NCBI RefSeq assembly: GCF_019024325.1
Contig: NZ_JAFNJS010000002.1
Location: 248,118-312,117 of the forward strand
Reading direction: 5' to 3'
Origin: Falsiroseomonas tokyonensis
GTDB taxonomy: Bacteria; Pseudomonadota; Alphaproteobacteria; Acetobacterales; Acetobacteraceae
Length of the DNA: 64,000 nt
Positions 1 through 64,000 of this stretch are shown here, in pieces (the stretch's first letter is position 1; every line of letters begins with the position of its first letter). Position numbers and translations under genes: made by a program. Below the pieces are notes generated by a model that was not told where the DNA came from, did not search any database, and was given only the letters and a program-made list of their open reading frames with translations.

Positions 1-382
1 GCTCAACGGCGCCGTCACGGCGGCGCCGGAGGCCCAGGCCGCGCTGCTGGCCGCGCATCCGGTGGCGGAGGTGCTGCTGGCCGAGGATGCGGCCGGCGCG
101 CCGCTCGGCTTCGCCATTCTCTTCGACCTGCCGGAGGTGGTCTTCGCCCGCCATTGCGGCATGCTCGACGACCTGTTCGTGCGGCCGGAAGCGCGGGGCC
201 GCGGCCTCGCCCGCGCGCTGATCGCCGCCGCCGTGGAGCAGGGCCAGGCGCGTGGCTGGAGCCATCTGCGCTGGATCGTGCCGGAGGGCGATGTCGCCGC
301 CATCGCGCTCTATGACCGCATCGCGACCCGCGCCGACTGGCGCAGCTATGTGGTGCGGATCGACCCGGCCGCCTCGCTGTGA
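1..382 (+). CDS. GNAT family N-acetyltransferase (5' end outside window)
   Basis: The reading frame is open from the left edge (frame 2) to the TGA at 380-382, so the start lies upstream and about 126 residues are visible. The acetyl-CoA binding core of the GNAT fold is clear: a beta-strand ending LDDLFVRPEARGRGLARALI, the R/Q-x-x-G-x-G/A loop that binds CoA pyrophosphate, followed by the helix and a late LYDRI segment typical of motif B. The family moves an acetyl group from acetyl-CoA to an amine; the substrate cannot be read from sequence. It converges on the otnC-like gene, with one base between their ends. Confidence 0.85.
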   Translation, partial: LNGAVTAAPEAQAALLAAHPVAEVLLAEDAAGAPLGFAILFDLPEVVFARHCGMLDDLFVRPEARGRGLARALIAAAVEQGQARGWSHLRWIVPEGDVAAIALYDRIATRADWRSYVVRIDPAASL

Positions 383-383
383 G

Positions 384-1019
384 TCAGCCGAAGGTCCGCA
401 GCAGGTCGTCCACCTGTTCCGCGTTCAGGCTCCGCACGCCGGGCACGCCGCGCAGCAGCAGCGCGAGGCGCGCGGCCTCCTCCAGCTCCTCCGCCGCATG
501 CACCGCTTCGGCCAGCGTGGCGCCGGAGACGACGGGGCCGTGGTTCGCCAGCAGCAGTGCCTTGGCCGCGCGCGCGGCCTCATGCACGGCCGGTTCCATC
601 GCCGCATCGCCGGGTCGGTAGTAGGGCACGCAGGGCAGGCGGCGGCCGATGCGCATGACGAAATAGGGCGTCAGCGGCGGGATCTCGGCATCGCCGCCTT
701 CCGGCGCGAGGCAGGAGATGGCGGTGGCGTGGGTGCTGTGCAGATGCACCACCGCCCCCGCCTCCGGCCGCGCATCCAGCACGGCGCGATGCAGGAAGAC
801 CTCCTTGGACGGCTTGTCGCCCGAGAGATGCGCCCAATCCGGGGCGAGCTTGCTGATCCGCCCCGCCTCCAGCCGGCCGAGGCAGGAATTGGTGGGCGTC
901 ATCAGATAGCCGTCCGGCAGCCGCACGCTGATATTGCCCGCGGTGCCGACGCTGTAGCCGCGCTCGAACAGGCTCTTGGCGAGTTCGACGAGCTGGGTGC
1001 GGGCGGCCTCTTCAGACAT
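384..1019 (-). CDS. otnC: Class II aldolase/adducin family, 3-oxo-tetronate-4-phosphate decarboxylase-like
   Basis: Protein of 211 aa, the usual length for single-domain class II (zinc) aldolases. The metal ligands expected for the family are visible: His92 and His94 in HLHSTHA, His160 in LLANHGPV, and an upstream acidic SKEVFLH segment with Glu73. The gene overlaps the end of the kinase gene by 8 bases. The family pairing of a DUF1537 kinase with a class II aldolase is known from D-threonate, L-threonate and D-erythronate catabolism, where OtnC decarboxylates the phosphorylated 3-oxo-tetronate to dihydroxyacetone phosphate. The dehydrogenase and isomerase that usually complete the route are not in this window, so the exact sugar acid is unknown. 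Confidence 0.82.
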   Translation of the reverse strand: MSEEAARTQLVELAKSLFERGYSVGTAGNISVRLPDGYLMTPTNSCLGRLEAGRISKLAPDWAHLSGDKPSKEVFLHRAVLDARPEAGAVVHLHSTHATAISCLAPEGGDAEIPPLTPYFVMRIGRRLPCVPYYRPGDAAMEPAVHEAARAAKALLLANHGPVVSGATLAEAVHAAEELEEAARLALLLRGVPGVRSLNAEQVDDLLRTFG

Positions 1020-2271
1020 GGGCGAAGGCCTTCAGGAAGAAGTCGCGGGCACCGAAATTGCCGGACTTCAGGGCCAGATGAATCCCGGCAGGCTCCGCAA
1101 AGGTCCAGGGCACGCCGGGGTCGATCTCGGCACCGATGCGCAGCTGCCGCACGCCGAGCGCGGAGACCACGGCGCCCGAAGTCTCGCCACCCGCCACCAC
1201 CAGCCGGCCGACGCCACGTGCCACCAACCCCTGCGCCACGGCCGCCAGCGCGTGTTCCACCAGCGCGCCGGCAGCGTCCCGCCCGACCTTCGCCTGCAGC
1301 GCCGCCACCTTCTCGGGCGGCGCGCTGGCGGCGATCACCACCGGTGTCTCGGCATTCAGCTTGCCCTCGGTCCAGGACAGGGCCTGCGCCGCCAGCGCGG
1401 CGGCATCGGGGGTTGCCAGCACATCGAGCTCCAGCACAGGCGCGTGGTCGCGGGCAAAGCCGATCTGGCCGAGCGTGGCGCGCGAACAGCTGCCGGCGAC
1501 GACCGCGCAGAAACCTTTGGCGGGCGGCAGGTCCGCGGCGTCGGGTCGCAGCGGCAGCAGGCCGCGCGCGCGGAAATTGGCCGGCAGGCCCATGGCGATG
1601 CCGGAGCCGCCGGTGATCAGCGGATGGCTCGCCGCGGCTTCCCCGATCGCGACCAGATGCGCATCCGTCACCGCATCGACGATGGCATAGCGCCGGCCGC
1701 CCTCGGCCAGGCGGGTCATGGCGTCGCGGATGGCATGCGCGCCCTGTTCCACCACGGCGAAGGGCACCAGCCCCACCGAGCCCTCCGTCTGCCGGCCCAG
1801 CACGCGCACCAGGTTGGGGTCGCGCATCGGCGTCAGCGGATGGTTCTCCATGCCGCTCTCGTTCAGCAGATGCGCCCCGGCAAACAGGTGCCCCTGGTAG
1901 ATGCTGCGGCCATTGGCGGGGAAGGCCGGGCAGGCCAGGGCGAAGCCGGCGCCGAGGCGCTTCAGCAGCGCATCCGCGACGGGGCCGATATTGCCGGCAT
2001 CGGTGCTGTCGAAGGTGGAGCAGTATTTGAAGAACAGCTGCTTCGCGCCTGCGGCCAGCAGCGCCTCCGCCGCCGCCAGGCTCTCGGCCACGGCCTCCGC
2101 CGCCGGCGTGGTACGCGACTTCAGCGCGACGACGATCGCATCGGCCTCGGGCAGCGGACCGTCTGGCACGCCGATCACCTGCACCGTCGCCATGCCGTGC
2201 TTCACCAGCATGGAGGCGAGGTCGGTCGCGCCCGTGAAATCGTCGGCGATGCAGCCGAGCAGCAGGGGCAT
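1012..2271 (-). CDS. otnK: Four-carbon acid sugar kinase, 3-oxo-tetronate kinase-like
   Basis: Protein of 419 aa, normal for the DUF1537/OtnK family. The frame is open further upstream, but the ATG at 2271 gives the canonical N-terminus MPLLLGCIADDFTGATD, the conserved sugar-acid binding signature, and sits 4 bases after the methyltransferase stop. The C-terminal nucleotide-binding domain carries VVAGGETSGAV, the glycine-rich ATP site of the family. It should phosphorylate a 3-oxo-tetronate before OtnC decarboxylates it. Its position at the distal end of the putative pterin-glycoside operon may be only co-transcription. Confidence 0.87.
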   Translation of the reverse strand: MPLLLGCIADDFTGATDLASMLVKHGMATVQVIGVPDGPLPEADAIVVALKSRTTPAAEAVAESLAAAEALLAAGAKQLFFKYCSTFDSTDAGNIGPVADALLKRLGAGFALACPAFPANGRSIYQGHLFAGAHLLNESGMENHPLTPMRDPNLVRVLGRQTEGSVGLVPFAVVEQGAHAIRDAMTRLAEGGRRYAIVDAVTDAHLVAIGEAAASHPLITGGSGIAMGLPANFRARGLLPLRPDAADLPPAKGFCAVVAGSCSRATLGQIGFARDHAPVLELDVLATPDAAALAAQALSWTEGKLNAETPVVIAASAPPEKVAALQAKVGRDAAGALVEHALAAVAQGLVARGVGRLVVAGGETSGAVVSALGVRQLRIGAEIDPGVPWTFAEPAGIHLALKSGNFGARDFFLKAFAHV

Positions 2272-2275
2272 GTCT

Positions 2276-3151
2276 CTATTCCTTGGGCGGCAGGCATAGC
2301 ACATCGGCATGGCCGATGCGGGCGGAAAGGCGGGCGAGGCCGGCCTGGGCGCGGCGGTCCACGGCCCAATGCAGGATCCGGCTTCGGTCGCGGCGCAGCT
2401 GGCCCATGGCGGCCTGGGCATGGCCGCTGGCGAGCTGCGCCACCATCTCGGGGTCCTGGCGCGGAATCCGCCAGTCGCTCGGCGCGCGCTGCACGCTGTA
2501 ACCGTGCGCCGCGAAGGCCGCCGCGATCACGCCCGGCGCGCGGGCGCCCAGCGCGATGCCACCGAATCCCTTGTCGCGTAGCTGGTCGCGGGCGAAGCCG
2601 CGGGCTACCAGCGCATCGGCCCGGTGCGGCGGGTCGAAGCGTTCGCGGCCGGTGACGTTCAGCGCGGCATAGAAGGGCAGCCGGTGCTTCGCGCAGCCGG
2701 CGGCCATGCGCGAGACCCAATCCTCGGAGACGAGGTCGCAGAGCGCGGTGTTCACCACCGCATCCACCTGGCCGAGCGGCAGGCCCTGCGGCGCCTCGCG
2801 CAGATCGGCGATCAGCCCTTCCATCCGCCAGGCGCCGCCGGGCGCATGCACCAGCAGCGTCTTGCGATTGGCGAAGGTGGCGGGCCAGTCCTGGTCCTCG
2901 GCGAAGGCGGCCGTGGTGGTGAAGGCGCGCGACAGCAGCCCGCCATCCGCATCCACCAGCGTCCAGGCCTGGGCGCGGCCGATGATGGGCGCCATCCAGC
3001 GCATCAGGGACCCGGTGCCGGCGCCGAGATCCAGCAGCCGCGGCCGCGCCGGCAGGGCGGCGGCCAGTTGCTCGGCGAGCGCCAGGTTGCGTGCGGCGCC
3101 GTCATGCGGCTCGCGCAATTCCAGCCAGTCGCCATCGAAGCTCTCGGCCAT
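2276..3151 (-). CDS. Class I SAM-dependent methyltransferase
   Basis: Protein of 291 aa with the Rossmann motif I LLDLGAGTGSLM at residues 39-50 and an acidic end of the second strand (LVDAD), which bind S-adenosylmethionine. No membrane segment or signal peptide. The stop lies 4 bases before the OtnK start and the gene starts 1 base after the glycosyltransferase stop, so it is translationally close to both. The acceptor is not readable from the sequence; beside a glycosyltransferase, PTPS homologue and RibD-like reductase, methylation of a small pterin- or sugar-containing metabolite is the most economical guess. Confidence 0.85.
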   Translation of the reverse strand: MAESFDGDWLELREPHDGAARNLALAEQLAAALPARPRLLDLGAGTGSLMRWMAPIIGRAQAWTLVDADGGLLSRAFTTTAAFAEDQDWPATFANRKTLLVHAPGGAWRMEGLIADLREAPQGLPLGQVDAVVNTALCDLVSEDWVSRMAAGCAKHRLPFYAALNVTGRERFDPPHRADALVARGFARDQLRDKGFGGIALGARAPGVIAAAFAAHGYSVQRAPSDWRIPRQDPEMVAQLASGHAQAAMGQLRRDRSRILHWAVDRRAQAGLARLSARIGHADVLCLPPKE

Positions 3152-3152
3152 G

Positions 3153-4193
3153 TCAGCCTGCCTTGTCGAGTTCGGCGAGGAAGGCCGTCGCGCGATCCTC
3201 CCAGCGCGGCAGCTTCTGGCCGGCGGCCCAGGCGGCCTCCGCCATTTCCGCGCGCAGGTCGGTGTCGAAGATCACGCGGCGCATCGCCTTGCCGAGCGAG
3301 ACCACGTCGCCGGGCGGGGAGATCACGCCCGCCGCCACCGGCACCACCTCCGCGATCGCGCCGCCGGCGGTGATGGCCACGGGCAGGCCGCGCGCCAGCG
3401 CCTCGGCCGCGGCCATGCCATAGCCCTCCCAATGCGTCGCCAGCGCGAACAGGTCCGCGCCAGCCCAGAGCGCGTCCAGCTGCGCACCCGAAACCTCGCC
3501 GGCGAAGGTGACGCGGTTCGCCAGGCCCAGCTCCTCCGCCAAAGCGCGCAGGCCATCCGCATGCACCGCATCGCGCGGCGGGCCGACGATGGTCAGCGTC
3601 CAGTCCAGGTCGGAAAGTCCGCCGAGCGCCCGCAGCAGCACGTCATGCCCCTTGCGCGGCACCAGCGTGCCGATGGTGAGGATGGCGCAGCCCGGCCCGC
3701 CGGAGCCGGTGCTGCGCGGCGCCGGATCGGTGCCCGGCTCCACCACGCCGATGCGCGCTTCCTCCACGCCGAATTCCGGCGGCAGGCGGCGTGCGGTCAG
3801 CGGGCTGGTGGCGACGAGGCGGGCGAAGGCCGGGAACATCGCCTGTTCCGCCGCGCGCAGCGCATCGCGCACCGGGCCGGGATTGCCGTGTTCCAGCGCG
3901 GTCGGGTGGTGGATCAGCCCGACCGCCTTTCGCTGCACCAATTCCTCCAGCTGCGGCTGGAAGGCGGGCAGGCCGAGGCCGTCGATGATGATGCGCGCAT
4001 CGGGCGGCACGGCGTCCAGCGCCGCGCGGGCGCCGGCCAGCGCCTCGGTATCCGGCAGCGGATGCACGCCGGGCAATTCGATCACCTGCACGGCATGGCC
4101 CTGGGCGCGCAGGCCGGCGACCAGGCGGCGGTCATAGCCGTAGCCGCCCGAAATGGCGTCGAAGGGGGCGGGGACGAGAAAGGCGATATCCAC
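3153..4193 (-). CDS. Glycosyltransferase family 4 (GT-B)
   Basis: Protein of 346 aa. The N-terminus (MDIAFLVPAP followed by a glycine-rich loop) is the acceptor-side Rossmann domain. The C-terminal half has IGTLVPRKGHDVLLRAL with Lys181, and the E-x7-E motif in HWEGYGMAAAEALARGLP (Glu256 and Glu264), the donor-nucleotide-sugar signature of retaining GT4 enzymes. No transmembrane segment, so a soluble cytoplasmic enzyme is expected. It lies 3 bases from the PTPS-like gene and 1 base from the methyltransferase. Its linkage to a PTPS homologue recalls the pterin glycosyltransferases of cyanobacteria and green sulfur bacteria; that parallel is inference. Confidence 0.88.
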   Translation of the reverse strand: MDIAFLVPAPFDAISGGYGYDRRLVAGLRAQGHAVQVIELPGVHPLPDTEALAGARAALDAVPPDARIIIDGLGLPAFQPQLEELVQRKAVGLIHHPTALEHGNPGPVRDALRAAEQAMFPAFARLVATSPLTARRLPPEFGVEEARIGVVEPGTDPAPRSTGSGGPGCAILTIGTLVPRKGHDVLLRALGGLSDLDWTLTIVGPPRDAVHADGLRALAEELGLANRVTFAGEVSGAQLDALWAGADLFALATHWEGYGMAAAEALARGLPVAITAGGAIAEVVPVAAGVISPPGDVVSLGKAMRRVIFDTDLRAEMAEAAWAAGQKLPRWEDRATAFLAELDKAG

Positions 4194-4196
4194 AGG

Positions 4197-4595
4197 TCAG
4201 ACAGGTCCCTCGAAGGCGGCCCAGGCGACGTGGCTTTCGCGCAGCAGGATCTTCAGGCCGGTCACCGCGCGGCCGCCATCGCCCAGCACGCCATCCCGGC
4301 AGGCCTTGGCCAGCAGCCCGTGGATATGCAGGCAGAGATATTCGGTGGTGGTGTTCTTGCCCGCAAAAACCTCCTCGGCATCGAGGTTGCGGTAGTCCAG
4401 CGGCGCAAGGATGGCGCGCAGGTGATCCTTCGCCAGGCCGATATCGACCAGCAGATGCAGGTCATCCAGCTGCGGCGCGCGGAACTCCGCCTCTACGATG
4501 AAGGTCGCGCCATGCAGCCGCTGGGCGGGGCCGAAGGCTTCGCCGCGGAAGGAATGGGCGATCATGATGTGATCGACGACGGTCAGGCTGAACAT
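4197..4595 (-). CDS. 6-pyruvoyl-tetrahydropterin synthase/QueD homologue, divergent active site
   Basis: Protein of 132 aa, typical for the T-fold PTPS/QueD family. The start is fixed by the family N-terminus MFSLTVVDHIMIAHSF. Conserved features include the first zinc ligand His in IAHSF, RLHGATFIVE aligned with the canonical CGRLHGHSF block, NTTTEYL with the pterin-anchoring Glu, and a C-terminal LLRESHV. Two canonical residues are replaced: the catalytic Cys before RLHG is Ala (AQRLHG) and the second His of HGH is Ala (HGA). The enzyme may thus bind a pterin but not do ordinary QueD chemistry. The gene sits between the dehydrogenase and glycosyltransferase genes. Confidence 0.85.
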   Translation of the reverse strand: MFSLTVVDHIMIAHSFRGEAFGPAQRLHGATFIVEAEFRAPQLDDLHLLVDIGLAKDHLRAILAPLDYRNLDAEEVFAGKNTTTEYLCLHIHGLLAKACRDGVLGDGGRAVTGLKILLRESHVAWAAFEGPV

Positions 4596-4609
4596 GCGCA
4601 CACTCACTC

Positions 4610-5587
4610 TTATAGATAGGTGACGACGGGGCAGAGCGGTTGATGTGCGCCCGATGGTGGCGACAGCAAGGCGCCATAGGCCTCCGGCAGGTCGGAAAAC
4701 GCCGTGTCGGGGCCGAGCAGCGCATCGAGGCGCGCATCGTCCAGCAGCGACAGGGCCAGCGCGAGGCGTTCCCCATGCGTGCGGCGGCCGCGCATCGCGG
4801 GGGCGACATGGCCGACCTGGGTGGAGATCAGCGACAGGCGTTTCGAATGAAAGGCCTCGCCCAGTGGCAGCTCGCAGGACTTGTCGCCGAACCAGGAGGC
4901 CTCGACCACGCGCCCCTCGAAGCCGCAGCGCGACAGCGCCAGGCGCAGGCCTTCCGCGCTGGCCGAGGCATGGATCACCAGGTCGCGTTCCGCGGGCGCC
5001 TCCGCCGGCGCACAGAAGGTCGCGCCGAAGGACTGCGCCAGCTCGGCGCGGGAGGCGTCGAGGTCGCAGACATGCAGGTCGAGGCCGGGGATGCGGCCAA
5101 GCAGGAAGGTGACCAGCAGCCCCACCACGCCGGCGCCGACCACCAGCACCCGCTCCCCGACCAGCGGCCGCGCATCCCACAGGATGTTCACCGCGGTTTC
5201 CATATTCGCGCCGAGCACCGCGCGGCGGTCCGGCACGGCATCGGGGATGGGGATGCACATGCCGGCGGGCGCCACGAAGGCATCATGGTGCGGGTGCAGG
5301 CAGAAGACGCGCTTGCCGTGCAGATGCGCGGGCCCGGCCTTCACCGTGCCGACCGCGGCATAGCCATAGGAGAGCGGTGCCGGAAACTCGCCGTATTGCA
5401 GCGGCGCACGCATCGCCGGCCATTGGCTTTCGGGCACGTGGCCCGCGAAGACCAGGCGTTCGGTGCCGCGCGAGATGCCGGAGGCGTGGGTGACGACCAG
5501 CGCCTGGTCGGGGCCTGGCACGTCCAGCTCCTGCCCGCGCAGCTCGGCCTGGAAGGGGGCGGTGATCCAGAGAGCCTGGGCCTTCAT
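4610..5587 (-). CDS. Zinc-type alcohol dehydrogenase superfamily (MDR) oxidoreductase
   Basis: Protein of 325 aa. An N-terminal GroES-like domain (ASGISRGTERLVFAGH) is followed by the nucleotide-binding VLVVGAGVVGLLVT at residues 147-160. The classical Cys-GHE catalytic zinc block is not evident and the SRGTE segment replaces it; I therefore read it as an MDR relative rather than an ordinary alcohol dehydrogenase. Its ATG overlaps the RibD-like stop by 4 bases, indicating translational coupling. A role in reducing the pterin side chain or its precursor is suggested only by its neighbours. Confidence 0.82.
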   Translation of the reverse strand: MKAQALWITAPFQAELRGQELDVPGPDQALVVTHASGISRGTERLVFAGHVPESQWPAMRAPLQYGEFPAPLSYGYAAVGTVKAGPAHLHGKRVFCLHPHHDAFVAPAGMCIPIPDAVPDRRAVLGANMETAVNILWDARPLVGERVLVVGAGVVGLLVTFLLGRIPGLDLHVCDLDASRAELAQSFGATFCAPAEAPAERDLVIHASASAEGLRLALSRCGFEGRVVEASWFGDKSCELPLGEAFHSKRLSLISTQVGHVAPAMRGRRTHGERLALALSLLDDARLDALLGPDTAFSDLPEAYGALLSPPSGAHQPLCPVVTYL

Positions 5588-6363
5588 GGCGCGGAACCTT
5601 CAGAGCAGATGCCAGGCCGCGCGCGGCCGAGGGCGATGTCGAAGAGCATATCCTCGCCTATGCGGTGCGGGGTCCATTCGAAACGCAGCCCCTGGGCGAT
5701 GCGGTTCGCCGGCGGCAGGGAAAAGGCGGGGATGCCGGAGCCCAGGATGATGGGGGCCACGGTCAGGTGCAGCCGGTCCAGCAGGCCGGCCGCCAGGAAG
5801 GCGGAGACGGTGCGCCCGCCGCCTTCGACGAAAATTTTTGTCAGTCCGCGCGCGGCGAGGTCGCGCAGCAGGCCGGGCAGGTCCGGCTGCACCAGCACCT
5901 CCGCCTGGCCATGCGTCGCGGCGCCGGGCGTGCTGGCCACCAGCAGGGTAGGCGCCGCATTGTCACAAAAAACCTTGTGCGTGGCGGGCAGGCGGCGCTG
6001 CGGGTCCAGCACCACGCGCACCGGGTTCGGGCCGGTCACTTCGCGGGTTGTCAGCCGCGGATCGTCGTGATGCACGGTGCCGGCGCCGACCAGCACCACG
6101 TCACACAGCGCGCGCAGGCGATGCGTGTGCAGGATATCGCCGCGCCCGCCGATCCATTGGCTGGACCCGTTGTCGCAGGCGATGCGCCCATCCAGCGTCT
6201 GCGCCAGACGGCCGATCACGATGCAGCCATCGGGCGCCGTGGGCGGCGTCAGCAGCGGCGCGAAGAGCTGGCCGAGCGTGCCGGGCGGCACGGCGCCGTC
6301 GGCGCGCGCGGCCAGCAGCGCGTTCCAGTCGGCGGTTTCGGTGGCGAGGGCTGCGTCTGTCAT
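5584..6363 (-). CDS. RibD C-terminal-domain reductase (dihydrofolate-reductase fold)
   Basis: Protein of 259 aa consisting only of the reductase half of RibD; the deaminase half with its zinc-binding HAE/PCxxC motifs is absent. The fold is recognisable from QTLDGRIACDNGSSQWIGG, the helix with LRALCDVVLVGAGTVHHDDP, and the NADPH-binding IFVEGGGRTVSAF near residue 180. Proteins of this type reduce pyrimidine or pterin intermediates. As first gene of the tight five-gene block (RibD-like, dehydrogenase, PTPS, GT4, methyltransferase), it is a good candidate for a pterin or pyrimidine reductase rather than the riboflavin enzyme. Confidence 0.85.
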   Translation of the reverse strand: MTDAALATETADWNALLAARADGAVPPGTLGQLFAPLLTPPTAPDGCIVIGRLAQTLDGRIACDNGSSQWIGGRGDILHTHRLRALCDVVLVGAGTVHHDDPRLTTREVTGPNPVRVVLDPQRRLPATHKVFCDNAAPTLLVASTPGAATHGQAEVLVQPDLPGLLRDLAARGLTKIFVEGGGRTVSAFLAAGLLDRLHLTVAPIILGSGIPAFSLPPANRIAQGLRFEWTPHRIGEDMLFDIALGRARPGICSEGSAP

Positions 6364-6411
6364 CTGCGGGGGATGCTATGCCGAAGCGGCAGGATTGCGG
6401 CAACTCGCGCC

Positions 6412-6924
6412 TCAGCGCAGCGACGCCCCCGGGAACAGCGGCAGCAGCAGCTCCGCCGCCATGCCGGCCAGCAGCGGCAGCGCAAAACTCGCCATCAGCC
6501 GCAGCACGATGAACCGGCCGCCGAGGATCGGCAGTTCCCAGGCCAGGGTCCGATGCATGCCAAGGATCGCCCAGCCGGAGATCAGCGCCACCATCTGCGC
6601 CGGCCCCGCGCCCGCCTTCAGGAAGCCCAGCACCAGCGGGAAGGTCACGAAGGGCCCGCCCGGCAGCATGCCGCCGGCCAGCGAGGCCAGCACCACGCCC
6701 ACGAAGCCGCTATCCGGGCCCAGCCATTGTTCCGCCCAGCCGGCCGGGATCAGCTCCGCGATGAAGGCGGCCATGGGCAGCGCCATCAGCATCACCGGCA
6801 GCACGCGCCACAGCGCGCCGCCCGCATCCGCCACCGCGCGACGGCCGAGCGCCGGGCTGCGCCGCAGGCACATGGCCAGCGCGCCGAGCGCCACCACCCA
6901 GATGGCGATCACGCCGAAGCTCAT
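6412..6924 (-). CDS. Half-size integral membrane permease (second of a tandem pair)
   Basis: Protein of 170 aa, almost entirely hydrophobic. It has an N-terminal helix (MSFGVIAIWVVALGALAM), then segments around LPVMLMALPMAAF, GGPFVTFPLVLGFL and ALPLLAGMAAELLL. Shared with the upstream gene are a glycine-rich GGP-x3-FP-x-VL element and WELPILG. The layout looks like one half of the two-repeat DUF318/ArsP-type permeases. The start codon overlaps the upstream stop (ATGA), implying coupled synthesis, probably of a heterodimeric carrier. Substrate unknown; the neighbouring biosynthetic genes make export of their product one possibility. Confidence 0.72.
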   Translation of the reverse strand: MSFGVIAIWVVALGALAMCLRRSPALGRRAVADAGGALWRVLPVMLMALPMAAFIAELIPAGWAEQWLGPDSGFVGVVLASLAGGMLPGGPFVTFPLVLGFLKAGAGPAQMVALISGWAILGMHRTLAWELPILGGRFIVLRLMASFALPLLAGMAAELLLPLFPGASLR

Positions 6925-7487
6925 GCCGCGCGGTCCGGCCGCGTGGTGGCCACGCCCTGCATGCCGGGCGCATCCGCGGGGCTCCAGCGGATCGGCAGCC
7001 AGCGCGCGATCAGCCCGGCCAGGATCGGCAGCGGCAGGCCGCAGAGCAGGCGCAGCAGGGCGAAGTCATGCCCGAGGATCGGCAATTCCCACACGACGAT
7101 GCGCTGGAAGCCGTTCAGCGACCAGGCGAGCACGAAGGCGATCAGCGCGCCGCGATCGGCCCCGGCCTGGGCCAGCACCAGCACGACGGGAAAGGCAGCC
7201 ACCGGCCCGCCCGGCATGGCCATGCCTGCGGCGGTCGCCACCAGCAGCCCGCGCAGCCCGCTCTCGGCCCCCATCCAGCGGGCCAGCGCGCCGGGCGGCA
7301 CCAGCTGGCGCAGCGCGGCAGAAAGCAGCAGCCCGCCGAGGATGGAGGGCAGCACGGTCAGGATCAGGTCCCAGGTGGCGCCCAGCGCATGCTGCACGGC
7401 AGCCCAGCCGCGCAGCCACCAGACCGCGAGGGCGGAGGCCAGGGTCAGGGCGGAAATAACCAGGAATGTTGCGTTGCGGCGGAGCAT
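6921..7487 (-). CDS. Half-size integral membrane permease (first of a tandem pair)
   Basis: Protein of 188 aa starting MLRRNATFLVISALTLASAL, with about five hydrophobic segments. It contains MAMPGGPVAAFPVVLVLAQ and VVWELPILGHDF, homologous by eye to GGPFVTFPLVLGFL and AWELPILGGRF in the next gene. The two therefore appear to be paralogous halves of a permease related to the DUF318/ArsP group. This gene heads the minus-strand run, so its upstream 60 bases (7488-7547) may carry the operon promoter; no convincing -35/-10 was seen there. The terminal 25 residues are hydrophilic. Confidence 0.72.
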   Translation of the reverse strand: MLRRNATFLVISALTLASALAVWWLRGWAAVQHALGATWDLILTVLPSILGGLLLSAALRQLVPPGALARWMGAESGLRGLLVATAAGMAMPGGPVAAFPVVLVLAQAGADRGALIAFVLAWSLNGFQRIVVWELPILGHDFALLRLLCGLPLPILAGLIARWLPIRWSPADAPGMQGVATTRPDRAA

Positions 7488-7547
7488 GCGGGGACGCCAA
7501 GCTGCGCCCCCGCATGCGATCCGGCAAGCGGCCCCGCCGTGACAGAG

Positions 7548-7943
7548 TCAGGCGCGGGCGGAGAGCGACAGCGGCGCATGCCGCCCGTCGCGGTGCAGCC
7601 CGCGGTCGCCATAGGTGCCGGGACCCGAGGGGCGGGTGGCGCCGGCGATGGTCTCGATGACGCGCGACTGCAGGTCGATGGCGCGTTCCAGCAGGCGGCG
7701 ATTCTCCGCGCCCAGGTCGCGCAGCCGCAGCGCCAGCTCCTCCACCCGGGCGCGATCGGCGCCCTGCGCCTTGCTGTCGGTACGGCTGGCCGCGTCATAG
7801 GCGGCGGCGAAGGCGTCGGAGGCCTGCTGCTTCGGCCGCGCCAGGGCGGCGGCGGAGGTCAGGTCGAGTCGGGCCAGTGCCTCGTTCTCGGCGCGCAGCG
7901 CCTCGGTCAGGCGTTGGGCAGCGACGATCAGCGGCTGCATCAT
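7548..7943 (-). CDS. FlgN-like flagellar export chaperone candidate
   Basis: Protein of 131 aa, mostly helical, with FlgN-like pattern: an early helix ALRAENEALARLDL, a Lys-Gln segment (ARPKQQASDAFAAA), and a second helix LRLRDLGAENRRLLERAI. The start ATG at 7943 overlaps the flgJ stop (ATGA), placing it third in the flgI-flgJ-flgN-like operon, a common alphaproteobacterial order. FlgN keeps hook-associated proteins unfolded for export. Sequence conservation in this family is weak, so the call rests on size, helical character and context. Confidence 0.65.
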   Translation of the reverse strand: MMQPLIVAAQRLTEALRAENEALARLDLTSAAALARPKQQASDAFAAAYDAASRTDSKAQGADRARVEELALRLRDLGAENRRLLERAIDLQSRVIETIAGATRPSGPGTYGDRGLHRDGRHAPLSLSARA

Positions 7944-8332
7944 GGGGAAGATCCTTCCGGGGTGGCGGTGGGGGAGCGTGTCGTGCCGTTTTGGGTGCCG
8001 TGGTTTTGGCGGGCGTGGCTTTGTGCCGCCGGGTCTTGTCCGGCGAGGCGGGTGAGCTCGCGCAGCACCGCCTCTCCGATTCCGAGGCCGCCGGCCTTGG
8101 CCAGGTCCTTGGCGATGGCGTCGACCAGCATCGGGCGCCACTGGCCCTCCGCCGCGCCGCCGCCGAAGGGGGCCTTGGTGTCCAGCCCCTGGAACATCGG
8201 CTGCAGCAGCGCGCCGAGGGCCTGGGCCTCGAAATCCTGGGCCGCGCGCCGCAGCCCGGCCGGGTTCTGATTGCCGCGCGGCGTGGCCAGCGGGGCAGGG
8301 GCGGCGGTGGCGCGCGGGGGGGGGATGCTCAT
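7940..8332 (-). CDS. flgJ: Rod-binding protein FlgJ (N-terminal domain only)
   Basis: Protein of 130 aa. The rod-binding domain is clear: LRRAAQDFEAQALGALLQPMF, the conserved helix of the FlgJ N-domain, then WRPMLVDAIAKDLAKAGGLGIGEAVL. The muramidase domain of enterobacterial FlgJ is absent, as is usual in alphaproteobacteria, so a separate peptidoglycan hydrolase must open the wall. The ATG at 8332 overlaps the flgI stop by 4 bases. The frame is open far upstream but that extension lies antisense-like inside flgI and is low-complexity. Confidence 0.85.
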   Translation of the reverse strand: MSIPPPRATAAPAPLATPRGNQNPAGLRRAAQDFEAQALGALLQPMFQGLDTKAPFGGGAAEGQWRPMLVDAIAKDLAKAGGLGIGEAVLRELTRLAGQDPAAQSHARQNHGTQNGTTRSPTATPEGSSP

Positions 8333-9441
8333 CAGCGCACCTCCAACTCGGCCTGCAGCGCGCCGGCCGCCTTGATGGTCTGCAGGATGGTGATCATGTC
8401 GCGCGGCCCGACGCCCAGGCCGTTCAGCCCGCGCACCAGCTCCTCCAGCGTCACGCCGCCGCGCAGGATGCCGAGGCGTCGGTCCGCCTGGTCGTCCACC
8501 TCCACATTGGTGCGCGGCACCACCGCGGTCTGCCCGCCGGCCAGCGCATTGGGCTGCACCACCTGCGGCGTTTCCGTGATGCGGATGGTCAGGTTGCCCT
8601 GGGCGATGGCCACGGTGGACAGCCGCACATTGGCGCCCATGACGATGGTGCCGGAGGCTTCCTCGATGACGACCCGGGCGATCTGGTCCGGCTGCACGCG
8701 CAGCTGCTCGATCTGGGCGATGAAGGCGACCGAGTCGCGCCCGGTGAGGCTGACGCTGACGGTGCGCGGGTCGGTGGCCGTCGCCGGATTGCCGCCGGTG
8801 CTGCCATTGATGACGGCGGCGATGCGCCGCGCCGTGGTCAGGTCCGGGTTGCGCAGCGACAGGCGCAGCCGGTCGCCGCCGGCAAAGCTGTAGGCCACCT
8901 CGCGTTCCACCGTCGCGCCATTGGCGATCCGGCCGGCGGTCGGCACGCCGCGGGTGACGGAGCCGGCGGCGCCGCGGGCGGACACCGCGCCGGTGACGAT
9001 CGGCCCCTGCGCCACCGCATAGACCTCCCCATCCGCGGCCAGCAGAGGGGTGACCAGCAGCATGCCGCCGGTGAGGTTCGTGGCATCCCCCAGGGCGGAG
9101 ACGGAAATGTCGATCCGGCTGCCGGTGCGGGCGAAGGCGGGCAGATTGGCGGTGACCATCACCGCCGCGACGTTCCGCGTATCCAGCTGGCGTTCCTGGT
9201 CGCGCGTGTTCACGCCGAGGCGTTCCAGCACGCCGATCAGCGACTGCCGGGTGAAGACCGCGCTGCGCAGCTTGTCGCCGGTGCCGTTCAGCCCGACCAC
9301 CAGGCCGTAGCCGACCAGCTGGTTCTCGCGCATGCCCTCGACATCCGCGATGTCCTTGATGCGCACCTGGGCCAGGCCGCCCATCGGCGAGAGGAGCAGG
9401 ATGAACAGCAGCACGGCCAGGCCGCGCCGCAGGTCGCTCAT
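8332..9441 (-). CDS. flgI: Flagellar P-ring protein FlgI
   Basis: Protein of 369 aa, standard for FlgI. A signal peptide (MSDLRRGLAVLLFILLLSPM, then LAQ) precedes the mature start VRIKDIADVEGMRENQLVGY, the strongly conserved FlgI N-terminus; GLVVGLNGTGD follows. It is exported and assembles the periplasmic P ring around the rod. I chose the ATG at 9441 because it begins the signal peptide; an in-frame ATG at 9489 would add 16 residues. A near-perfect sigma-54 promoter lies at 9518-9532 on the same strand. The gene is divergent from fliX, as in Caulobacter. Confidence 0.96.
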   Translation of the reverse strand: MSDLRRGLAVLLFILLLSPMGGLAQVRIKDIADVEGMRENQLVGYGLVVGLNGTGDKLRSAVFTRQSLIGVLERLGVNTRDQERQLDTRNVAAVMVTANLPAFARTGSRIDISVSALGDATNLTGGMLLVTPLLAADGEVYAVAQGPIVTGAVSARGAAGSVTRGVPTAGRIANGATVEREVAYSFAGGDRLRLSLRNPDLTTARRIAAVINGSTGGNPATATDPRTVSVSLTGRDSVAFIAQIEQLRVQPDQIARVVIEEASGTIVMGANVRLSTVAIAQGNLTIRITETPQVVQPNALAGGQTAVVPRTNVEVDDQADRRLGILRGGVTLEELVRGLNGLGVGPRDMITILQTIKAAGALQAELEVR

Positions 9442-9517
9442 CCTCAGGCAAGGTTTTGTCGCCACACTGCTCCTCCTCGCCGCCGCCATCCTGGTGGAGG
9501 GGCGCGGGGGTGCCTCC

Positions 9518-9532
9518 GCAAGCCCTGTGCCA
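9518..9532 (-). promoter_or_regulatory. Sigma-54 (RpoN) promoter upstream of flgI
   Basis: On the minus strand this reads TGGCACAGGGCTTGC, that is TGGCAC-N5-TTGC with GG and GC exactly 10 bases apart, a full match to the -24/-12 consensus. Initiation would fall near 9506, about 65 bases before the flgI ATG. Confidence 0.8.
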
Positions 9533-9616
9533 GGGCGGAGGCGGTCCGCAGGGCGTTCCAGGCGGCAGGATTTGCCGGGGCGGGGCAGGGGCTGCCGATG
9601 GGCCTGCCGACTGGCC

Positions 9617-9642
9617 GGCAGATTTGGGCGGCAGATTTGGGC
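9617..9642 (+). repeat. 13-bp perfect tandem duplication in the fliX leader
   Basis: GGCAGATTTGGGC occurs at 9617-9629 and again, without gap, at 9630-9642. The second copy abuts the GGAGG ribosome-binding site of fliX. A near copy, GGCAGGATTTG, occurs about 50 bases upstream. Confidence 0.9.
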
Positions 9643-9650
9643 GGAGGAGA

Positions 9651-10085
9651 ATGCCGATGACGGTGGGACCGGTGCGGCCGACGGGGTTCAGCGGCGTGCA
9701 GGCGGGAAGGGCGCGTCGCGCGGGCGCCGCCTTCGCCCTGCCCGGCACGCCGGAGGAAACCGCCGCCCCGCCGGCGGCCAGCGCCCCGGCCGACCTGACC
9801 GGGCTGCTGGCGCTGCAGGAATCCGGCACCCCGGCGCCGCCCGAGGCGCCCGCCGAGCGGGGCCGCAAGCGCGCCAACCGGGCGCTGGAGGAGCTGCGCG
9901 GGCTGCAGCTGGACCTGCTGCGGGGCTCCGCCGGGGATGCCGCCCGGCTGGAGCGGTTGGAGCGCCTGGCCGCGCCGCCGGAGCCGGGCGTGGAGCCGGC
10001 GCTGGCCGCGCTGCTGGCCGAGGTTCGGCTGCGCGCCCGGCTGGAGTTGGCCCGCCGAACCGTCGCGCGACCGTCATCCAACTGA
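9651..10085 (+). CDS. fliX: Flagellar assembly regulator FliX
   Basis: Protein of 144 aa. FliX features are the N-terminal V-x-P-V-R-P-x-GF segment, a variable Ala/Pro-rich middle, and the conserved pattern DLTGLLALQE followed by a helical block RANRALEELRGLQLDLLRG. ATG at 9651 has a strong GGAGGAGA ribosome-binding site directly upstream. In Caulobacter FliX is the partner of the sigma-54 activator FlbD and couples basal-body assembly to class III/IV flagellar transcription. Its presence agrees with the sigma-54 promoters found in front of flgI and flgF. FlbD itself is not in this window. Confidence 0.88.
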   Translation: MPMTVGPVRPTGFSGVQAGRARRAGAAFALPGTPEETAAPPAASAPADLTGLLALQESGTPAPPEAPAERGRKRANRALEELRGLQLDLLRGSAGDAARLERLERLAAPPEPGVEPALAALLAEVRLRARLELARRTVARPSSN

Positions 10086-10125
10086 AAACCGCGCGCAGAT
10101 CAGGAACTTGCGCCGAAACGAGGCC

Positions 10126-10154
10126 TTGCACCCGCCCCATTGCCGCCACTATGG
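10126..10154 (+). promoter_or_regulatory. Possible sigma-70 promoter for dksA
   Basis: TTGCAC at 10126-10131 and CTATGG at 10149-10154 are separated by 17 bases, 62 bases before the dksA ATG. The -10 element is weak, so the call is tentative. Confidence 0.35.
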
Positions 10155-10215
10155 TCCGGCCGCTTTCGCCACCCGGGCGCGGGGCCCTGGGCGGCAAAGT
10201 TGGGGAAGTCCTGCC

Positions 10216-10632
10216 ATGCTGGTAACCTTGCCGCCGGACTATCGTCCGAGCAGCGACGAAGAGTTCATGAACCCGCTCCAGTTGGAGTATTTTCGACAGA
10301 AGCTGCTGAAGTGGCGGAGCGACCTGGTGCGCGAGGCGGGGGAGACCCTGACCTCCATGGGCCAGGGCGGCATCATCGAGGCGGACCTGACCGACCGCGC
10401 CAGCGTGGAGACCGACCGCGCGCTGGAACTGCGCACCCGCGACCGGGCCCGCAAGCTGATCTCCAAGATCGACCAGGCGCTGGAGCGGGTGGAGAACGGG
10501 ACCTACGGCTATTGCGAGGAGACCGGGGAGCCGATCGGCCTGCGCCGGCTGGAGGCCCGCCCGATCGCCACCCTGTCCATCGAGGCGCAGGAGCGGCATG
10601 AGCGCATGGAGCGGGTCCACCGCGACGACTGA
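10216..10632 (+). CDS. dksA: RNA polymerase-binding transcription factor DksA (Cys-poor form)
   Basis: Protein of 138 aa. It has the DksA coiled-coil with the acidic tip around EADLTDRASVETDRALE, then the C-terminal globular domain NGTYGYCEETGEPIGLRRLE. DksA binds in the RNA polymerase secondary channel and mediates the stringent response with ppGpp. Only one of the four zinc-finger cysteines remains (Cys100); the others are Thr103, Ser121 and a non-Cys residue after it. This Cys-poor type is common in alphaproteobacteria, where it often follows fliX. The ATG at 10216 was chosen for the conserved MLVTLPPDYRPS start. Confidence 0.92.
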   Translation: MLVTLPPDYRPSSDEEFMNPLQLEYFRQKLLKWRSDLVREAGETLTSMGQGGIIEADLTDRASVETDRALELRTRDRARKLISKIDQALERVENGTYGYCEETGEPIGLRRLEARPIATLSIEAQERHERMERVHRDD

Positions 10633-10755
10633 GCGCCGAAGGCTCGCCTGGCGGGCGGGCCCGACAGGTTGCGGCTATCGCTGCCATAGGCGACCGGCGG
10701 ATTGCCAGGGCGGCTGCGGCGCCGGCAACATCGGGCGTCCAGGAGGCTTCCCACC

Positions 10756-11016
10756 ATGCAGGCATCGCCCATCGCCATCTTCGCGGCCGGCTTCATCGCC
10801 GGCGGCATCCTCCTCGGCGGCGTCGTCGCCCAGGCCCGGATCCACATGCTCACGACGGCCGTTGGGGGCGTTCCGCCGAATTCGGAAGGCAGCCTGCTCT
10901 GCGTGACGGCCACCAATGCCATTCGCGCGACCACGGGGGCCAGCCGCAACGCGAGCGTCAATGTGCCCGGTGGCGTGGGGGTATCGTACGGCGTGACCAT
11001 GCGCTGCCCGCCCTGA
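10756..11016 (+). CDS. Small protein with one N-terminal membrane segment or signal anchor
   Basis: Protein of 86 aa with a hydrophobic N-terminus (IAIFAAGFIAGGILLGGVVA) and a polar remainder with two Cys residues (LLCVTAT and MRCPP), which would suit a periplasmic disulfide. AGGAGG at 10741-10746, 9 bases before the ATG, supports translation. I do not recognise a family. It stands between dksA and rsgA, with 123 bases before it in which I see nothing clear, and converges on rsgA. Confidence 0.62.
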   Translation: MQASPIAIFAAGFIAGGILLGGVVAQARIHMLTTAVGGVPPNSEGSLLCVTATNAIRATTGASRNASVNVPGGVGVSYGVTMRCPP

Positions 11017-11052
11017 GGCCGGCGCCGCCGCCTCAGGCAGAGTGGTCCCGCC

Positions 11053-12126
11053 TCAGGCGGAGGGGTCCAGCAGGTCCTTCTTGCCGGCGCGATAGGCGCG
11101 CTGCGACGAGGCCTGGCGGCGGCGCTGCATCGCCTGCGCCGCCCGGTCCCGCGCCCCGCTGGCCTCGGCCAGCTCCTGCTCCAGCTTGCGGAAATGCGCC
11201 CAGCGCGCGGCATCCAGCGCGCCCGCCTCCAGCGCCGCGCGCACCGCGCAGCCGGGCTCGGTGGTGTGGCTGCAATCGCCGAAGCGGCATTGGCTGGCCA
11301 GCTGCTCGATATCCTCGAAGACCGTGCCGAGGCCGGCCTCGGCCTCGACCAGCCCGACCTCCCTTATGCCCGGCGTATCCAGCAGCAGCCCGCCGCCGGG
11401 TAGCAGGATCAGGTGGCGGGCGCTGGTGGTGTGGCGGCCGCGGGCATCGGCCGCGCGGATTTCCTGAGTCGCCATCCGCTGCTCGCCCAGCAGGGTGTTC
11501 ACCAGCGTGGACTTGCCGACGCCGGAGGAGCCGATCAGGACGCAGGTCTCGCCCGGCCGGATCTGCGCCCGGATGGCGTCGAGCCCGATTCCCTGGCGCG
11601 CCGAGACGACCAGTACCGGGCAGCCGGCGGCCAGCTTCGCGACCTCCGCCGCCGCGGCTTCCGGCGCCTCGGACAGGTCGGCCTTGGTCAGCACCAGCAC
11701 GGGCCGCGCGCCGCTCTGCCAGGCGGCGGCCAGGAAACGCTCCAGCCGGCGCGGATTGAGGTCCGCATTCAGCGAGGTGACGACGAAGACCACGTCGATA
11801 TTGGCGGCGATCACCTGCAGGGTCTGCTGGCTGTCCGCCGCCCGGCGGATGAAGGCGGTGCGGCGCGGCAGCACGGCATGGATGGTGGCGCTGCCCTGGT
11901 CGGGCTTGGCGGCCAGCGCCACCCAGTCGCCGGCCGCCGGATAGCCCGCCTGCCGCGCCGCATGCCGCAGCCGGCCGGAGAGCCGGGCCTCCAGGATGCC
12001 GAGGTCGGTCGCGACCAGATCGGCCTCCCGCCGCTGCACGACGATGCGGCCGGGGATATGGCCGGCGGCTTCATGCGGGGCGAAGGCCTGCGCCCAGGAC
12101 TCGGACCAGCCATAGGCCCCGATCAA
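11053..12126 (-). CDS. rsgA: Ribosome small subunit-dependent GTPase RsgA
   Basis: Protein of 357 aa. The circularly permuted GTPase order is visible: G4 TKAD at 147-150, then G1 GSSGVGKST at 199-207, and G3 DTPG at 250-253. An OB-fold domain precedes it and a zinc-binding C-terminal domain follows, with Cys280, Cys285, His287 and Cys293 in CRFGDCSHTTEPGC. RsgA checks late 30S maturation. Only 36 bases separate its end from the small membrane-anchored ORF end; this gap contains two copies of CCGCCTCAGGC. Confidence 0.95.
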   Translation of the reverse strand: MIGAYGWSESWAQAFAPHEAAGHIPGRIVVQRREADLVATDLGILEARLSGRLRHAARQAGYPAAGDWVALAAKPDQGSATIHAVLPRRTAFIRRAADSQQTLQVIAANIDVVFVVTSLNADLNPRRLERFLAAAWQSGARPVLVLTKADLSEAPEAAAAEVAKLAAGCPVLVVSARQGIGLDAIRAQIRPGETCVLIGSSGVGKSTLVNTLLGEQRMATQEIRAADARGRHTTSARHLILLPGGGLLLDTPGIREVGLVEAEAGLGTVFEDIEQLASQCRFGDCSHTTEPGCAVRAALEAGALDAARWAHFRKLEQELAEASGARDRAAQAMQRRRQASSQRAYRAGKKDLLDPSA

Positions 12127-12148
12127 GAGGCCGGCCCTCGCGCCGGCA

Positions 12149-12877
12149 TCAGCCCACCCAGTCCGGCGGCGCGTCGTCCAGCTCGGGCGGCGGGCTGGCG
12201 GTGGGGTCGCGGCGGGGCAGGCGGGCGTCGTTTTCCGTCACCTTGCCGACGCGGTTGTCGACCGGCCAGGCCAGCAGCTCCTCCGCCGGGCAGGGCACCA
12301 GAAGCTCCTGCAGGTCCTCGGGCTCCGCCGGTTCCTCGCCCAGCCAGGCATCCCAGACCTCGAAGGGCAGCACCACGGGCATGCGGTGATGCACCAGGGC
12401 CTGCTTCTCATTCGCCTCCGTCGTGATGACGGTGAAGGTGCGCAGCCAGGCGCCGTCCGGCTGCTTCCAGCCCTCCCACAGCCCGGCCACCGCCATGGGC
12501 TCGCCGCTCGCCAGCGCCACGGCATAGGCCTGCTTGCTGCCATCCTCGGCCTTCTTCCATTCGTAGAAGGCATCCATCGGCACCAGGCAGCGGCGCTTGC
12601 GGAAGGCCTCGCGGAAGGAGGGTTTCTCGGCGATGCCATCGGCGCGGGCGTTCATCAGCTTCGCCGCGTCCTTCGTATCCGTGGCCCATCGCGGCACCAG
12701 ACCCCAGCGCAGCCGGTCCAGGTGGCGTTCGCCGCTTTCCGGATGCCGGCGCACCACCAGGCTGTCCTGCGTGACGGCGATGTTCCAGGAGGCGGCGTGG
12801 TTGGGGATGGGATTGGTCGTGGCGAAGAACTGCGCCAGTTCGGAAGGCGATCGCTGCAACAGGTACCTTCCGCACAT
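12149..12877 (-). CDS. yedK: SOS response-associated peptidase, HMCES/YedK family
   Basis: Protein of 242 aa starting MCGRY. Catalytic residues expected for the family are present: Cys2 (which forms the covalent link with abasic DNA after Met removal), Asn76 in LMNARAD, Glu107 in FYEWK and His163 in VHHRMP. The protein shields abasic sites in single-stranded DNA. The frame is open for another 1.3 kb upstream, but that stretch is antisense to the TAXI gene and not family-like. It is transcribed away from the TAXI-TRAP genes across a 246-base AT-richer gap. Confidence 0.95.
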   Translation of the reverse strand: MCGRYLLQRSPSELAQFFATTNPIPNHAASWNIAVTQDSLVVRRHPESGERHLDRLRWGLVPRWATDTKDAAKLMNARADGIAEKPSFREAFRKRRCLVPMDAFYEWKKAEDGSKQAYAVALASGEPMAVAGLWEGWKQPDGAWLRTFTVITTEANEKQALVHHRMPVVLPFEVWDAWLGEEPAEPEDLQELLVPCPAEELLAWPVDNRVGKVTENDARLPRRDPTASPPPELDDAPPDWVG

Positions 12878-13005
12878 CCGCCGGCGCGCTCCCTTTCCTG
12901 GCCGTGGGCAGCCTAGCCTGCCTGCGCGCGGACGGGAAACGCGGGTCAAGGGAATGTCACGGATGCAACTCATGGAAGTATTATAAATACAAACAATCCA
13001 CCATA

Positions 13006-13036
13006 TGGCGAAAACCTGCTGAATTTGTGGCGAAAA
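13006..13036. repeat. 9-bp direct repeat in the yedK/TAXI divergent gap
   Basis: TGGCGAAAA occurs at 13006-13014 and 13028-13036, spaced 22 bases (about two helical turns). The surrounding 12960-13040 is the most AT-rich stretch of the gap and also holds GTATTATAAATAC. A regulator site or promoter region for either divergent gene is plausible. Confidence 0.45.
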
Positions 13037-13123
13037 TACGGCTTGCGGGCGCTTTCCGGGGTTGTCCGGGCTGGCCTCATCGGGAATAGCCACAGGGCGA
13101 CCAAGACCGCAGGGAGAACGACA

Positions 13124-14071
13124 ATGACCATTCGCACCGCAGCCGCGGCCTTTGCCATGCTCGGCACCGTCGCAATGGCGACCCCCGCCGCCGCGCAGCA
13201 GGACACGCTGCGCTTCATGACCGGGCCGCAGGGCGGGTCCTGGGTGCCGATCGCCGGCGCGCTGAAGAACATCTGGGAACGCGCCATCCCCGGCCTGACC
13301 GTGCAGACCCTGCCGGGTGCGGGCGTCGCCAATGTCCGCGGCGTCGGCGGTGGCCGGGCGCAGGTGGCCTTCGGCAATTCCATCAGCACCGTGGACGGCC
13401 TGGCCGGCCGCGCACCCTTCCCCGAGGCGGTGAGCAATGTCTGCAACATCGGCTCGCTCTATCCGCAGTGGTTCCAGGTGGTCGCGCTGGCCGATTCCGG
13501 CATCAACTCGATCGAGGACATGCGCGGCAAGCCGATCGCGCTGCAGCCGCGCGGCAATACGGCCGAGGTGGTGACGCAGCACATCCTGCAGGCGGCCGGC
13601 ATGTCCTACAGCGATGTCCGCGCCAGCTTCCAGTCCAGCTACACGGATGCGGTGGGCCTGCTGCGCGACGGCCATGCGCAGGTCTTCACGCTCGGCACCA
13701 CCATCCCGGCGAGCTCGGTGATGGACCTGGCGAGTGCGCGCAACATCCGGATCGTCGACCTGTCCCGCTATGTCGACCGGATGCGGGAGATCAATCCCGG
13801 CTACCAGGGCGCGCCGCTGCCGGCCGATACCTATCCGCAGCAGCAGGGCAGGCCGACGCAGATCACCTACACGGCGCATCTGATCACCAACTGCGACCGC
13901 AATCCGGAGCAGGTGTACCAGATGGTGAAGCTGCTGTGGGAGAACGTGGACACGCTGCGCAACATCGTCAGCGCGATGCGCGAAAGCACGCCGGCGACGG
14001 CGGCGGCCGATATCGGCGTGCCGATGCATCCGGGCGCGGCCCGCTTCTACCGCGAAGCGGCGTCCCGCTGA
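13124..14071 (+). CDS. TAXI family TRAP transporter solute-binding protein
   Basis: Protein of 315 aa with a Sec signal peptide ending in ATPAAA, then the mature LRFMTGPQGGSWVPIAGAL, the family's N-terminal ligand-loop signature. Further TAXI hallmarks are LPGAGVANVRGVGGGRAQVAF, and GKPIALQPRGNTAE. It delivers a solute to the fused membrane subunit encoded downstream. ATG at 13124 has AGGGAG 8 bases upstream. Substrates of this group are mostly carboxylates or glutamate/glutamine but cannot be assigned here. Confidence 0.92.
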   Translation: MTIRTAAAAFAMLGTVAMATPAAAQQDTLRFMTGPQGGSWVPIAGALKNIWERAIPGLTVQTLPGAGVANVRGVGGGRAQVAFGNSISTVDGLAGRAPFPEAVSNVCNIGSLYPQWFQVVALADSGINSIEDMRGKPIALQPRGNTAEVVTQHILQAAGMSYSDVRASFQSSYTDAVGLLRDGHAQVFTLGTTIPASSVMDLASARNIRIVDLSRYVDRMREINPGYQGAPLPADTYPQQQGRPTQITYTAHLITNCDRNPEQVYQMVKLLWENVDTLRNIVSAMRESTPATAAADIGVPMHPGAARFYREAASR

Positions 14072-14083
14072 GAACGTGACAAG

Positions 14084-14108
14084 GCGCGCCCGGCCCGGCT
14101 GGGCGCGC
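14084..14108 (+). repeat. Perfect 8-bp stem-loop between TAXI and TRAP permease genes
   Basis: GCGCGCCC (14084-14091) pairs with GGGCGCGC (14101-14108) around a 9-base loop, 13 bases after the binding-protein stop. No T-run follows. Such stems often stabilise the binding-protein part of a transcript. Confidence 0.55.
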
Positions 14109-14120
14109 GAGATGACAGGA

Positions 14121-14164
14121 AGGGCCGGATGACGCGCTGCCGCGGCAGCACCGTCGCCGGCCCT
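14121..14164 (+). repeat. Nested 44-base stem-loop between TAXI and TRAP permease genes
   Basis: AGGGCCGG (14121-14128) pairs with CCGGCCCT (14157-14164); inside lies the self-complementary GCTGCCGCGGCAGC. Together with the hairpin at 14084 it fills most of the 149-base intercistronic gap. Confidence 0.55.
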
Positions 14165-14220
14165 GATGCTTCCGACCCGCAACAAGATTACGCAGCGTCC
14201 AGGATACGGGAATCACGGCG

Positions 14221-16074
14221 ATGAGCTACGCGCGCGCCATGCATTGGTTGGCCGGCACCGTCGCGGCCGCCATGGCCGTCTATCATATGTGGGCCATCGC
14301 CGCCTCGCCGCCCGAGGCGGTGATCTTCCGCGGCACCCATCTGCTGTTCGCGATGGCGCTGGTCTTCATCCTGTTCCCGCTGCGCCAGCGAAAGGATGCC
14401 GAGCAGCGTGCGCCGGGGCCGGAGGACTGGCTGCTCTGCGCGCTGTCCATCTGGGCGGTGGGCCGGCTGTTCGTCGACTACGACTGGCTGGTGAACCGCA
14501 TTCCCTATATCGACGATCCGCGTCCCGCCGATGTGATCGGCGGCTGGCTGCTGGTGGCCCTGATCCTGGAGGCGACGCGCCGCGTCATCGGCTGGGCACT
14601 GCCGGTCACGGCGCTGGTCTTCCTGAGCTGGTCCTATTTCTTCACCGATGTCGGCGCGCTGGCCATGCTGGACCAGCTGTACCTGACGACGGACGGCATC
14701 TTCGGCTCCACGCTGGGCGTCTCCGCCGGCTTCGTGGTGATCTTCGTGCTGTTCGGCTCCTTCATGGAGCGGTCGGGCGTCGGCAAGCTGTTCATGGACT
14801 TCGCCCTGGCGCTGACCGGGCGCAGCAGCGGCGGTCCCGGCAAGGTGGCGGTGATCTCCTCCTCGCTCTTCGGCTCCGTCTCCGGCTCCGCCGTCGCCAA
14901 TGTGATGGTGACGGGGCAGGTGACCATCCCGCTGATGAAGCGCAGCGGCTTCCGGCCGCAATTCGCGGCGGGGGTGGAGGCGGTGGCCAGCACCGGCGGG
15001 CAGATCATGCCGCCGATCATGGGCGCTGCCGCCTTCGTCATGGCGGAGTTCCTGGGCGTCGGCTATCTGCAGGTCATCACCTGGGCGCTGATCCCGGCGC
15101 TGCTCTATTACGTCGCGACCTTCGCCGCCGTGCATTTCGAGGCGAAGCGCTCCGGCCTCGCCGGCCTGCCGGAGCATGAGGTGCCGAAGCTCGGCAATGT
15201 CATGCGGGAAAGCTGGCACCTGTTCCTGCCGATCCTGGTCATCATCATCGGCCTGTTTGCCGGCTATTCCGCGCCGCTGGTGGCGCTGATCGCGACACTG
15301 GCCTGCTTCCCCGCCGCCGCGCTGCGCGCCAACAGCCGCCACCACGTCAGCTTCCTGGGCGTGTGGGAGGCGCTGCTGGATGGCGCGCGCAATGCGCTCG
15401 GCATCGCCATGGCGTGTGCCTGCGCGGGCATCGTCATCGGGCTCATCGCGCTCACCGGCCTCGGCATCACCTTCACCCAGCTCGTGGTGAATGTGGCGGA
15501 CAACAACCTGATCTTCGCCCTGGTGCTGACCATGATGGCGGGCATCATCCTCGGCATGGGGATGCCGACCACGCCGGCCTATATCGTCATGGTCTCCCTG
15601 CTGGTGCCGGCGCTGATCGCCATGGGCGTGGTGGTGCCGGCGGCGCACCTGTTCGCCTTCTACTTCGCCATCCTCTCGGCCATCACGCCGCCGGTGGCGC
15701 TGGCCGTCTTCGCCGCGGCGGGGCTGGCCAAGACGGATATGTGGAGCAGCGGCTGGGCGGCGATGAAGATCGGCGCGGCGGGCTTCATCGTGCCCTTCAT
15801 CTTCGTCTTCCAGCCGGCGCTGCTGCTGATCGGCAGCTGGGGCGAGGTGGCGCTGGCGGTGGCCAGCGCGACGGCGGGCTGCCTGCTGCTGGCCGCGTCC
15901 CTGCACGCCTACCTGCTCCGGCCCATGCCGATGTGGGAGAGGGTGGCGCTGTTCGTCGCGGCGCTGGCCCTGATCAAGCCCGGCCTCTGGACCGATGGCA
16001 TCGGCATCCTCTTCGGCGGCGGCGTGCTGCTGCTGCAGCTGGTGCAGCGCCGCCGCGCCACCGCGGCGGCCTGA
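14221..16074 (+). CDS. TRAP transporter fused permease (DctQ-DctM type)
   Basis: Protein of 617 aa with roughly sixteen hydrophobic segments: an N-terminal four-helix part (from MHWLAGTVAAAMAVYHMWAI) corresponding to the small subunit, then the large subunit with conserved SGSAVANVMVTGQVTIPLMK and ILGMGMPTTPAYIVM, the sodium/substrate-site motifs of the DctM family. It forms a secondary, sodium-driven importer with the TAXI binding protein encoded upstream. ATG at 14221 is weakly supported by a purine-rich AGGATACGGG. Confidence 0.93.
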   Translation: MSYARAMHWLAGTVAAAMAVYHMWAIAASPPEAVIFRGTHLLFAMALVFILFPLRQRKDAEQRAPGPEDWLLCALSIWAVGRLFVDYDWLVNRIPYIDDPRPADVIGGWLLVALILEATRRVIGWALPVTALVFLSWSYFFTDVGALAMLDQLYLTTDGIFGSTLGVSAGFVVIFVLFGSFMERSGVGKLFMDFALALTGRSSGGPGKVAVISSSLFGSVSGSAVANVMVTGQVTIPLMKRSGFRPQFAAGVEAVASTGGQIMPPIMGAAAFVMAEFLGVGYLQVITWALIPALLYYVATFAAVHFEAKRSGLAGLPEHEVPKLGNVMRESWHLFLPILVIIIGLFAGYSAPLVALIATLACFPAAALRANSRHHVSFLGVWEALLDGARNALGIAMACACAGIVIGLIALTGLGITFTQLVVNVADNNLIFALVLTMMAGIILGMGMPTTPAYIVMVSLLVPALIAMGVVVPAAHLFAFYFAILSAITPPVALAVFAAAGLAKTDMWSSGWAAMKIGAAGFIVPFIFVFQPALLLIGSWGEVALAVASATAGCLLLAASLHAYLLRPMPMWERVALFVAALALIKPGLWTDGIGILFGGGVLLLQLVQRRRATAAA

Positions 16075-16080
16075 GCCCCA

Positions 16081-16177
16081 CCGCGCGTAGCGCGGCCAGA
16101 CCGTTCCGCGGAGCGCAGCGCGGCCCGACTGTTCCGCCGCGCGCAGCGGCGGGCAACGCGGGCTCGCCGCCCGCGTT
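16081..16177. repeat. Cluster of four palindromes downstream of the TRAP operon
   Basis: Four hairpins follow one another: CCGCGC/GCGCGG at 16081-16095, CCGCG/CGCGG at 16106-16123, CCGCCGC/GCGGCGG at 16134-16152, and AACGCGGGC/GCCCGCGTT at 16155-16177. The second and third units share GACYGTTCCGC at their left ends, so they look like imperfect copies of one element. Position after a stop and before a new gene fits a terminator or REP-like element. Confidence 0.6.
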
Positions 16178-16208
16178 CCTCCGTCTCACCAGCACAAGGA
16201 CTGACCCG

Positions 16209-17030
16209 ATGCCGCAGATCAAGACCCGCGACGGCACCCAGCTCTATGCCAAGATCTGGGGCAGCGGGCGCCCCGTGCTGCTGACCCATGGCTGGCCGCT
16301 TTCCGCCGATAGCTGGGACGACCAGGCGATGGCGCTGGCCGAGGCCGGTTTCCAGGTCATCGCCTATGACCGCCGCGGCTTCGGCCGGTCCGAGCAGCCC
16401 TGGACGGGCTACGACTACGACACGCTGGCCGACGACCTGGCCGATGTGATGCAGGCGACCGGGGCCCAGGACGCCGCCATCATCGGCTTCTCCATGGGTG
16501 GCGGCGAGATTGCGCGCTACATGTCCCGCCACGGCGGCAAAAGCGTGCGCCAGGCCGGGCTGATCGCCTCGGTCGTGCCCTATATGCTGAAGACGCCGGA
16601 CAATCCCGAAGGCGTGGCGCAATCCGTCTTCGACGAAATGTTGGCGCAGCTGAAGGCCGACCGGCCTGGCTTCTTCGCCGCCTTCTTCAAGCAGTTCTAT
16701 GGCGTCGGCATGCTCTCCAGCCCGGTGAGCAGCGAGCTGGTGGACTGGACGGTGCAGACCGCGATGCTGGCCGGGCTGAAGCCGACGCTGGCCTGCGCCG
16801 CCGCCTTCGCCACCACCGATTTCCGGCCCGACCTGCCGGCCATCACGGTGCCGACGCTGATCGTCCACGGCACGGCGGATGCCACCGTGCCGATCGATGC
16901 CTCCGCCCGCCCCGCCGCGCGCGGCATCCGCCAGGCGCAGCTGATCGAGTATGATGGCGCGCCGCATGCCCTGGCCGCCACGCACAAGGACCGGCTGACG
17001 CAGGACCTGCTGGCCTTCCTGCGCAGCTGA
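16209..17030 (+). CDS. Alpha/beta hydrolase, non-haem chloroperoxidase/esterase type
   Basis: Protein of 273 aa. The catalytic triad is readable: Ser95 in GFSMGGG, Asp224 in GTADATVPI, His253 in GAPHAL; the oxyanion-side HGWP is at 27-30. AYDRRGFGRSEQPWTGYDYD matches the cofactor-free perhydrolase (chloroperoxidase) branch. Cytoplasmic, no signal. Physiologically such enzymes act as esterases or perhydrolases. The ATG at 16209 begins the conserved MPQIKTRDGTQLY start. Confidence 0.88.
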   Translation: MPQIKTRDGTQLYAKIWGSGRPVLLTHGWPLSADSWDDQAMALAEAGFQVIAYDRRGFGRSEQPWTGYDYDTLADDLADVMQATGAQDAAIIGFSMGGGEIARYMSRHGGKSVRQAGLIASVVPYMLKTPDNPEGVAQSVFDEMLAQLKADRPGFFAAFFKQFYGVGMLSSPVSSELVDWTVQTAMLAGLKPTLACAAAFATTDFRPDLPAITVPTLIVHGTADATVPIDASARPAARGIRQAQLIEYDGAPHALAATHKDRLTQDLLAFLRS

Positions 17031-17035
17031 ACCCC

Positions 17036-17764
17036 CTAGAAGGGCAGGATCGTATCCAGGATCTGCTGCCCGTAGCGCGGGGCCTGTACGTCGGACAGCG
17101 TGCCCCGCCCGCCATAGGCGATGCGCGCCTCCGCCAGCCGGTCGTGCTTCACCGTATTGTCGCTGGCGATGTCCTGCGGCCGGATCACGCCGGTCACGGT
17201 CAGGTCGCGCAGCTCATGGTTCACCCGCACCTGCTGCCGGCCGGCGACGACGAGGTTGCCGTTCGGCAGCGTCTGGGTGACGGTGGCCGCCAGGCGCAGC
17301 GTCACCGTTTCCGTCCGCCGCATGGTGCCTACGCCGCTGCTGGTCTGCGCGCCATTGGTCTGCACCAGCGCGGAGGGGTCGATCGTATTGGGCAGCAGGC
17401 GGGTGAGGGAGCTTTCCAGCCCCAGCAGCCGCGGCAGGCCCAGCGTATCGGTGCCCTCGCGCTCACGCTCCGTGGTGTTCTGCAGCTGGGCGGTATCCTG
17501 GATGCTGACCAGCACCGTGATCAGGTCCCCCACCGAGGCGGCGCGCTGGTCGCGCAGGAAGGTCCGGCTGCCGGGGCGCCAAAGGCTGTTGCCGCCATGG
17601 GTCGGCGCCTGCGGCGTCGGCATCGGCATGCTGACGGGCTGGTAGCCCGGCGCCGCGGTGGGGCTGGTGACCGGCGCCAAGGCGGGGGCGCGGCCGATTT
17701 CGGACAGGCGCTCGCAGGCCGGCAGCGCCAGCAGCAGCGGCAGCAGAAGGCGAAGACGGGTCAT
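17036..17764 (-). CDS. flgH: Flagellar L-ring lipoprotein FlgH
   Basis: Protein of 242 aa with a lipoprotein signal ending LPAC (Cys17). The mature protein has GGNSLWRPGSRTFLRDQRA, the FlgH SLW signature, and GDLITVLVSIQDTAQL; the C-terminus has GVIRPQDIASDNTVKHDRLA. It forms the outer-membrane L ring. Its start overlaps the flgA stop by 4 bases; it is last in the flgF-flgG-flgA-flgH operon. Confidence 0.96.
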   Translation of the reverse strand: MTRLRLLLPLLLALPACERLSEIGRAPALAPVTSPTAAPGYQPVSMPMPTPQAPTHGGNSLWRPGSRTFLRDQRAASVGDLITVLVSIQDTAQLQNTTEREREGTDTLGLPRLLGLESSLTRLLPNTIDPSALVQTNGAQTSSGVGTMRRTETVTLRLAATVTQTLPNGNLVVAGRQQVRVNHELRDLTVTGVIRPQDIASDNTVKHDRLAEARIAYGGRGTLSDVQAPRYGQQILDTILPF

Positions 17765-18690
17765 CGGCGGGACTCCACACGGACACGGCCGGGCCCGATC
17801 ACCCGTGCCTCCACCACGATTCGGCTGCCGAGGTTCATCACCGGCACCAGGGCGCCGCGCGCCGCCCCTTCCATCGCGCGGCCCTGCGCGGTCACGGCCA
17901 GGCCGGGGATGTCGTACTGCATGGTCACGGTGCTGCCGCGCTCCACCACCAGGGGCTGCGACAGGTTCACCATCATCAGCGGCTGGCCGGGCGCGGCCGG
18001 GCGCCGCAGCGCCTGGCCCACGGCCTGATCCACGCGGCTGGCAACCCCCGGGCGCAGCTGGGTGGCGGCCACGCGCTGCAGCCGCACATCCTCGGGCTGC
18101 AGCACCTCGCCCGCCGCCAGGCGGCGCGCGGCCACCAGCATCTCCGCCGTCACCACGGCGCGGCCGGCCACGCGCAGGCGCTGCGTCGCCATGCCCTCCG
18201 CCATCACCGCCAGGCTCGCGCCGAAGCGCTGCGTCGCCGGGTCGAAGACCACCTGCTCCACGGCGACCTGCGGAAAGGCAGCGGCCGGGATCAGCGGCGC
18301 GTTGAAGGCCTGCAGCTCCAGCTCGGCCTCCTCCTCCGCCCCCTGCGCGCGCAGCGCGATGCGCAGCGGCTCCATCACATCCTCCCGCGCCAGGGCGCGG
18401 CCGGGGCGGTCCAGCACCACGCGATCGGCACCGCCGGAGGGGCGCCAGGCGATGTTGTTGCGCCGCGCGATGGCTGCCAGCTGCGCGGCCTCCACCACCA
18501 GCTGCTGGCCGGGGGCGGGGGCGGGGCCGAGCGGCGTGGCGCCGCGCGCGCCCAGCCCCTCGAACAGGTCCTCGAGCTTGACCGTCGCATCCTCCACCAT
18601 CGCGAAGGGGCGCAGCCGCGCCATCTCCTGCGCCAGGGCGGGTTGCGCGAAGGCCAGCAGCAGCAGGGGCAGGATGCGCATGGCCTTCAC
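17761..18690 (-). CDS. flgA: Flagellar basal body P-ring formation chaperone FlgA
   Basis: Protein of 309 aa when started at GTG 18690, which overlaps the flgG TGA (GTGA); an ATG at 18681 (306 aa) is an equally possible start. Signal peptide MRILPLLLLAFAQPALA. The C-terminal SAF domain is clear: VVTAEMLVAARRLAAGEVLQ followed by QAVGQALRRPAAPGQPLMM and a final VEARVIGPGRVRVE. FlgA is a periplasmic chaperone for FlgI. The N-terminal region is longer than in enterobacteria, as in other alphaproteobacteria. Confidence 0.92.
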   Translation of the reverse strand: MKAMRILPLLLLAFAQPALAQEMARLRPFAMVEDATVKLEDLFEGLGARGATPLGPAPAPGQQLVVEAAQLAAIARRNNIAWRPSGGADRVVLDRPGRALAREDVMEPLRIALRAQGAEEEAELELQAFNAPLIPAAAFPQVAVEQVVFDPATQRFGASLAVMAEGMATQRLRVAGRAVVTAEMLVAARRLAAGEVLQPEDVRLQRVAATQLRPGVASRVDQAVGQALRRPAAPGQPLMMVNLSQPLVVERGSTVTMQYDIPGLAVTAQGRAMEGAARGALVPVMNLGSRIVVEARVIGPGRVRVESRR

Positions 18691-19481
18691 CGCAGCCGCG
18701 ACAGGGTGGAGAGCATTTCGTCGCTGGCCGAGATGACGCGGCTGTTCATCTCATAGGCCCGCTGGGCGGTGATCAGGTTGGTGATCTCCTGCACCACATT
18801 GACGTTGGAGGTCTCGACGAAGCCCTGCAGCACCTGGCCGAAGCCGGGCGCGCCGGGTGCGCCCTGCTGCGCGGCGCCGGAACCCGGGGAGGCCAGCAGC
18901 AGGTTGTCGCCGATCGCCTCCAGCCCCGTCTCATTGGCGAAGATCGCGAGCTGGATCTGCCCCACATTCTGCGGATCCACCTGGCCATCCAGCTTGGCCA
19001 GCACCTCGCCATTGGCATTGATGGTGACGTCGCGTGCCGCTGCCGGAATGGCGATGCCGGGCTGCACCACATAACCATCCGCCGTCACGATCGTGCCCTC
19101 GGGCGACAGCGCGAAGGTGCCGTCGCGGGTATAGGCGGTCTCGCCGGAGGGCAGGGTGATCTGGAAATAGCCATTGCCGCGGATGGCGAGGTCGAAGCGG
19201 TTCTCGGTCTGCGACAGGTTGCCCTGTTCGGAGATGCGGTAGATCGCGCCGGTCTTCACGCCGAGGCCGACCTGCGCGCCGGACGGCAGCACGCTGCCGG
19301 TATCGGCGGACTGACTGCCGACGCGGCGCAGGTTCTGGTAGATCAGGTCCTGGAATTCGGCCCGCCGGCGCTTGTAGCCGGTGGTGCTCATATTCGCGAT
19401 GTTGTTGGAGATGACCTCGACGTTCGTCTGCTGGGCCATCATGCCGGTCCCAGCGATGTGCAGGCTACGCATTTTCTTCAA
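18687..19481 (-). CDS. flgG: Flagellar distal rod protein FlgG
   Basis: Protein of 264 aa. Typical N-terminus MRSLHIAGTGMMAQQTNVEV followed by ISNNIANMSTTGYKRRRAEF, and C-terminal EITNLITAQRAYEMNSRVI, the two coiled-coil ends of rod/hook proteins. The first ATG (19481) gives MKKMRSL; the ATG at 19472 is an alternative. It lies 36 bases after flgF and overlaps the flgA start. Confidence 0.97.
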   Translation of the reverse strand: MKKMRSLHIAGTGMMAQQTNVEVISNNIANMSTTGYKRRRAEFQDLIYQNLRRVGSQSADTGSVLPSGAQVGLGVKTGAIYRISEQGNLSQTENRFDLAIRGNGYFQITLPSGETAYTRDGTFALSPEGTIVTADGYVVQPGIAIPAAARDVTINANGEVLAKLDGQVDPQNVGQIQLAIFANETGLEAIGDNLLLASPGSGAAQQGAPGAPGFGQVLQGFVETSNVNVVQEITNLITAQRAYEMNSRVISASDEMLSTLSRLR

Positions 19482-19517
19482 TCTCCCGCGGCAGCACGCT
19501 GGTCTTCAAGGTCCATG

Positions 19518-20264
19518 TCACCGGCGCCGCAGGATGCGGTCGACGGCGGAGCCGAGGCGCTCGCCTTCCTTCTCCGCCATCTGCGCGACGAACTGGAATT
19601 CGCGCATCTCCTCGGTCATCCGCGTCAGCTCGATCACCGGGCGGACATTGCTGCCCTCCATCGCACCCTGGACCACGCCGGGGCGGTCCACCGCCTCCGG
19701 CTGTTGGCTGGCCGGCGCGGCATAGAGGCGGTCGCCCTCGGCATTCAGCTGCTGCGGATCGGCGAAGCGGACCACGCGCAGCCGGCCGACCGGGCCGTTC
19801 TCCGTGCGCAGCGTGCCATCGCCCATCACCTCGATGCGGCTGTCGCCCTGCGCCACGCGGATCGGCTGGCGGTCGGTGTTCAGCACCGCGAAACCCTCCG
19901 CCGTCACCACCTGGCCATCGCCGTTCAGGCTGAAGCGGCCGGAGCGGGTGAAGCGCTCGCCGCGCGGGGTCTCCACCGCGAAGAAGCCCTCCGGCGTGCC
20001 GAGCGCCAGGTCCAGCGGATTGCCGGTGGTGGCGACGGCGCCCGGCATGGTGTCGCGCCAGGTGGCGCGATCCTGCGCGAAGGCCAGGTCGCGGCCGCCG
20101 GACGGCACCTGCGCATCCAGCTGCCGCTCCAGCACCGTGCCGAACAGCGGCCGCGCGGCGCGGAAGCCCGGCGTATCCGCATTGGCGATATTGTTGGCGG
20201 TGACCGTGGCGGCACGGGTCTGCGCCACCAGGCGGGACAGGACGATATAGCCGGGGCTGTCCAT
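19518..20264 (-). CDS. flgF: Flagellar proximal rod protein FlgF
   Basis: Protein of 248 aa beginning MDSPGYIVLSRLVAQTRA, then VTANNIANADTPGFRAARPL; the C-terminus has VIELTRMTEEMREFQFVAQM. These are the rod-protein N- and C-terminal motifs, and the size fits FlgF. The frame continues 52 residues upstream of 20264 without a family match, across the sigma-54 promoter, so the ATG at 20264 is preferred. First gene of the flgFGAH operon. Confidence 0.94.
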   Translation of the reverse strand: MDSPGYIVLSRLVAQTRAATVTANNIANADTPGFRAARPLFGTVLERQLDAQVPSGGRDLAFAQDRATWRDTMPGAVATTGNPLDLALGTPEGFFAVETPRGERFTRSGRFSLNGDGQVVTAEGFAVLNTDRQPIRVAQGDSRIEVMGDGTLRTENGPVGRLRVVRFADPQQLNAEGDRLYAAPASQQPEAVDRPGVVQGAMEGSNVRPVIELTRMTEEMREFQFVAQMAEKEGERLGSAVDRILRRR

Positions 20265-20313
20265 GGCAATCGGGCTCCGCGAAAGGTCTGGGACGGCGTT
20301 CGGGGGGGTGAGG

Positions 20314-20328
20314 GCAAGCCCCGTGCCA
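20314..20328 (-). promoter_or_regulatory. Sigma-54 (RpoN) promoter upstream of flgF
   Basis: Minus strand reads TGGCACGGGGCTTGC: TGGCAC-N5-TTGC, a full -24/-12 match. It differs in one base from the flgI promoter at 9518-9532. Predicted initiation near 20302, about 38 bases before the flgF ATG. Confidence 0.82.
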
Positions 20329-20542
20329 GCCGGGGCGGGGGTCGGGGGCGGCGCCGGCCATGCAGCTTCTGCCGGGTCGGGGCAGGAATCGCCGCCGCAC
20401 CCGGCAAGCGCGGCCTGCATTCATCCCGCCCAGCCCGCCGGTTCATCCCCATCGGGCCGCCGTCACCCTTCCTTAAGGGACCCGCGTCATGCTGGCGGTC
20501 CCGGGACGCAGCCCGGCCATTAGGAAAGGCGCGAGCGGAAGC

Positions 20543-21079
20543 ATGGCGGCGGCAGCGGCAGCCAAGATGGATGCGGCGGCGGAGGGCGAGGCCCCCCCGG
20601 CCAAGGGCGGCGGCAAGAAGAAGCTGCTGCTCATCCTGTTGCCCGTGCTGCTGCTGGGTGGCGGCGGCGCCGGGCTGTGGTTCACCGGCATCCTGCCTGG
20701 CCTGCTCGGCATGAATCCGCCCCCCGCCGAGGCGGAGGCGGCGGAGGCCGAGCCGGCCCCCCCGCCGCGCAGCCCGCCCGCCTTCGTCGAGCTGCCGGAC
20801 ATCATCGCCAACCTGAACGCCACCGGCCGTCGCCCGGTCTTCGTCCGGCTGAAGGCCAAGCTGGAGATCAGCCGCGCCGAGGACGCCGCCGCGGTGACCG
20901 ATGCCATGCCCCGGCTGATGGACCTGTTCCAGACCTATCTGCGGGAGGTGCGGCCGGAGGAGCTGCGTGGCAGCGCCGGCACCCACCGGCTGCGGCAGGA
21001 GCTGATGGCCCGCGCCAGCCTGGCCGCCGCGCCGGCCCGCATCACCGACGTGCTGTTCATGGAAATGCTGATCCAATGA
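20543..21079 (+). CDS. fliL: Flagellar basal body-associated protein FliL
   Basis: Protein of 178 aa: Lys-rich KGGGKKKLLLILLPVLLLGG with one membrane helix, an acidic/proline linker, then the periplasmic domain with FVELPDIIANLNATGRRPVF and FLRLKA-like VRLKAKLEISRAED. FliL surrounds the stator and supports motor torque. The chosen ATG has AGCGGAAG upstream; another ATG at 20489 would add 18 residues and is preceded by AAGGGA. Its stop overlaps the fliM start. Confidence 0.9.
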   Translation: MAAAAAAKMDAAAEGEAPPAKGGGKKKLLLILLPVLLLGGGGAGLWFTGILPGLLGMNPPPAEAEAAEAEPAPPPRSPPAFVELPDIIANLNATGRRPVFVRLKAKLEISRAEDAAAVTDAMPRLMDLFQTYLREVRPEELRGSAGTHRLRQELMARASLAAAPARITDVLFMEMLIQ

Positions 21080-22191
21080 GCGGCGAGAATCCCAATGGCA
21101 CGCAGGAGGAGGACGACCTCGCCGCCGCCTGGGGCGCGTCCCTGGAGGCCGAGGGCGCGGCCGCGCCGGACCCCTTCGACGATGCGGAAGCGGCCCCGCC
21201 GGCCGATGCCGCGCGCGTGCTCAACCAGGCCGAGATCGACAGCCTGCTGGGCTTCGACAATGGCCCGGCCGGCGACAATGGCGAAAGCGGCATCGAGCGG
21301 ATCATCTCCGCCGGCCTCATCGCCTATGAACGCCTGCCGATGCTGGAGATCGTCTTCGATCGCCTGGTTCGGCTGATGTCCACCACGCTGCGCAACTTCA
21401 CCTCGGACAATGTCGAGATCTCGATCGATGCGATGACCTCGCTGCGCTTCGGGGACTACCTGAACTCCATCCCGCTGCCGGCCATGCTGGCGGTGTTCAA
21501 GGCGGAGGAGTGGGACAATTACGGGCTGATCGTGGTCGACAGCAGCCTGATCTATTCCATCGTCGACGTGCTGCTGGGCGGCCGCCGCGGCACGGCCGCC
21601 ATGCGCATCGAGGGACGGCCCTACACGACCATCGAGCGCACGCTGGTGGAGCGGCTGATCACCGTGGTGCTGGGCGACCTGCGCGCGGCCTTCGAACCCC
21701 TCTGCCCGGTGAACTTCCGCTTCGACCGGCTGGAGGTGAATCCGCGCTTCGCCGCCATCTCCCGCCTCTCCAACGCCGCCGTGCTGTCGCGCCTGCGGGT
21801 GGACATGGAGGATCGCGGCGGGCGCATCGAGATCATGCTGCCCTATGCGACGCTGGAGCCGGTGCGCGAGCTGCTGCTGCAGCAGTTCATGGGCGAGCGC
21901 TTCGGCCGCGACAGCATCTGGGAGACCCACCTGGCGGAGGAGCTGCGCCAGACGGACGTCTCGCTGGACGTGGTGCTGGACGAGCAGACCATGCTGCTGT
22001 CGCAGGTGCTGCGGCTGAATGTGGGCGACCGCATCACGCTGTCCTCGCCGCCCGGCGCGCCGGTGCGGCTGCGCTGCGGCGATGTGGCGCTGTTCGAGGG
22101 CCAGCTGGGCCGGCGGGAGAACCGCTTGGCGGTGCGCATCGACAGCGGCCGGGAAATCCCGCTCGAAGCCGCCCTGGGGCGCGCGGCATGA
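21076..22191 (+). CDS. fliM: Flagellar motor switch protein FliM
   Basis: Protein of 371 aa. The CheY-P binding peptide is LNQAEIDSLLGF near residue 50, preceded by an unusually long acidic N-terminus. The middle CheC-like domain (ERLPMLEIVFDRLVRLM, TTLRNFTSDNVEI) and the C-terminal SpoA domain (LNVGDRITL) are both present. FliM transmits the chemotactic signal to the rotor. ATG overlaps the fliL stop (ATGA). FliG and FliN are not in this window. Confidence 0.96.
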   Translation: MSGENPNGTQEEDDLAAAWGASLEAEGAAAPDPFDDAEAAPPADAARVLNQAEIDSLLGFDNGPAGDNGESGIERIISAGLIAYERLPMLEIVFDRLVRLMSTTLRNFTSDNVEISIDAMTSLRFGDYLNSIPLPAMLAVFKAEEWDNYGLIVVDSSLIYSIVDVLLGGRRGTAAMRIEGRPYTTIERTLVERLITVVLGDLRAAFEPLCPVNFRFDRLEVNPRFAAISRLSNAAVLSRLRVDMEDRGGRIEIMLPYATLEPVRELLLQQFMGERFGRDSIWETHLAEELRQTDVSLDVVLDEQTMLLSQVLRLNVGDRITLSSPPGAPVRLRCGDVALFEGQLGRRENRLAVRIDSGREIPLEAALGRAA

Positions 22192-22201
22192 GGGCCTCGC
22201 T

Positions 22202-22648
22202 ATGAGCACGCTGGAATGGCTCGCTCAGGGCGCGCTGCTGCTGCTGCTGGCGCTGGCCGTGCCCTTCGCCTGGCGGCTGGAACGGCAGATCGTGGCGTTG
22301 CGGCGGGAAGGTGCTGCGCTGGAAGCCGGCGCCGCCGGCATCGCAGAGGCCACCGAGGCCGCGGAGGCGACGCTGACCCGGCTGCGCGGCACGGCCGAAC
22401 AGGCGGGCCGCGCGGTGGCCGAGCGTGTCGCGGTGGCGGAGCCGCTGCGGGAGGATCTGCGCTTCCTGACGGAGCGGGCGGAGATGCTGGCGGACCGGCT
22501 GGACGGCCTGGTGCGCCAGGCGCGCCCCGCCACGGGCTATGCCGGGCCCGGGTCCGAACCCGCCGCGGCGCCCGAACCGCCGCCCGGCCCCGCGCCGCGC
22601 AGCGAGGCGGAGCGTGAATTGCTGCGCGCCCTGCGGGGGATCCGCTGA
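22202..22648 (+). CDS. DUF6468-type flagellar-locus membrane protein
   Basis: Protein of 148 aa with one N-terminal membrane helix (WLAQGALLLLLALAVPFAW) followed by a long amphipathic helical region with Ala/Glu heptads, and a proline-rich end. The pattern and its place between fliM and motE match the DUF6468 proteins found in alphaproteobacterial flagellar operons; function is not known. It starts 10 bases after fliM and its last base is the first base of motE. Confidence 0.72.
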   Translation: MSTLEWLAQGALLLLLALAVPFAWRLERQIVALRREGAALEAGAAGIAEATEAAEATLTRLRGTAEQAGRAVAERVAVAEPLREDLRFLTERAEMLADRLDGLVRQARPATGYAGPGSEPAAAPEPPPGPAPRSEAERELLRALRGIR

Positions 22649-23325
22649 TGTCGCGCTTACTCTCCGTCCTGCATCGCCGCCTGCCGGCCAGGCTGGCGCG
22701 GCCGCGGCTGCTGCCGATCTGCTTCGGCATCATGGCGCTGCTCGCCGTGACGAAGCTGGAGCGCATGTGGCGGATGGGCGATGCCGGCTTGCCGGGGATC
22801 AGCTCGGCGCAGGCCGCCGATCCGCCGCCGGCGGCACCTGCCCGCCCGCCCGCCGCCGCCCCTGCCGCCGCCCCCGCCGCACCCGCCACGCCGCCCCCGC
22901 CGACGGCGGAGGAGGTGGCGGAACGGGCCGTGCTGGAACAGCTCCGGGCCCGCCGCGCCGCCATCGAGCTGCGCGAGGCGCAGGCCGTGGCGCGGGAGAC
23001 CATGGTGGCCGCCGCCGAGCGCCGCCTGGCGCAGCGGGTGGAGGAGCTGGTCGCGCTGCAGCGCCGGCTGGAGGCGCTGGAGCGCGAGCGCGCGGCGCGC
23101 GAGGAAGCCGGGCTGCGGGGCCTGGTGAAGCTCTACGAAGGCATGCGCCCGCGCGATGCGGCGACGATCTTCGACGAGCTGGAGATGCCCGTGCTGGTCC
23201 GGATCATGGACCAGATGCGCGAAGCCAAGGCCGCGCCCGTGATGGGGGCGATGCGTCCCGACCGGGCGCGGTCGCTGACGGCGGAGCTGGCGCGGCTGCG
23301 CGCGGCCCGCGTGTCGGCCGAGTGA
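22648..23325 (+). CDS. motE: MotE-like periplasmic motility protein
   Basis: Protein of 225 aa: an N-terminal membrane anchor (LPICFGIMALLAVTKLERM), a Pro/Ala linker, a long coiled coil (AAERRLAQRVEELVALQRRL), and a C-terminal MgtE-N-like domain with KLYEGMRPRDAATIFDELEM and MDQMREAKAAPVMGAM. In Sinorhizobium MotE is the chaperone of MotC and is needed for rotation. The domain order supports the assignment. Confidence 0.83.
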   Translation: MSRLLSVLHRRLPARLARPRLLPICFGIMALLAVTKLERMWRMGDAGLPGISSAQAADPPPAAPARPPAAAPAAAPAAPATPPPPTAEEVAERAVLEQLRARRAAIELREAQAVARETMVAAAERRLAQRVEELVALQRRLEALERERAAREEAGLRGLVKLYEGMRPRDAATIFDELEMPVLVRIMDQMREAKAAPVMGAMRPDRARSLTAELARLRAARVSAE

Positions 23326-23395
23326 CGGGTGCCAGGATGGCATCGCAGCTTTTCGCCAGGATGGCGGTGGATTGGACAACAGGGGCGCAAGGCCG

Positions 23396-23776
23396 ATGGA
23401 CAAGAACACGTCAGTCCTGATCGTGGACGACTACAAGACCATGCTGCGGATCATCCGGAACCTGCTCAAGCAGCTCGAATTCGAGAATGTCGAGGAGGCG
23501 ACGGATGGCAGCGAGGCGCTGGCCAAGATGCGCGCCGGCAATTTCGGCCTGGTCATCAGCGACTGGAACATGGCGCCGATGACGGGCCTCGACCTGCTGA
23601 AGGAGGTGCGCGCCGATGCGCGGCTGAAGCACACGCCCTTCATCATGATCACCGCTGAGAGCAAGACCGAGAACGTGGTCGCCGCCAAGGCCGCCGGCGT
23701 CTCCAACTACATCGTCAAGCCTTTCAACGCCGAGACGCTAAAGGGCAAGATCGAGAAGGTGATGGCGAATGCCTGA
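23396..23776 (+). CDS. cheY: Chemotaxis response regulator CheY
   Basis: Protein of 126 aa. Receiver residues: Asp11 and Asp12 in IVDDYKTM, phospho-acceptor Asp56 in ISDWNMAPM, Thr86 in MITAES, Lys108 in VKPF. Asp56 with DWNMPxMxG-like context is the motile CheY type. No output domain. It would bind FliM when phosphorylated. An 11-bp direct repeat (GCCAGGATGGC, 23331 and 23355) lies just upstream. Confidence 0.95.
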   Translation: MDKNTSVLIVDDYKTMLRIIRNLLKQLEFENVEEATDGSEALAKMRAGNFGLVISDWNMAPMTGLDLLKEVRADARLKHTPFIMITAESKTENVVAAKAAGVSNYIVKPFNAETLKGKIEKVMANA

Positions 23777-24404
23777 CGGAAGCCCCCCTGGCGGGCCCGA
23801 TCCCTCACCGGATGGCGCGCGCATCGAAACCGCGGTGCGCGCGGTGCTTGGCAGCATGTCCGGCGACCTGACGGTGGTTGAGGCCGCGCTGCTGGCCGAG
23901 CTCGAAGGGCTCGGCCGCACCGTGGCGCGCGCGAAGCAGGAAATCGCCTCGCTCCGCGTCGACGACATCACGCTCAGCCACATCCCCTCCGCCACCGATG
24001 AGCTGGATGCCATCGTCGGCCACACCGCCCAGGCGACGAATGAGATCCTGGACGCCTGCGAGACGCTGGAAGCCGTCGCCGGCCGCATCTCCGGGGCGGA
24101 ATCGGACGCCCTGGCCACCGCCGTCACCCGCATCTACGAGGCCTGCAGCTTCCAGGACATCACCGGCCAGCGCATCAGCAAGGTGGTGACGGCGCTGAAG
24201 GCGATCGAGGCGCGGATCGACCAGGTGGTGTCCCGCTTCGGGGCCGCCACCACCGGCCTGCCGCCGCCCTGCAGCGAAGCCCCGGCGCCGGCCCCGGCGG
24301 AAACCGGCGAGACGGAAGGAAGGCGCCTGGCGAATGGGCCGCAGCTTCCCGGCGGCGGCGTCAGCCAGGCCGATATCGACAAGCTGCTGGCGGACTTCGA
24401 TTGA
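23769..24404 (+). CDS. cheZ: CheY-P phosphatase CheZ
   Basis: Protein of 211 aa, helical. The active-site segment IYEACSFQDITGQRISKVV gives Asp130 and Gln134, corresponding to the essential Asp and Gln of CheZ. The extreme C-terminus GVSQADIDKLLADFD is a CheY-binding peptide resembling the FliM N-terminal motif. It starts inside the end of cheY (8-base overlap), so the pair is coupled, and its stop overlaps the next gene. Confidence 0.92.
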   Translation: MPDGSPPGGPDPSPDGARIETAVRAVLGSMSGDLTVVEAALLAELEGLGRTVARAKQEIASLRVDDITLSHIPSATDELDAIVGHTAQATNEILDACETLEAVAGRISGAESDALATAVTRIYEACSFQDITGQRISKVVTALKAIEARIDQVVSRFGAATTGLPPPCSEAPAPAPAETGETEGRRLANGPQLPGGGVSQADIDKLLADFD

Positions 24405-27400
24405 GACCCGCACTGGAAAGGTCGGCACCGCAAGGGGGCGGCGCGCCGCGCCACCCGCGCCGACTTTCCGGTGCGGTCGCCCTTCTGGCGGCAGGCCTCT
24501 GGGTCGCGGGGCCGGCCAGCCCGGCGCAGGCCCAGGACAGGGTGGCCGTGCGCGCCGGCGACCATCCGAGCTTCGGCCGCCTGGTCTTCGACTGGCCCTC
24601 CAGCGTCGCCTATCGCGTGGAGGAAGCGGAAGGCCGCCTGGTGCTGCGCTTCGGCACCGCCGCTGCCTTCGACCTCGGCGCCCTGCGCCGCCCGCCGCGC
24701 AATGTGCTGGGCGTGACCGCCGAGGCGACGCAGGCGGAGATCCGGCTCGCCCCCAATACCCGCACGCGGCATTTCCGGCTCGGCAACCGCGTGGTGGTCG
24801 ATGTGCTGGACGCCGATGCGCCGCGCAATGCGCCGGCCGCCGCCCCGGCGTCCGTGCCCGCCGCCCAGGCCCAGCCGGCCCCGGCGGCGACCGCCGCCCA
24901 GCAGGCCCCGGCGACCGCCGCCCAGCCGCCAACGTCCCGCCCTAGCGCGCCCACGGCCCGCGCCGCTACGACGCCTGCCGCGACATTGCCCGCTGCGACT
25001 ACGCCGGCCCCCGCCGAAAGGCCGGCGCGCGCCGCGACCCCGCCGCGCGGCCAGGCCATGCCCTTCCAGCCGGCCAGCCCGCCGCCGCCCGAGGCGCCGG
25101 TGCGCGTAGAGGCCGCGCCCCGCATCCCGGTGCAGCAGGAAAGCCTGCCCGCCGCCACGCCCCCCGCCGCCGCGCCCGCGCCGGCCAGTCCAGCCCTGGC
25201 CGCGCCCGCCGGGCCGCGGCTGGTGCCGGTGCGGCTGATGCCCGGCCCGGCGCTGTCCATCCCGGCCGCCGCCGAGGTGGGTGCGGCGCTGTTCCGCCGC
25301 GGCGGCATCTGGATGGTGGTGCTGGATGCGCCGCTGCCGCTCGACCTGGCCGCGCTGCGCGCCAATCCGGCCCTGGCCGGCGCGGAGACCAGCACCGGCC
25401 CGGATGCCACCACGCTGCGCCTGCCTGCCGCCGGGCTGCGCACGCCGCGGCTTCGGCGGGAAGGCAATGCCTGGCTGCTGGACAACCCGGCCGAGGAGGC
25501 GCCGCTGCGCGCCCTGCTGCCCGAGGTCGAGCCCGGCCCGCCCGCCCGCCTGCTGCTGCGCGCCGCCGCGGCCAGCGGCAGCGTCTCCGTGCTCGATCCA
25601 GAAACCGGCACCGCCCTGCTGGTCGGCACGGTGCGGGAGGGGGCGGAGGCCGTGCCGCTCGGCCGCCGCGCCGCGGTCTTCGACCTGCTGCCGACGCGCC
25701 TCGGCGCCGCGCTTCTGCCGCGCGCGGATACGGTGACGCTGCGCGCGCTGCCCGGCCGCTTCCTGGCCGGCGCCGCCGCCGGCGCGGAGCTGGCGCTGGG
25801 GCCGGAAGTGCCCGGTGCCGCCGCCGCGGTCGCCGCCGCCGCCATGACCCGCAGCTTCGACCTGCCGGCGGAAGCGCCCGCCGCGCTGCAGGAAAGGCTG
25901 CGCAACGCCACCGCCGCCGTGGCCGCCGCCGCGCCGCTCGGCCGCGGCGCCCCGCGGCTGCGCGCGGCGGAGGCGCTGCTGGCGCTCGGCCTGCCGCAGG
26001 AAGCGCAGTCCATGATCAGCCTGGCGATGCAGGAGGATCCGGTGGTGGCGGAAGCGCCGCGCGCCCGGGGCCTGCTGGGCATCGCCGCGCTGCTCGGCGG
26101 CAGGCTGCCGGATGCGGCGGGGCTGGATCATCCGCGGCTGCCGGAGAATGACGAGATCCGGCTGTGGCGCGGCCTGCTGGCTTCCGCCCGCGGCCAGGAC
26201 GGGCCGGGGAATGCCAAGGGCATCGCCGCCAGCATGCCGCTGCTGCTGTCCTACCCCGAACCGCTGCAGGCGCGCCTCGCGCCCCTGGTGGCGGAGGCGC
26301 TGCTGGCCGGCGGCGAGGCGGAGGCGGCCCGCCGCCTGCTAGCGACCCGGGAGGCGGAGGAGCCGAGCCTGCTGCTGGCCCGCGCCCGCCTGCTGGAGGC
26401 GGAGGGCGAGGTGCAGCCGGCGCTTGCCGCCTATGACCGCATCGCGCGCGGCCGCGACCGCCGGGCACGCGCCATCGCCATGCGCCGCGCGGCGGAGCTG
26501 CGCCTGGCCCAGGGCCTGCTGGATGCCGCCGGCGCCGCCGCGGCGCTGGAGGCGACGCTGGCCGCCTGGCGCGGCGATGCGATGGAGACGGAAGCTAGGT
26601 CCCGCCTGGCGGAGCTGCGCCAGCAGGCCGGTGATTCGCGCGGCGCCTTCGACCTGCTGCGCGAAACCGCGGCGCTGTTCCCCGACCTGGCCGCCGGCCT
26701 GCGGCCGCGGCAGGTGGAGGCGCTGCTCGGTGCGATCGACCGCGAGCCGCCGATGGCGGCCGTGGTGCTCTACGATGCGCATGCGGACATGCTGCCGCCG
26801 GGGGAGGCGACGGAACACGCCCTCGGCGCGCTGGCCGACCGGCTGGCGGCGCTCGACCTTCTGGACCGCGCCGGCCATGTGCTGCGCCGGGCCATGACCC
26901 GCAGCACGGACCGGGAGGCCAAGGCCCGGCTCGGCGCCCGCCTGGCCGGGCTGGCGCTGGGCGCGGGGGACAACACCGCCGCCCTGGCCGCGCTGCAGGA
27001 GACGGAGGCGCCGGGCCTTTCGCCCGAGCTCACCCGGTCCCGCCTGCTGCTGCGCGCCCGCGCCCAGGCCCGCGCAGGGCAGGCCGCGGCGGCGATGGCC
27101 AGCTACCGCGAGGCCGGGCCCGCCGGCGCCGCAGAACTCGCCGTGCTGCTGGAGGAGAAGCAGGACTGGGCCGGCGCCGCCGCGGCGCTGCGCCAGCACC
27201 TGGAAACGCTGGTGCCGCCGCCACCGGCACCGCTGCCGGAAGCCCAGAAGTCGATCGTGGCGCGCATCGCCGCCCTGCTGACGCTGGCGGGCGACGAATC
27301 GGGCCTGGCGGCGCTGCGGGCCGAGGAACAGACGCGCATGTCCGACGGGCCGCTTTCCGAGGCGTTCACGCTGTTCACCTCGGGCCGCGTCGCGGGCCTC

Positions 27401-27496
27401 GGCGACCTGCCGCGGCTGCGGGAGGAACTGGATACCGCGCGCGGCCTGCCCTCCCGACTGGACCGGTTGCGGGAGGAGACCGCACCGACAAGGTGA
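24401..27496 (+). CDS. Large secreted/periplasmic TPR-type protein of the flagellar operon
   Basis: Protein of 1031 aa starting at TTG 24401, which overlaps the cheZ stop; no other in-frame start is near. A long basic N-region precedes a signal sequence (SGAVALLAAGLWVAGPASPA). Residues about 46-140 look like an AMIN-type beta domain (FGRLVFDWPSSVAYRVEEAE). A Pro/Ala/Thr-rich linker covers about 141-265. From about 470 to 1010 the protein is helical with TPR-like repeats. Similar proteins follow chemotaxis genes in other alphaproteobacteria, but I know no function. Compositional bias makes it a frequent mis-annotation target; codon-phase GC looks genuine. Confidence 0.8.
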   Translation: MRPALERSAPQGGGAPRHPRRLSGAVALLAAGLWVAGPASPAQAQDRVAVRAGDHPSFGRLVFDWPSSVAYRVEEAEGRLVLRFGTAAAFDLGALRRPPRNVLGVTAEATQAEIRLAPNTRTRHFRLGNRVVVDVLDADAPRNAPAAAPASVPAAQAQPAPAATAAQQAPATAAQPPTSRPSAPTARAATTPAATLPAATTPAPAERPARAATPPRGQAMPFQPASPPPPEAPVRVEAAPRIPVQQESLPAATPPAAAPAPASPALAAPAGPRLVPVRLMPGPALSIPAAAEVGAALFRRGGIWMVVLDAPLPLDLAALRANPALAGAETSTGPDATTLRLPAAGLRTPRLRREGNAWLLDNPAEEAPLRALLPEVEPGPPARLLLRAAAASGSVSVLDPETGTALLVGTVREGAEAVPLGRRAAVFDLLPTRLGAALLPRADTVTLRALPGRFLAGAAAGAELALGPEVPGAAAAVAAAAMTRSFDLPAEAPAALQERLRNATAAVAAAAPLGRGAPRLRAAEALLALGLPQEAQSMISLAMQEDPVVAEAPRARGLLGIAALLGGRLPDAAGLDHPRLPENDEIRLWRGLLASARGQDGPGNAKGIAASMPLLLSYPEPLQARLAPLVAEALLAGGEAEAARRLLATREAEEPSLLLARARLLEAEGEVQPALAAYDRIARGRDRRARAIAMRRAAELRLAQGLLDAAGAAAALEATLAAWRGDAMETEARSRLAELRQQAGDSRGAFDLLRETAALFPDLAAGLRPRQVEALLGAIDREPPMAAVVLYDAHADMLPPGEATEHALGALADRLAALDLLDRAGHVLRRAMTRSTDREAKARLGARLAGLALGAGDNTAALAALQETEAPGLSPELTRSRLLLRARAQARAGQAAAAMASYREAGPAGAAELAVLLEEKQDWAGAAAALRQHLETLVPPPPAPLPEAQKSIVARIAALLTLAGDESGLAALRAEEQTRMSDGPLSEAFTLFTSGRVAGLGDLPRLREELDTARGLPSRLDRLREETAPTR

Positions 27497-27507
27497 TTTT
27501 CGTGCCT

Positions 27508-27566
27508 CCCCCCGGGGGTGACCGGCGAACAAGCCGGTCCCCCCCGGGGGGGGACCCGCTTTTTTT
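27508..27566 (+). terminator. Strong intrinsic terminator after the fliL-TPR operon
   Basis: Arms 27508-27526 and 27533-27551 pair around the loop GAACAA with a single T/C mismatch, followed by a run of seven T at 27560-27566. This closes the fliL-fliM-motE-cheY-cheZ-TPR transcript. Confidence 0.85.
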
Positions 27567-27589
27567 GCGGCCTCCGGTCCCGAATTCGC

Positions 27590-27618
27590 TTGCACCCCCC
27601 CCTGGTTTGCCCCATATG
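27590..27618 (+). promoter_or_regulatory. Probable sigma-70 promoter for speD
   Basis: TTGCAC at 27590-27595 and CATATG at 27613-27618 are exactly 17 bases apart, just after the upstream terminator and about 90 bases before the speD ATG. Confidence 0.45.
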
Positions 27619-27708
27619 CCGCCGCCTTGACCCGATCTGCTTTGAACAGCCGCACTCCCGCGGCGAGCGATCATCCCGGTCATCTGCTGGCTGGAAGGAG
27701 CCCAAACC

Positions 27709-28161
27709 ATGGAAGCTCTCGTCCAACTGGGGATGGTCTCGGATCTCCCGAGCGACGCCCAGAATGATGAGAACCGCTCGGCGGAGACGAAGGACTATTT
27801 CGTCCATCGCAACGGCGTGCGCTATGCGGGAACGCATCTGATCATCGACCTGTGGGGGGCGACGAATCTCGACGACCCCGACCATATTGACGCGGTGCTG
27901 CGCGAGGGTGCGCTGGCCACCGGCGCCACCATCCTGCACGGCCATTTCCACCACTTCTCGCCCAATGGTGGCGTGTCCGGCGTGCTGGTGCTGGCGGAGA
28001 GCCATGTGTCGATCCACACTTGGCCGGAGCGCGACTATGCGGCGCTCGATATCTTCGTCTGCGGCGAATGCGACCCCTACAAGGCGCTGCCGGCGCTGAA
28101 GAAGGGTTTTCTCGCGGAGCGCGTGCAGCTGGCCGAGCACAAGCGTGGCTTGATCGGCTAA
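27709..28161 (+). CDS. speD: S-adenosylmethionine decarboxylase SpeD
   Basis: Protein of 150 aa. The self-processing site is ESHVSIHTWPE: cleavage between Glu97 and Ser98 yields the pyruvoyl group on Ser98; His103 and Cys118 (FVCGECD) are the proton-donor and processing residues. It makes decarboxylated SAM, the aminopropyl donor for SpeE encoded next. AAGGAG lies 9 bases before the ATG. The N-terminal 30 residues exceed the minimal bacterial form, as often in alphaproteobacteria. Confidence 0.96.
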   Translation: MEALVQLGMVSDLPSDAQNDENRSAETKDYFVHRNGVRYAGTHLIIDLWGATNLDDPDHIDAVLREGALATGATILHGHFHHFSPNGGVSGVLVLAESHVSIHTWPERDYAALDIFVCGECDPYKALPALKKGFLAERVQLAEHKRGLIG

Positions 28162-28181
28162 GTCCGGCCTCAGGGCCGGAC
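28162..28181 (+). repeat. Perfect 8-bp hairpin directly after speD
   Basis: GTCCGGCC (28162-28169), loop TCAG, GGCCGGAC (28174-28181). It starts at the base after the speD stop and precedes the terminator hairpin at 28189. Confidence 0.7.
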
Positions 28182-28188
28182 GGGTTTG

Positions 28189-28216
28189 GGGCGGGCCGCA
28201 GGGTCCGCCCTTTTTT
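28189..28216 (+). terminator. Intrinsic terminator or attenuator between speD and speE
   Basis: GGGCGG (28189-28194) pairs with CCGCCC (28205-28210), extended by a G-T and two C-G pairs, and is followed by TTTTTT at 28211-28216. It would end or reduce speD transcription before speE, only 16 bases away. Confidence 0.75.
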
Positions 28217-28231
28217 GCGCGCATGGGGTTG

Positions 28232-29104
28232 ATGATGACGACCGAAAACTGGGTGAACGAGACGCTCTACGCCGAATGGGGCCAGCGCTTCCTGGTGAAG
28301 CGCGAACTGGCGCATCTTAAGTCTGAGTTTCAGGACATCCGCATCTTCGAAAGCCACCTGCATGGCCGCGTCATGCTGCTGGACGGCGTGGTGCAGATCA
28401 CCGAGGCGGATGAATTCGTCTACCAGGAAATGCTCGCCCACGTGCCGCTGCTGGCGCACGGCGCCGCAAAGCGCGTGCTGATCATCGGCGCCGGCGATGG
28501 CGGCGTGCTGCGGCGCGTGCTGCAGCACCGCACGGTGGAGAAGGCCGTGATGGTGGAGATCGACGGCGAGGTGATCCGCCTGGCGAAGGAGCATCTGCCC
28601 GCGATCGGCGGCGATGCCTGGACCGATCCGCGCGCGACCGTGATCGTGGGCGACGGCATCGACCATGTCCGCACCGCGGAGCCCGGCAGCTACGACGTCA
28701 TCATCGTCGACAGCACGGACCCGATCGGGGTGGGGGAGGTGCTGTTCACCGACGAATTCTACGCGAACTGCGCCCGCATCCTGACCGAGCGCGGCCTGGT
28801 GGTGAATCAGTGCGGCGTGCCCTTCATGCAGGCGGAGGAGCTGCGCGAGACCTCGCTGCGCCGCGCGAAATCCTTTCCGGATGTGTTCGCCTATGTGGCG
28901 GCGGTGCCGACCTATGTGGGCGGCTTCATGACGCTGGGCTGGGCGGCGAAGGATGCCGGCTGCCGCCGCGTCGATGTGGCGGAAATCCGCCGCCGCGCCG
29001 ATGTGGCGGGGGTGCTGGACACCACGCGCTATTGGACGCCGGAGATCCATGTCGGCGCCTTCCAGCTGCCGCCCTATATCGCGATGCACCTGCCGCGGGG
29101 GTGA
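28232..29104 (+). CDS. speE: Spermidine synthase (polyamine aminopropyltransferase) SpeE
   Basis: Protein of 290 aa. Motifs: QITEADEFVYQEMLAH (substrate gate), VLIIGAGDGGVLRRVL (SAM-type motif I), VDSTDPIGVGEVLF with the catalytic Asp, and GGFMTLGWAAKD. It transfers the aminopropyl group from decarboxylated SAM to putrescine. Three close in-frame ATGs exist (28223, 28232, 28235); GGGG at 28226-28229 can serve as ribosome-binding site only for the later two, hence my choice. Confidence 0.95.
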   Translation: MMTTENWVNETLYAEWGQRFLVKRELAHLKSEFQDIRIFESHLHGRVMLLDGVVQITEADEFVYQEMLAHVPLLAHGAAKRVLIIGAGDGGVLRRVLQHRTVEKAVMVEIDGEVIRLAKEHLPAIGGDAWTDPRATVIVGDGIDHVRTAEPGSYDVIIVDSTDPIGVGEVLFTDEFYANCARILTERGLVVNQCGVPFMQAEELRETSLRRAKSFPDVFAYVAAVPTYVGGFMTLGWAAKDAGCRRVDVAEIRRRADVAGVLDTTRYWTPEIHVGAFQLPPYIAMHLPRG

Positions 29105-29205
29105 AGGCCCTCTCCACCCAACGGGGGGGCGGGATGCATGCCGACGGTTGGGTGAGGGGGGCTTCACGCCATCGTCCGCTGGCGAAGACCCCCCGCCCAA
29201 CCCTC

Positions 29206-29221
29206 CCCCCTAAGCAGGGGG
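29206..29221. repeat. Small hairpin between convergent speE and membrane-protein genes
   Basis: CCCCCT (29206-29211), loop AAGC, AGGGGG (29216-29221). The preceding 100 bases hold CCCAAC/GTTGGG and repeated CCACCCAAC/CGCCCAACC motifs. It may be a terminator, but there is no T-run on the plus strand. Confidence 0.35.
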
Positions 29222-29226
29222 AAGGG

Positions 29227-30633
29227 CTATGCCACCCCGGGCGGCTGCGCCCTTTCGCCCGGCTGCAATCCGCGCAGGCGTGATTCACAAAATCTCTCGC
29301 TGAAGACATCGCGCAGCGAACTGGCGATCGCGTTGCGCGCGGTCTCGAAATCCTTGCGCGCCGCGGCATCGGCCGGGTCGGCCATCGCGCGCTGCTCGGC
29401 GGCGCGGATGCTGGCGACTTCCTCGTTCAGGCGCTTGGCAGAATCGCGCGGCAGGGCGCGGCCGGCGACATAGACGGCCTGGCTGATGCCGATCAGCGTC
29501 ACCAGCTGGTCCGGCAGGACGAAATTCTCCAGGTCGCCGGTGCCGCTGACCACCAGCGCGACGGCGGCGAAGAGGCTGAACAGCAGCGCCTGCACCCGCG
29601 TCACATCGATCTCGCCATCCGATTCCACCAGGTCGGTCCAGCGCGGCAGCCGCGGCGTCGGGTCCAGCACGCCGGTGCCGAGCAGCCAGAGCCGGTTCGC
29701 CGTCTGCATCGGCGAACCCTCGGTCAGCCGCGCCAGGGTGGATCCGGTCAGCGTCACGCCCAGCAGCGTCAGCACGGATTGCGACAGGTTCGGCAGTTCC
29801 CCGGTGCGCCCCATGACATAGGCATAGACCCCGGCCAGCACGAGCGTGAACAGCAGCACCTGGAAGCGCGACAGGCTGCAATAGCCGAAACTGTCCTGGG
29901 CGATGACGGTGGGCCGCAGCGCATAGGCGAGAGGGGCGGGTGCGCCCGGGCCGAGCAGCCGGCGGCTATGCTCGTATTGCCGCGCATGGATGCGCGCCGC
30001 GGCGAAGGCGAGCACCAGATAGGCCGCCAGCACGGTCAGCAGCCCGACGGCGGCGGACAGGCGCAGGGTGGAAACGAAAAGCGGCTGGCGCGCATAGGCC
30101 CGCAGCTCCCGCCCCTGGGCGCGCAGCGCACTCGCCCCCTGCTGCACCGGATCCAGGCAGAGCAGCAGCAGCACCTGCCAGGAGGAGGGCCGCCAGCCGC
30201 TGTCCAGCGTGGGAAACAGCACGGAGACGACAGTCTCGCCATCCTGCGGCGAGGGCGGCAGCACGGTGCCGCGCTGCAGGTGGCTTTCGCGCAGCTCGAT
30301 CGGGGAGATGCCGTCGGGATAGGCCACCGCCTCGAAGAAGGCATGGCGCCATTCGGCGGGGGTCAGCCAGTCGGGCCGTGACACCGCGATCTCCAGCGTC
30401 GGCACCGCCTTCGAGGTCTGCCGCACGGGGCCGAGGGGCAGGGAGGGCGCGCTGGTGTTCAGGTGCCGCGCCAGGTCTTCCATCATCATGAAGCCGGAGC
30501 CAACGCGCCAGGCCTGGTCGCTCGGCAGCGGCGCGCTGCACTGGATGGCGCGGGACGGGGCGGGCTGGCCCTGCGCCAGGGCCGGCAGGCCCGCCAGCGC
30601 CAGCAGCAATCCCGCGATCAGCCCGCGCAGCAT
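29227..30633 (-). CDS. Uncharacterised membrane protein with signal peptide, flagellar neighbourhood
   Basis: Protein of 468 aa when started at ATG 30633, which begins a signal peptide (MLRGLIAGLLLALAGLPALA). About 170 soluble residues follow, then roughly five membrane helices (around LLTVLAAYLVLAFAAARI, FQVLLFTLVLAGVYAYVMG, VLTLLGVTLTGSTLARL, LLFSLFAAVALVVSG) and a helical charged C-terminus. I recognise no family. It follows fliP by 92 bases on the same strand and may be co-transcribed. The frame is open 19 residues further upstream. Confidence 0.78.
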   Translation of the reverse strand: MLRGLIAGLLLALAGLPALAQGQPAPSRAIQCSAPLPSDQAWRVGSGFMMMEDLARHLNTSAPSLPLGPVRQTSKAVPTLEIAVSRPDWLTPAEWRHAFFEAVAYPDGISPIELRESHLQRGTVLPPSPQDGETVVSVLFPTLDSGWRPSSWQVLLLLCLDPVQQGASALRAQGRELRAYARQPLFVSTLRLSAAVGLLTVLAAYLVLAFAAARIHARQYEHSRRLLGPGAPAPLAYALRPTVIAQDSFGYCSLSRFQVLLFTLVLAGVYAYVMGRTGELPNLSQSVLTLLGVTLTGSTLARLTEGSPMQTANRLWLLGTGVLDPTPRLPRWTDLVESDGEIDVTRVQALLFSLFAAVALVVSGTGDLENFVLPDQLVTLIGISQAVYVAGRALPRDSAKRLNEEVASIRAAEQRAMADPADAAARKDFETARNAIASSLRDVFSERFCESRLRGLQPGERAQPPGVA

Positions 30634-30725
30634 GGCATCCGCCCCCGCAACCCGCGCCGAAGCCTGGGCGCGGAGCGGCGGATGGCGCAATGCCTATTCG
30701 GTTTCGCGCGTTTCAACCTGCCGGG

Positions 30726-31448
30726 TCATCCGGGCACGAAGCCCTGCACCAGGCTGCCCGCGATCAGCCGCCAGCCATCCACCAGCACGAAGAAGGCCAG
30801 CTTGAAGGGCAGCGCGACCACGGTGGGCGGCAGCATCATCATGCCGAGGGACATCAGCAGGCTGGCGGCCACCAGGTCGATCACCAGGAAGGGCAGGAAG
30901 ATGAGAAAGCCGATCTCGAAGGCGCGGCGCAGCTCGCTGACCATGAAGGCGGGGGTCAGCGCGCGCCAGGGCGCCTCCGCAGCCCCGGTCATCGGCAGGT
31001 TGCCGAGGTCGAGGAACAGCGCCAGGTCGGCATCGCGCACCTGCGCGGCCATGAATTTCCGGAACGGCTCCGCCGCCGCCTGCAGCCCCTCCAGCTCCCC
31101 GATCGTGCCGGCGGCCATGGGCTGCAGCCCCTGCTGCCAGGATTGCTGGAGAACCGGCTCCATGACGAAAAGTGTGAGGAACAGCGCCAGACCGATCAGC
31201 ACCGGATTGGGCGGGATGGAGGGCGCGCCGATGGCGCTGCGCAGCAGCGCCAGGACGATGGCGATGCGGGCGAAGGCCGTCATCATCACGATCAGCGAGG
31301 GTGCGAGCGAGAGCAGCCCGATCAGCGCCGTCAGCTGGATCAGCCGCGCCGTGGTGCCGGAGCTGTTGGCCCCGAGGTCGAGGCTGAGGCTCTGCGCCAG
31401 GGCGCTGCCCGGCAGAAGCAGCAGCAGGGGAAGCAGCCAGCGCATCAT
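30726..31448 (-). CDS. fliP: Flagellar type III export gate protein FliP
   Basis: Protein of 240 aa with signal peptide (MMRWLLPLLLLLPGSALAQ) and FliP signatures: SLAPSLIVMMTAFARIAIVL, a conserved GAPSIPPNPVLIGLALFLT, and C-terminal FLVIDLVAASLLMSLGMMML. It forms the pore of the export gate with FliQ and FliR, which are encoded 2-3 kb away on the other strand. Start overlaps the fliO stop by 4 bases. Confidence 0.96.
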   Translation of the reverse strand: MMRWLLPLLLLLPGSALAQSLSLDLGANSSGTTARLIQLTALIGLLSLAPSLIVMMTAFARIAIVLALLRSAIGAPSIPPNPVLIGLALFLTLFVMEPVLQQSWQQGLQPMAAGTIGELEGLQAAAEPFRKFMAAQVRDADLALFLDLGNLPMTGAAEAPWRALTPAFMVSELRRAFEIGFLIFLPFLVIDLVAASLLMSLGMMMLPPTVVALPFKLAFFVLVDGWRLIAGSLVQGFVPG

Positions 31449-31735
31449 CGCGGCGGCACCTCCGCCCCCGGGGTGCCGGGGGGCAGCCAGCCGAGCACCA
31501 CCTCCTGCGCGCCGCCCGTCAGCAGCAGCAGGGACCGGTCGTCGCAACGCAGCAGCAGCAGGCGCCGGCGGCCGTCCAAAGCGAGCGTTTCCTCCACCGC
31601 CAGCCGGCGCCCGGCGCGGGCACCCATGCCCGCGGCCCGCGCCGCGCGCCCGGCCAACAGCAGGGCGGCGAGCACGGCGACCAGGGCGGCGGCGGCGGTG
31701 AGGGTGGCGGTGATCAGGCTGGCGGTCTCGGTCAT
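31445..31735 (-). CDS. fliO: Flagellar biosynthesis protein FliO
   Basis: Protein of 96 aa with a single membrane helix (ATLTAAAALVAVLAALLLAG), then the cytoplasmic segment LAVEETLALDGRRRLLLLRC and LLLTGGAQEVVLGWLP, the usual FliO pattern of a beta-rich tail. FliO helps FliP assemble; the two genes overlap by 4 bases. Short but typical for the family. Confidence 0.85.
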   Translation of the reverse strand: MTETASLITATLTAAAALVAVLAALLLAGRAARAAGMGARAGRRLAVEETLALDGRRRLLLLRCDDRSLLLLTGGAQEVVLGWLPPGTPGAEVPPR

Positions 31736-31790
31736 CCTGTCCTCTCGGCGCCGGCCTTTTGGCGGCGCATGCGGCGGGCCCGCATCGGGC

Positions 31791-32042
31791 TCAGCGGCGG
31801 GCCACCTCGGCCGCCAAGTCGTTCACCTGGTGCAGCAGGCTCTCCAACGCCGGGCGCAGCAGGCGGCCTTCCTCCGGCCGCAGGGCGAGCACGGCGGCGC
31901 AGAGCGCGGTGGCGTCGCGGTCCAGCCCCTCCAGGTCCACCTGGCGGCCGCCCTGCACCAGGGCGCGCGCCACCAGAACGGTGCCGCCCATGGCCTCGAT
32001 GGCGGCATGCACGGCCTGGGCGTGGGTGGCGACTGACGGCAT
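31791..32042 (-). CDS. Small helical protein upstream of fliO
   Basis: Protein of 83 aa with no membrane segment or signal. Helical, with LLRPALESLLHQVNDLAAEV at the end. Not a family I recognise; in size and position it could be a flagellar chaperone-like protein, without further support. It starts the hypothetical-fliO-fliP operon and is divergent from flgB; both start codons lie 19 bases from an arm of the same 13-bp inverted repeat. Confidence 0.62.
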   Translation of the reverse strand: MPSVATHAQAVHAAIEAMGGTVLVARALVQGGRQVDLEGLDRDATALCAAVLALRPEEGRLLRPALESLLHQVNDLAAEVARR

Positions 32043-32061
32043 GGCGGCATTAGCGCAGGGC

Positions 32062-32143
32062 GGGGTGAAGGAAGTCTCAACGGCGGCGGATCCAGGTGAG
32101 AAAGGGGGTTCGGGCCCGGCGCTGGAAACTCTTCCTTCACCCC
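32062..32143. repeat. Symmetric 13-bp inverted repeat between divergent flagellar operons
   Basis: GGGGTGAAGGAAG (32062-32074) and CTTCCTTCACCCC (32131-32143) are perfect inverted copies separated by 56 bases. Each arm ends 19 bases before the ATG of the gene it faces. Reading towards either gene gives CTTCCTTCACCCC-N19-ATG, which suggests a shared promoter or operator element in both directions. Confidence 0.7.
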
Positions 32144-32162
32144 TGCGGGCCAGGATGGGCGC

Positions 32163-32597
32163 ATGGACGCCATCCCACCTGCATCTGCCGCGCCTGCGCG
32201 GGCCCAGCCGGCCCGCGCCGTGGGGCCGCTGGACCTCGCCGCGCGGCGGGTGAACTGGCTGGACCGGCGGCAGGCGGTGCTGGCGCAGAACATCGCCAAT
32301 GCCGATACGCCAAACTACCGGCCGCACGACCTGCTGCCCTTCGCCCGGCACCTGGCCGCGTCCCTTCCGCCGGCCATGGCGCGCACCGCGCCCACGCATC
32401 TGGCGCCCCGCGGCGGCGGCCAGGCCGGCGCGCCGGAGGATCGCCAGGTGGCGGAGGCGGTGCCGGATGGCAATGCCGTCTCCCTGGACCGAGAGGCGGT
32501 GCGCATCGCGGAGACCGATACGGCGCATGCGCTGGCCATGGCCGTGCATCGCAGCTTCATGGGCATGTTCCGCCTCGCCCTCGGCCGTCAGGGCTGA
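32163..32597 (+). CDS. flgB: Flagellar proximal rod protein FlgB
   Basis: Protein of 144 aa with the rod motif RRQAVLAQNIANADTPNYRP near residue 40 and DLLPF following; the end (ALAMAVHRSFMGMFRLALGR) is the second coiled-coil strand. An extra Ala/Pro-rich 25-residue head precedes the first motif. First gene of flgB-flgC-fliE-fliQ-fliR-flhB. Confidence 0.92.
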   Translation: MDAIPPASAAPARAQPARAVGPLDLAARRVNWLDRRQAVLAQNIANADTPNYRPHDLLPFARHLAASLPPAMARTAPTHLAPRGGGQAGAPEDRQVAEAVPDGNAVSLDREAVRIAETDTAHALAMAVHRSFMGMFRLALGRQG

Positions 32598-32623
32598 GGC
32601 GGGCGTCTGGAGGAGAGCAGGAG

Positions 32624-33031
32624 ATGGATCTCGATCGGGCGCTGCGCATCTCGGCCGCCGGCATGGCGGCGCAATCCACCCGGCTGCGCGTGGTCGCGGA
32701 GAACCTGGCCAATCGCGACAGCACGGGGGAATCCGCCGGTGCCGATCCCTATCGCCGGCGCACCGTCACCTTCGCCAATCGCCTGGACCGCGCCATGGGC
32801 ACGGAATCAGTCGAGGTCTCCCGCATCGGCACCCAGCCGGGCGAATTCCCGACCCGCTTCGACCCGGCGCATCCGGCCGCCGATGCCAATGGCTACGTCA
32901 AGCTGCCCAATGTCGACAGCGTGGTCGAGGTGATGGACATGCGCGAGGCGCAGCGCAGCTACAGCGCCAATCTTTCCGTCCTTGAGACCACGCGCGGCAT
33001 GCTGACGCGGGCGATCGAGGCGCTGCGCTGA
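32624..33031 (+). CDS. flgC: Flagellar proximal rod protein FlgC
   Basis: Protein of 135 aa: DLDRALRISAAGMAAQSTRL, VVAENLANRDSTGE, DPYRRRTVTF, and C-terminal VVEVMDMREAQRSYSANLSV. These fit FlgC throughout. AGGAGAGCAGGAG precedes the ATG. Its stop shares one base with the fliE start (TGATG). Confidence 0.95.
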   Translation: MDLDRALRISAAGMAAQSTRLRVVAENLANRDSTGESAGADPYRRRTVTFANRLDRAMGTESVEVSRIGTQPGEFPTRFDPAHPAADANGYVKLPNVDSVVEVMDMREAQRSYSANLSVLETTRGMLTRAIEALR

Positions 33032-33354
33032 TGGCCATTGGCCCCGCGGTGTCCTCTGTGCAGGCGGCGGCTGCCTATGCCTCGGCGGGGGCCGGGGCGG
33101 TGGGCGCCTCCGGCGCTTCCGCGGCGGCGGCCGGCGGGGTGGATTTCGGCGCGGCGCTGTCGCGCGCGATGGAAACCGGCGTGCAGATGGGCCGCACCGC
33201 CGATGCCAGCGCGACCCAGGCGCTGATGGGCCAGGGCAGCGTCTCCGACGCCGTGCTCGCCATCTCCCGCGCCGAGCTGGCGCTGCAGACCGCCGTCTCG
33301 CTGCGCGACCGGGTGGTCGCGGCCTATCAGGAGGTGATGCGCATGCCGATCTGA
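33031..33354 (+). CDS. fliE: Flagellar hook-basal body protein FliE
   Basis: Protein of 107 aa with an Ala/Gly-rich head and the FliE C-terminus GSVSDAVLAISRAELALQTA, followed by SLRDRVVAAYQEVMRMPI. FliE links the MS ring to the rod. Coupled to flgC. Confidence 0.95.
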   Translation: MAIGPAVSSVQAAAAYASAGAGAVGASGASAAAAGGVDFGAALSRAMETGVQMGRTADASATQALMGQGSVSDAVLAISRAELALQTAVSLRDRVVAAYQEVMRMPI

Positions 33355-33467
33355 CCCGGCTGCGCGCTGCCGCCCGGACCTGGCCTGCCGGGGGAGACGT
33401 GACGAGGCTGCCCAAAGGGGCGGCGACGAGGCGCCCGAGGGCGTCGGTGAGGGGCCAGGAGGGCCGG

Positions 33468-33743
33468 ATGTCGGAACAGGCCATGGGCCAGGCGCTGAGG
33501 GAAGCGCTGTGGATCTCCACCCAGGTCATGGGACCACCCCTGCTGGCGATCCTGGCCATCGGCCTGGTGGTATCGCTGGTACAGGCGCTGACGCAGATCC
33601 AGGAGGCGACGCTGGCCTTCCTGCCCAAGCTTGTCATCGGCGGTGCGCTGATGCTGCTGCTGGGCCCTTTCACCACCACCGTCATGTCGGCCTGGACCGC
33701 CTCGCTCTTCGACCGGATGGTCGCCATTGGCGGGGCGCCGTGA
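33468..33743 (+). CDS. fliQ: Flagellar export gate protein FliQ
   Basis: Protein of 91 aa with two membrane helices (PPLLAILAIGLVVSLVQALT and KLVIGGALMLLLGPFTTTVM) and the conserved QIQEATLAFLPK between them. A GGAGGG lies 5 bases before the ATG at 33468. The fliR start overlaps its stop. Confidence 0.95.
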   Translation: MSEQAMGQALREALWISTQVMGPPLLAILAIGLVVSLVQALTQIQEATLAFLPKLVIGGALMLLLGPFTTTVMSAWTASLFDRMVAIGGAP

Positions 33744-34522
33744 CCGAAGCCGACCTCGCTCTGGTACAGGCGCTGCCGGCGCTGGCCTTCCAGGCGGTGC
33801 TGGTCTTCGCCCGGCTGGGGGCGGCCGCGATGCTGCTGCCGGGCCTGGGGGAACAGGAGGTGCCGGCGCCGCTGCGGCTGGGCCTCGGCCTGGCGCTGCT
33901 GGCGCTGCTGTTCCCGGTGGTCGCCCCCGGCCTGCCGCCGGCGCCGGAGGATGCGGCGGAAGCGGCCCGGCTGCTGTCGATCGAGGTGGTGGTGGGGCTC
34001 TGGATCGGCGGGCTGGCGCGGTTGGCGATGACCGCCTTCGCCATGGCCGGCCAGGCGATCTCGGCGCTGATCGGCCTGGCGGGGCTGCTGGTGATGGATC
34101 AGACGCTGGGCGCCCAGGCCACCGCGCTGGGCCGCGCCTTCGCGCTGCTGGCGGTGGTGCTGGTGCTGTCCACGGGGCTTTATGCCCTGCCGCTGCGGGC
34201 GCTGGCCGAAAGCTATGCGGTGATCCCGGTGGGCGATCCCTTCCCGGCCGGGGCGGCGGTGGAGGCGCTGGCCCAGGCGGGGGCGGATTGCCTGGCCCTC
34301 GCGCTGCGGCTGGCCGCGCCCTTCGTCGTCGGGGCCGTGGTGCTGAACGTGGCGCTGGGCCTGCTGGCGCGGCTGGCGCCGCAGGTGCAGACCTTCTTCG
34401 TCGCGGTCCCCGGGCAGATCCTGGCCGGGCTGGCGCTGCTCGGCCTGCTGGCGCCGCCGATGATCGCGAGTTTCGCCGAGGCCGCGCGCGCCAGCTTCGG
34501 CGCCCTGCCGGGGCTTCGCTGA
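33740..34522 (+). CDS. fliR: Flagellar export gate protein FliR
   Basis: Protein of 260 aa starting at GTG 33740, which overlaps the fliQ TGA (GTGA). Six or more membrane helices; FliR motifs include FARLGAAAMLLPGLGEQEVP, GQAISALIGLAGLLVMDQTL, and LLARLAPQVQTFFVAVPGQI. It completes the FliPQR gate. It ends 3 bases before flhB. Confidence 0.95.
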   Translation: MTEADLALVQALPALAFQAVLVFARLGAAAMLLPGLGEQEVPAPLRLGLGLALLALLFPVVAPGLPPAPEDAAEAARLLSIEVVVGLWIGGLARLAMTAFAMAGQAISALIGLAGLLVMDQTLGAQATALGRAFALLAVVLVLSTGLYALPLRALAESYAVIPVGDPFPAGAAVEALAQAGADCLALALRLAAPFVVGAVVLNVALGLLARLAPQVQTFFVAVPGQILAGLALLGLLAPPMIASFAEAARASFGALPGLR

Positions 34523-34525
34523 GCC

Positions 34526-35590
34526 ATGGCGGAAGGCGGCGAAGGCGGCGATGCCGCCGATCGGACAGAGGCCGCCACACCGCGGCGGATCGAGAAGGCG
34601 CGGGAGGATGGCCAGGTCGCCATGTCGCGGGAGGCGGTGGGCTGGGCGGCGCTGGCCGGCGGCACCCTGGCCGCCATGCTGGCCCTGCCCGTCACCGGCA
34701 GCGAGATGCTGCGCGCCATGCGCGCCACGCTGGAACGCGGCCATGCGCTGGAGATGACGGACACCGTGCTGCGCCTGTCCGGCCACGGGCTGATGGCGGT
34801 GCTGCCGGTGGCGGCGGCGGCAGGCTTCGGGGCCGTGGCCGCCACCCTGCTGCAGACCGGCGGGCTGGTGACGGCGAAGAACATGGCGCCGCGGCTGGAC
34901 AAGATCAGCCCCTGGGCCGGGCTGAAGCGCCTGGTTTCGCCGGAATCGGCGGTGGAGCTGCTGCGCAACCTGCTGAAGCTGGGGCTGGTGGGGGTCGCGC
35001 TGTGGTATGCGCTGGGCGACCTGCAGGAGATCCAGGCGGCGCTGCACCAGGCGCCCGGCGCGCTGCCTGCCACCGCCGGCGCCGCCGCCCTGCGGCTGAT
35101 GCTGGCCGCGCTGGTCGCCTTCGCCGGCATTGCCGGGCTGGATGTGATGTGGGTGCGCTACCGCCACTTCAGCCGCCTGCGGATGAGCAAGCAGGAACTG
35201 CGCGAGGAAGCGAAGGACTCCGAAGGCGACCCGATGCTGAAGGCGCGGCGCCGGCAGATGCGCCAGGCGCAGGGCCGGCGACGGATGATGGCCGCCGTGC
35301 CGCGCGCCGATGTCGTGGTGACGAACCCCACCCACTACGCCGTGGCCCTGTCCTATGGCGGCGACAGCGCCGCGCCGAAGGTGGTGGCCAAGGGCGTGGA
35401 TGCCATGGCCGCCCGGATCCGGGACGTGGCGCAGCAGCATGGCGTCCCCCTGGTTGCCAATCCACCCCTGGCCCGCGCCCTGTGGCGGCTGGAGGTGGAT
35501 GCCGAGATCCCGCCCGAGCACTACCAGGCGGTTGCCGAAATCATTGCTTACGTCTGGAGACAACGTGGTGCATCCTCGCGTTCAGGTTGA
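34526..35590 (+). CDS. flhB: Flagellar export switch protein FlhB
   Basis: Protein of 354 aa. The N-terminus (DRTEAATPRRIEKAREDGQV) is the family signature; four membrane helices follow; the cytoplasmic domain has the autocleavage site Asn267-Pro268-Thr269-His270 in VVVTNPTHYAVAL. FlhB switches export from rod/hook to filament substrates. It directly precedes a CckA-like kinase, as flhB does in Caulobacter. Confidence 0.97.
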   Translation: MAEGGEGGDAADRTEAATPRRIEKAREDGQVAMSREAVGWAALAGGTLAAMLALPVTGSEMLRAMRATLERGHALEMTDTVLRLSGHGLMAVLPVAAAAGFGAVAATLLQTGGLVTAKNMAPRLDKISPWAGLKRLVSPESAVELLRNLLKLGLVGVALWYALGDLQEIQAALHQAPGALPATAGAAALRLMLAALVAFAGIAGLDVMWVRYRHFSRLRMSKQELREEAKDSEGDPMLKARRRQMRQAQGRRRMMAAVPRADVVVTNPTHYAVALSYGGDSAAPKVVAKGVDAMAARIRDVAQQHGVPLVANPPLARALWRLEVDAEIPPEHYQAVAEIIAYVWRQRGASSRSG

Positions 35591-35660
35591 TCTTCATTCG
35601 GTGTTTTTCGCGTGGAACGCATGGGCAGCACAGATCCGGTGCCTCCCAGCCCCGGGGCCG

Positions 35661-35665
35661 AGGAG
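35661..35665 (+). promoter_or_regulatory. Ribosome-binding site deciding the CckA-like start
   Basis: AGGAG lies 6 bases before the ATG at 35672. The earlier GTG (35612) and ATG (35621) in the same frame lack a comparable site. Confidence 0.7.
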
Positions 35666-35671
35666 CGCGGC

Positions 35672-37243
35672 ATGACCGAATCTCGAAACCGGTTGCAGGC
35701 GCTGCTGCGCCGTGCGCTGCGCCCCAACCCGGACCCCATGCTGCGGGCGGTGCTGGAAGCGGCCGGGGTGGGCATGGCCCTGCTGGATGCCGAAGATCGG
35801 CTGACCGCCTGGAACAGCGACTTCGCCGGCCTCTGCGGCCCCATGCTGCCGCCGCGGGACGGTCTGCCGCTGACCCAGCTCCTGGCGCGGGAGGGGCGGG
35901 AGGAAGTGCTGGCGGCGCTTTCCGGCGGGCAGAAGCAGCTGGTCACGCTGGCCGGGGAAGGCGGCCCGAAGCTGGAGGCGGAGCGCCGGCCGCTGCCGGG
36001 ACCGGACCGGCTTTCGGTCCTGCGCCTGGCCCGCCCGGCCTCCCGCCCGCCGGAGCAGGCGGCGGCGGCGGCGCGGCTGCAGGCGGTGGGCGCACTGGCC
36101 GGCGGCATCGCGCATGACTTCAACAACCTGCTGACCGCCATCGCCGGCAGCGCCGAGGCCGCCCTGACCCGGGCGCCGGATGGGCCGGCGGCGCCGGAGC
36201 TGCGCCAGGTGATGGAAAGCGCCGGCCGCGGCGCCGCCCTGGTGCGCCAGCTGCTGGCCTTCGCGCGCCAGCAGGCGCTGCGGCCCCGCGTGGTGGACCT
36301 GAACGAGGCCGTCGCCTCGATGGGCGAGCTGCTGAAGCGGCTGCTCGGCAGCCGGGTGAAGCTGGCCCTGACGCTGGAGGAGCCGGCGCGGCGTGTGCGG
36401 ATCGACCCGACGCAGCTGGACCAGGTCATCATGAACCTGGCGCTGAATGCGCGCGACGCCATGCCGGAAGGCGGCGCCATGCGGATCGGCACCGGGCATG
36501 CCGTGGTGCTGCGGCCGGAACAGCTGGGCAATGAGACGCTGCCCGCCGGCCGCTATGCCCTGCTCGAGGTCTCGGACAGCGGCGTCGGCATCCCGGCCGA
36601 TGCCCTGCCGCGCATCTTCGACCCCTTCTTCACCACCCGGCGCGACCAGGGCGGCACCGGGCTGGGCCTGTCCACGGTGCATGGCATCGTCCGCCAGTCG
36701 GGTGGCTTCATCTCGGTGGACAGCAAGCAGGGGGAGGGCTCGCGCTTCCGCATCTGGCTGCCGCGCCATGACGGCCCGGCCGATCCGCCGGTGCCCACCG
36801 CCATGGTCGCCGCGCCAGGCCCGGCCCTGCCGGCGCCCGCGGTCCCCGCGGTGCATTACGGCAGCATGCCGGTGCTGTTGGTGGAGGATGAGGTGCCGCT
36901 GCTGCGCCTGGCCGAACGCGCGCTGCGCCGCGCCGGCTTCGAGGTGATGAGCGCCGGCTGCGCGGAGGAGGCGCTGGAGATGCTGGACCGCGGCGCGCCG
37001 GCGCCGCTGGCCATGGTCTCCGACGTGGTCATGCCCGGGATGGACGGGCTGGAACTGGCCGGCCGCCTGCGCGCCATCTGGCCGGACCTTCCGGTGCTCC
37101 TGGTCTCCGGCTATGCGGAGGCGGCGCTGGGCCGCGACCTGGCGGCGGAGCGGATCCGGCTTCTTGCCAAGCCCTATAGCCTGGGCTCCCTGGTGGCCGA
37201 ATTGCGGGCCATCCTGCCGGCGGGAGCGGTAAAAGTTTCCTAA
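35672..37243 (+). CDS. CckA-like hybrid sensor histidine kinase/response regulator
   Basis: Protein of 523 aa: a PAS-like segment (residues 24-120), HisKA with His148 in LAGGIAHDFNNLLTAIAGSA, HATPase with Asn259 in NLALNARDAMPEGG and the G2 box GGTGLGLSTVHGI, and a C-terminal receiver with Asp451 in VSDVVMPGMDG and Lys500. Domain order and HDFNN motif match CckA, the kinase feeding CtrA, and Caulobacter cckA also follows fliQ-fliR-flhB. Unlike classical CckA it has no membrane helices. Start chosen at 35672 for its ribosome-binding site; GTG at 35612 would add 20 residues. Confidence 0.86.
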   Translation: MTESRNRLQALLRRALRPNPDPMLRAVLEAAGVGMALLDAEDRLTAWNSDFAGLCGPMLPPRDGLPLTQLLAREGREEVLAALSGGQKQLVTLAGEGGPKLEAERRPLPGPDRLSVLRLARPASRPPEQAAAAARLQAVGALAGGIAHDFNNLLTAIAGSAEAALTRAPDGPAAPELRQVMESAGRGAALVRQLLAFARQQALRPRVVDLNEAVASMGELLKRLLGSRVKLALTLEEPARRVRIDPTQLDQVIMNLALNARDAMPEGGAMRIGTGHAVVLRPEQLGNETLPAGRYALLEVSDSGVGIPADALPRIFDPFFTTRRDQGGTGLGLSTVHGIVRQSGGFISVDSKQGEGSRFRIWLPRHDGPADPPVPTAMVAAPGPALPAPAVPAVHYGSMPVLLVEDEVPLLRLAERALRRAGFEVMSAGCAEEALEMLDRGAPAPLAMVSDVVMPGMDGLELAGRLRAIWPDLPVLLVSGYAEAALGRDLAAERIRLLAKPYSLGSLVAELRAILPAGAVKVS

Positions 37244-37249
37244 ATGTTC

Positions 37250-37278
37250 TTGTCGGAATCGCTGTTCCGCGCGATATT
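37250..37278 (+). promoter_or_regulatory. Possible sigma-70 promoter for recA
   Basis: TTGTCG (37250-37255) and GATATT (37273-37278) are 17 bases apart, 141 bases before the recA ATG. Two GTTC half-sites overlap it but do not form the GTTC-N7-GTTC LexA box. Confidence 0.35.
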
Positions 37279-37352
37279 CCGCTCAGCAGGCAGAGAGGCC
37301 TCGGCGGGCCCACAGGGCACAGCTGAAGGTTTTTCCCGCCAGGGGATTGACC

Positions 37353-37371
37353 GGCAGGTGGTGAACCTGCC
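37353..37371 (+). repeat. 7-bp hairpin in the recA leader
   Basis: GGCAGGT, loop GGTGA, ACCTGCC, 48 bases before the recA ATG. No T-run follows, so it is not a terminator; it may be a leader structure or operator. Confidence 0.45.
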
Positions 37372-37418
37372 TCAATTTCACCCATAGGTTGAGATCGGAT
37401 TTCGGGAGAGCGAGCCGC

Positions 37419-38450
37419 ATGGACAAGACCAAGGCTCTGGATGCCGCGCTGAGCCAGATCGAACGCGCCTTCGGCAAGGGCTCGATCATGCGGATGGGCA
37501 ACAAGGCCGCGACGGATGAGGTGGAGGTGGTCTCCACCGGCTCCCTCGGCCTCGACCTCGCGCTCGGCATCGGTGGCGTGCCCAAGGGGCGGATCATTGA
37601 GATCTACGGGCCGGAAAGCTCGGGCAAGACCACGCTGGCCCTGCACATGATCGCGGAGGCACAGAAGAAGGGCGGCACCTGCGCCTTCATCGACGCGGAA
37701 CATGCGCTCGACCCCGGCTATGCCAAAAAGCTGGGCGTGGATGTCGAGAACCTGCTGATCAGCCAGCCGGATGCCGGCGAGCAGGCGCTGGAGATCTGCG
37801 ACACGCTGGTGCGCTCGGGCGCCATCGACGTGCTGGTGGTGGACAGCGTGGCCGCCCTGGTGCCGCGGGCCGAGCTGGAAGGCGAGATGGGCGACAGCCA
37901 TGTCGGCCTGCATGCCCGGCTGATGTCCCAGGCGCTGCGCAAGCTGACGGGCAGCGTCAGCCGTTCCAACACCCTGCTGGTCTTCCTGAACCAGATCCGC
38001 CTGAAGATCGGCGTGATGTTCGGCAATCCGGAGACCACGACGGGCGGCAATGCGCTGAAGTTCTACGCCTCCATCCGCATGGAGATCCGCCGGATCGGCG
38101 CCATCAAGGACCGCGACACCACCACGGGCAACCAGACCCGGGTGAAGGTGGTGAAGAACAAGATGGCGCCGCCGTTCCGGCAGATCGAATTCGACATCAT
38201 GTATGGCGAGGGCATCTCCAAGGTCGGCGAGTTGATCGACCTCGGCGTGAAGGCCGGGATCGTCGAGAAGTCCGGCGCCTGGTTCAGCTGCGACAGCCAG
38301 CGGATCGGCCAGGGGCGGGAGAATGCGAAGCAGTTCATGCGGGACAACCCGGCCATGGCGGAAAGCGTGGAGAAGCGCATCCGCGACCAGGCCAGCGGCC
38401 TGGCCAGCGCCATGCTGGCCGGGGAGGGCGAGGAAGCGGCGGCCGAATAG
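37419..38450 (+). CDS. recA: Recombinase RecA
   Basis: Protein of 343 aa starting [20 protein letters not shown]. Walker A GPESSGKT is at residues 64-71; the Walker B region [17 protein letters not shown], the L1/L2 DNA loops ([20 protein letters not shown] and [18 protein letters not shown]) are intact. It catalyses homologous pairing and LexA cleavage. The upstream 175 bases hold a weak promoter and a small hairpin. GGGAGAG provides the ribosome-binding site. Confidence 0.99.
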
Positions 38451-38508
38451 GGAACCTTCGGGCTTCCGGGCGTTGGATGACGGAACCGTAATTTAGCCTG
38501 GAGGCTTC

Positions 38509-38790
38509 ATGGTCCGTCTTCCGCTCGCCGGCTTCGCTGCCGCTGTTCTTCTGCTGGCCACGCCGGCCTTCGCGCAGGCCCCTGCGCAGCTTGCGCCCGG
38601 TCGCTGCGCCGGGCAGGTGGATATCAGCCGCGCCATCGAGATCGCGCGCGGCGCCGGCATTGCCCGCGTGGACCAGGCGGAATGCGACGATCGGCACTGG
38701 GAGGTGAAGGGCCGCGACGCCCAGGGCCGGGAGATCGAGGTGGATGTGGCCCCGGCCGATGGCCGGGTGGTGAAGGTCGACCGCGACTGA
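38509..38790 (+). CDS. Secreted PepSY-domain-like small protein
   Basis: Protein of 93 aa: signal peptide (LAGFAAAVLLLATPAFAQA), then ISRAIEIARGAGIARVDQAE and HWEVKGRDAQGREIEVDVAP, the helix-strand pattern of a single PepSY domain ending in VVKVDRD. Two Cys residues may pair. Such proteins bind or inhibit periplasmic peptidases or metals; role unknown here. GGAGG lies 6 bases before the ATG. Confidence 0.82.
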   Translation: MVRLPLAGFAAAVLLLATPAFAQAPAQLAPGRCAGQVDISRAIEIARGAGIARVDQAECDDRHWEVKGRDAQGREIEVDVAPADGRVVKVDRD

Positions 38791-38799
38791 GGCCGGGTG

Positions 38800-38824
38800 G
38801 CGGGGCGGCCGCGCATCGCCCCGC
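38800..38824 (+). terminator. Possible terminator hairpin after the PepSY gene
   Basis: GCGGGGCG (38800-38807), 9-base loop, CGCCCCGC (38817-38824), then TTCCGGTTT. The T-run is weak. It separates the PepSY gene from alaS. Confidence 0.45.
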
Positions 38825-38883
38825 TTCCGGTTTGGCCTATTCTGCTCTAACGATCGCGGCCCCTTGCGAGACATGCCGAGACC

Positions 38884-41532
38884 ATGAGCAGCAGCAACGA
38901 TATCCGCGCCACCTTCCTGGATTACTTCCGGCGCAATGGCCATGAGGTGGTGGAAAGCTCCCCCCTGGTGCCGCGCAACGACCCGACGCTGATGTTCGCC
39001 AATAGCGGCATGGTCCAGTTCAAGAACGTCTTCACGGGCCAGGAAAAGCGCGGCTACCAGCGCGCGACGACGGCCCAGAAATGCGTGCGGGCGGGCGGCA
39101 AGCATAACGACCTGGACAATGTCGGCTATACGGCCCGCCACCACACCTTCTTCGAGATGCTGGGCAATTTCAGCTTCGGCGACTACTTCAAGGAACAGGC
39201 GATCGAGCATGCCTGGACCCTGCTGACCCGCGACTTCGGCCTGCCGAAGGACAAGCTGCTGGTCACCGTCTATTCCGAGGATGAGGAAGCGCCGGTCTAT
39301 TGGAAAAAGGTGGCTGGCCTGCCGGACAGCCGGATCATCCGCATTTCGACCTCCGACAATTTCTGGCGCATGGGCGATACCGGCCCCTGCGGCCCCTGTT
39401 CCGAAATTTTCTACGACCATGGCGACCATATCCCCGGCGGCCCGCCCGGCAGCCCGGAGGAGGATGGCGACCGGTTCATCGAGATCTGGAACCTGGTCTT
39501 CATGCAGTACGAGGAAGGCCCGCCCGGCACCCGCGTGCCCCTGCCGCGCCCCTCGATCGATACCGGCATGGGGCTGGAACGCTTCGCCGCCATCCTGCAG
39601 GGCAAGCACGACAACTACGACACGGACACGCTGCGCGCCCTGATCCTGGCCAGCGCCGAGGCGACCGGCCAGGAGCCGGATGGCCAGTGGAAGACCAGCC
39701 ACCGCGTGGTGGCCGACCATCTGCGCGCCGGCACCTTCCTGATGGCCGATGGCGTGCTGCCCTCCAATGAGGGCCGCGGCTACGTCCTGCGCCGCATCCT
39801 GCGCCGCGCCATGCGCCACGCGCACATGATGGGCGCGCGCGAGCCCCTGCTGCACCGGCTGGTGCCGGCGCTGACCCGCCAGATGGGCGCGGCCTATCCC
39901 GAGATCCTGCGGGCCGAAGCCCTGGTGGTGGAGACGCTGCGGCTGGAGGAGACGCGATTCCGCAGCCTGCTGGAGCGCGGCCTCGGCCTGCTGGCGGAGG
40001 AATCGGGCAAGCTGGGTGACAAGGGCACGCTGCCCGGCGACGTTGCCTTCAAGCTGTATGACACTTACGGCTTCCCCCTCGACCTGACCCAGGACGCGCT
40101 GCGCGGCGAGGGCAAGTCTGTCGATACCAAGGGTTTCGCGGCCGCCATGACCGAGCAGAAGCAGCGCGCCCGCGCCGCCTGGGCCGGCTCCGGCGAGGCC
40201 GCCACCGAAACCCAGTGGTTCGACCTGAAGGAGAAGCTCGGCGCCACCGAATTCCTCGGCTATTCGACCGAGAGCGCGGAGGGTTCGATCCTCGCCATCC
40301 TGGTCGACGGCAAGCCGGTGGAGGCCGCGCCCGCCGGCGCCGAGGTGGCCGTGGTGCTGAACCAGACGCCCTTCTATGCGGAATCGGGCGGCCAGGTCGG
40401 CGATGCCGGGCTGATCTCGGCGGGTGAGGCCTGCCGTATCGTGGTGCGCGACACGCAGAAGAAGCTCGGCGAGCTCTTCGTCCATTACGGCGTGGTGGCG
40501 CATGGGGAGGCGAAGCTGGGCCTGCCGGTGGTGGCGGAGGTGGACCACACCCGGCGCGGCACCATCCGCGCGCATCACTCGGCGACGCACCTGCTGCATG
40601 AGGCGCTGCGCCGCCGTCTCGGCACGCATGTGGCCCAGAAGGGTTCGCTGAACGCGCCGGACCGGCTGCGCTTCGACGTCTCCCAGCCCACGCCGATGAC
40701 GGATGAGGACTTGGCCTGGGTCGAGACCGAGGTGAACGCCCGCATCCGGGAGAACGCCGAGGTGGTGACCCGGCTGATGACGCCCGACCAGGCGGTGGCG
40801 ATTGGTGCCATGGCGCTGTTCGGCGAGAAGTATGGCGACGAGGTCCGCGTGGTCTCCATGGGCCACGACCCGCAGGCGGTGGAGCGCCACGGCGTCTATT
40901 CGCTGGAGTTGTGCGGCGGCACGCATGTGAAGCGCACCGGCGATATCGGCCTGTTCCGGATTGTCTCCGAAGGCGCCGTCGCGGCCGGCATTCGGCGCGT
41001 CGAGGCGGTGACGGGGGAGGCGGCGCTGAAGCTGCTGGAGGAGCGCGACCGGCAGCTGAACGAGGCCGCCGCCGTGCTGAAGGCGCGCCCCGCGGAGTTG
41101 GCCGATCGAATCACCAGCCTGCTGGAGGACCGGAAGAAGCTGGAGCGCGAGGTCTCCGAGCTGCGCAAGAAGCTGGCCACCGGCGGCGCCGCGGCGGAGG
41201 TCGAGGAGATTGCCGGCCTGCGCGTGGCGCTGCGCGAGCTGGGCGAGATGCCGCCCAAGGACCTGAAGGGCGTGGTCGAGGCCATCCTGCAGTCCGGCAC
41301 CGCCGATGTGGTGGCGGTGGTGGCCACGGCTGAAGGCAAGGCCAGCGTCTTCGTCGGCATCGGCGAGGCGGCGAAGGGGAAGACGGACGCGGTGACGCTG
41401 GTGCGCGCGGCGAGCGCCGCCATCGGCGGCAAGGGCGGCGGCGGCAAGCCGGACATGGCCCAGGCCGGCGGGCCCGATGCGGCCAAGGCGGGTGAGGCGC
41501 TGGCAGCGGTGCGGGCGGCGCTCGGGGGGTGA
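38884..41532 (+). CDS. alaS: Alanyl-tRNA synthetase AlaS
   Basis: Protein of 882 aa, full length. The class II catalytic core begins [20 protein letters not shown]; the editing domain has the zinc motifs HHSATHLLH and [12 protein letters not shown]; the C-terminal DHHA1 domain is glycine-rich ([16 protein letters not shown]). It charges tRNA-Ala and deacylates mischarged forms. Its TGA overlaps the GTG of the next gene. Confidence 0.99.
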
Positions 41533-42125
41533 GCGGGTCGGTCGATCCGGCCTCGGCGGCGGAGGTGCTGCGCCAGGCGCAGACCCTCATCCTCGGCCAG
41601 ATCGACGCCAGCAAGTCGCTGGACCTCAAGGCGATGGCCGTCTTGCAGGCCTCCCAGGCCATGGCGGTGGCCGGCCTCGGCGGCGCGGCACTGGGGCTTT
41701 CCGGGCAGGATTGGCTGCCCTGGCGGGGTGCCGTCGACCTGCTGGCCACGGGCGGCATGGCCGCCATCGCCGCGCTGATCGCCGGCTGGTCGCTGCGGGG
41801 CAGCGAGATCGCGGCGCCGGCGCTGCGGCCCTCGACGCTGCTGGACCGAGAGGCACAGAAGCTGCCGCCGGCGCAGCTCTGCCTGTTCCTCGCCTATGAG
41901 CTGGACCGGGCGATCGAGCGGAACAACCTGGCCGCCCAATCCGCCGCTCGGCGTTTCGGCGCGGCGCTCTATGCCGCCATCCTCGCGCCCCTGTTCGGCG
42001 TTCTGGCGGCCGCGACCTTGGCCATCCCGCAGTGGCGGTCCTTCATCGGCATGGCCCTTGGCTGCCTTGCCGCGCTGCTGCTTCTCCGGCAGATGATCCG
42101 GCTATTTGGAACCAGCAGTCGGTAG
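41529..42125 (+). CDS. Membrane protein coupled to alaS, SLATT/PycTM-like topology
   Basis: Protein of 198 aa starting at GTG 41529, which overlaps the alaS stop (GTGA). An N-terminal helix ([20 protein letters not shown]) leads to two membrane segments (about 44-62 and 72-92), then a soluble helix pair and two C-terminal membrane segments. This helix-TM-TM layout with a D-x-K-A segment resembles SLATT or Pycsar-effector membrane domains, but no pairing cyclase or other defence gene is nearby. Family assignment is uncertain. The 3' end overlaps the convergent small ORF by 24 bases. Confidence 0.7.
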
Positions 42126-42287
42126 CCGGCTGTATTTCAGCGGCCCGAAGGACTTGATGAGATAGTCCAGCTGCACCGGCGCGGCACCCGGCAGGAAGGG
42201 ATTGCCGCCTGGCGTGACGGGCGCTGCCGCAGCGGGCTTCTCGGCCGGCTCGGGCGGTGCGGGTGGCTGGGCGGGCTTGTCCGACAT
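42102..42287 (-). CDS. Small Pro/Ala-rich cytoplasmic protein
   Basis: Protein of 61 aa: MSDKPAQPPAPPEP head, then [20 protein letters not shown], which looks like a defined structural end. No membrane segment. Convergent with, and overlapping, the end of the SLATT-like gene. No strong ribosome-binding site, so moderate confidence only. Confidence 0.5.
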   Translation of the reverse strand: MSDKPAQPPAPPEPAEKPAAAAPVTPGGNPFLPGAAPVQLDYLIKSFGPLKYSRLPTAGSK

Positions 42288-42316
42288 GGGCAGAGTATAG
42301 GAAGCACACCAAGGCC

Positions 42317-43387
42317 ATGCCAGTGCCAGACACACGCGCCCGCGCCCTCGGCTTCGCCCCCGGCCTTTTCGCCGCCGGGCCGCTGAACGCCATCACCGAT
42401 GTCGCCGGCGTTCGCGTCGGCCAGGTCACGGTGATGGAGGGCGAGGCGACGCGCACCGGCGTCACCGCCATCCTCCCGCATCCCGGCAACCCTTTTGCGG
42501 AACGCGTGCCCGCCGGCCTCTTCGCCATGAACGGCTACGGCAAGATGGCCGGCGTGACGCAGCTGCAGGAGCTGGGGGAGCTGGAGACGCCGATCCTGCT
42601 GACCAACACGCTCGCGGTCGGCCGGGCGGTGGAGGCGCTGGTGGACTGGACTCTGGCCCAGCCGGGCAATGAATCGGTGCGCTCGGTCAATGCCGTGGCG
42701 GGCGAGACCAATGACGGCCGCCTGAACGACATCCGCGCCCGCGGCGTCACCCACAAGCACATGCTGCAGGCCCTGGCCGCCGCCACGGATGGCCCGGTGG
42801 CGGAGGGTTCGGTCGGCGCCGGCACCGGCACCATGGCCTTCGGCTGGAAGGGCGGCATCGGCACCTCCTCCCGCCGCCTGCCGCCGGCGCTGGGCGGCTG
42901 GCTGGTGGGCGCGCTGGTCCAGGCCAATTACGGCGGCGCCCTGGTGATGGATGGCCTCCCCGTCGGGCGGCTGCTGAAAAAGTACTACCTGGCGGAGCAT
43001 GCGGCGGAACAGGCGGATGCGGATGGCTCCGTCATGGTGGTGGTGGCGACCGATGCGCCGCTGTCGGACCGCAACCTGCAGCGCCTGGCGCGCCGCGCCA
43101 TGGGCGGCATCGCCCGCACCGGCGCGGCCTTTTCCGATGGTTCAGGCGATTACGCGCTGGCCTTCGCCACCCACCCCGCCGTGCGCCGCGCGGCAGGGCA
43201 AGGCGCGACCGAGGACTGGCCGAATGACCGCATGTCACCGCTTTTCGTCGCGGCGGCGGAGGCGACCGAGGAGGCGGTGCTGAACGCGCTCTGCTGCGCC
43301 ACCACCGTCGAAAGCCGGCTCGGTGGGCGGCGCGTGGTGGGTCGCGCCCTGCCGCTGGACCAGGTGGCGGCGCTGCGCCGGGCTTAA
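42317..43387 (+). CDS. P1/DmpA-family self-processing aminopeptidase (S58)
   Basis: Protein of 356 aa. DmpA family features: LNAITDVAGVRVGQVTV at the start, SVNAVAGETNDGRLNDIR, EGSVGAGTGTMAFGWKGGIG, and the predicted autocleavage at Gly237-Ser238, where Ser238 in GSVMVVVATDAPLSD becomes the N-terminal nucleophile. It cleaves N-terminal residues or beta-peptide amides. No signal peptide. AAGG precedes the ATG at 42317. Confidence 0.9.
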   Translation: MPVPDTRARALGFAPGLFAAGPLNAITDVAGVRVGQVTVMEGEATRTGVTAILPHPGNPFAERVPAGLFAMNGYGKMAGVTQLQELGELETPILLTNTLAVGRAVEALVDWTLAQPGNESVRSVNAVAGETNDGRLNDIRARGVTHKHMLQALAAATDGPVAEGSVGAGTGTMAFGWKGGIGTSSRRLPPALGGWLVGALVQANYGGALVMDGLPVGRLLKKYYLAEHAAEQADADGSVMVVVATDAPLSDRNLQRLARRAMGGIARTGAAFSDGSGDYALAFATHPAVRRAAGQGATEDWPNDRMSPLFVAAAEATEEAVLNALCCATTVESRLGGRRVVGRALPLDQVAALRRA

Positions 43388-43439
43388 CCCTTCGCTCGCG
43401 CTTCTGCGGCAGTTTTCCCGCGGCAGCGGCGGAGGTGGC

Positions 43440-43850
43440 GTGGAGATCCTGGCGGGCGGGGTGGTGCTGGCCTTGCTGGTGCTCGGCCTGGGCATGCTGG
43501 TGCGGCGGCTGCTGCGGCGCCTGGCCGTGCTGCTGCGCGGCCTGCTAACGGTGCCGGCACGGCCGACCGGATACCAGTTGCGCGGCCTGCGCCTGGCCCA
43601 TAGCCGCGCCCTCGTCCGCTCCGAACAGCGCCGGGCGGAAGCCCTGGCGGCAGAGGTCATGCGCCTGCGGGTGGAACTGCGGATGGCGAAGCAGGCCCCG
43701 GCGGAGCCGCGCTTCCAGCGGGCCAAGCGCGAATTCGCCCGCCGCTTCCACCCGGACCGCCTGCCGCCGCGCAGCCCGGACCGAAGCATCCGCATCGCCA
43801 TCTTCCGCGAATACTGGGCTGTGCTGCGCGGCATCGAGCGCAGCCGGTAG
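43440..43850 (+). CDS. Membrane-anchored protein with J-domain-like HPD motif
   Basis: Protein of 136 aa starting at GTG 43440, with GGAGG close upstream. One membrane helix (ILAGGVVLALLVLGLGMLV), a basic stretch, a helix (QRRAEALAAEVMRLRVEL), and a C-terminal FQRAKREFARRFHPDRLPP with His104-Pro105-Asp106, followed by IFREYWAVLRGIERS. The HPD and its flanking helices are like a truncated J-domain, suggesting a local DnaK cochaperone. No G/F or zinc region. Confidence 0.7.
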   Translation: MEILAGGVVLALLVLGLGMLVRRLLRRLAVLLRGLLTVPARPTGYQLRGLRLAHSRALVRSEQRRAEALAAEVMRLRVELRMAKQAPAEPRFQRAKREFARRFHPDRLPPRSPDRSIRIAIFREYWAVLRGIERSR

Positions 43851-43853
43851 CGC

Positions 43854-44537
43854 CTATCCCTCGCCCGCCACCGCATGCCGCAGCGCGCTGCGGAATTCCC
43901 GCCGGTGCAGCTCCCGCAGCACAAAAAGGCTGGTCGCGATCAGCGCCAGCGGATGCACCACCCATGCCAGCGCCGCCAGCCCGAAATAGTAGCTGCGCAG
44001 GCCGGTGTTGAAATGCCGCGCCGCCCGGTTCGCCACATCCGCAGCCATGTCGGCCAACGCCATGGCCTGGCCATCCGGCTTGCCGCAGGGAATGCCGCCC
44101 ACCAGGATGGAAGTATAGTTGAACTGGCGCAGCGCCCAGGTCAGCTCGAAGAAGGCATTCACGAAGATCAGAAGCAGCAGGCCGATCTTGATCTCCCAGC
44201 TCGAATCATCCGGCACCGCCGCATAGGGCAGGGAGGCAACGACGCGCCGGCCGAGATCGGGCGCCCCCAGCAGCGCCACCAGGCCACCCAGGATGAAGAT
44301 GCTGGTGGTGGCCAGGAAGCTGGTGCTGTTCATCAGATTGCCGATCGCCGCCATATCGGCGATGCGGTTTTCCCGCGTCAGCATCGCGCGCATCCAGCGG
44401 CGCCGGTATTCGTCCATGGCCGCGATCACACTGGCCCGGCGGATGCGGGGCACGCGGTCGACGATATTGGAATAGCCCAGCCAGCAGCCGGCGAAGATCG
44501 CCAGGGCCGACCAGTCGAGCAGGGTGAAGGCGAGCAT
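43854..44537 (-). CDS. DUF599 family membrane protein
   Basis: Protein of 227 aa with about four membrane helices. DUF599 features: MLAFTLLDWSALAIFAGCWL at the N-terminus, RRRWMRAMLTRENRIADMAA, LMNSTSFLATTSIFILGGL, and GLRSYYFGLAALAWVVHP. Function unknown. Converges on the HPD-motif gene, 3 bases apart. Its own start faces the icd 3' end. Confidence 0.85.
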   Translation of the reverse strand: MLAFTLLDWSALAIFAGCWLGYSNIVDRVPRIRRASVIAAMDEYRRRWMRAMLTRENRIADMAAIGNLMNSTSFLATTSIFILGGLVALLGAPDLGRRVVASLPYAAVPDDSSWEIKIGLLLLIFVNAFFELTWALRQFNYTSILVGGIPCGKPDGQAMALADMAADVANRAARHFNTGLRSYYFGLAALAWVVHPLALIATSLFVLRELHRREFRSALRHAVAGEG

Positions 44538-44580
44538 GCGCCGTTATACCGCAGTGCAGCATAAGCCCGCCACCACCTTG

Positions 44581-44605
44581 TCGGCCGGGCGAAGGGCCCG
44601 GCCGA
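44581..44605 (-). terminator. Perfect 10-bp hairpin downstream of icd
   Basis: TCGGCCGGGC (44581-44590), loop GAAGG, GCCCGGCCGA (44596-44605), 13 bases beyond the icd stop. No T-run on the minus strand, so a Rho-assisted or RNA-stability role is possible. Confidence 0.5.
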
Positions 44606-44617
44606 GCTGGCCGTGGA

Positions 44618-45832
44618 TCAGGCCATCTTCTTCTTCAGGTTCTCGTCCAGCTTGGCGAGGAAGGCCTGGGTGTTCAGCCAGGGCTGGTCCTTGCTGATCA
44701 GGATGGCGAGGTCCTTGGTCATGTCGCCGGCTTCCACCGTCTCGATGCAGACCTGCTCGAGCGCATTGGCGAAGTCGACCACGTCCTGCGTGCCGTCGAA
44801 CTTGCCGCGATAGGCCAGGCCGCGGGTCCAGGCGAAGATCGAGGCGATCGGGTTCGTGCTGGTCTCGCGGCCCTTCTGGTGCTCGCGGTAGTGGCGGGTC
44901 ACCGTGCCGTGCGCGGCCTCGGACTCCACCGTATTGCCGTCCGGGGACAGCAGCACGGAGGTCATCAGGCCGAGGCTGCCGAAACCCTGGGCCACGATGT
45001 CAGACTGCACGTCGCCATCGTAGTTCTTGCAGGCCCAGATATAGCCGCCTTCCCACTTCAGCGCGGAGGCCACCATGTCGTCGATCAGCCGGTCCTCATA
45101 GGTGATGCCGGCCTCCTTGAACTTGGCGGCGAATTCCGTGTCGTAGATCGAGCGGAAAATATCCTTAAAGTTGCCGTCATAGGCCTTCAGGATGGTATTC
45201 TTGTGGCTGAAATACACGGAATATTTGCGCGCCAGGCCGTAGTTGAAGGAGGCCCGTGCAAAGCCCTCGATGGAGGCGTTCAGGTTATGCTGGCCCATGA
45301 AGACGCCCGGGGCCTTGAACGGGAATTCCCCGATCTCGACCGGTGCGCCGCCGCCCTCGGGCGTATAGGTCATGGTCACCTTGCCGGCGCCGGGGATCTT
45401 CATCTCGACGGCGCGGTAGATGTCGCCATAGGCATGGCGACCGACGACGATCGGCTTCGACCAGTGCGGCACCAGGCGCGGCACGTTCTGGCAGATGATC
45501 GGCTCGCGGAAGATCGTGCCGTCCAGGATGTTGCGGATGGTGCCGTTCGGGCTGCGCCACATCTTCTTCAGGCCGAATTCGGCGACGCGCGCCTCGTCCG
45601 GGGTGATGGTCGCGCACTTCACGCCGACGCCGTACTGCTTGGTGGCATTGGCGGCGTCCACCGTGACCTGGTCATCGGTCTGGTCCCGGTACTCGATGCC
45701 CAGGTCATAGTACTTCAGGTCGATGTCGAGGTAGGGCAGGATCAGGCGGTCCTTGATGAACCCCCAGATGATGCGCGTCATCTCATCCCCGTCCATCTCG
45801 ACGACGGGGGTCTTCACCTTGATCTTGGCCAT
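44618..45832 (-). CDS. icd: NADP-dependent isocitrate dehydrogenase
   Basis: Protein of 404 aa, the homodimeric type I/II-like form found in alphaproteobacteria and eukaryotes. Signatures: [20 protein letters not shown] at the start, [20 protein letters not shown] with the substrate Ser/Asn, [20 protein letters not shown] with the metal-binding Asp, and [14 protein letters not shown] for NADP. It oxidises isocitrate to 2-oxoglutarate in the TCA cycle. Divergent from the PAS-HPt gene. Confidence 0.98.
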
Positions 45833-45991
45833 GCCTGTGTCCTTGCCTGTCTCTGCCGCCGGCCGACCGGGCCGGGACGACGCCATCACGCCGAAGGGTG
45901 GGAGGTGGCGGAACATGCCAATCGGACCCCGCCGCGGCAAGCCCATGGGGCCGCAACCTTTCCGCGCCGGATGCCAGGGGAAGGGCGCGGC

Positions 45992-46879
45992 ATGATCGCG
46001 CCCGGCCGGGGCCTGCCGGCCTGGCTTGCCCTGCTGCTGGTCCTGGCCGGCCCAGCCGCCGCGCAGCCGCAGGGCGGGCCGCTGTCTGCGGGCGGAAGCC
46101 CGTGGCTCTGGGGCCTGGCGCTGCTGGCGCTGATCCTGGCGCTGGGCCTGGGCTGGGCCCTGCTGCGCCTGCGGGCGGCGGCCGCGCGCCACCAGCTGCT
46201 GGCGGCGCAACATGCCGAGCTGCGCGAGGTCGTGGACCGCGCCGAGGCCAAGGCCCGGCAGTTGGACGGCGCCTTCGCCGCCATGACCGATGGCGTGATG
46301 GTCACCGACGACGCGCTGCGCCTGGTCGGCTGGAATACGCGATTCCCGGATTATGCCGGCGTGCCGCGCCGCGCGCTGCGCATCGGCATGCCGCTGGAGG
46401 AAGTGCTGCGCCTGCAAGCGGAGGCCGGGGAATTCGGCCTGGTGGATCCGGAGGCGGAGGTGGCGCGCCGCATGCAGATCCTGCGCAGCGGCCGGATCCT
46501 GGAACGGTACACAAGGGAACGCCCGGACGGCACGCTGCTGCAGCTGCGCCGGGCGCCGCTGCCCGGTGGCGGCTTCGTGACCCTCTATACGCCGATTTCG
46601 CCCGCCACCGAGCAGAACGGCCAAGCCTCCGGCCTGGCGGGGGAATTCCGCCAGGAATGGACCAGCCGCGCGCCGCGGCTGATGGCTGCCGCCGCCGATG
46701 CGGATGTGCTGGCGGCCCAGGACGCCGCCCATGCGCTGCGCGGCATCGCCGCCAATGCCGGCTGGCCGGCCGCCGCGGCCCTGCTGGCGGAGGTGGAGGC
46801 CGCGGCGCGCGCCGGGGATGTGACGGAGCTGCGCCTGCTGACCAATCAAGTGCCGCTGGACCCGCCCGACGCCGCGTGA
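45992..46879 (+). CDS. Membrane-anchored PAS-HPt-type signalling protein
   Basis: Protein of 295 aa. N-terminal signal-anchor plus a second hydrophobic segment ([20 protein letters not shown]), a short coiled coil, a PAS fold ([20 protein letters not shown] through [18 protein letters not shown]), and a C-terminal four-helix segment with His247 in [13 protein letters not shown], the phospho-histidine HPt signature. No kinase domain. Start chosen at 45992, with GGGGAAGG upstream; an ATG at 45971 is in frame. It could receive phosphate from a separate kinase, such as the CckA-like one, but that is inference. Confidence 0.75.
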
Positions 46880-46944
46880 CGTCCGGCCGGTGCTGGATTC
46901 CCGGCCCGGCGCGCCCAGATAGCAGTCCGGACGAGGGAGATCGG

Positions 46945-47157
46945 ATGATGATTCTGCGAATGGCCGCCGGCACGATGATGGGCGCCGTGGTGCTGACCGG
47001 CGCCGCGGCCACGCTGGCGCTGGGCGCCGGCGCCGTCGGCACCGTGCTGCTGGCGCGCCGGCTTTGCGAGGAGCGCAAGGGCTGGAAGGACGGTGCGAAG
47101 GACGCGGCGGAGCCGGAGATCGGCATGCCCGAGGCCGGTATCCCCGACCCGGCGTAA
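46945..47157 (+). CDS. Small membrane protein, function unknown
   Basis: Protein of 70 aa with one hydrophobic helix ([20 protein letters not shown]) and a charged C-terminal tail rich in Glu/Pro. GAGGGAGA lies 5-12 bases before the ATG. No family recognised. It lies 65 bases after the PAS-HPt gene, same strand. Confidence 0.55.
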
Positions 47158-47161
47158 GCCT

Positions 47162-47566
47162 TCAGTCAGGCAGGATGGCGGTGGCCTCGATCTCGACGCG
47201 CGCTTCAGCCTCGACCAGCGCCACCACCTGCACCAGGGCCATGGCGGGGAAGTTGCGGCCCATCACGGCGCGATAGGCGGGGCTGAGTTCCGCCAGGCTG
47301 GCACGGTATTCGGCGATGTCCACCACATACCAAGTGAGGCGCGCCACATGCTCCGGCCCGCCGCCGGCCACCGCCAGCACCGCCAGGATGTTTTCGAGCG
47401 CCTGGCGCACCTGGGCAACGAAGCCCGTGGCAAATTTCCCGGTCGCATCCCAGCCGATCTGCCCGCCGACGACCACAATGCGCCCGCTTCCGATCATGCC
47501 GTTGGAATAGCCGCGCGGGGCGGGCCAGCCCGGCGGCTGCAGCGCGGTCAGCAGGTTATCGGGCAT
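47162..47566 (-). CDS. RidA-family protein lacking the deaminase arginine
   Basis: Protein of 134 aa with the RidA fold: GYSNGMIGSGRIVVVGGQIG, NILAVLAVAGGGPEHVARLT, and C-terminal ARVEIEATA. In canonical RidA the PARSCVE segment holds the catalytic Arg; here the corresponding FPAMALVQV has Met, so ordinary 2-imine hydrolysis is unlikely. RidA-like genes are regular members of 2-aminobenzoyl-CoA clusters. It overlaps the thioesterase gene by 11 bases. Confidence 0.88.
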   Translation of the reverse strand: MPDNLLTALQPPGWPAPRGYSNGMIGSGRIVVVGGQIGWDATGKFATGFVAQVRQALENILAVLAVAGGGPEHVARLTWYVVDIAEYRASLAELSPAYRAVMGRNFPAMALVQVVALVEAEARVEIEATAILPD

Positions 47567-48023
47567 CCGCGCAACGCTCCTGGTAGCTTGTCAGCGCCGC
47601 GCGCAGATCGGCCGGGATCGGCACGGCGCGGCGTTCATCGAGATGGGTGGTGGCGGTCACCAGCTGCAGGCGCAGCAGCTCCGCCGATCCGCGATGCACA
47701 TGCATGGTGAAGGCGTAGGACGCGCCGCCGATGCGGGTGATCAGCGGCGTCAGCAGCACTTGGTCGCCCATCAGGCCGGGGGCGAAGAAATCCGCCTCGG
47801 CATGGGCGAAGCCGGTGCCGATGCGGCGGGCGGCGTGCAGCGCGTGGAAATCGACGTCGAGCGCGTCGCGAAAAAAGTCCTCCACCGCGGCATTGGCGAG
47901 GGCGAACCAGCTGGCGAAGAAAACGATGCCGGCCGGGTCGCAGTCGCCAAAGCGGATGCGCGCGCTGGCATGGAAGGCGCGTGCGGGCAGGTTCTCAAAA
48001 GGCAGGGGAATCGGGCGGGTCAT
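47556..48023 (-). CDS. Aryl/acyl-CoA thioesterase (4-hydroxybenzoyl-CoA thioesterase type)
   Basis: Protein of 155 aa, single hotdog domain. RIRFGDCDPAGIVFFASW contains Asp29, equivalent to the catalytic Asp of Pseudomonas 4-hydroxybenzoyl-CoA thioesterase. It would release free CoA from aromatic or alicyclic CoA esters and could clear dead-end intermediates of the pathway. Its ATG overlaps the ligase stop (ATGA). Confidence 0.88.
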   Translation of the reverse strand: MTRPIPLPFENLPARAFHASARIRFGDCDPAGIVFFASWFALANAAVEDFFRDALDVDFHALHAARRIGTGFAHAEADFFAPGLMGDQVLLTPLITRIGGASYAFTMHVHRGSAELLRLQLVTATTHLDERRAVPIPADLRAALTSYQERCADAR

Positions 48024-49624
48024 GCGCCGGCTTCGGCCTTCTGGCGCAGGGCGAAGCGCTGCAGCTTGCCGGTTTCCGTGCGCGGCAGGGATTCGCAGAA
48101 GACCACGCTGCGCGGGTATTTGTAGGGCGCGATCTCCGCCTTCACATGGTCCTGCAGGGCCTTGGCGAGCACGGGGTCGCCGCGAAAGCCGGGCTTCGGC
48201 ACGATATAGGCCCGCACCACCATGCCACGTTCCGCATCAGGCGCGCCGACCACGCCGCATTCAGAAACGGAGGGGTGGGTCAACAATGCGGCCTCCACCT
48301 CCGGCCCCGCAATGTTGTAGCCGGCGGAGACGATCATGTCGTCGTTGCGCGCCTGGTACCAGAAATAGCCGTCCTCATCCTGGATGTAGGTATCGCCGGT
48401 GATGTTCCAGCCGTGCTGGACGTAGTTCGCCTGGCGCGGGTCATCGAGGTAGCGGCAGCCGGTCGGGCCCCTCACGGCGAGCCGCCCGGGCGTGCCGCGC
48501 GGTACCTCCTGCCCGGCCTCGTCCACGACCTTCGCGATATAGCCGGGCACGGGCAGCCCGGTGGCGCCAGGGCGGATGCGGTCCTCGGTGGCGCTGATGA
48601 AGATGTGGAGCATCTCGGTGGCGCCGATGCCGTCCATAAGCTTGAGGCCGGTGGCGGCGAGCCAGGCCTCGAAGATCGGCTTCGGCAGGGTTTCGCCGGC
48701 GGAGACGCATTTGCGCAGGCTCGACAGATCGTGCTGGGCGGCGTGGGCGGCCATGACGCGATAGGCGGTGGGGGCTGTGAAGCAGATGGTCGCGCGGTGC
48801 TGCGCGATGGCGGCGGGCAGATCCTCGGGCGGGGCGCGTTCCAGCAGCACGGCGCTGGCGCCGACGCGGAAGGGAAACAGCACCAGCCCGCCGAGGCCGA
48901 AGGTGAAGGCCAGCGGCGGGGAGCCGATGAAGATATCGGTGGGCTCGGGCCGCAGCACCTGCATGGCGTAGCCGTCGCAGATGGCCAGCATGTCGCGGTG
49001 GAAATGCAGCGTGCCCTTGGGCTCGCCGGTGGAGCCGCTGGTGAAGCCGATCAGGCAGATGTCGTCGGCGGCGCTGTCATGCGCGGGGAAGCCGGGCGCG
49101 GCCTGCTCGACCATCGCCTCCAGCATGCCATCGCCCCAGGTGACGAGGTGCCGCAGATCCGGCCCATCCGCCTTGCGGAGCTCGTCGGCCAGCCGCGCAT
49201 CGCAGAGCGCATGCGTGATTCGCGCCTTGCGGAGCATCTGGCCGAGCTCCTTGGCGCGCAGCAGGGGCATGGAGGCGACCACCACGCCGCCTGCCTTCAG
49301 CACCGCAAAGTAGGCGGCGACCATCCAGGCATTGTTGGCGGAGCGCAGCAGCACGCGGTTGCCGGGCATCAGGCCGAGGCGTTCCACCAGCACGCGGGCG
49401 ATGCGATCGACGCGATCGGCGAGCTGCGTGTAGGTCAGCGTTTCGGCCGGCGTGATGAGGGCAGGGTGGTCGCCGCGGCCGCGTTCGATATTGCGGTCCA
49501 GCAATTCGACGGCGCAGTTCAGCCGCGGCGGGTACTGGAATTCGGGCCGGTCGAGCAGGAAATCCGGCCACTGATCGCGGGGCGGCAGCCGGTCCTGGCA
49601 GAAGGTGTCACGCATCTCGTCCAT
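48020..49624 (-). CDS. 2-Aminobenzoate/benzoate-type CoA ligase
   Basis: Protein of 534 aa in the AMP-binding family. Motif A3 TSGSTGEPKG is at 195-204; the adenylate-binding DGIGATEML and the catalytic Lys520 in RTETGKLQRF are present. Benzoate-type features such as PPLAFTFGLGGLVLFPF are seen. It activates an aromatic acid to its CoA ester, the first step of the pathway in Azoarcus evansii 2-aminobenzoate degradation. Starts at 49624 (MDEMRDTF); ATG at 49615 is an alternative. Lies 7 bases after the acyl-CoA dehydrogenase stop. Confidence 0.88.
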   Translation of the reverse strand: MDEMRDTFCQDRLPPRDQWPDFLLDRPEFQYPPRLNCAVELLDRNIERGRGDHPALITPAETLTYTQLADRVDRIARVLVERLGLMPGNRVLLRSANNAWMVAAYFAVLKAGGVVVASMPLLRAKELGQMLRKARITHALCDARLADELRKADGPDLRHLVTWGDGMLEAMVEQAAPGFPAHDSAADDICLIGFTSGSTGEPKGTLHFHRDMLAICDGYAMQVLRPEPTDIFIGSPPLAFTFGLGGLVLFPFRVGASAVLLERAPPEDLPAAIAQHRATICFTAPTAYRVMAAHAAQHDLSSLRKCVSAGETLPKPIFEAWLAATGLKLMDGIGATEMLHIFISATEDRIRPGATGLPVPGYIAKVVDEAGQEVPRGTPGRLAVRGPTGCRYLDDPRQANYVQHGWNITGDTYIQDEDGYFWYQARNDDMIVSAGYNIAGPEVEAALLTHPSVSECGVVGAPDAERGMVVRAYIVPKPGFRGDPVLAKALQDHVKAEIAPYKYPRSVVFCESLPRTETGKLQRFALRQKAEAGA

Positions 49625-49631
49625 CCTCGTT

Positions 49632-50795
49632 CTAGTCGAGTGACGTGCGAAGCTGGCGTTCGGATCGCGCGATGACGACGCGCTGAATCTCGGAGGCGCC
49701 TTCGTAAACGCGAAGCGCCCGGACCTCCCGGTACAATTCCTCGGCCTTATGGCCCTTGGTGACGCCGAGCCCGCCATGGATCTGGACGTTGCGGTCGGCG
49801 CAGCGTTGCGCGGCCTCGGTGGCGTGCAGCTTGGCCATGGAGGCCTCGCGGCTGACGCGCGGCGTGCCGGAATCCTTCAGCCAGGCGGCGCGATAGACGA
49901 GCAGGGCGGAGGCTTCGACATCCACGGCGCTGTCCGCGATGGCGGCCTGCGACATCTGCTGGTCGAACAGCGTGCCGCCGAAAATCTTCCGCGCGCTCGC
50001 GTGCTCCACCGTCATGTCCAGCGCGCGGCGGGCGAAACCGAGGGCGGCGGCGCCGACCGTCGCGCGGAAGACGTCGAGGGTGGACATCGCAACCTTGAAA
50101 CCCTCGCCCGGCTTGCCGAGCATGTCCTCGGCGGCCACGCGCACATCCGCAAAATCCAGGCGGGCGAGGGGGTGCGGGGCGGTGACTTCGATGCGCTCGG
50201 CGACGGTCAGGCCTGGCGCATCGGCCGGCACGAGAAAGGCCGAAAGCCCCTTGGCGCCAGGCGCCTCGCCGGTGCGGGCGAAGACGATGGTGGTGGCCGC
50301 AATGCCGCCATTGCTGATCCAGGTTTTTTCGCCATTCAGCCGGTAATGGCCATTGCCATCGGGCGTCGCGGTCAGCGCGAGCGCAGACACGTCGCTGCCC
50401 GCCTCCGGCTCGCTCAGCGCGAAGGCGGCCAGCGCCGTGCCGGCGCGCGCACCCGCCAGCACTCGTTCCCGCTGCGCCGCGCTGCCGAACAGCGTGACAG
50501 GCCCGGTGCCGAGGCCCTGCATGGCAAAGGCGAAATCGGCGAGGCCGCTATGCCGCGCCAGGATATCGCGCGCGATGCAGAGCGACCGCACGTCCAGCAC
50601 CCCGTCCGCCGGGCAGGGCACGCGCAGCAGCCCGGCCTCACCCATGGCGCGGGCCAGGCGGATGACGCTGGCATCCGCATCGTGCTCATCCGACAGCGCC
50701 TCGGCATGTTGCGCCGCCCAGGCCTCCACCTCCGCCGCCCATTCGCGGTGGCGCGGTTCGAAGAAGGGCCAGTCGAGGAAGGAGCTGTCGGCCAT
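49632..50795 (-). CDS. Acyl-CoA dehydrogenase
   Basis: Protein of 387 aa. Signatures: [20 protein letters not shown], the FAD/substrate loop; [30 protein letters not shown]; and catalytic Glu365 in [10 protein letters not shown]. In 2-aminobenzoyl-CoA clusters an acyl-CoA dehydrogenase oxidises alicyclic or ring-opened intermediates. The stop codon of the preceding hydratase shares a base with this ATG (TAATG). Confidence 0.93.
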
Positions 50796-51622
50796 TAGTC
50801 GCCCTTGAAGACGGGGCGCTGCTTCGCCACGAAGGCGTCGAAGGCGCGCCGGAAATCCTGCGTGGTCATGCAGAGCGCCTGGGCCACCGCCTCGGCCTCG
50901 ATCGCCTGCTCGATGGACATGGCCCATTCCATGGCAAGCATGCGCTTGGTCATGGCATGGGCGAAGGCCGGGCCTTCCGCGATGCCGCGCGCCATCTCGG
51001 CCGTTGCGTCCAGCACCGCCTCCGGCGCATGCAGCGCATTGAAGAAACCCCAGGCCAGGCCTTCCTCGCCGCCGAGGGACCGGCCGAGATAGAGCAGCTC
51101 GCTCGCCCGCCCCTGGCCGATGATGCGCGGCAGGATGGCGCAGGCGCCCATGTCGCAGCCGGCGAGGCCGACGCGGTTGAACAGGAAGGCCACCTTTGTC
51201 CGCGCCGTGCCGAGCCGCAAATCCGAGGCCATGGCGATGATCGCACCCGCGCCGGCGCAGATGCCGTCCACCGCCGCGAGGATCGGCTGCGGGCAGGCGC
51301 GCATCGCCTTCACCAGGTCGCCGGTCATGGCGGTGAAGGCCATCAGTCCACGCGTGTCGCGCTCCAGCAGCGGGCCGATGATCTCGTGCACGTCGCCGCC
51401 TGAACAAAAATTGCCGCCGGCGCCGGTGACGACGAAGGCGCGCACCTGTTCGTCATGTACCGCCGCCCGGAAGATGGCGGTGAGCTCGGCGTAGCTGTCG
51501 AAGGTCAGCGGGTTCTTGCGCTCCGGCCGGTTCAGCGTGAGCGTCGCGACGGCGCCCGCCACCTCCAGCTTCACATGCTGCGCGGCGTAAGCCGAGAGCG
51601 GGCCGGTGATGGCGGTGATCAT
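50795..51622 (-). CDS. Enoyl-CoA hydratase/isomerase family protein
   Basis: Protein of 275 aa, a crotonase with oxyanion-hole segments [15 protein letters not shown] and [17 protein letters not shown]. The side-chain Glu residues of classical hydratases are not obvious ([11 protein letters not shown] replaces the GxxEL region). It probably acts in the beta-oxidation-like ring-processing part of the pathway. The start overlaps the MarR gene end by 4 bases. Confidence 0.92.
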
Positions 51623-52116
51623 GCGCTGGGCTCCGGCGGCAGGGCGTTGCGGACCGAGATTTTCGTGTGGCCGAGCAGGCGGAACAGCGCGCCACGCTCC
51701 ACCGGCGTCACCCCGGCCAGAAGCTCCGCGATCCAGCCCTCATGCGCCGCGGATTGGCGGGCGAATTCGCGCCGGCCTTTTGCTGTCAGGCGCAGCAGCT
51801 GGGCGCGGCGATCGCCGGGGCGGGCACGGCGCTCGATCAGGCCCTCCGCCTCCAGCCGCGTGGCGAGGCCGGTGACATTGCCGTTGCTGACCATCATGCG
51901 GCGCGAGACCTCGCCCAGCGACAGCCCTTCCGGCGCGCGGTCCAGCGCGGCCAGCAGGTCGAAGCGGGGCAGGGTGGTGTCGAAGTCGCGGCGGAGGCGG
52001 GAGCGGATCTCACCCTCGATCAGCGTGGTGCAGGTCAGCAGCCGCAGCCAGAGGCGCAGCTCGTCCTTGTGGCCGGGGGGCGCATGGGCGAGGGCGGTCT
52101 CGGCATCCACGCTCAT
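51619..52116 (-). CDS. MarR family transcriptional regulator
   Basis: Protein of 165 aa. The winged helix is clear: [20 protein letters not shown] (recognition helix) then [20 protein letters not shown] (wing with Asp-x-Arg). It is embedded in the catabolic operon, with overlaps on both sides (SDR, hydratase), so it is likely autoregulated. The inverted AAGCTT-centred sequences in the 52848-52949 divergent promoter and before the ABC importer are the most likely targets, with aryl-CoA or the aromatic acid as effector. Confidence 0.92.
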
Positions 52117-52847
52117 GTCTCGCCCCCATCCACCGCGATGGCCTGGCCATTGATGGCGCCGCTGCCGGGCCAGCAGAGTGCCAGCGCCGCGGCCGCCACT
52201 TCCGCCGGCTGCACCAGGCGGCGCTGCGGGTTGTGTTTTGCGAGCTCCGCGCGCGCGGCGGCTTCGTCGCGGCCGGTCTTCGCCATGATGCGGGCGACGG
52301 ACTCCGCCACTATGTCGGTCTCGGTGAAGCCGGGGCAGATCGCGTTCACCGTCACGCCCTTGGTCGCCACTTCCTGCGCCAGGGACCGCACCAGGCCGAG
52401 CAGCCCGTGCTTGGCGGCGGCATAGGCGGTGACATAGGGATAGCCCTTGAGGCTGGCGGTGGAGGCCACCATCACCACGCGGCCGAAGCCAGCCTCGATC
52501 ATGCCCGGCAGAACGGCCTGCGTGACCGCAACGGCGCCCATGACATTCACGCGCCACATTCGATCGAACAGCGCCGCATCCGATTTCAGGAAGAGCGCGC
52601 TTTCGGCCGCGCCGGCGGCATGCAGCAGGATGTCGAAACGCGGCAGCGCCGGCAGGGCATTGATATCGGCCGCGATGTGAACCGCGGCATCCCCCGCCGC
52701 CACCCGCGCCCGCAGCGGCGCCTCACGCCGCCCCAGCACCGTCACCCGCGCCCCGGCCGCCGTCAGCGCCGCGGCGCAGGCGGCGCCGATGCCGCTGCCG
52801 CCACCGGTCACCAATGCCGTCCTGCCCTGGATTGTGCCCGCCTGCAT
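52113..52847 (-). CDS. Short-chain dehydrogenase/reductase
   Basis: Protein of 244 aa. Nucleotide-binding TGGGSGIG at 14-21, catalytic Ser129, Tyr142 and Lys146 (YAAAK), and PGFTETDIV for the cofactor side. NAD(H)-type beta-2 end DINALP differs from NADP-type. It likely oxidises a 3-hydroxyacyl-CoA intermediate. First gene of the minus-strand catabolic operon; the repeat copy A lies 4 bases before its start, and no conventional ribosome-binding site is seen. Confidence 0.92.
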   Translation of the reverse strand: MQAGTIQGRTALVTGGGSGIGAACAAALTAAGARVTVLGRREAPLRARVAAGDAAVHIAADINALPALPRFDILLHAAGAAESALFLKSDAALFDRMWRVNVMGAVAVTQAVLPGMIEAGFGRVVMVASTASLKGYPYVTAYAAAKHGLLGLVRSLAQEVATKGVTVNAICPGFTETDIVAESVARIMAKTGRDEAAARAELAKHNPQRRLVQPAEVAAAALALCWPGSGAINGQAIAVDGGET

Positions 52848-52868
52848 GATGCTTGAAGCCTAAAACAT
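52848..52868. promoter_or_regulatory. Operator-like repeat, copy A (before SDR-MarR operon)
   Basis: CTTGAAGCCTAAA at 52852-52864 is identical to copy B at 52908. Extended to 20 bases, A and B agree at 17 positions. It abuts the SDR start codon, so binding here would block initiation or translation of the minus-strand operon. Confidence 0.6.
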
Positions 52869-52893
52869 TGCGCGGGCCTTGCGCAACATCCGG

Positions 52894-52922
52894 TTGAACC
52901 CTCATTCCTTGAAGCCTAAACT
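52894..52922 (+). promoter_or_regulatory. Sigma-70 promoter for the aminobenzoyl-CoA monooxygenase/reductase gene
   Basis: TTGAAC (52894-52899), 17-base spacer, TAAACT (52917-52922), 31 bases before the ATG. The -10 element lies inside repeat copy B. Confidence 0.55.
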
Positions 52923-52927
52923 ATTCC
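52908..52927. promoter_or_regulatory. Operator-like repeat, copy B (before monooxygenase/reductase)
   Basis: CTTGAAGCCTAAACTATTCC covers the -10 element of the monooxygenase/reductase promoter. Its reverse complement, GGAATAGTTTAGGCTTCAAG, closely matches the sequence before the ABC importer (copy C). Confidence 0.65.
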
Positions 52928-52952
52928 AGAGAGCGACCAGGGGGCCGAGGTG

Positions 52953-55256
52953 ATGCGGATCGCGGTGATCGGTGGCGGCCCGGCGGGCCTGTATTTCGCC
53001 ATCCTGACGAAGCGGGATTTTCCGGCCTCCCGCATCACGGTGGTGGAGCGGAACCAGGCCGAGGACACCTTCGGCTTCGGCGTGGTCTTCAGCGACGCCA
53101 CGCTGGACGCTTTCAAGCAGGCGGATGAGCCGAGCTATCGCGCCATCACCGAAAGCTTTGCCTATTGGGACGACATCGCGATTGTCGCCAAGGGGCAGGA
53201 GCACCGCGTTGGCGGTAACGGATTCTGCGGATGTTCGCGCCGCACGCTGCTGATGCTGCTCGCCGCGCGGGCCCGAGAGCTGGGCGTGGAGCTGGAGTTC
53301 CGGCGCGAAGCCTCGCCCGAGGATTTCCCGGATGCCGACCTGGTCGTCGCCGCGGACGGCATCAACTCCCCCATCCGCGAGCGCTTCGCGGAGCATTTCC
53401 AGCCCGAGGTCGACCTCCGCCCCAACCGCTTCGCCTGGATGGGCAGCACCCGGCCCTTCGACGCCTTCACCTTCTTCTTCAAGGAAACGCCGCACGGCAT
53501 CTTCATCGCCCATTGCTACCAGTACGAGGCCGGCGCCAGCACCTGGGTGCTGGAGACGGACCCCGAGACTTTTGCGAAGGCTGGGCTGGAGGGCATGGAC
53601 GAGGCGGCGAGCGCCGCTTTCCTCGAAGGCGTTTTCGCCGAGGAATTGCAGGGCCACCGCCTGATCACCAACCGCAGCCAGTGGCGCCGCTTCCCCACCA
53701 TCAAATGCGCCCGCTGGGTGCGCGGCAATGTGGTGCTGCTGGGTGATGCCAAGGCCAGCGCGCATTTCTCCATCGGCTCCGGCACCAAGCTGGCCATGGA
53801 GGATGCCATCGCGCTGCACCAGGCCTGCCGGGCCGAGAGCAACGTGGCCAGCGCCCTGCACGCCTTCGAGACCGGGCGGCGGGAGGATGTGGAGAAGACG
53901 CAGCACGCCGCCAATGTCTCCCTCGTCTGGTTCGAGCATGTGAAGCGCTTTTGGGGATTCTCGCCGACGCGCTTCGCCTTCGGCGTGATGACACGCAGCA
54001 AGGCCATCACTTGGGACAATCTGGCGCTGCGCGCGCCGGATTTCGTGGCGGAGACGCAGCGCGCGGTGGCGGAGGAGGCGGGCGGTGACCCGCGCAGGCC
54101 GCCGATGTTCCAGCCGCTGGCGCTGCGCGACATGAAGCTGGCGAACCGCGTCGTCGTCTCGCCCATGTGCATGTACTCGGCGCAGAACGGTGTGCCCGGC
54201 GACTTCCATCTCGCGCATTACGGCGCGCGGGCCATGGGCGGCGCCGGGCTGGTCTTTACGGAAATGACCTGCGTCTCGCCGGAGGCGCGCATCACCCCGG
54301 GCTGCGCCGGGCTATGGAACGACGCGCAGCAGGCGGCCTGGACCCGCATCGTCGATCTGGTGCATGCGACCTCGGCCGCAAAGATCTGCCTGCAGCTCGG
54401 CCATGCCGGCCGCAAGGGCGCGACCAAGCTGATGTGGGAAGGCATGGACCAGCCGCTGGAGGCCGGCGCCTGGCCGATCCTCTCCGCCAGCCCGATCCCC
54501 TACTACAAGCACAGCCAGGTGCCGCGTGAGATGACGCGGGACGACATGGACCAGGTGAAGGCGGATTTCGTCGCCGCCGCCGAACGCGGCCTCGCCTGCG
54601 GCTTCGACATGCTGGAGCTGCATTGCGCCCATGGCTATCTGCTGGCGAGCTTCCTTTCGCCGCTGACCAATTCGCGCACCGATGAGTATGGCGGCCCGAT
54701 CGAGAACCGCCTTCGCTACCCGCTGGAAGTCTTCGCGGCACTCCGCGCCACCTGGCCGGCGGAAAAGCCGATGTCGGTGCGCATCTCTGCCACCGACTGG
54801 GCGGAGGGCGGCCTTTCGGATGCGGATTGCCTGGCCATCGCGCGCGCCTTTGTCGCCGCCGGCGTGGATCTGGTGGATGTCTCCACCGGCCAGACGGTGG
54901 CCGATGCCAGCCCGGTCTATGGCCGCATGTTCCAGCTTCCCTGGGCCGACATGATCCGCAACGAGGCCGGCGTGGCCGTGATGTGCGTGGGCAACATCAC
55001 CAGCGCGGACCAGGTGAACACCATCATCGCCGCGGGGCGCGCAGATCTGGTGGCGCTCGGGCGCCCGCATCTGACGGACCCCTTCTTCACCCTGCATGCC
55101 GCAGCAGCTTATGGCGTGCGGGATGTCGCCTGCCCGCCGCAATACCGCTGGGGCCAGGCTGCCGCGCTGCGCAATGCGGCGAAGGACCAGGCGGAACTGC
55201 GGGAGCTGAAGCTGAAGGCTCGGCCGGCGAGCCATGCACCGCGGGCGGCGGAATAG
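52953..55256 (+). CDS. abmA: 2-Aminobenzoyl-CoA monooxygenase/reductase (salicylyl-CoA hydroxylase/oxidoreductase type)
   Basis: Protein of 767 aa with two domains. Residues 1-380: flavin monooxygenase with [17 protein letters not shown], a mid-domain [17 protein letters not shown], and [20 protein letters not shown]. From about 385: an old-yellow-enzyme reductase ([55 protein letters not shown]). This fusion is the hallmark enzyme of CoA-dependent aerobic 2-aminobenzoate metabolism in Azoarcus evansii: it hydroxylates and then reduces the ring. Salicylyl-CoA is a possible alternative substrate. GTG at 52950 could also start it. Confidence 0.92.
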
Positions 55257-55280
55257 CGCCTCCCGCGGGATCGGCGCGCA

Positions 55281-55604
55281 TCAGCCGCGCGGGGCGGCGG
55301 CGGGCAGCTCGACGCGCAGGCTGTTCTCGCCGCGGCTGAACACCGCCGGCACGGTGCCGGCCGGGGCGCGCTGCACGAACTGGTCATCGAGATAGGTCAC
55401 GATGACCTCGCTGCCCGTCACCTGCCGCACCGCCACGGCGCCGCCGCCGAGGATATTGCCCTGCGGGCCGGGCCCATAGACGATCTCGGCGCTTTCGCCG
55501 GAACCGATGGTGCGGGGAAACTGGTCCTGGGCGAAGGCGCCCTGGCTCGACAGGCCGGCCAGCAGGGCGGTGGCGGCGAGGAGGCTGCGGAGGGTGGTGC
55601 TCAT
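55281..55604 (-). CDS. Small secreted protein of unknown function
   Basis: Protein of 107 aa with signal peptide (LRSLLAATALLAGLSSQGAFA) and a beta-rich mature part (AEIVYGPGPQGNILGGGAVA, SEVIVTYLDDQF). No family recognised. It sits alone between the monooxygenase gene and LysR, divergent from the latter; its relation to the catabolic genes is unclear. Confidence 0.75.
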   Translation of the reverse strand: MSTTLRSLLAATALLAGLSSQGAFAQDQFPRTIGSGESAEIVYGPGPQGNILGGGAVAVRQVTGSEVIVTYLDDQFVQRAPAGTVPAVFSRGENSLRVELPAAAPRG

Positions 55605-55721
55605 GTCTGCGATCTTTCCAGTTTGTGAGGCAGTCGACCCGATGTCGCTGCCGGTGACGGGAAGATGCCGCCGTAGCCCGCCCCGCGGGATTGCCTGTTC
55701 CTCTTCGCCCGGTATGCGCGG

Positions 55722-56627
55722 ATGCATGGCTCCGTGACGACGCCAAGGCATCTGGACTGGAGCCTGCTGCAGGCCTTCGTCCTGGTGATGCGGACCGGCA
55801 GCCTCTCCGCCGCCGCGATCCAGCTGAAGCTCACCCAGCCCACCGTCGGCCGGCAGATCCGTACGCTGGAGGAAGCGGTGGGGGAGGCGCTGTTTGACCG
55901 CACGCCGCAGGGCCTGCGCCCGACCGATCGGGCCCAGGCGCTGTTCGACCATGCGCTGGGCCTGGAACAGGCGGCGCAGGCGCTGGCCACTGCCATGGCG
56001 GGCAAGCTGGATTCCCCCACCGGCACGGTGCGCGTCACCACCAGCGAGCCCTTCGCCGTGGAACGCCTGCCCGTCCTGCTGAACCCCTTCATGGAAGCCA
56101 ATCCCGGCATCACCATCGAGATGCTGGCCAGCAACCAGGTGGAGAACCTGCTGCGGCGTGACGCCGATATCGCCATCCGCTTCGCGCGGCCGGAGCAGCC
56201 GGACCTGGTGGCGCGCCAGGTCGGCATGATGGAGCTCGGCGTCTTCGCGCAGGAGGGCTACCTCGCCCGGCACGGGGAGCCGCAGACCCTGGCGGAGCTG
56301 GCGCAGCACCGCATGGTGGGCTTCGACCGCGACCCCTTCGCGCGGCGCGTGGCAGAACGATTGGCGCTGCCGGTGGAGAGCTGGCGGGTGGTTTATCGCT
56401 CCGACAGCATGGTGGGCCAGCATGCGGCCGTGCGCGCCGGGCTCGGCATTGGCGTCATGCAGGTGGCGGTCGGCGAACGCGCCGGGCTGCGGCGGCTGAT
56501 GCAGGCGGAATTCGCGCCGAAGCAGGCGGTCTGGCTGGTGGCGCATGCCGATGTCCGCCAGGGCCGCCGCTTCCGCGCGGTCTTCGACCATCTGGCGGCG
56601 GTGCTGCCGGGCGAATTCCGGGGCTGA
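55722..56627 (+). CDS. LysR family transcriptional regulator
   Basis: Protein of 301 aa: helix-turn-helix MRTGSLSAAAIQLKLTQPTV followed by GRQIRTLEEAVGEALFDRT, then the effector domain from about residue 95 (TVRVTTSEPFAVERLPVLLN). The branch with VERLPVLLNPFMEANPGI is broad. It is divergent from the secreted-protein gene (117-base gap) and convergent with livF, so its targets may be that neighbour or the transporter. No T-N11-A box was clear. Confidence 0.93.
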   Translation: MHGSVTTPRHLDWSLLQAFVLVMRTGSLSAAAIQLKLTQPTVGRQIRTLEEAVGEALFDRTPQGLRPTDRAQALFDHALGLEQAAQALATAMAGKLDSPTGTVRVTTSEPFAVERLPVLLNPFMEANPGITIEMLASNQVENLLRRDADIAIRFARPEQPDLVARQVGMMELGVFAQEGYLARHGEPQTLAELAQHRMVGFDRDPFARRVAERLALPVESWRVVYRSDSMVGQHAAVRAGLGIGVMQVAVGERAGLRRLMQAEFAPKQAVWLVAHADVRQGRRFRAVFDHLAAVLPGEFRG

Positions 56628-56630
56628 ATT

Positions 56631-57347
56631 CTACAGATGCAGGTAGGTGTCGCGCACCTCCGGCGCCGCCTCCAGCTCGGCGCTGGTGCCGGTCCAGACC
56701 GTGCGGCCCTTCTCGATCACCACATGGCGGTCGGCGAGGCGCGAGACGGCGGCGAGGTTCTTGTCGATCAGCAGGATCGCCTGGCCCTCCGCCTTCAGCT
56801 GCGCCAGCACGGACCAGATCTCGGCGCGGATCAGCGGCGCCAGGCCCTCGGTCGCCTCATCCAGGATGAGCAGCCGCGGATTGGTCATCAGCGCGCGGCC
56901 GATCGCCACCATCTGCTGCTCGCCGCCCGAGAGTTTGGCGCCGGCATTGCGGCGGCGTTCGCGCAGGCGGGGGAAGAAGTCGTAGACCGCGGGAAGGGTC
57001 CAGCGCGGCGCGCCAGCGCCGCGATGCGCGGCGGTGGCCAGCAGGTTTTCCTCCACCGTCAGGGTCGGGAAGACCTGGCGGCCCTCCGGTACCAGGCCGA
57101 GGCCCTGCTGCGCCAGGCGATGCGCGGGCAGGCCGGCGACCGCGCGGTTGTCCAGCACGATCTCCCCGCCCCAGATGCGACCGCCGACGCTCGGCAGCAG
57201 GCCCATGATGGCGCGGATGGTGGTGGTCTTGCCCATGCCGTTGCGGCCGAGCAGGGTCACCACCTCGCCGGGCCGGACTTCCAGATTCACGTCGAACAGC
57301 ACCTGGCTGCCGCCATAGCCGGCGGTGAGGGATTCGAGCCTCAGCAT
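56631..57347 (-). CDS. livF: Branched-chain/aromatic-acid type ABC transporter ATPase LivF
   Basis: Protein of 238 aa. Walker A GRNGMGKTTTIRA, signature LSGGEQQMVAIGR, Walker B RLLILDEATEGLAP; the MLRLESLTAGYGGSQVL start is typical LivF. ATPase of a Liv-type importer; overlaps livG by 7 bases. Ends 3 bases from lysR. Confidence 0.93.
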   Translation of the reverse strand: MLRLESLTAGYGGSQVLFDVNLEVRPGEVVTLLGRNGMGKTTTIRAIMGLLPSVGGRIWGGEIVLDNRAVAGLPAHRLAQQGLGLVPEGRQVFPTLTVEENLLATAAHRGAGAPRWTLPAVYDFFPRLRERRRNAGAKLSGGEQQMVAIGRALMTNPRLLILDEATEGLAPLIRAEIWSVLAQLKAEGQAILLIDKNLAAVSRLADRHVVIEKGRTVWTGTSAELEAAPEVRDTYLHL

Positions 57348-58111
57348 GATGCCATAAGGGGAATGTCGTCCTCGCCGAGATAGGCGGCGCGGACCTCGGG
57401 GTTCTCGCGGATGCGGTCCGGCGTGCCGGTGGCGATCAGGCGGCCATAGACGAGGACGGAGATGCGGTCCGCCATGGCGAAGACGGCCTGCATGTCGTGC
57501 TCGACTAGCACGATGGTGTAGCGGCCACGCAAACCGCGCAGCAGGCCGACCAACCGCTCCGTCTCCTCCGGCCCCGCGCCGGCCAGTGGCTCGTCCAGCA
57601 GCAGCAGGCGCGGCTGGGTGGCGAGCGCGATGGCGAGCTCGAGCTGGCGTTTTTCGCCGTGGCTCATGGCGCCCGCCGGCGTCGCGGCGCGATGGGCGAG
57701 GCCCACCTGGTCGAGGGCCGCCATCGCCGCCGTGTTCAGGCGGCGTTCCGTGGCGGCGGGGCGGAAGAAGCGGAAGGAGGTGCCGTCGCCGGCCTGCACG
57801 GCCAGCGCCGTGTTCTCCAGCGCGGAAAAGGCCGGGATGATCGAGGTGATCTGGAAGGACCGCGCCAGGCCAAGGCGCGCGCGGCGGTGCAGCGGCAGGC
57901 CGGTGACGTCGCGGCCCGCGAAGAGGATGCGGCCGGAATCGATGGGCAGCACGCCGCTGATCTCGTTGATCAGCGTAGTCTTGCCGGCGCCGTTCGGGCC
58001 GATGATGGCGTGGATCTCGCCCGGCGCGACATCGAGCGAGACGTCGTCCGTGACGGTCAGCGCACCGAAGCGCTTGCGCAGGCTGCGGAGCGCGAGCACG
58101 GCCTCAGCCAC
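57341..58111 (-). CDS. livG: Liv-type ABC transporter ATPase LivG
   Basis: Protein of 256 aa. Walker A GPNGAGKTTLINEISG, signature MSHGEKRQLELAIA (a variant with SHGE in place of SGGQ), Walker B RLLLLDEPLAGAGPEE. It pairs with LivF. Overlaps livM by 8 bases. Confidence 0.93.
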   Translation of the reverse strand: MAEAVLALRSLRKRFGALTVTDDVSLDVAPGEIHAIIGPNGAGKTTLINEISGVLPIDSGRILFAGRDVTGLPLHRRARLGLARSFQITSIIPAFSALENTALAVQAGDGTSFRFFRPAATERRLNTAAMAALDQVGLAHRAATPAGAMSHGEKRQLELAIALATQPRLLLLDEPLAGAGPEETERLVGLLRGLRGRYTIVLVEHDMQAVFAMADRISVLVYGRLIATGTPDRIRENPEVRAAYLGEDDIPLMASC

Positions 58112-59051
58112 GGCGCAGCATCCGGCCGAGTTGCGCCGGCAGGCCGGCGAGGCCGTGCGGCAGGAAGAGCACGGCGAGGATCAGCAGCACGCCGAAGATC
58201 ATGCGCCAATGCTCCCACTGATGCGCCAGCCACTCCTCCAGCAGCACGAAGCCGAGCGCACCGATCAGCGCGCCATGCAGGCCGGAGAGGCCGCCGAGGA
58301 TCACCATGAACAGCAGCTCGCCGGAGCGCTGCCAGGAGATATAGGCCGGTGCGACGAATTCGGTGGCATTGGCAAACAGGAAGCCGGCCGCGCCGCCGAT
58401 GGCGCCCGCGATGACATAGGCGGTGAGGCGATAGGGATAGGGCGAGAAGCCGAGCGCCTGCGCCCGCATCGGATTGCCGCGCACCGCGCGCAGCACCCGG
58501 CCGAAGCGGGAGGCGAGCAGCATGTGACAGAGCAGCCAGCTCGCCGTCAGCGCGCCCAGGCAGACGAAGTGAAAGACCAGGCGGTCCGACAGGATGCGCG
58601 TGCCATTCACCTCGCTCCGCGCATAGAGCGTGTAGCCATCATCGCCGCCATAGCCGGAGAGCGAGCTGGCGGTGAAGAAGGCCATCTGTCCGAAGGCCAG
58701 CGTGATCATGATGAAATGCACGCCGCTGGTGCGGATTGCGATGGCGCCGGTGACCAGCGCGAAGCCGGCCGCCGCCAGCATCGCCACAGGCAGGACGACC
58801 ATTGCATCGACGACCTGCAGATCGTCCAGGATCACCACCGCATAGGCGCCAAAACCCAGCATCGCCGCATGGCCGAGCGACACCAGCCCGGCCCCGCCCA
58901 CGATGAAGGAGAGCGAGACAGCGGCCATGGCCAGGATCATGGCGCGGGCGAGCAGGGTGAGAATGTAGCCCTCGCCGAAGCCGGCGAAGGGCGCCAGGCC
59001 GAGGGCAGCCAGCAGCAGCAGCGCCGGCGCTTCCTTCCGCAGCCAGCCCAT
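58104..59051 (-). CDS. livM: Liv-type ABC transporter permease LivM
   Basis: Protein of 315 aa with about ten membrane helices. LivM motif: AGLVSLGHAAMLGFGAYAVV, and the EAA-like loop ALGFSPYPYRLTAYVIAGAI. ATG at 59051 shares its first base with the livH stop (TGATG). The frame is open upstream within livH and was not used. Confidence 0.94.
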   Translation of the reverse strand: MGWLRKEAPALLLLAALGLAPFAGFGEGYILTLLARAMILAMAAVSLSFIVGGAGLVSLGHAAMLGFGAYAVVILDDLQVVDAMVVLPVAMLAAAGFALVTGAIAIRTSGVHFIMITLAFGQMAFFTASSLSGYGGDDGYTLYARSEVNGTRILSDRLVFHFVCLGALTASWLLCHMLLASRFGRVLRAVRGNPMRAQALGFSPYPYRLTAYVIAGAIGGAAGFLFANATEFVAPAYISWQRSGELLFMVILGGLSGLHGALIGALGFVLLEEWLAHQWEHWRMIFGVLLILAVLFLPHGLAGLPAQLGRMLRRG

Positions 59052-59974
59052 CAGGACGCGCGCACCGGAAACAGTCCCGCTGGCCGAAATGCAAGGATCG
59101 CGGCCATGGCGATGTAGATCAGCATGGAGGCCAACGCCGCGCCCACCTGCCGCGCCGCGGAGGGATCGAGGAACAGCCGCATCAGGTCCGGCGCCATGGT
59201 GCGGCCCAGCGTCTCCACCAGCCCGACCAGCAGCGCCGCGAGGAAGGCGCCGCGGATGGAGCCGATGCCGCCGATGACGATGACGACGAAGGCGAGGATC
59301 AGCAGGTTGTCGCCCATGCCGGCCTCCACCGAGAGGATCGGCGCCGCCATCACCCCCGCGAAACCCGCCAGCATGGCGCCGAAGCCGAAGACCAGCATGA
59401 AGAGCCGGCGGATATCCACGCCCAGTGCCGCGACCATCGGCGCATTGGTGGCGCCCGCGCGGATCAGCATGCCGACGCGCGTGCGCTCCACCAGCCACCA
59501 GAGCAGCCCCGCGGTGGCGAGGCCACCGGCGATGATCGCCAGGCGATAGTGCGGGTAGAGCAGCCCGTCCATGATCGGGAAGCCGCCGGTCAGCGCCGCG
59601 GGCATCGGCACCTGCAGCGGCGCGGAGCCGAACAGCAGTTTCACCCCGTCGTTCAGGATGAGAATGACGCCGAAGGTGGCCAGCACCTGCGCCATGTGGT
59701 CGCGGTCATACAGATGCCGGAACACCAGGAATTCCAGCACTAAGCCGACCAGCAGCGTCGCCGGCAGCGCCAGCAGCAGCGCGATCCAGAAGCTGTCCGT
59801 CTGCGCGGCGAAGTAGGCCGCGAAATAGGCGCCGAGCATGTACTGCACGCCATGCGCCAGGTTGATGAAATCCATCACCCCGAAGACCAGCGTCAGCCCG
59901 GCGGCGACGAGAAAAAGCAGGATGCCGAGCTGCAGCCCGTTCAAACCCTGGACGAGCAGCAGCGTCAGCGACAT
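59051..59974 (-). CDS. livH: Liv-type ABC transporter permease LivH
   Basis: Protein of 307 aa, about eight helices. LivH motifs: GLTLVFGVMDFINLAHGVQY, LGVDIRRLFMLVFGFGAMLA, and IVIGGIGSIRGAFLAALLVG. Forms the membrane channel with LivM. Starts 3 bases after the binding-protein gene. Confidence 0.95.
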   Translation of the reverse strand: MSLTLLLVQGLNGLQLGILLFLVAAGLTLVFGVMDFINLAHGVQYMLGAYFAAYFAAQTDSFWIALLLALPATLLVGLVLEFLVFRHLYDRDHMAQVLATFGVILILNDGVKLLFGSAPLQVPMPAALTGGFPIMDGLLYPHYRLAIIAGGLATAGLLWWLVERTRVGMLIRAGATNAPMVAALGVDIRRLFMLVFGFGAMLAGFAGVMAAPILSVEAGMGDNLLILAFVVIVIGGIGSIRGAFLAALLVGLVETLGRTMAPDLMRLFLDPSAARQVGAALASMLIYIAMAAILAFRPAGLFPVRAS

Positions 59975-59977
59975 GCG

Positions 59978-61168
59978 TCAGCCCGCCGGCATGCGGCACT
60001 GCGCCGCGAAGGGGTCGGTCACGTTGTCATAGACCTTGCGCACATGCTCGGTCTGGAACTTGCCATCCGGCCGCTGCGCCACCTTGGCCAGCCAGAAATC
60101 CTGCACCGGGAAGTGGTTGGCGCCGAAGGCGAAGTTGCCGCGCACGCTGCGGAAATCCGCCGCCTTGATGGCGTTGCGAAGCGCGCTCTTGTCGGCCAGG
60201 TTGCCGCCGGTCTTGGTCACGGCGCTGCCGAGCAGGATCGCGGCGTCATAGGCATGCGCGGCGTAGCTGGCCGGCACGTAGTTGAACTGCGCCTCGAAGT
60301 CGCGGACGAAGCGGGCGTTCTGCTCATTAGGCAGCGTGGGCGTCCAGCTCGTGCCGGTCTGGAAGCCGATGGCCGCCTCGCCCTGCGCGGGGAGGGAGGC
60401 CTCGTCCACCGTGAAGGCCGACAGGAACGGGATATTGGCGAGGCCCGCCTGGCGGTACTGCCGCACGATGGCGACGCCCAATCCGCCCGGCATGAAGGTG
60501 AAGACCGCATCCGGCCGCGCCGCGGCGATGCGCGCGAGCTCGGCGGAAAAGTCCATCTGGGTCAGCGGCGTGAACATCTCGTCCACCACCGTGCCCTTGT
60601 ATTCGGACTTGAAGCCCGCGACCGCGTCGCGCCCCGCCTGGTAGTTCGGCGCCAGCAGCATCACGCGGCCATAGCCGGCATCCTGCGCCGCCTTGCCCAT
60701 CACCGCGTGGTTCTGGTCGTTCACATAGGAGGTGGCGAAGAAATACGGGTTGCAGCCACGGCCGGCGAAGGGGGAGGGGCCGGCATTGGTGGAGATCAGG
60801 AAGGTCTGGCTATCCGTCACCGGGCGCATGATCGCGGCCAGGATGTTCGAGAAGACCACGCCGACGACGAAATCGACCTTGTCGCGTTCCAGCGCCGCGC
60901 GAACCTTGGTGACGGCGGCATCGGGGCGCAGCTCGTCGTCGATCAGCAGCACCTCCGCCGCGCGACCGCCCAGCTTGCCGTCCAGGTGGCGCATGCCGAG
61001 CAGGAAGCCGTCCCGCAGATGCGTGCCCAGCGTCGCCGCGGGACCCGTGGCGAGCGCCACCAGCCCGATCTTCACCGGCGCGGCCTGCGCCCGCGCCACC
61101 ATCGGCGCGGCCAGCGCGCCCGCCGCCAAACCCAGCGCATGGCGCCGGCCGAATTGGATGCTCATCAT
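59978..61168 (-). CDS. Periplasmic binding protein of the Liv-type transporter
   Basis: Protein of 396 aa with a twin-arginine-containing signal (FGRRHALGLAAGALAAPMVA) and a type I periplasmic binding fold (VKIGLVALATGPAATLGTHL; DFVVGVVFSNILAAIMRPVT). The family often binds aromatic or branched acids. It is the first gene of the transporter operon; repeat copy C overlaps its promoter region. ATG at 61168 or 61165 could start it. Confidence 0.93.
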   Translation of the reverse strand: MMSIQFGRRHALGLAAGALAAPMVARAQAAPVKIGLVALATGPAATLGTHLRDGFLLGMRHLDGKLGGRAAEVLLIDDELRPDAAVTKVRAALERDKVDFVVGVVFSNILAAIMRPVTDSQTFLISTNAGPSPFAGRGCNPYFFATSYVNDQNHAVMGKAAQDAGYGRVMLLAPNYQAGRDAVAGFKSEYKGTVVDEMFTPLTQMDFSAELARIAAARPDAVFTFMPGGLGVAIVRQYRQAGLANIPFLSAFTVDEASLPAQGEAAIGFQTGTSWTPTLPNEQNARFVRDFEAQFNYVPASYAAHAYDAAILLGSAVTKTGGNLADKSALRNAIKAADFRSVRGNFAFGANHFPVQDFWLAKVAQRPDGKFQTEHVRKVYDNVTDPFAAQCRMPAG

Positions 61169-61187
61169 GGTCCCTCCGTCTCCCGTA

Positions 61188-61210
61188 TTATTTTAAGCTT
61201 GAACTATCCC
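61188..61210. promoter_or_regulatory. Operator-like repeat, copy C (before the ABC importer)
   Basis: TTTTAAGCTTGAACTATCCC (61191-61210) matches copy B (52908) at 15 of 20 positions, including ACTATYCC and the AAGC core. On the minus strand it lies between a TTGCAA (61220-61215) and an AT-rich TAAAAT, so it would overlap the transporter promoter. It also covers the last codons of the hydrolase gene. Confidence 0.6.
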
Positions 61211-62019
61211 GCGCTTGCAAGCTGTTTGGCGCGCAGCACGACATCGCTGTCGGGATCCGCCATCGGTGCCAGCACGGTGAAGTGGTCGGCGCCCGGCAGC
61301 AGGGTGCAGCCGCCACGCCAGGCCGCCGCCATCTCGCGGCTCTGCCGGATGAATTCGCCGCTCTCGGCGCCGCCGACCACGCAATGCAGTGCGCCGGCGG
61401 GGCGCGGCAGGAAGCGCGGGGAGAGGCGGCGCGCCTCGGCGCGGTCCAGCTTCAGCGCCACGCCGATGCTGGTGTGGCGCAGCGGGTCCAGCTCGAAGAC
61501 GCCGGAGATCGGCAGCGCGGCCTGCACCAGCCCGGCGGGCAGGGCGGGATCCAGCGCCGGCCAGTCGGTGGCCAGCAGCATCGCGGCCAGGTGCCCGCCG
61601 GCGGAATGGCCGCTCGCCACCAGCCGCCGCCCGTGCCGGCGGTGCAGCATGGCCGCTGCCGCATGGATCTGCGCCACGATGGTGGCCAGCGTGACCTGGG
61701 GACACAGGTCGTAGGAGGGCACGGCCACCGCCACCCCATGCAGGTTTAGCCCGCGCGCGCAGTGGGAGACGAATTCGCGGCCCAGCCCCTGCCAATAGCC
61801 GCCATGGATGAACAGCGCGATCGGCGCATCCCGCGCCGTCGCATCCGGCCAGAACAGGTCGAGCCTTTCCCGCGCGCCCGTCCCATAGGGCAGGGCGAGC
61901 TCCACCGCCGGGCAGGCCTCTCGCCATGCGGCGGATTCCGCCTGCCAGGCGGCGATATGGCGCGGATGGTCCGGGACGCGGGCGCGGTTGTTGTATTCAG
62001 CTTCGAGATCGAGGGTCAT
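61204..62019 (-). CDS. Alpha/beta hydrolase of the kynurenine formamidase (arylformamidase) type
   Basis: Protein of 271 aa. The oxyanion motif HGGYW at 72-76 is the HGGxW signature of eukaryotic-type kynurenine formamidases; Ser139 in SGHSAGGHLAAM is the nucleophile; His near 241 in GADHFTVLAP completes the triad. Kynurenine formamidase makes kynurenine on the tryptophan-to-anthranilate route, and N-formylanthranilate hydrolases are close relatives, so the gene fits a pathway feeding 2-aminobenzoate. The start is at 62019 (MTLDLEAEYN). It ends inside repeat copy C. Confidence 0.82.
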   Translation of the reverse strand: MTLDLEAEYNNRARVPDHPRHIAAWQAESAAWREACPAVELALPYGTGARERLDLFWPDATARDAPIALFIHGGYWQGLGREFVSHCARGLNLHGVAVAVPSYDLCPQVTLATIVAQIHAAAAMLHRRHGRRLVASGHSAGGHLAAMLLATDWPALDPALPAGLVQAALPISGVFELDPLRHTSIGVALKLDRAEARRLSPRFLPRPAGALHCVVGGAESGEFIRQSREMAAAWRGGCTLLPGADHFTVLAPMADPDSDVVLRAKQLASAG

Positions 62020-62122
62020 TGCGGCCCATTGCACGCGCCGGACCGCCTTCCGGCAAGCCCGAATTCCGCGCAGGCAGGGGCCCCGGTTCCTCAACCCGGG
62101 CCGGATCGGGCATGATGGGCGG

Positions 62123-62692
62123 ATGAAAGTCTATCTCGCCGGCCCCGACGTCTTCCTGCCCAATGCCACCGAGATGGGGGAGGCGAAGAAGCGCCTCTGC
62201 GCCCGCCATGGGCTGGAGGGCGTGTTTCCCGCCGACCCGCGGCCCGAGGAGGTCGAGCCGGGCGTCCCCCTCTGGTACGCCATTTATCGGCGCAACGAGG
62301 CGCATATGCGCGCCTGCGACGCGCTGGTGGCGAATCTCACGCCCTTCCGCGGCCCCTCCGCCGATCCCGGCACGGTCTATGAGCTTGGCTTCATGCGGGC
62401 CCTCGGTCGGCCGGTGTTGGGCTATACCAACGATGCCGCGGATTTCACCACCCGCACCCTCGGCCTGGTCCCGGCGCCGGCCGCCCGCAACGCCGCCGGC
62501 CGCTGGCTGGACGGGCAGGGCATGGCACTGGAGAATCACGGCCTGGCCGACAATCTGATGATCGAGGGCGGCATCCGCGCGGCGAATGGCCTGCTGGTGC
62601 GCCGCGACGTGCCGGAAGCCGAGCGTTGGAGCGACCTGGCCGCCTTCGAGGACTGCCTTCAAGCTCTCGCGGCTTCGCTTCGTCGCGGTTGA
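62123..62692 (+). CDS. Nucleoside 2-deoxyribosyltransferase-like protein
   Basis: Protein of 189 aa. Signatures: MKVYLAGPDVFLPNA, AHMRACDALVANLTPFRGPS, and DPGTVYELGFMRALGRPVLG, in which Asp and Glu match the active-site carboxylates of the family. It transfers or hydrolyses deoxyribose linkages of nucleosides in salvage or sanitation. Starts at 62123; frame is open upstream without match. Confidence 0.9.
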   Translation: MKVYLAGPDVFLPNATEMGEAKKRLCARHGLEGVFPADPRPEEVEPGVPLWYAIYRRNEAHMRACDALVANLTPFRGPSADPGTVYELGFMRALGRPVLGYTNDAADFTTRTLGLVPAPAARNAAGRWLDGQGMALENHGLADNLMIEGGIRAANGLLVRRDVPEAERWSDLAAFEDCLQALAASLRRG

Positions 62693-62750
62693 CAGCTAGG
62701 CCCCGAGGCGCGGAGCCTGCATCCCAGTTCACACCGATGCTGGAAACCCC

Positions 62751-64000
62751 ATGACACTGCCCCCGACCGGCCGCCCCACCATCAGCGGCACGCGCCACGC
62801 CATCAGCGCGGGCCACTACCTGGCGGCCGCGGCGGGCTATGCCATCCTCGAGGCCGGCGGCAATGCGGTGGATGCGGGCTGTGCCGCGGGCCTCGCGCTG
62901 GGTGTGCTGCAGCCGGACCTGGTGAGTGTGGCGGGCGTCGCGCCCATCCTGATCCGCAAGGCGGATGGCACGGTGGAGAGCATCGCCGGCCTTGGCCATT
63001 GGCCGCGCGCGACCCCGCCCGATGTCTTCATGCGCGAGCATGGCGGCCAGATGCCGCCGGGGGTGCGCCGCATGGTGGTGCCCGCCGCCATCGATGCCTG
63101 GATCCAGGCCCTGTCCCGTCACGGCACGATGAGCTTCGGCGAGATCGCCGCCGCCGCCATCCGCTTCGCCGGCGAAGGCTTTGCGATGTACCCGCTGCTG
63201 CGGGAGAGCATCACGGCGCATGAATCCGAATACCGCACCTGGGCGCAGAACGCGGCGATCTTCCTGCCCGGCGGCAAGGTGCCGGCGCTCGGCCAGAAAT
63301 TCGTGCAATCCGACCTCGCCCGAAGCCTGGCCTATATGGTGGACCAGGAACGCGCGGCTTCGGGCAAGGGGCGGGAGGCCGGCCTCCAGGCCGCGCATGA
63401 CGCCTTCTACAAGGGCGACCTGGCGCAGCAGGTGGTGAAATTCGTCCAGGCCGAGGGCGGCTTCCTCTCGGCCCAGGACATGGCGGAGTATCGCAGCCGG
63501 ATCGAGCCCGTGGTGTCCCGCGACTGGCGCGGACACACCCTGCTGACCTGCGGCCCCTGGTGCCAGGGGCCGGCGCTGACAGAGGCGCTGCTGATCGTCG
63601 AGCGCCTCGGGCTGGACGGGCTGGCGCATAACTCCGCCGCCTATATCCATGTGCTGGTGGAGGCGCTGAAGGGCGCGCTGGCCGATCGCGAATACCACTT
63701 CGGCGACCCGGCCATGGTGGACGTGCCGCTGGAGCAGCTTCTCTCGCCCGGCCATATCGCGGCGCGCGCGGCGGCCATCGACCTGAAGCGCGCGCATCCG
63801 GGCCTGCCGGAGCCCATCCTCGGCCGGGGCAACGACCTGCCCGAGGCGAGCCGCGCGGCCCTGCCGAAGGTGGAGGCGGATACCTCCTACGTCGCGGTGG
63901 TGGACCGCTGGGGCAATGCCTTCAGCGCCACGCCCTCCGACGGCTCCTGGAACGTGCCCGTGGTGTCGGGCACGGGCCTGGTGATTTCGGGCCGCGGTTC
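62751..64000 (+). CDS. Gamma-glutamyltransferase-family protein (3' end outside window)
   Basis: At least 416 residues are visible to the window edge. The family's autoprocessing Thr378 is in EADTSYVAVVDRWGN, the start of the small subunit. Further features are GYAILEAGGNAVDAGCAAGL and DGSWNVPVVSGTGL. No signal peptide, so likely cytoplasmic or a cephalosporin-acylase-like relative. Distinct from GGT in its substrate-loop regions; the specificity cannot be read. Confidence 0.9.
   Translation, partial: MTLPPTGRPTISGTRHAISAGHYLAAAAGYAILEAGGNAVDAGCAAGLALGVLQPDLVSVAGVAPILIRKADGTVESIAGLGHWPRATPPDVFMREHGGQMPPGVRRMVVPAAIDAWIQALSRHGTMSFGEIAAAAIRFAGEGFAMYPLLRESITAHESEYRTWAQNAAIFLPGGKVPALGQKFVQSDLARSLAYMVDQERAASGKGREAGLQAAHDAFYKGDLAQQVVKFVQAEGGFLSAQDMAEYRSRIEPVVSRDWRGHTLLTCGPWCQGPALTEALLIVERLGLDGLAHNSAAYIHVLVEALKGALADREYHFGDPAMVDVPLEQLLSPGHIAARAAAIDLKRAHPGLPEPILGRGNDLPEASRAALPKVEADTSYVAVVDRWGNAFSATPSDGSWNVPVVSGTGLVISGRG

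Follow-up and report, generated by a model that had tools for sequence, protein, structure and literature searches.

Among the described members of the PTPS family, the closest to the protein studied here form the PTPS-IV subfamily, which corresponds to AGeNNT cluster-node 62 of COG0720 and for which the accessible sections of an independent report list PF00925 and PF01872 as genomic neighbours (PMC5445326). The available portion of a second paper states, from unpublished work, that PTPS-IV serves F420 synthesis (PMC5041015). The accessible text of both papers describes the FGPAQ motif and the RibD_C and GTP cyclohydrolase II (GCH2) neighbours that we also observed, but it does not mention the MDR dehydrogenase, GT4 glycosyltransferase and methyltransferase (MT) partners and gives no tested function (PMC5445326; PMC5041015). 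The nearest solved structure is 3d7j, that of SCO6650 (E 9.2e-58 over profile positions 1-130), which belongs to the same subfamily and is described by structure only. Judging by its name, we take SCO6650 to be a Streptomyces coelicolor protein, and its structure study reportedly found both zinc and PTPS activity lacking.

Other described systems resemble parts of the locus. The early riboflavin steps of archaea and fungi, with their DARPP reductase, share with it a deaminase-less RibD_C protein and, in other lineages, GCH2 and creatininase partners; the early archaeal riboflavin-type route includes a creatininase-family FAPy deformylase. These steps, however, have no counterpart of the PTPS-IV, MDR, GT4 or MT genes. 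Pterin glycosides are known from cyanobacteria and Chlorobium, where a PTPS-family protein and a GT4 enzyme are likewise found, whereas the PTPS protein of our locus is without the PTPS-II residues. For the dehydrogenase, the closest curated model is BchC, the bacteriochlorophyllide dehydrogenase, with a score far under the equivalog cut-off. A functional description of the cluster was not found in the open-access literature searched.

The window, that is, the whole 64,000-nucleotide stretch of Falsiroseomonas tokyonensis DNA that was analysed, contains five genes on the minus strand between positions 2276 and 6363. The original prediction had placed a five-gene block here in tight spacing or overlap, and both the coordinates, which agree exactly or very nearly, and the Pfam matches bore this out. 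A RibD_C-type reductase (5584..6363) overlaps a short BchC-like MDR dehydrogenase (4610..5587) by 4 bases; a gap of 14 bases leads to the PTPS-IV gene (4197..4595), 3 bases separate this from a GT4 glycosyltransferase with a GTG start (3153..4193), and 1 base separates the latter from a divergent class I SAM methyltransferase (2276..3151), so that neighbours overlap or lie 1-14 bases apart. The mechanical PTPS reading frame begins upstream at GTG 5258; ATG 4595 is the likely start because a methionine occupies that site in all 14 aligned rows, window included. RibD_C (PF01872, 149.8 bits against 24.1), PTPS (PF01242, 68.0 bits) and Glycos_transf_1 (PF00534, 99.6 bits) scored above their Pfam cut-offs, while the MDR and MT matches were weak and below them (Glu_dehyd_C, 20.5 against 34.9; Methyltransf_23, PF13489, 20.2 against 27). 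The five genes appear constrained, since dN/dS values between the window and three congeneric loci (L029, L048 and L031) ranged from 0.03 to 0.48.

The gene-neighbourhood comparison proposed with the original prediction was carried out, here across bacteria, and the block proved to be conserved far beyond chance. The strict order MDR>PTPS>GT4>MT was found in 55 of the 65 loci outside the window's group (40/47 and 15/18) and in 67 of the 92 inside it, where the group denotes Acetobacteraceae sensu lato, some genera of which are now Roseomonadaceae or Elioraeaceae, with the accompanying unclassified MAGs. The carriers outside the group include Streptomyces, Micromonospora, Thiodictyon, rhizobia and three alphaproteobacterial genomes of 1.4-1.6 Mb. 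The RibD_C gene adjoins the block on either strand, depending on lineage, so that the linkage has survived rearrangement. Some group loci represent the same genome twice (e.g., L029 and L046), so not every locus in the counts of 128 and 92 is independent, and contig ends truncate several loci. Of 20 plasmid matches, 14 were examined, and two Streptomyces loci among these (L192 and L211), whose incomplete gene table lists none of the block's genes, were omitted from the 47-locus count. L043 holds QueD only, and the concatenated tree omits six rows lacking a gene. PTPS-IV itself occurred in 45 of 385 sampled alphaproteobacterial genomes, about one in nine.

Judged by its sequence, the window PTPS is a member of the published, functionally uncharacterised PTPS-IV subfamily. 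It carries the FGPAQ signature, whose positions were nearly invariant across 58 aligned members (F21, G22 and A24 in 58/58; P23 and Q25 in 57/58). The catalytic cysteine and one zinc histidine are replaced by alanine (A24 and A30) in all 58, so the CxxxHGH motif of PTPS-I/QueD reads AxxxHGA, with H28 retained in 58/58. The PTPS-II motif CxxxxxHGH and its Cys-Asp-His triad are likewise absent, with the cysteine missing and the zinc histidine an alanine; the site of the triad histidine, located by the alignment from the solved-structure comparison, holds Tyr in 52, Phe in five and Leu in one of the 58. By contrast with these losses, E120, which we take to be the family's pterin-anchoring glutamate, was kept in 58/58.

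Database records name PTPS-IV genes '6-carboxytetrahydropterin synthase', and several of them add a queuosine GO term. On that label the protein would be the genome's QueD in queuosine (7-deazaguanine) synthesis and the other block genes would be incidental. PTPS-IV was the sole PTPS-family match genome-wide, no second family protein being found, and QueC lies on contig C3 with QueF and QueG adjoining (by inspection). Among the 35 family genomes, a second PTPS was also absent from 20 of the 23 with both QueC and PTPS-IV. Nevertheless, the QueD motif is gone in every aligned member and the QueD model TIGR03367 scores the window protein at 36.9 bits against a cut-off of 89.25. In addition, PTPS-IV occurs where QueC does not (G008, G011 and G049) and together with a second PTPS (G025, G029 and G032), and within the family strong QueC matches were about as frequent without PTPS-IV (8/10) as with it (23/25; Fisher p 0.56, small numbers). 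The residue and co-occurrence tests thus argue against the deposited label, and we regard a role as QueD as extremely unlikely.

A role of PTPS-IV in F420 synthesis is favoured by the published remark and by two genomes (G280 and G360) in which CofH and the PTPS-IV gene are ∼9 kb apart. F0 likewise begins from a reduced riboflavin-type pyrimidine. Against this, CofH above the cut-off was found in 12 of 58 genomes with PTPS-IV and in 11 of 80 without it (Fisher p 0.36), and neither CofH nor FbiC was found in the window's genome, which makes such a role highly unlikely.

RibD_C was the sole Pfam match of the 5584..6363 protein. The comparison with solved structures showed that it resembles DARPP reductases best, the top relative being 6p8c, a 2,5-diamino-6-ribosylamino-4(3H)-pyrimidinone 5'-phosphate reductase (3.4e-26). 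The N-terminal deaminase domain of a bifunctional RibD is absent from the block gene, and a separate, longer housekeeping RibD, of which it is a paralogue (39% match), lies in the rib operon on contig C56. The best curated model for the MDR protein was TIGR01202 bchC (49.3 bits against a cut-off of 291.25), which was matched at E 0.001 or better by all 22 MDR homologues scanned. An S-x-G-T-E motif was present in 56 of 57 rows, the remaining row being gapped, and inspection did not reveal the usual zinc-ligand motif. The label 'zinc alcohol dehydrogenase' is therefore misleading for this protein, given the missing ligands and the BchC model. A single-sequence structure model of the MDR protein was unusable (mean pLDDT 35.8).

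The GT4 protein belongs to its family by both its PF00534 score and its E-x7-E motif, and its donor-site and motif residues are conserved (K181 and E256 in 56/56 rows, E264 in 49/56). The methyltransferase retains the glycine-rich SAM motif (D41 in 52/54 rows, G45 in 54/54 and G47 in 53/54). No MT was found close to GT4 in 17/92 group loci, of which several are truncated by contig ends. Loss of GT4 from some genomes was considered and rejected: in five genomes tested, where RibD-MDR-PTPS stands without an adjacent GT4, a 55-61% GT4 match was found elsewhere in 5/5. A defence role was also rejected, as PADLOC gave one weak match only, MT to mad2 (2.5e-5), and none for the other four genes. Instead of a pterin, the substrate of GT4 and MT could be a sugar or lipid.

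The first proposal for this locus was a glycosylated, methylated pterin-like product derived from tetrahydrobiopterin, as in cyanobacteria and Chlorobium, or a deazapurine. The sharing of one operon by a GT4 enzyme and a PTPS homologue is in line with a biopterin glycoside. However, the genome's sole PTPS is without the PTPS-II motif, the catalytic cysteine and one zinc histidine, and the partners elsewhere are GCH2 and a RibD-type reductase, so that we consider this route very unlikely. What endures of the proposal is a conserved, biosynthetic-looking block with an MT gene in which the GT4 catalytic residues and E120 are kept, and a pterin-like product may plausibly be glycosylated and methylated; the tetrahydrobiopterin or deazapurine origin is not supported.

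Recurrent partners were sought in the loci outside the group. GCH2 lay close to the block in 28/65, fewer than half, and its zinc cysteines were present in all 20 copies aligned of these 28. A further candidate reading, in which all GCH2 copies would be FAPy-only enzymes, was rejected, since Met replaces Tyr at the one position concerned in only two Streptomyces copies of 21 rows. Creatininase was found in 12/65. In Micromonospora, MDR-PTPS-GT4-MT-flippase-GCH2-RibD run in a single direction, and the Streptomyces relatives of SCO6650 keep the MDR-PTPS-GT4-MT order with creatininase and GCH2. In the window's genome neither GCH2 nor creatininase lies beside the block, GCH2 being on contig C1, and searching the 92 group loci with one divergent query per gene revealed no adjacent copy of either. 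Lumazine and riboflavin synthases were not among the recurrent partners.

The other partners outside the group were a CDP-alcohol phosphatidyltransferase (24/65), an MdoH-like glycosyltransferase (18/65), a flippase-like protein (13/65) and sulfatase-like enzymes (nine loci). Together with GT4, they favour a membrane glycan or glycolipid system in which the heterocycle components would be of minor importance and the substrate of PTPS-IV and RibD_C would be a sugar or polyol. Sugar chemistry by itself nevertheless hardly accounts for GCH2 in 28/65 loci or for a PTPS fold whose pterin-anchoring Glu is kept in 58/58 members, and we judge this reading improbable. A simple soluble glycoside would leave the lipid-type partners (24/65, 18/65 and 13/65) unexplained.

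The genes flanking the block in the window behave differently. Downstream on the minus strand lie otnK, a 3-oxo-tetronate kinase (1012..2271, start ATG 2271; NF043035, 601 bits), and otnC, a 3-oxo-tetronate 4-phosphate decarboxylase (384..1019; NF043034, 275.5 bits). They adjoin the block in 70/92 and 51/92 group loci, respectively, and in 0/65 outside, and they stay with GT4 where the block splits. Although otnK is probably co-transcribed with the block, it stands outside the conserved system, and membership of otnK and otnC was rejected on their restriction to the group. Upstream, two overlapping ArsP_1-like half-permeases (6412..7487, minus strand; PF03773, 33.4 and 32.7 bits against a cut-off of 32.3) had been suggested to export the product; this was not supported, as they accompany the block in 24/92 group loci and 0/65 outside.

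The recurrent GCH2 and RibD_C partners and the lost PTPS catalytic residues argue that the precursor is likely a GTP-derived, riboflavin-type diaminopyrimidine, rather than tetrahydrobiopterin or a deazapurine. On balance, we think it probable that the operon makes a pterin- or pyrimidine-type small molecule from GTP by branching off the early riboflavin pathway. We infer each reaction, the reaction order and the product from the observed gene set, its conservation, its residues and its partners. GCH2, encoded elsewhere in the window's genome, would open GTP to 2,5-diamino-6-ribosylamino-pyrimidinone phosphate (DARPP), and the block RibD_C would reduce the ribosyl chain, leaving the ring undeaminated. 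The T-fold protein PTPS-IV, which lacks the Zn/Cys chemistry that QueD and biopterin synthase use, may hold the 2-amino-4-oxo heterocycle via the conserved Glu and, together with the MDR enzyme, remodel the ring or its side chain. GT4 would then attach a sugar, and methylation would fall to the methyltransferase. Weighing against this reading are the lack of GCH2 and creatininase next to the block within the group, the GCH2 linkage in under half of the outside loci, and the lipid-type partners.

A bolder version, which we consider unlikely, ends in a membrane-anchored pteridine or diaminopyrimidine. In it, the riboflavin-type pyrimidine would be reduced, remodelled by PTPS-IV together with the BchC-like dehydrogenase, glycosylated and methylated, and then lipid-linked via the CDP-alcohol phosphatidyltransferase and flipped by an LPG-synthase-type membrane protein. 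If true, proteobacteria and actinobacteria would share a new class of lipid-borne cofactor that serves in redox reactions or absorbs light, working with cytochrome b561 and YceI-type partners. The orphan structure SCO6650 gains a genomic context and a candidate substrate class, the GTP-derived diaminopyrimidines. That the gene set is retained in alphaproteobacteria, including the three 1.4-1.6 Mb genomes, and also in Streptomyces and Thiodictyon, suggests a generally useful, as yet unnamed metabolite.

The five ORFs named in the original prediction were recovered on the minus strand at 2276–6363 of the window (contig C12 of the 6.16 Mb genome, whose closest named relatives are Falsiroseomonas and Roseomonas of the Acetobacteraceae), encoding a RibD_C reductase, a BchC-like MDR dehydrogenase, a divergent PTPS, a GT4 glycosyltransferase and a methyltransferase (MT). 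One 4-base overlap is followed by gaps of 14, 3 and 1 bases. The RibD_C, PTPS and GT4 assignments were borne out by Pfam; the MDR and MT gave weak Pfam matches, and the nearest NCBIfam model for the MDR was BchC (49.3 bits, cut-off 291.25). Upstream lie two overlapping half-size ArsP_1-like permeases (6412–7487), after which come apparent flagellar genes. The block is real and conserved, and its genes are very probably functionally linked.

The strongest linkage evidence came from loci outside the Acetobacteraceae in the broad sense and the unclassified MAGs retrieved along with them (hereafter, the group). A first set of 128 loci (80 contigs and 48 from further genomes, some representing the same genome twice) contained PTPS in 127, MDR in 122, GT4 in 119, RibD_C in 114 and MT in 100. 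The corresponding counts at the 92 group loci within this set were 92, 88, 85, 86 and 68, and the neighbours otnK, otnC and the half-permeases occurred at 70, 51 and 24. Outside the group (65 loci, as 47 and 18), MDR was found at 64, GT4 at 62, MT at 59 and RibD_C at 52, and otnK, otnC and the half-permeases at 0/65. These loci also held GTP cyclohydrolase II (GCH2, 28), CDP-alcohol phosphatidyltransferase (24), cytochrome b561 (18), MdoH-like (18), FkbM (14), flippase-like (13), creatininase (12), YceI (10), response regulator (10) and sulfatase-like (9) genes. The predicted operon was upheld by the neighbourhood search, as the order MDR, PTPS, GT4, MT recurred strictly in 40/47 and 15/18 loci outside the group; inside it, 67/92 loci were strict. 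In 86/92 group loci RibD_C is found upstream of the other genes and shares their strand; outside the group it is mostly downstream on the opposite strand (25/47 and 14/18). Joint function is better evidenced by this re-association in different arrangements than by a single inherited operon. As a control, the same queries were run against seven further regions of the own genome, namely window positions 12001–64000 and six other loci, and found no MDR, PTPS, GT4 or MT. What did match were creatininases at loci that had been picked for creatininase, the RibD and GCH2 of the rib operon, and two response regulators.

A concatenated tree of 52 loci, from which six rows without the full gene set were left out, separated the 11 group rows by one branch (support 100), and likewise the four actinobacteria (support 100). 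Pairwise distances among the five proteins correlated (Spearman 0.55–0.68). Both results are compatible with travel as a unit. Some group genomes carry RibD-MDR-PTPS without an adjoining GT4. A search of five such genomes, a test able to fail, found GT4 elsewhere in all five (55–61% identity, E 1.3e-111 or better; runner-up no better than 2.4e-17), and GT4 was therefore retained, not lost. The relocated gene sits with otnK and otnC, not beside PTPS, in 5/5 (L232–L236). At 17 group loci, of which several are truncated, GT4 lacked an adjoining MT, and some members of the group may therefore do without methylation.

The block PTPS belongs to PTPS-IV because its FGPAQ...HGAT motif, invariant across 14 aligned rows, holds the published signature of that subfamily, described as cluster-node 62, with 561 sequences and neighbours PF00925 and PF01872 (PMC5445326). 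Counting the own genome, 26 of the 59 genomes searched carry a strong homologue: all 15 in the genus, 10 further family members and a single additional genome. One more match, the 27th (E 3e-4), was a QueD. Among 385 sampled alphaproteobacterial genomes, 52 reached E 0.001, comprising 45 with matches of at least 135 bits and seven with weak partial matches of 20–27 bits. Of 398 genomes drawn from the phylum, 27 matched at E 1e-20, including 11 that are not alphaproteobacteria. PTPS-IV also occurred on twenty plasmid records, with carriers including Streptomyces, Arthrobacter, Microbacterium, Methylosinus, rhizobia and the gammaproteobacterium Candidatus Thiodictyon. On two Streptomyces plasmids (L192, L211) the genes close to it encode MBL-fold and cupin proteins, and the listed features include no other block gene. 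Three alphaproteobacterial genomes of 1.4–1.6 Mb (L179, L180, L181) hold MDR, PTPS, GT4, MT, RibD_C, GCH2 and creatininase together.

Residue positions were set by profile alignments and the canonical QueD adjoining QueC in a relative (G023). Alanine replaces the catalytic Cys and one zinc His in 58/58 PTPS-IV sequences, and the triad His position is Tyr or Phe in 57/58. The Glu that anchors pterins in the PTPS family is present in 58/58. Among solved structures the closest is that of SCO6650 (3d7j, E 9.2e-58), a protein reportedly without zinc and without PTPS activity. The lost residues, a score of 36.9 bits against the QueD cut-off of 89.25 and the co-occurrence data argue against the block PTPS being the QueD of the queuosine route, odd as it is that no second PTPS was seen in 20/23 of the family genomes carrying both QueC and PTPS-IV. 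Canonical QueD was not found in the own genome, where QueC lies within C3:11000–28000 (L202) beside what read as QueF, QueG and a YhhQ-like precursor transporter. Three genomes (G020, G021, G026) gave a strong QueC match but none at all for PTPS, and G030 alone places QueC about 1.2 kb upstream of the block RibD_C (L036). A role of PTPS-IV in F420 synthesis, mentioned as unpublished in PMC5041015, was not supported: CofH occurred in 12/58 genomes with PTPS-IV versus 11/80 without (p 0.36) and was absent from the own genome, its proximity to PTPS-IV (about 9 kb) being seen in two genomes of one genus (G280:C10, G360:C132). A biopterin glycoside, the precedent cited in the original prediction, is unlikely, no capable PTPS having been found in the own genome.

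The block RibD_C has no deaminase domain and is nearest to reductases of 2,5-diamino-6-ribosylamino-pyrimidinone phosphate (6p8c, 3.4e-26); a longer ribD is present in the own rib operon. GCH2 matched the own genome on contig C1, where the zinc cysteines are kept, and in the rib operon. The RibB-like protein there (8326–9453 of L203, C56:240000–257000) has a GCH2-like domain without them. Among 28 near-block GCH2 copies, 20 were aligned; all 20 keep the zinc cysteines, and position 314 is Tyr in 18 of them and Met in the two Streptomyces copies. SCO6655 is said to halt at formamidopyrimidine owing to such a Tyr to Met change. Relatives of creatininase deformylate formamidopyrimidine. The Streptomyces order is PTPS, GT4, MT, flippase, creatininase, GCH2, presumably SCO6650–6655. 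In published lists, SCO6655 appears as GTP cyclohydrolase II (PMC2853524) and SCO6652 as a hypothetical protein, for which an expression table gives 0.8, 4.3 and 4.1 (PMC3610822).

The PTPS-IV subfamily and two of the block's neighbours are already in print; the open-access literature searched yielded no description of the larger gene set or of how widely it occurs. The best reading of the product, which we narrowly favour, is a GTP-derived, pterin- or pyrimidine-like compound that would be glycosylated and often methylated.
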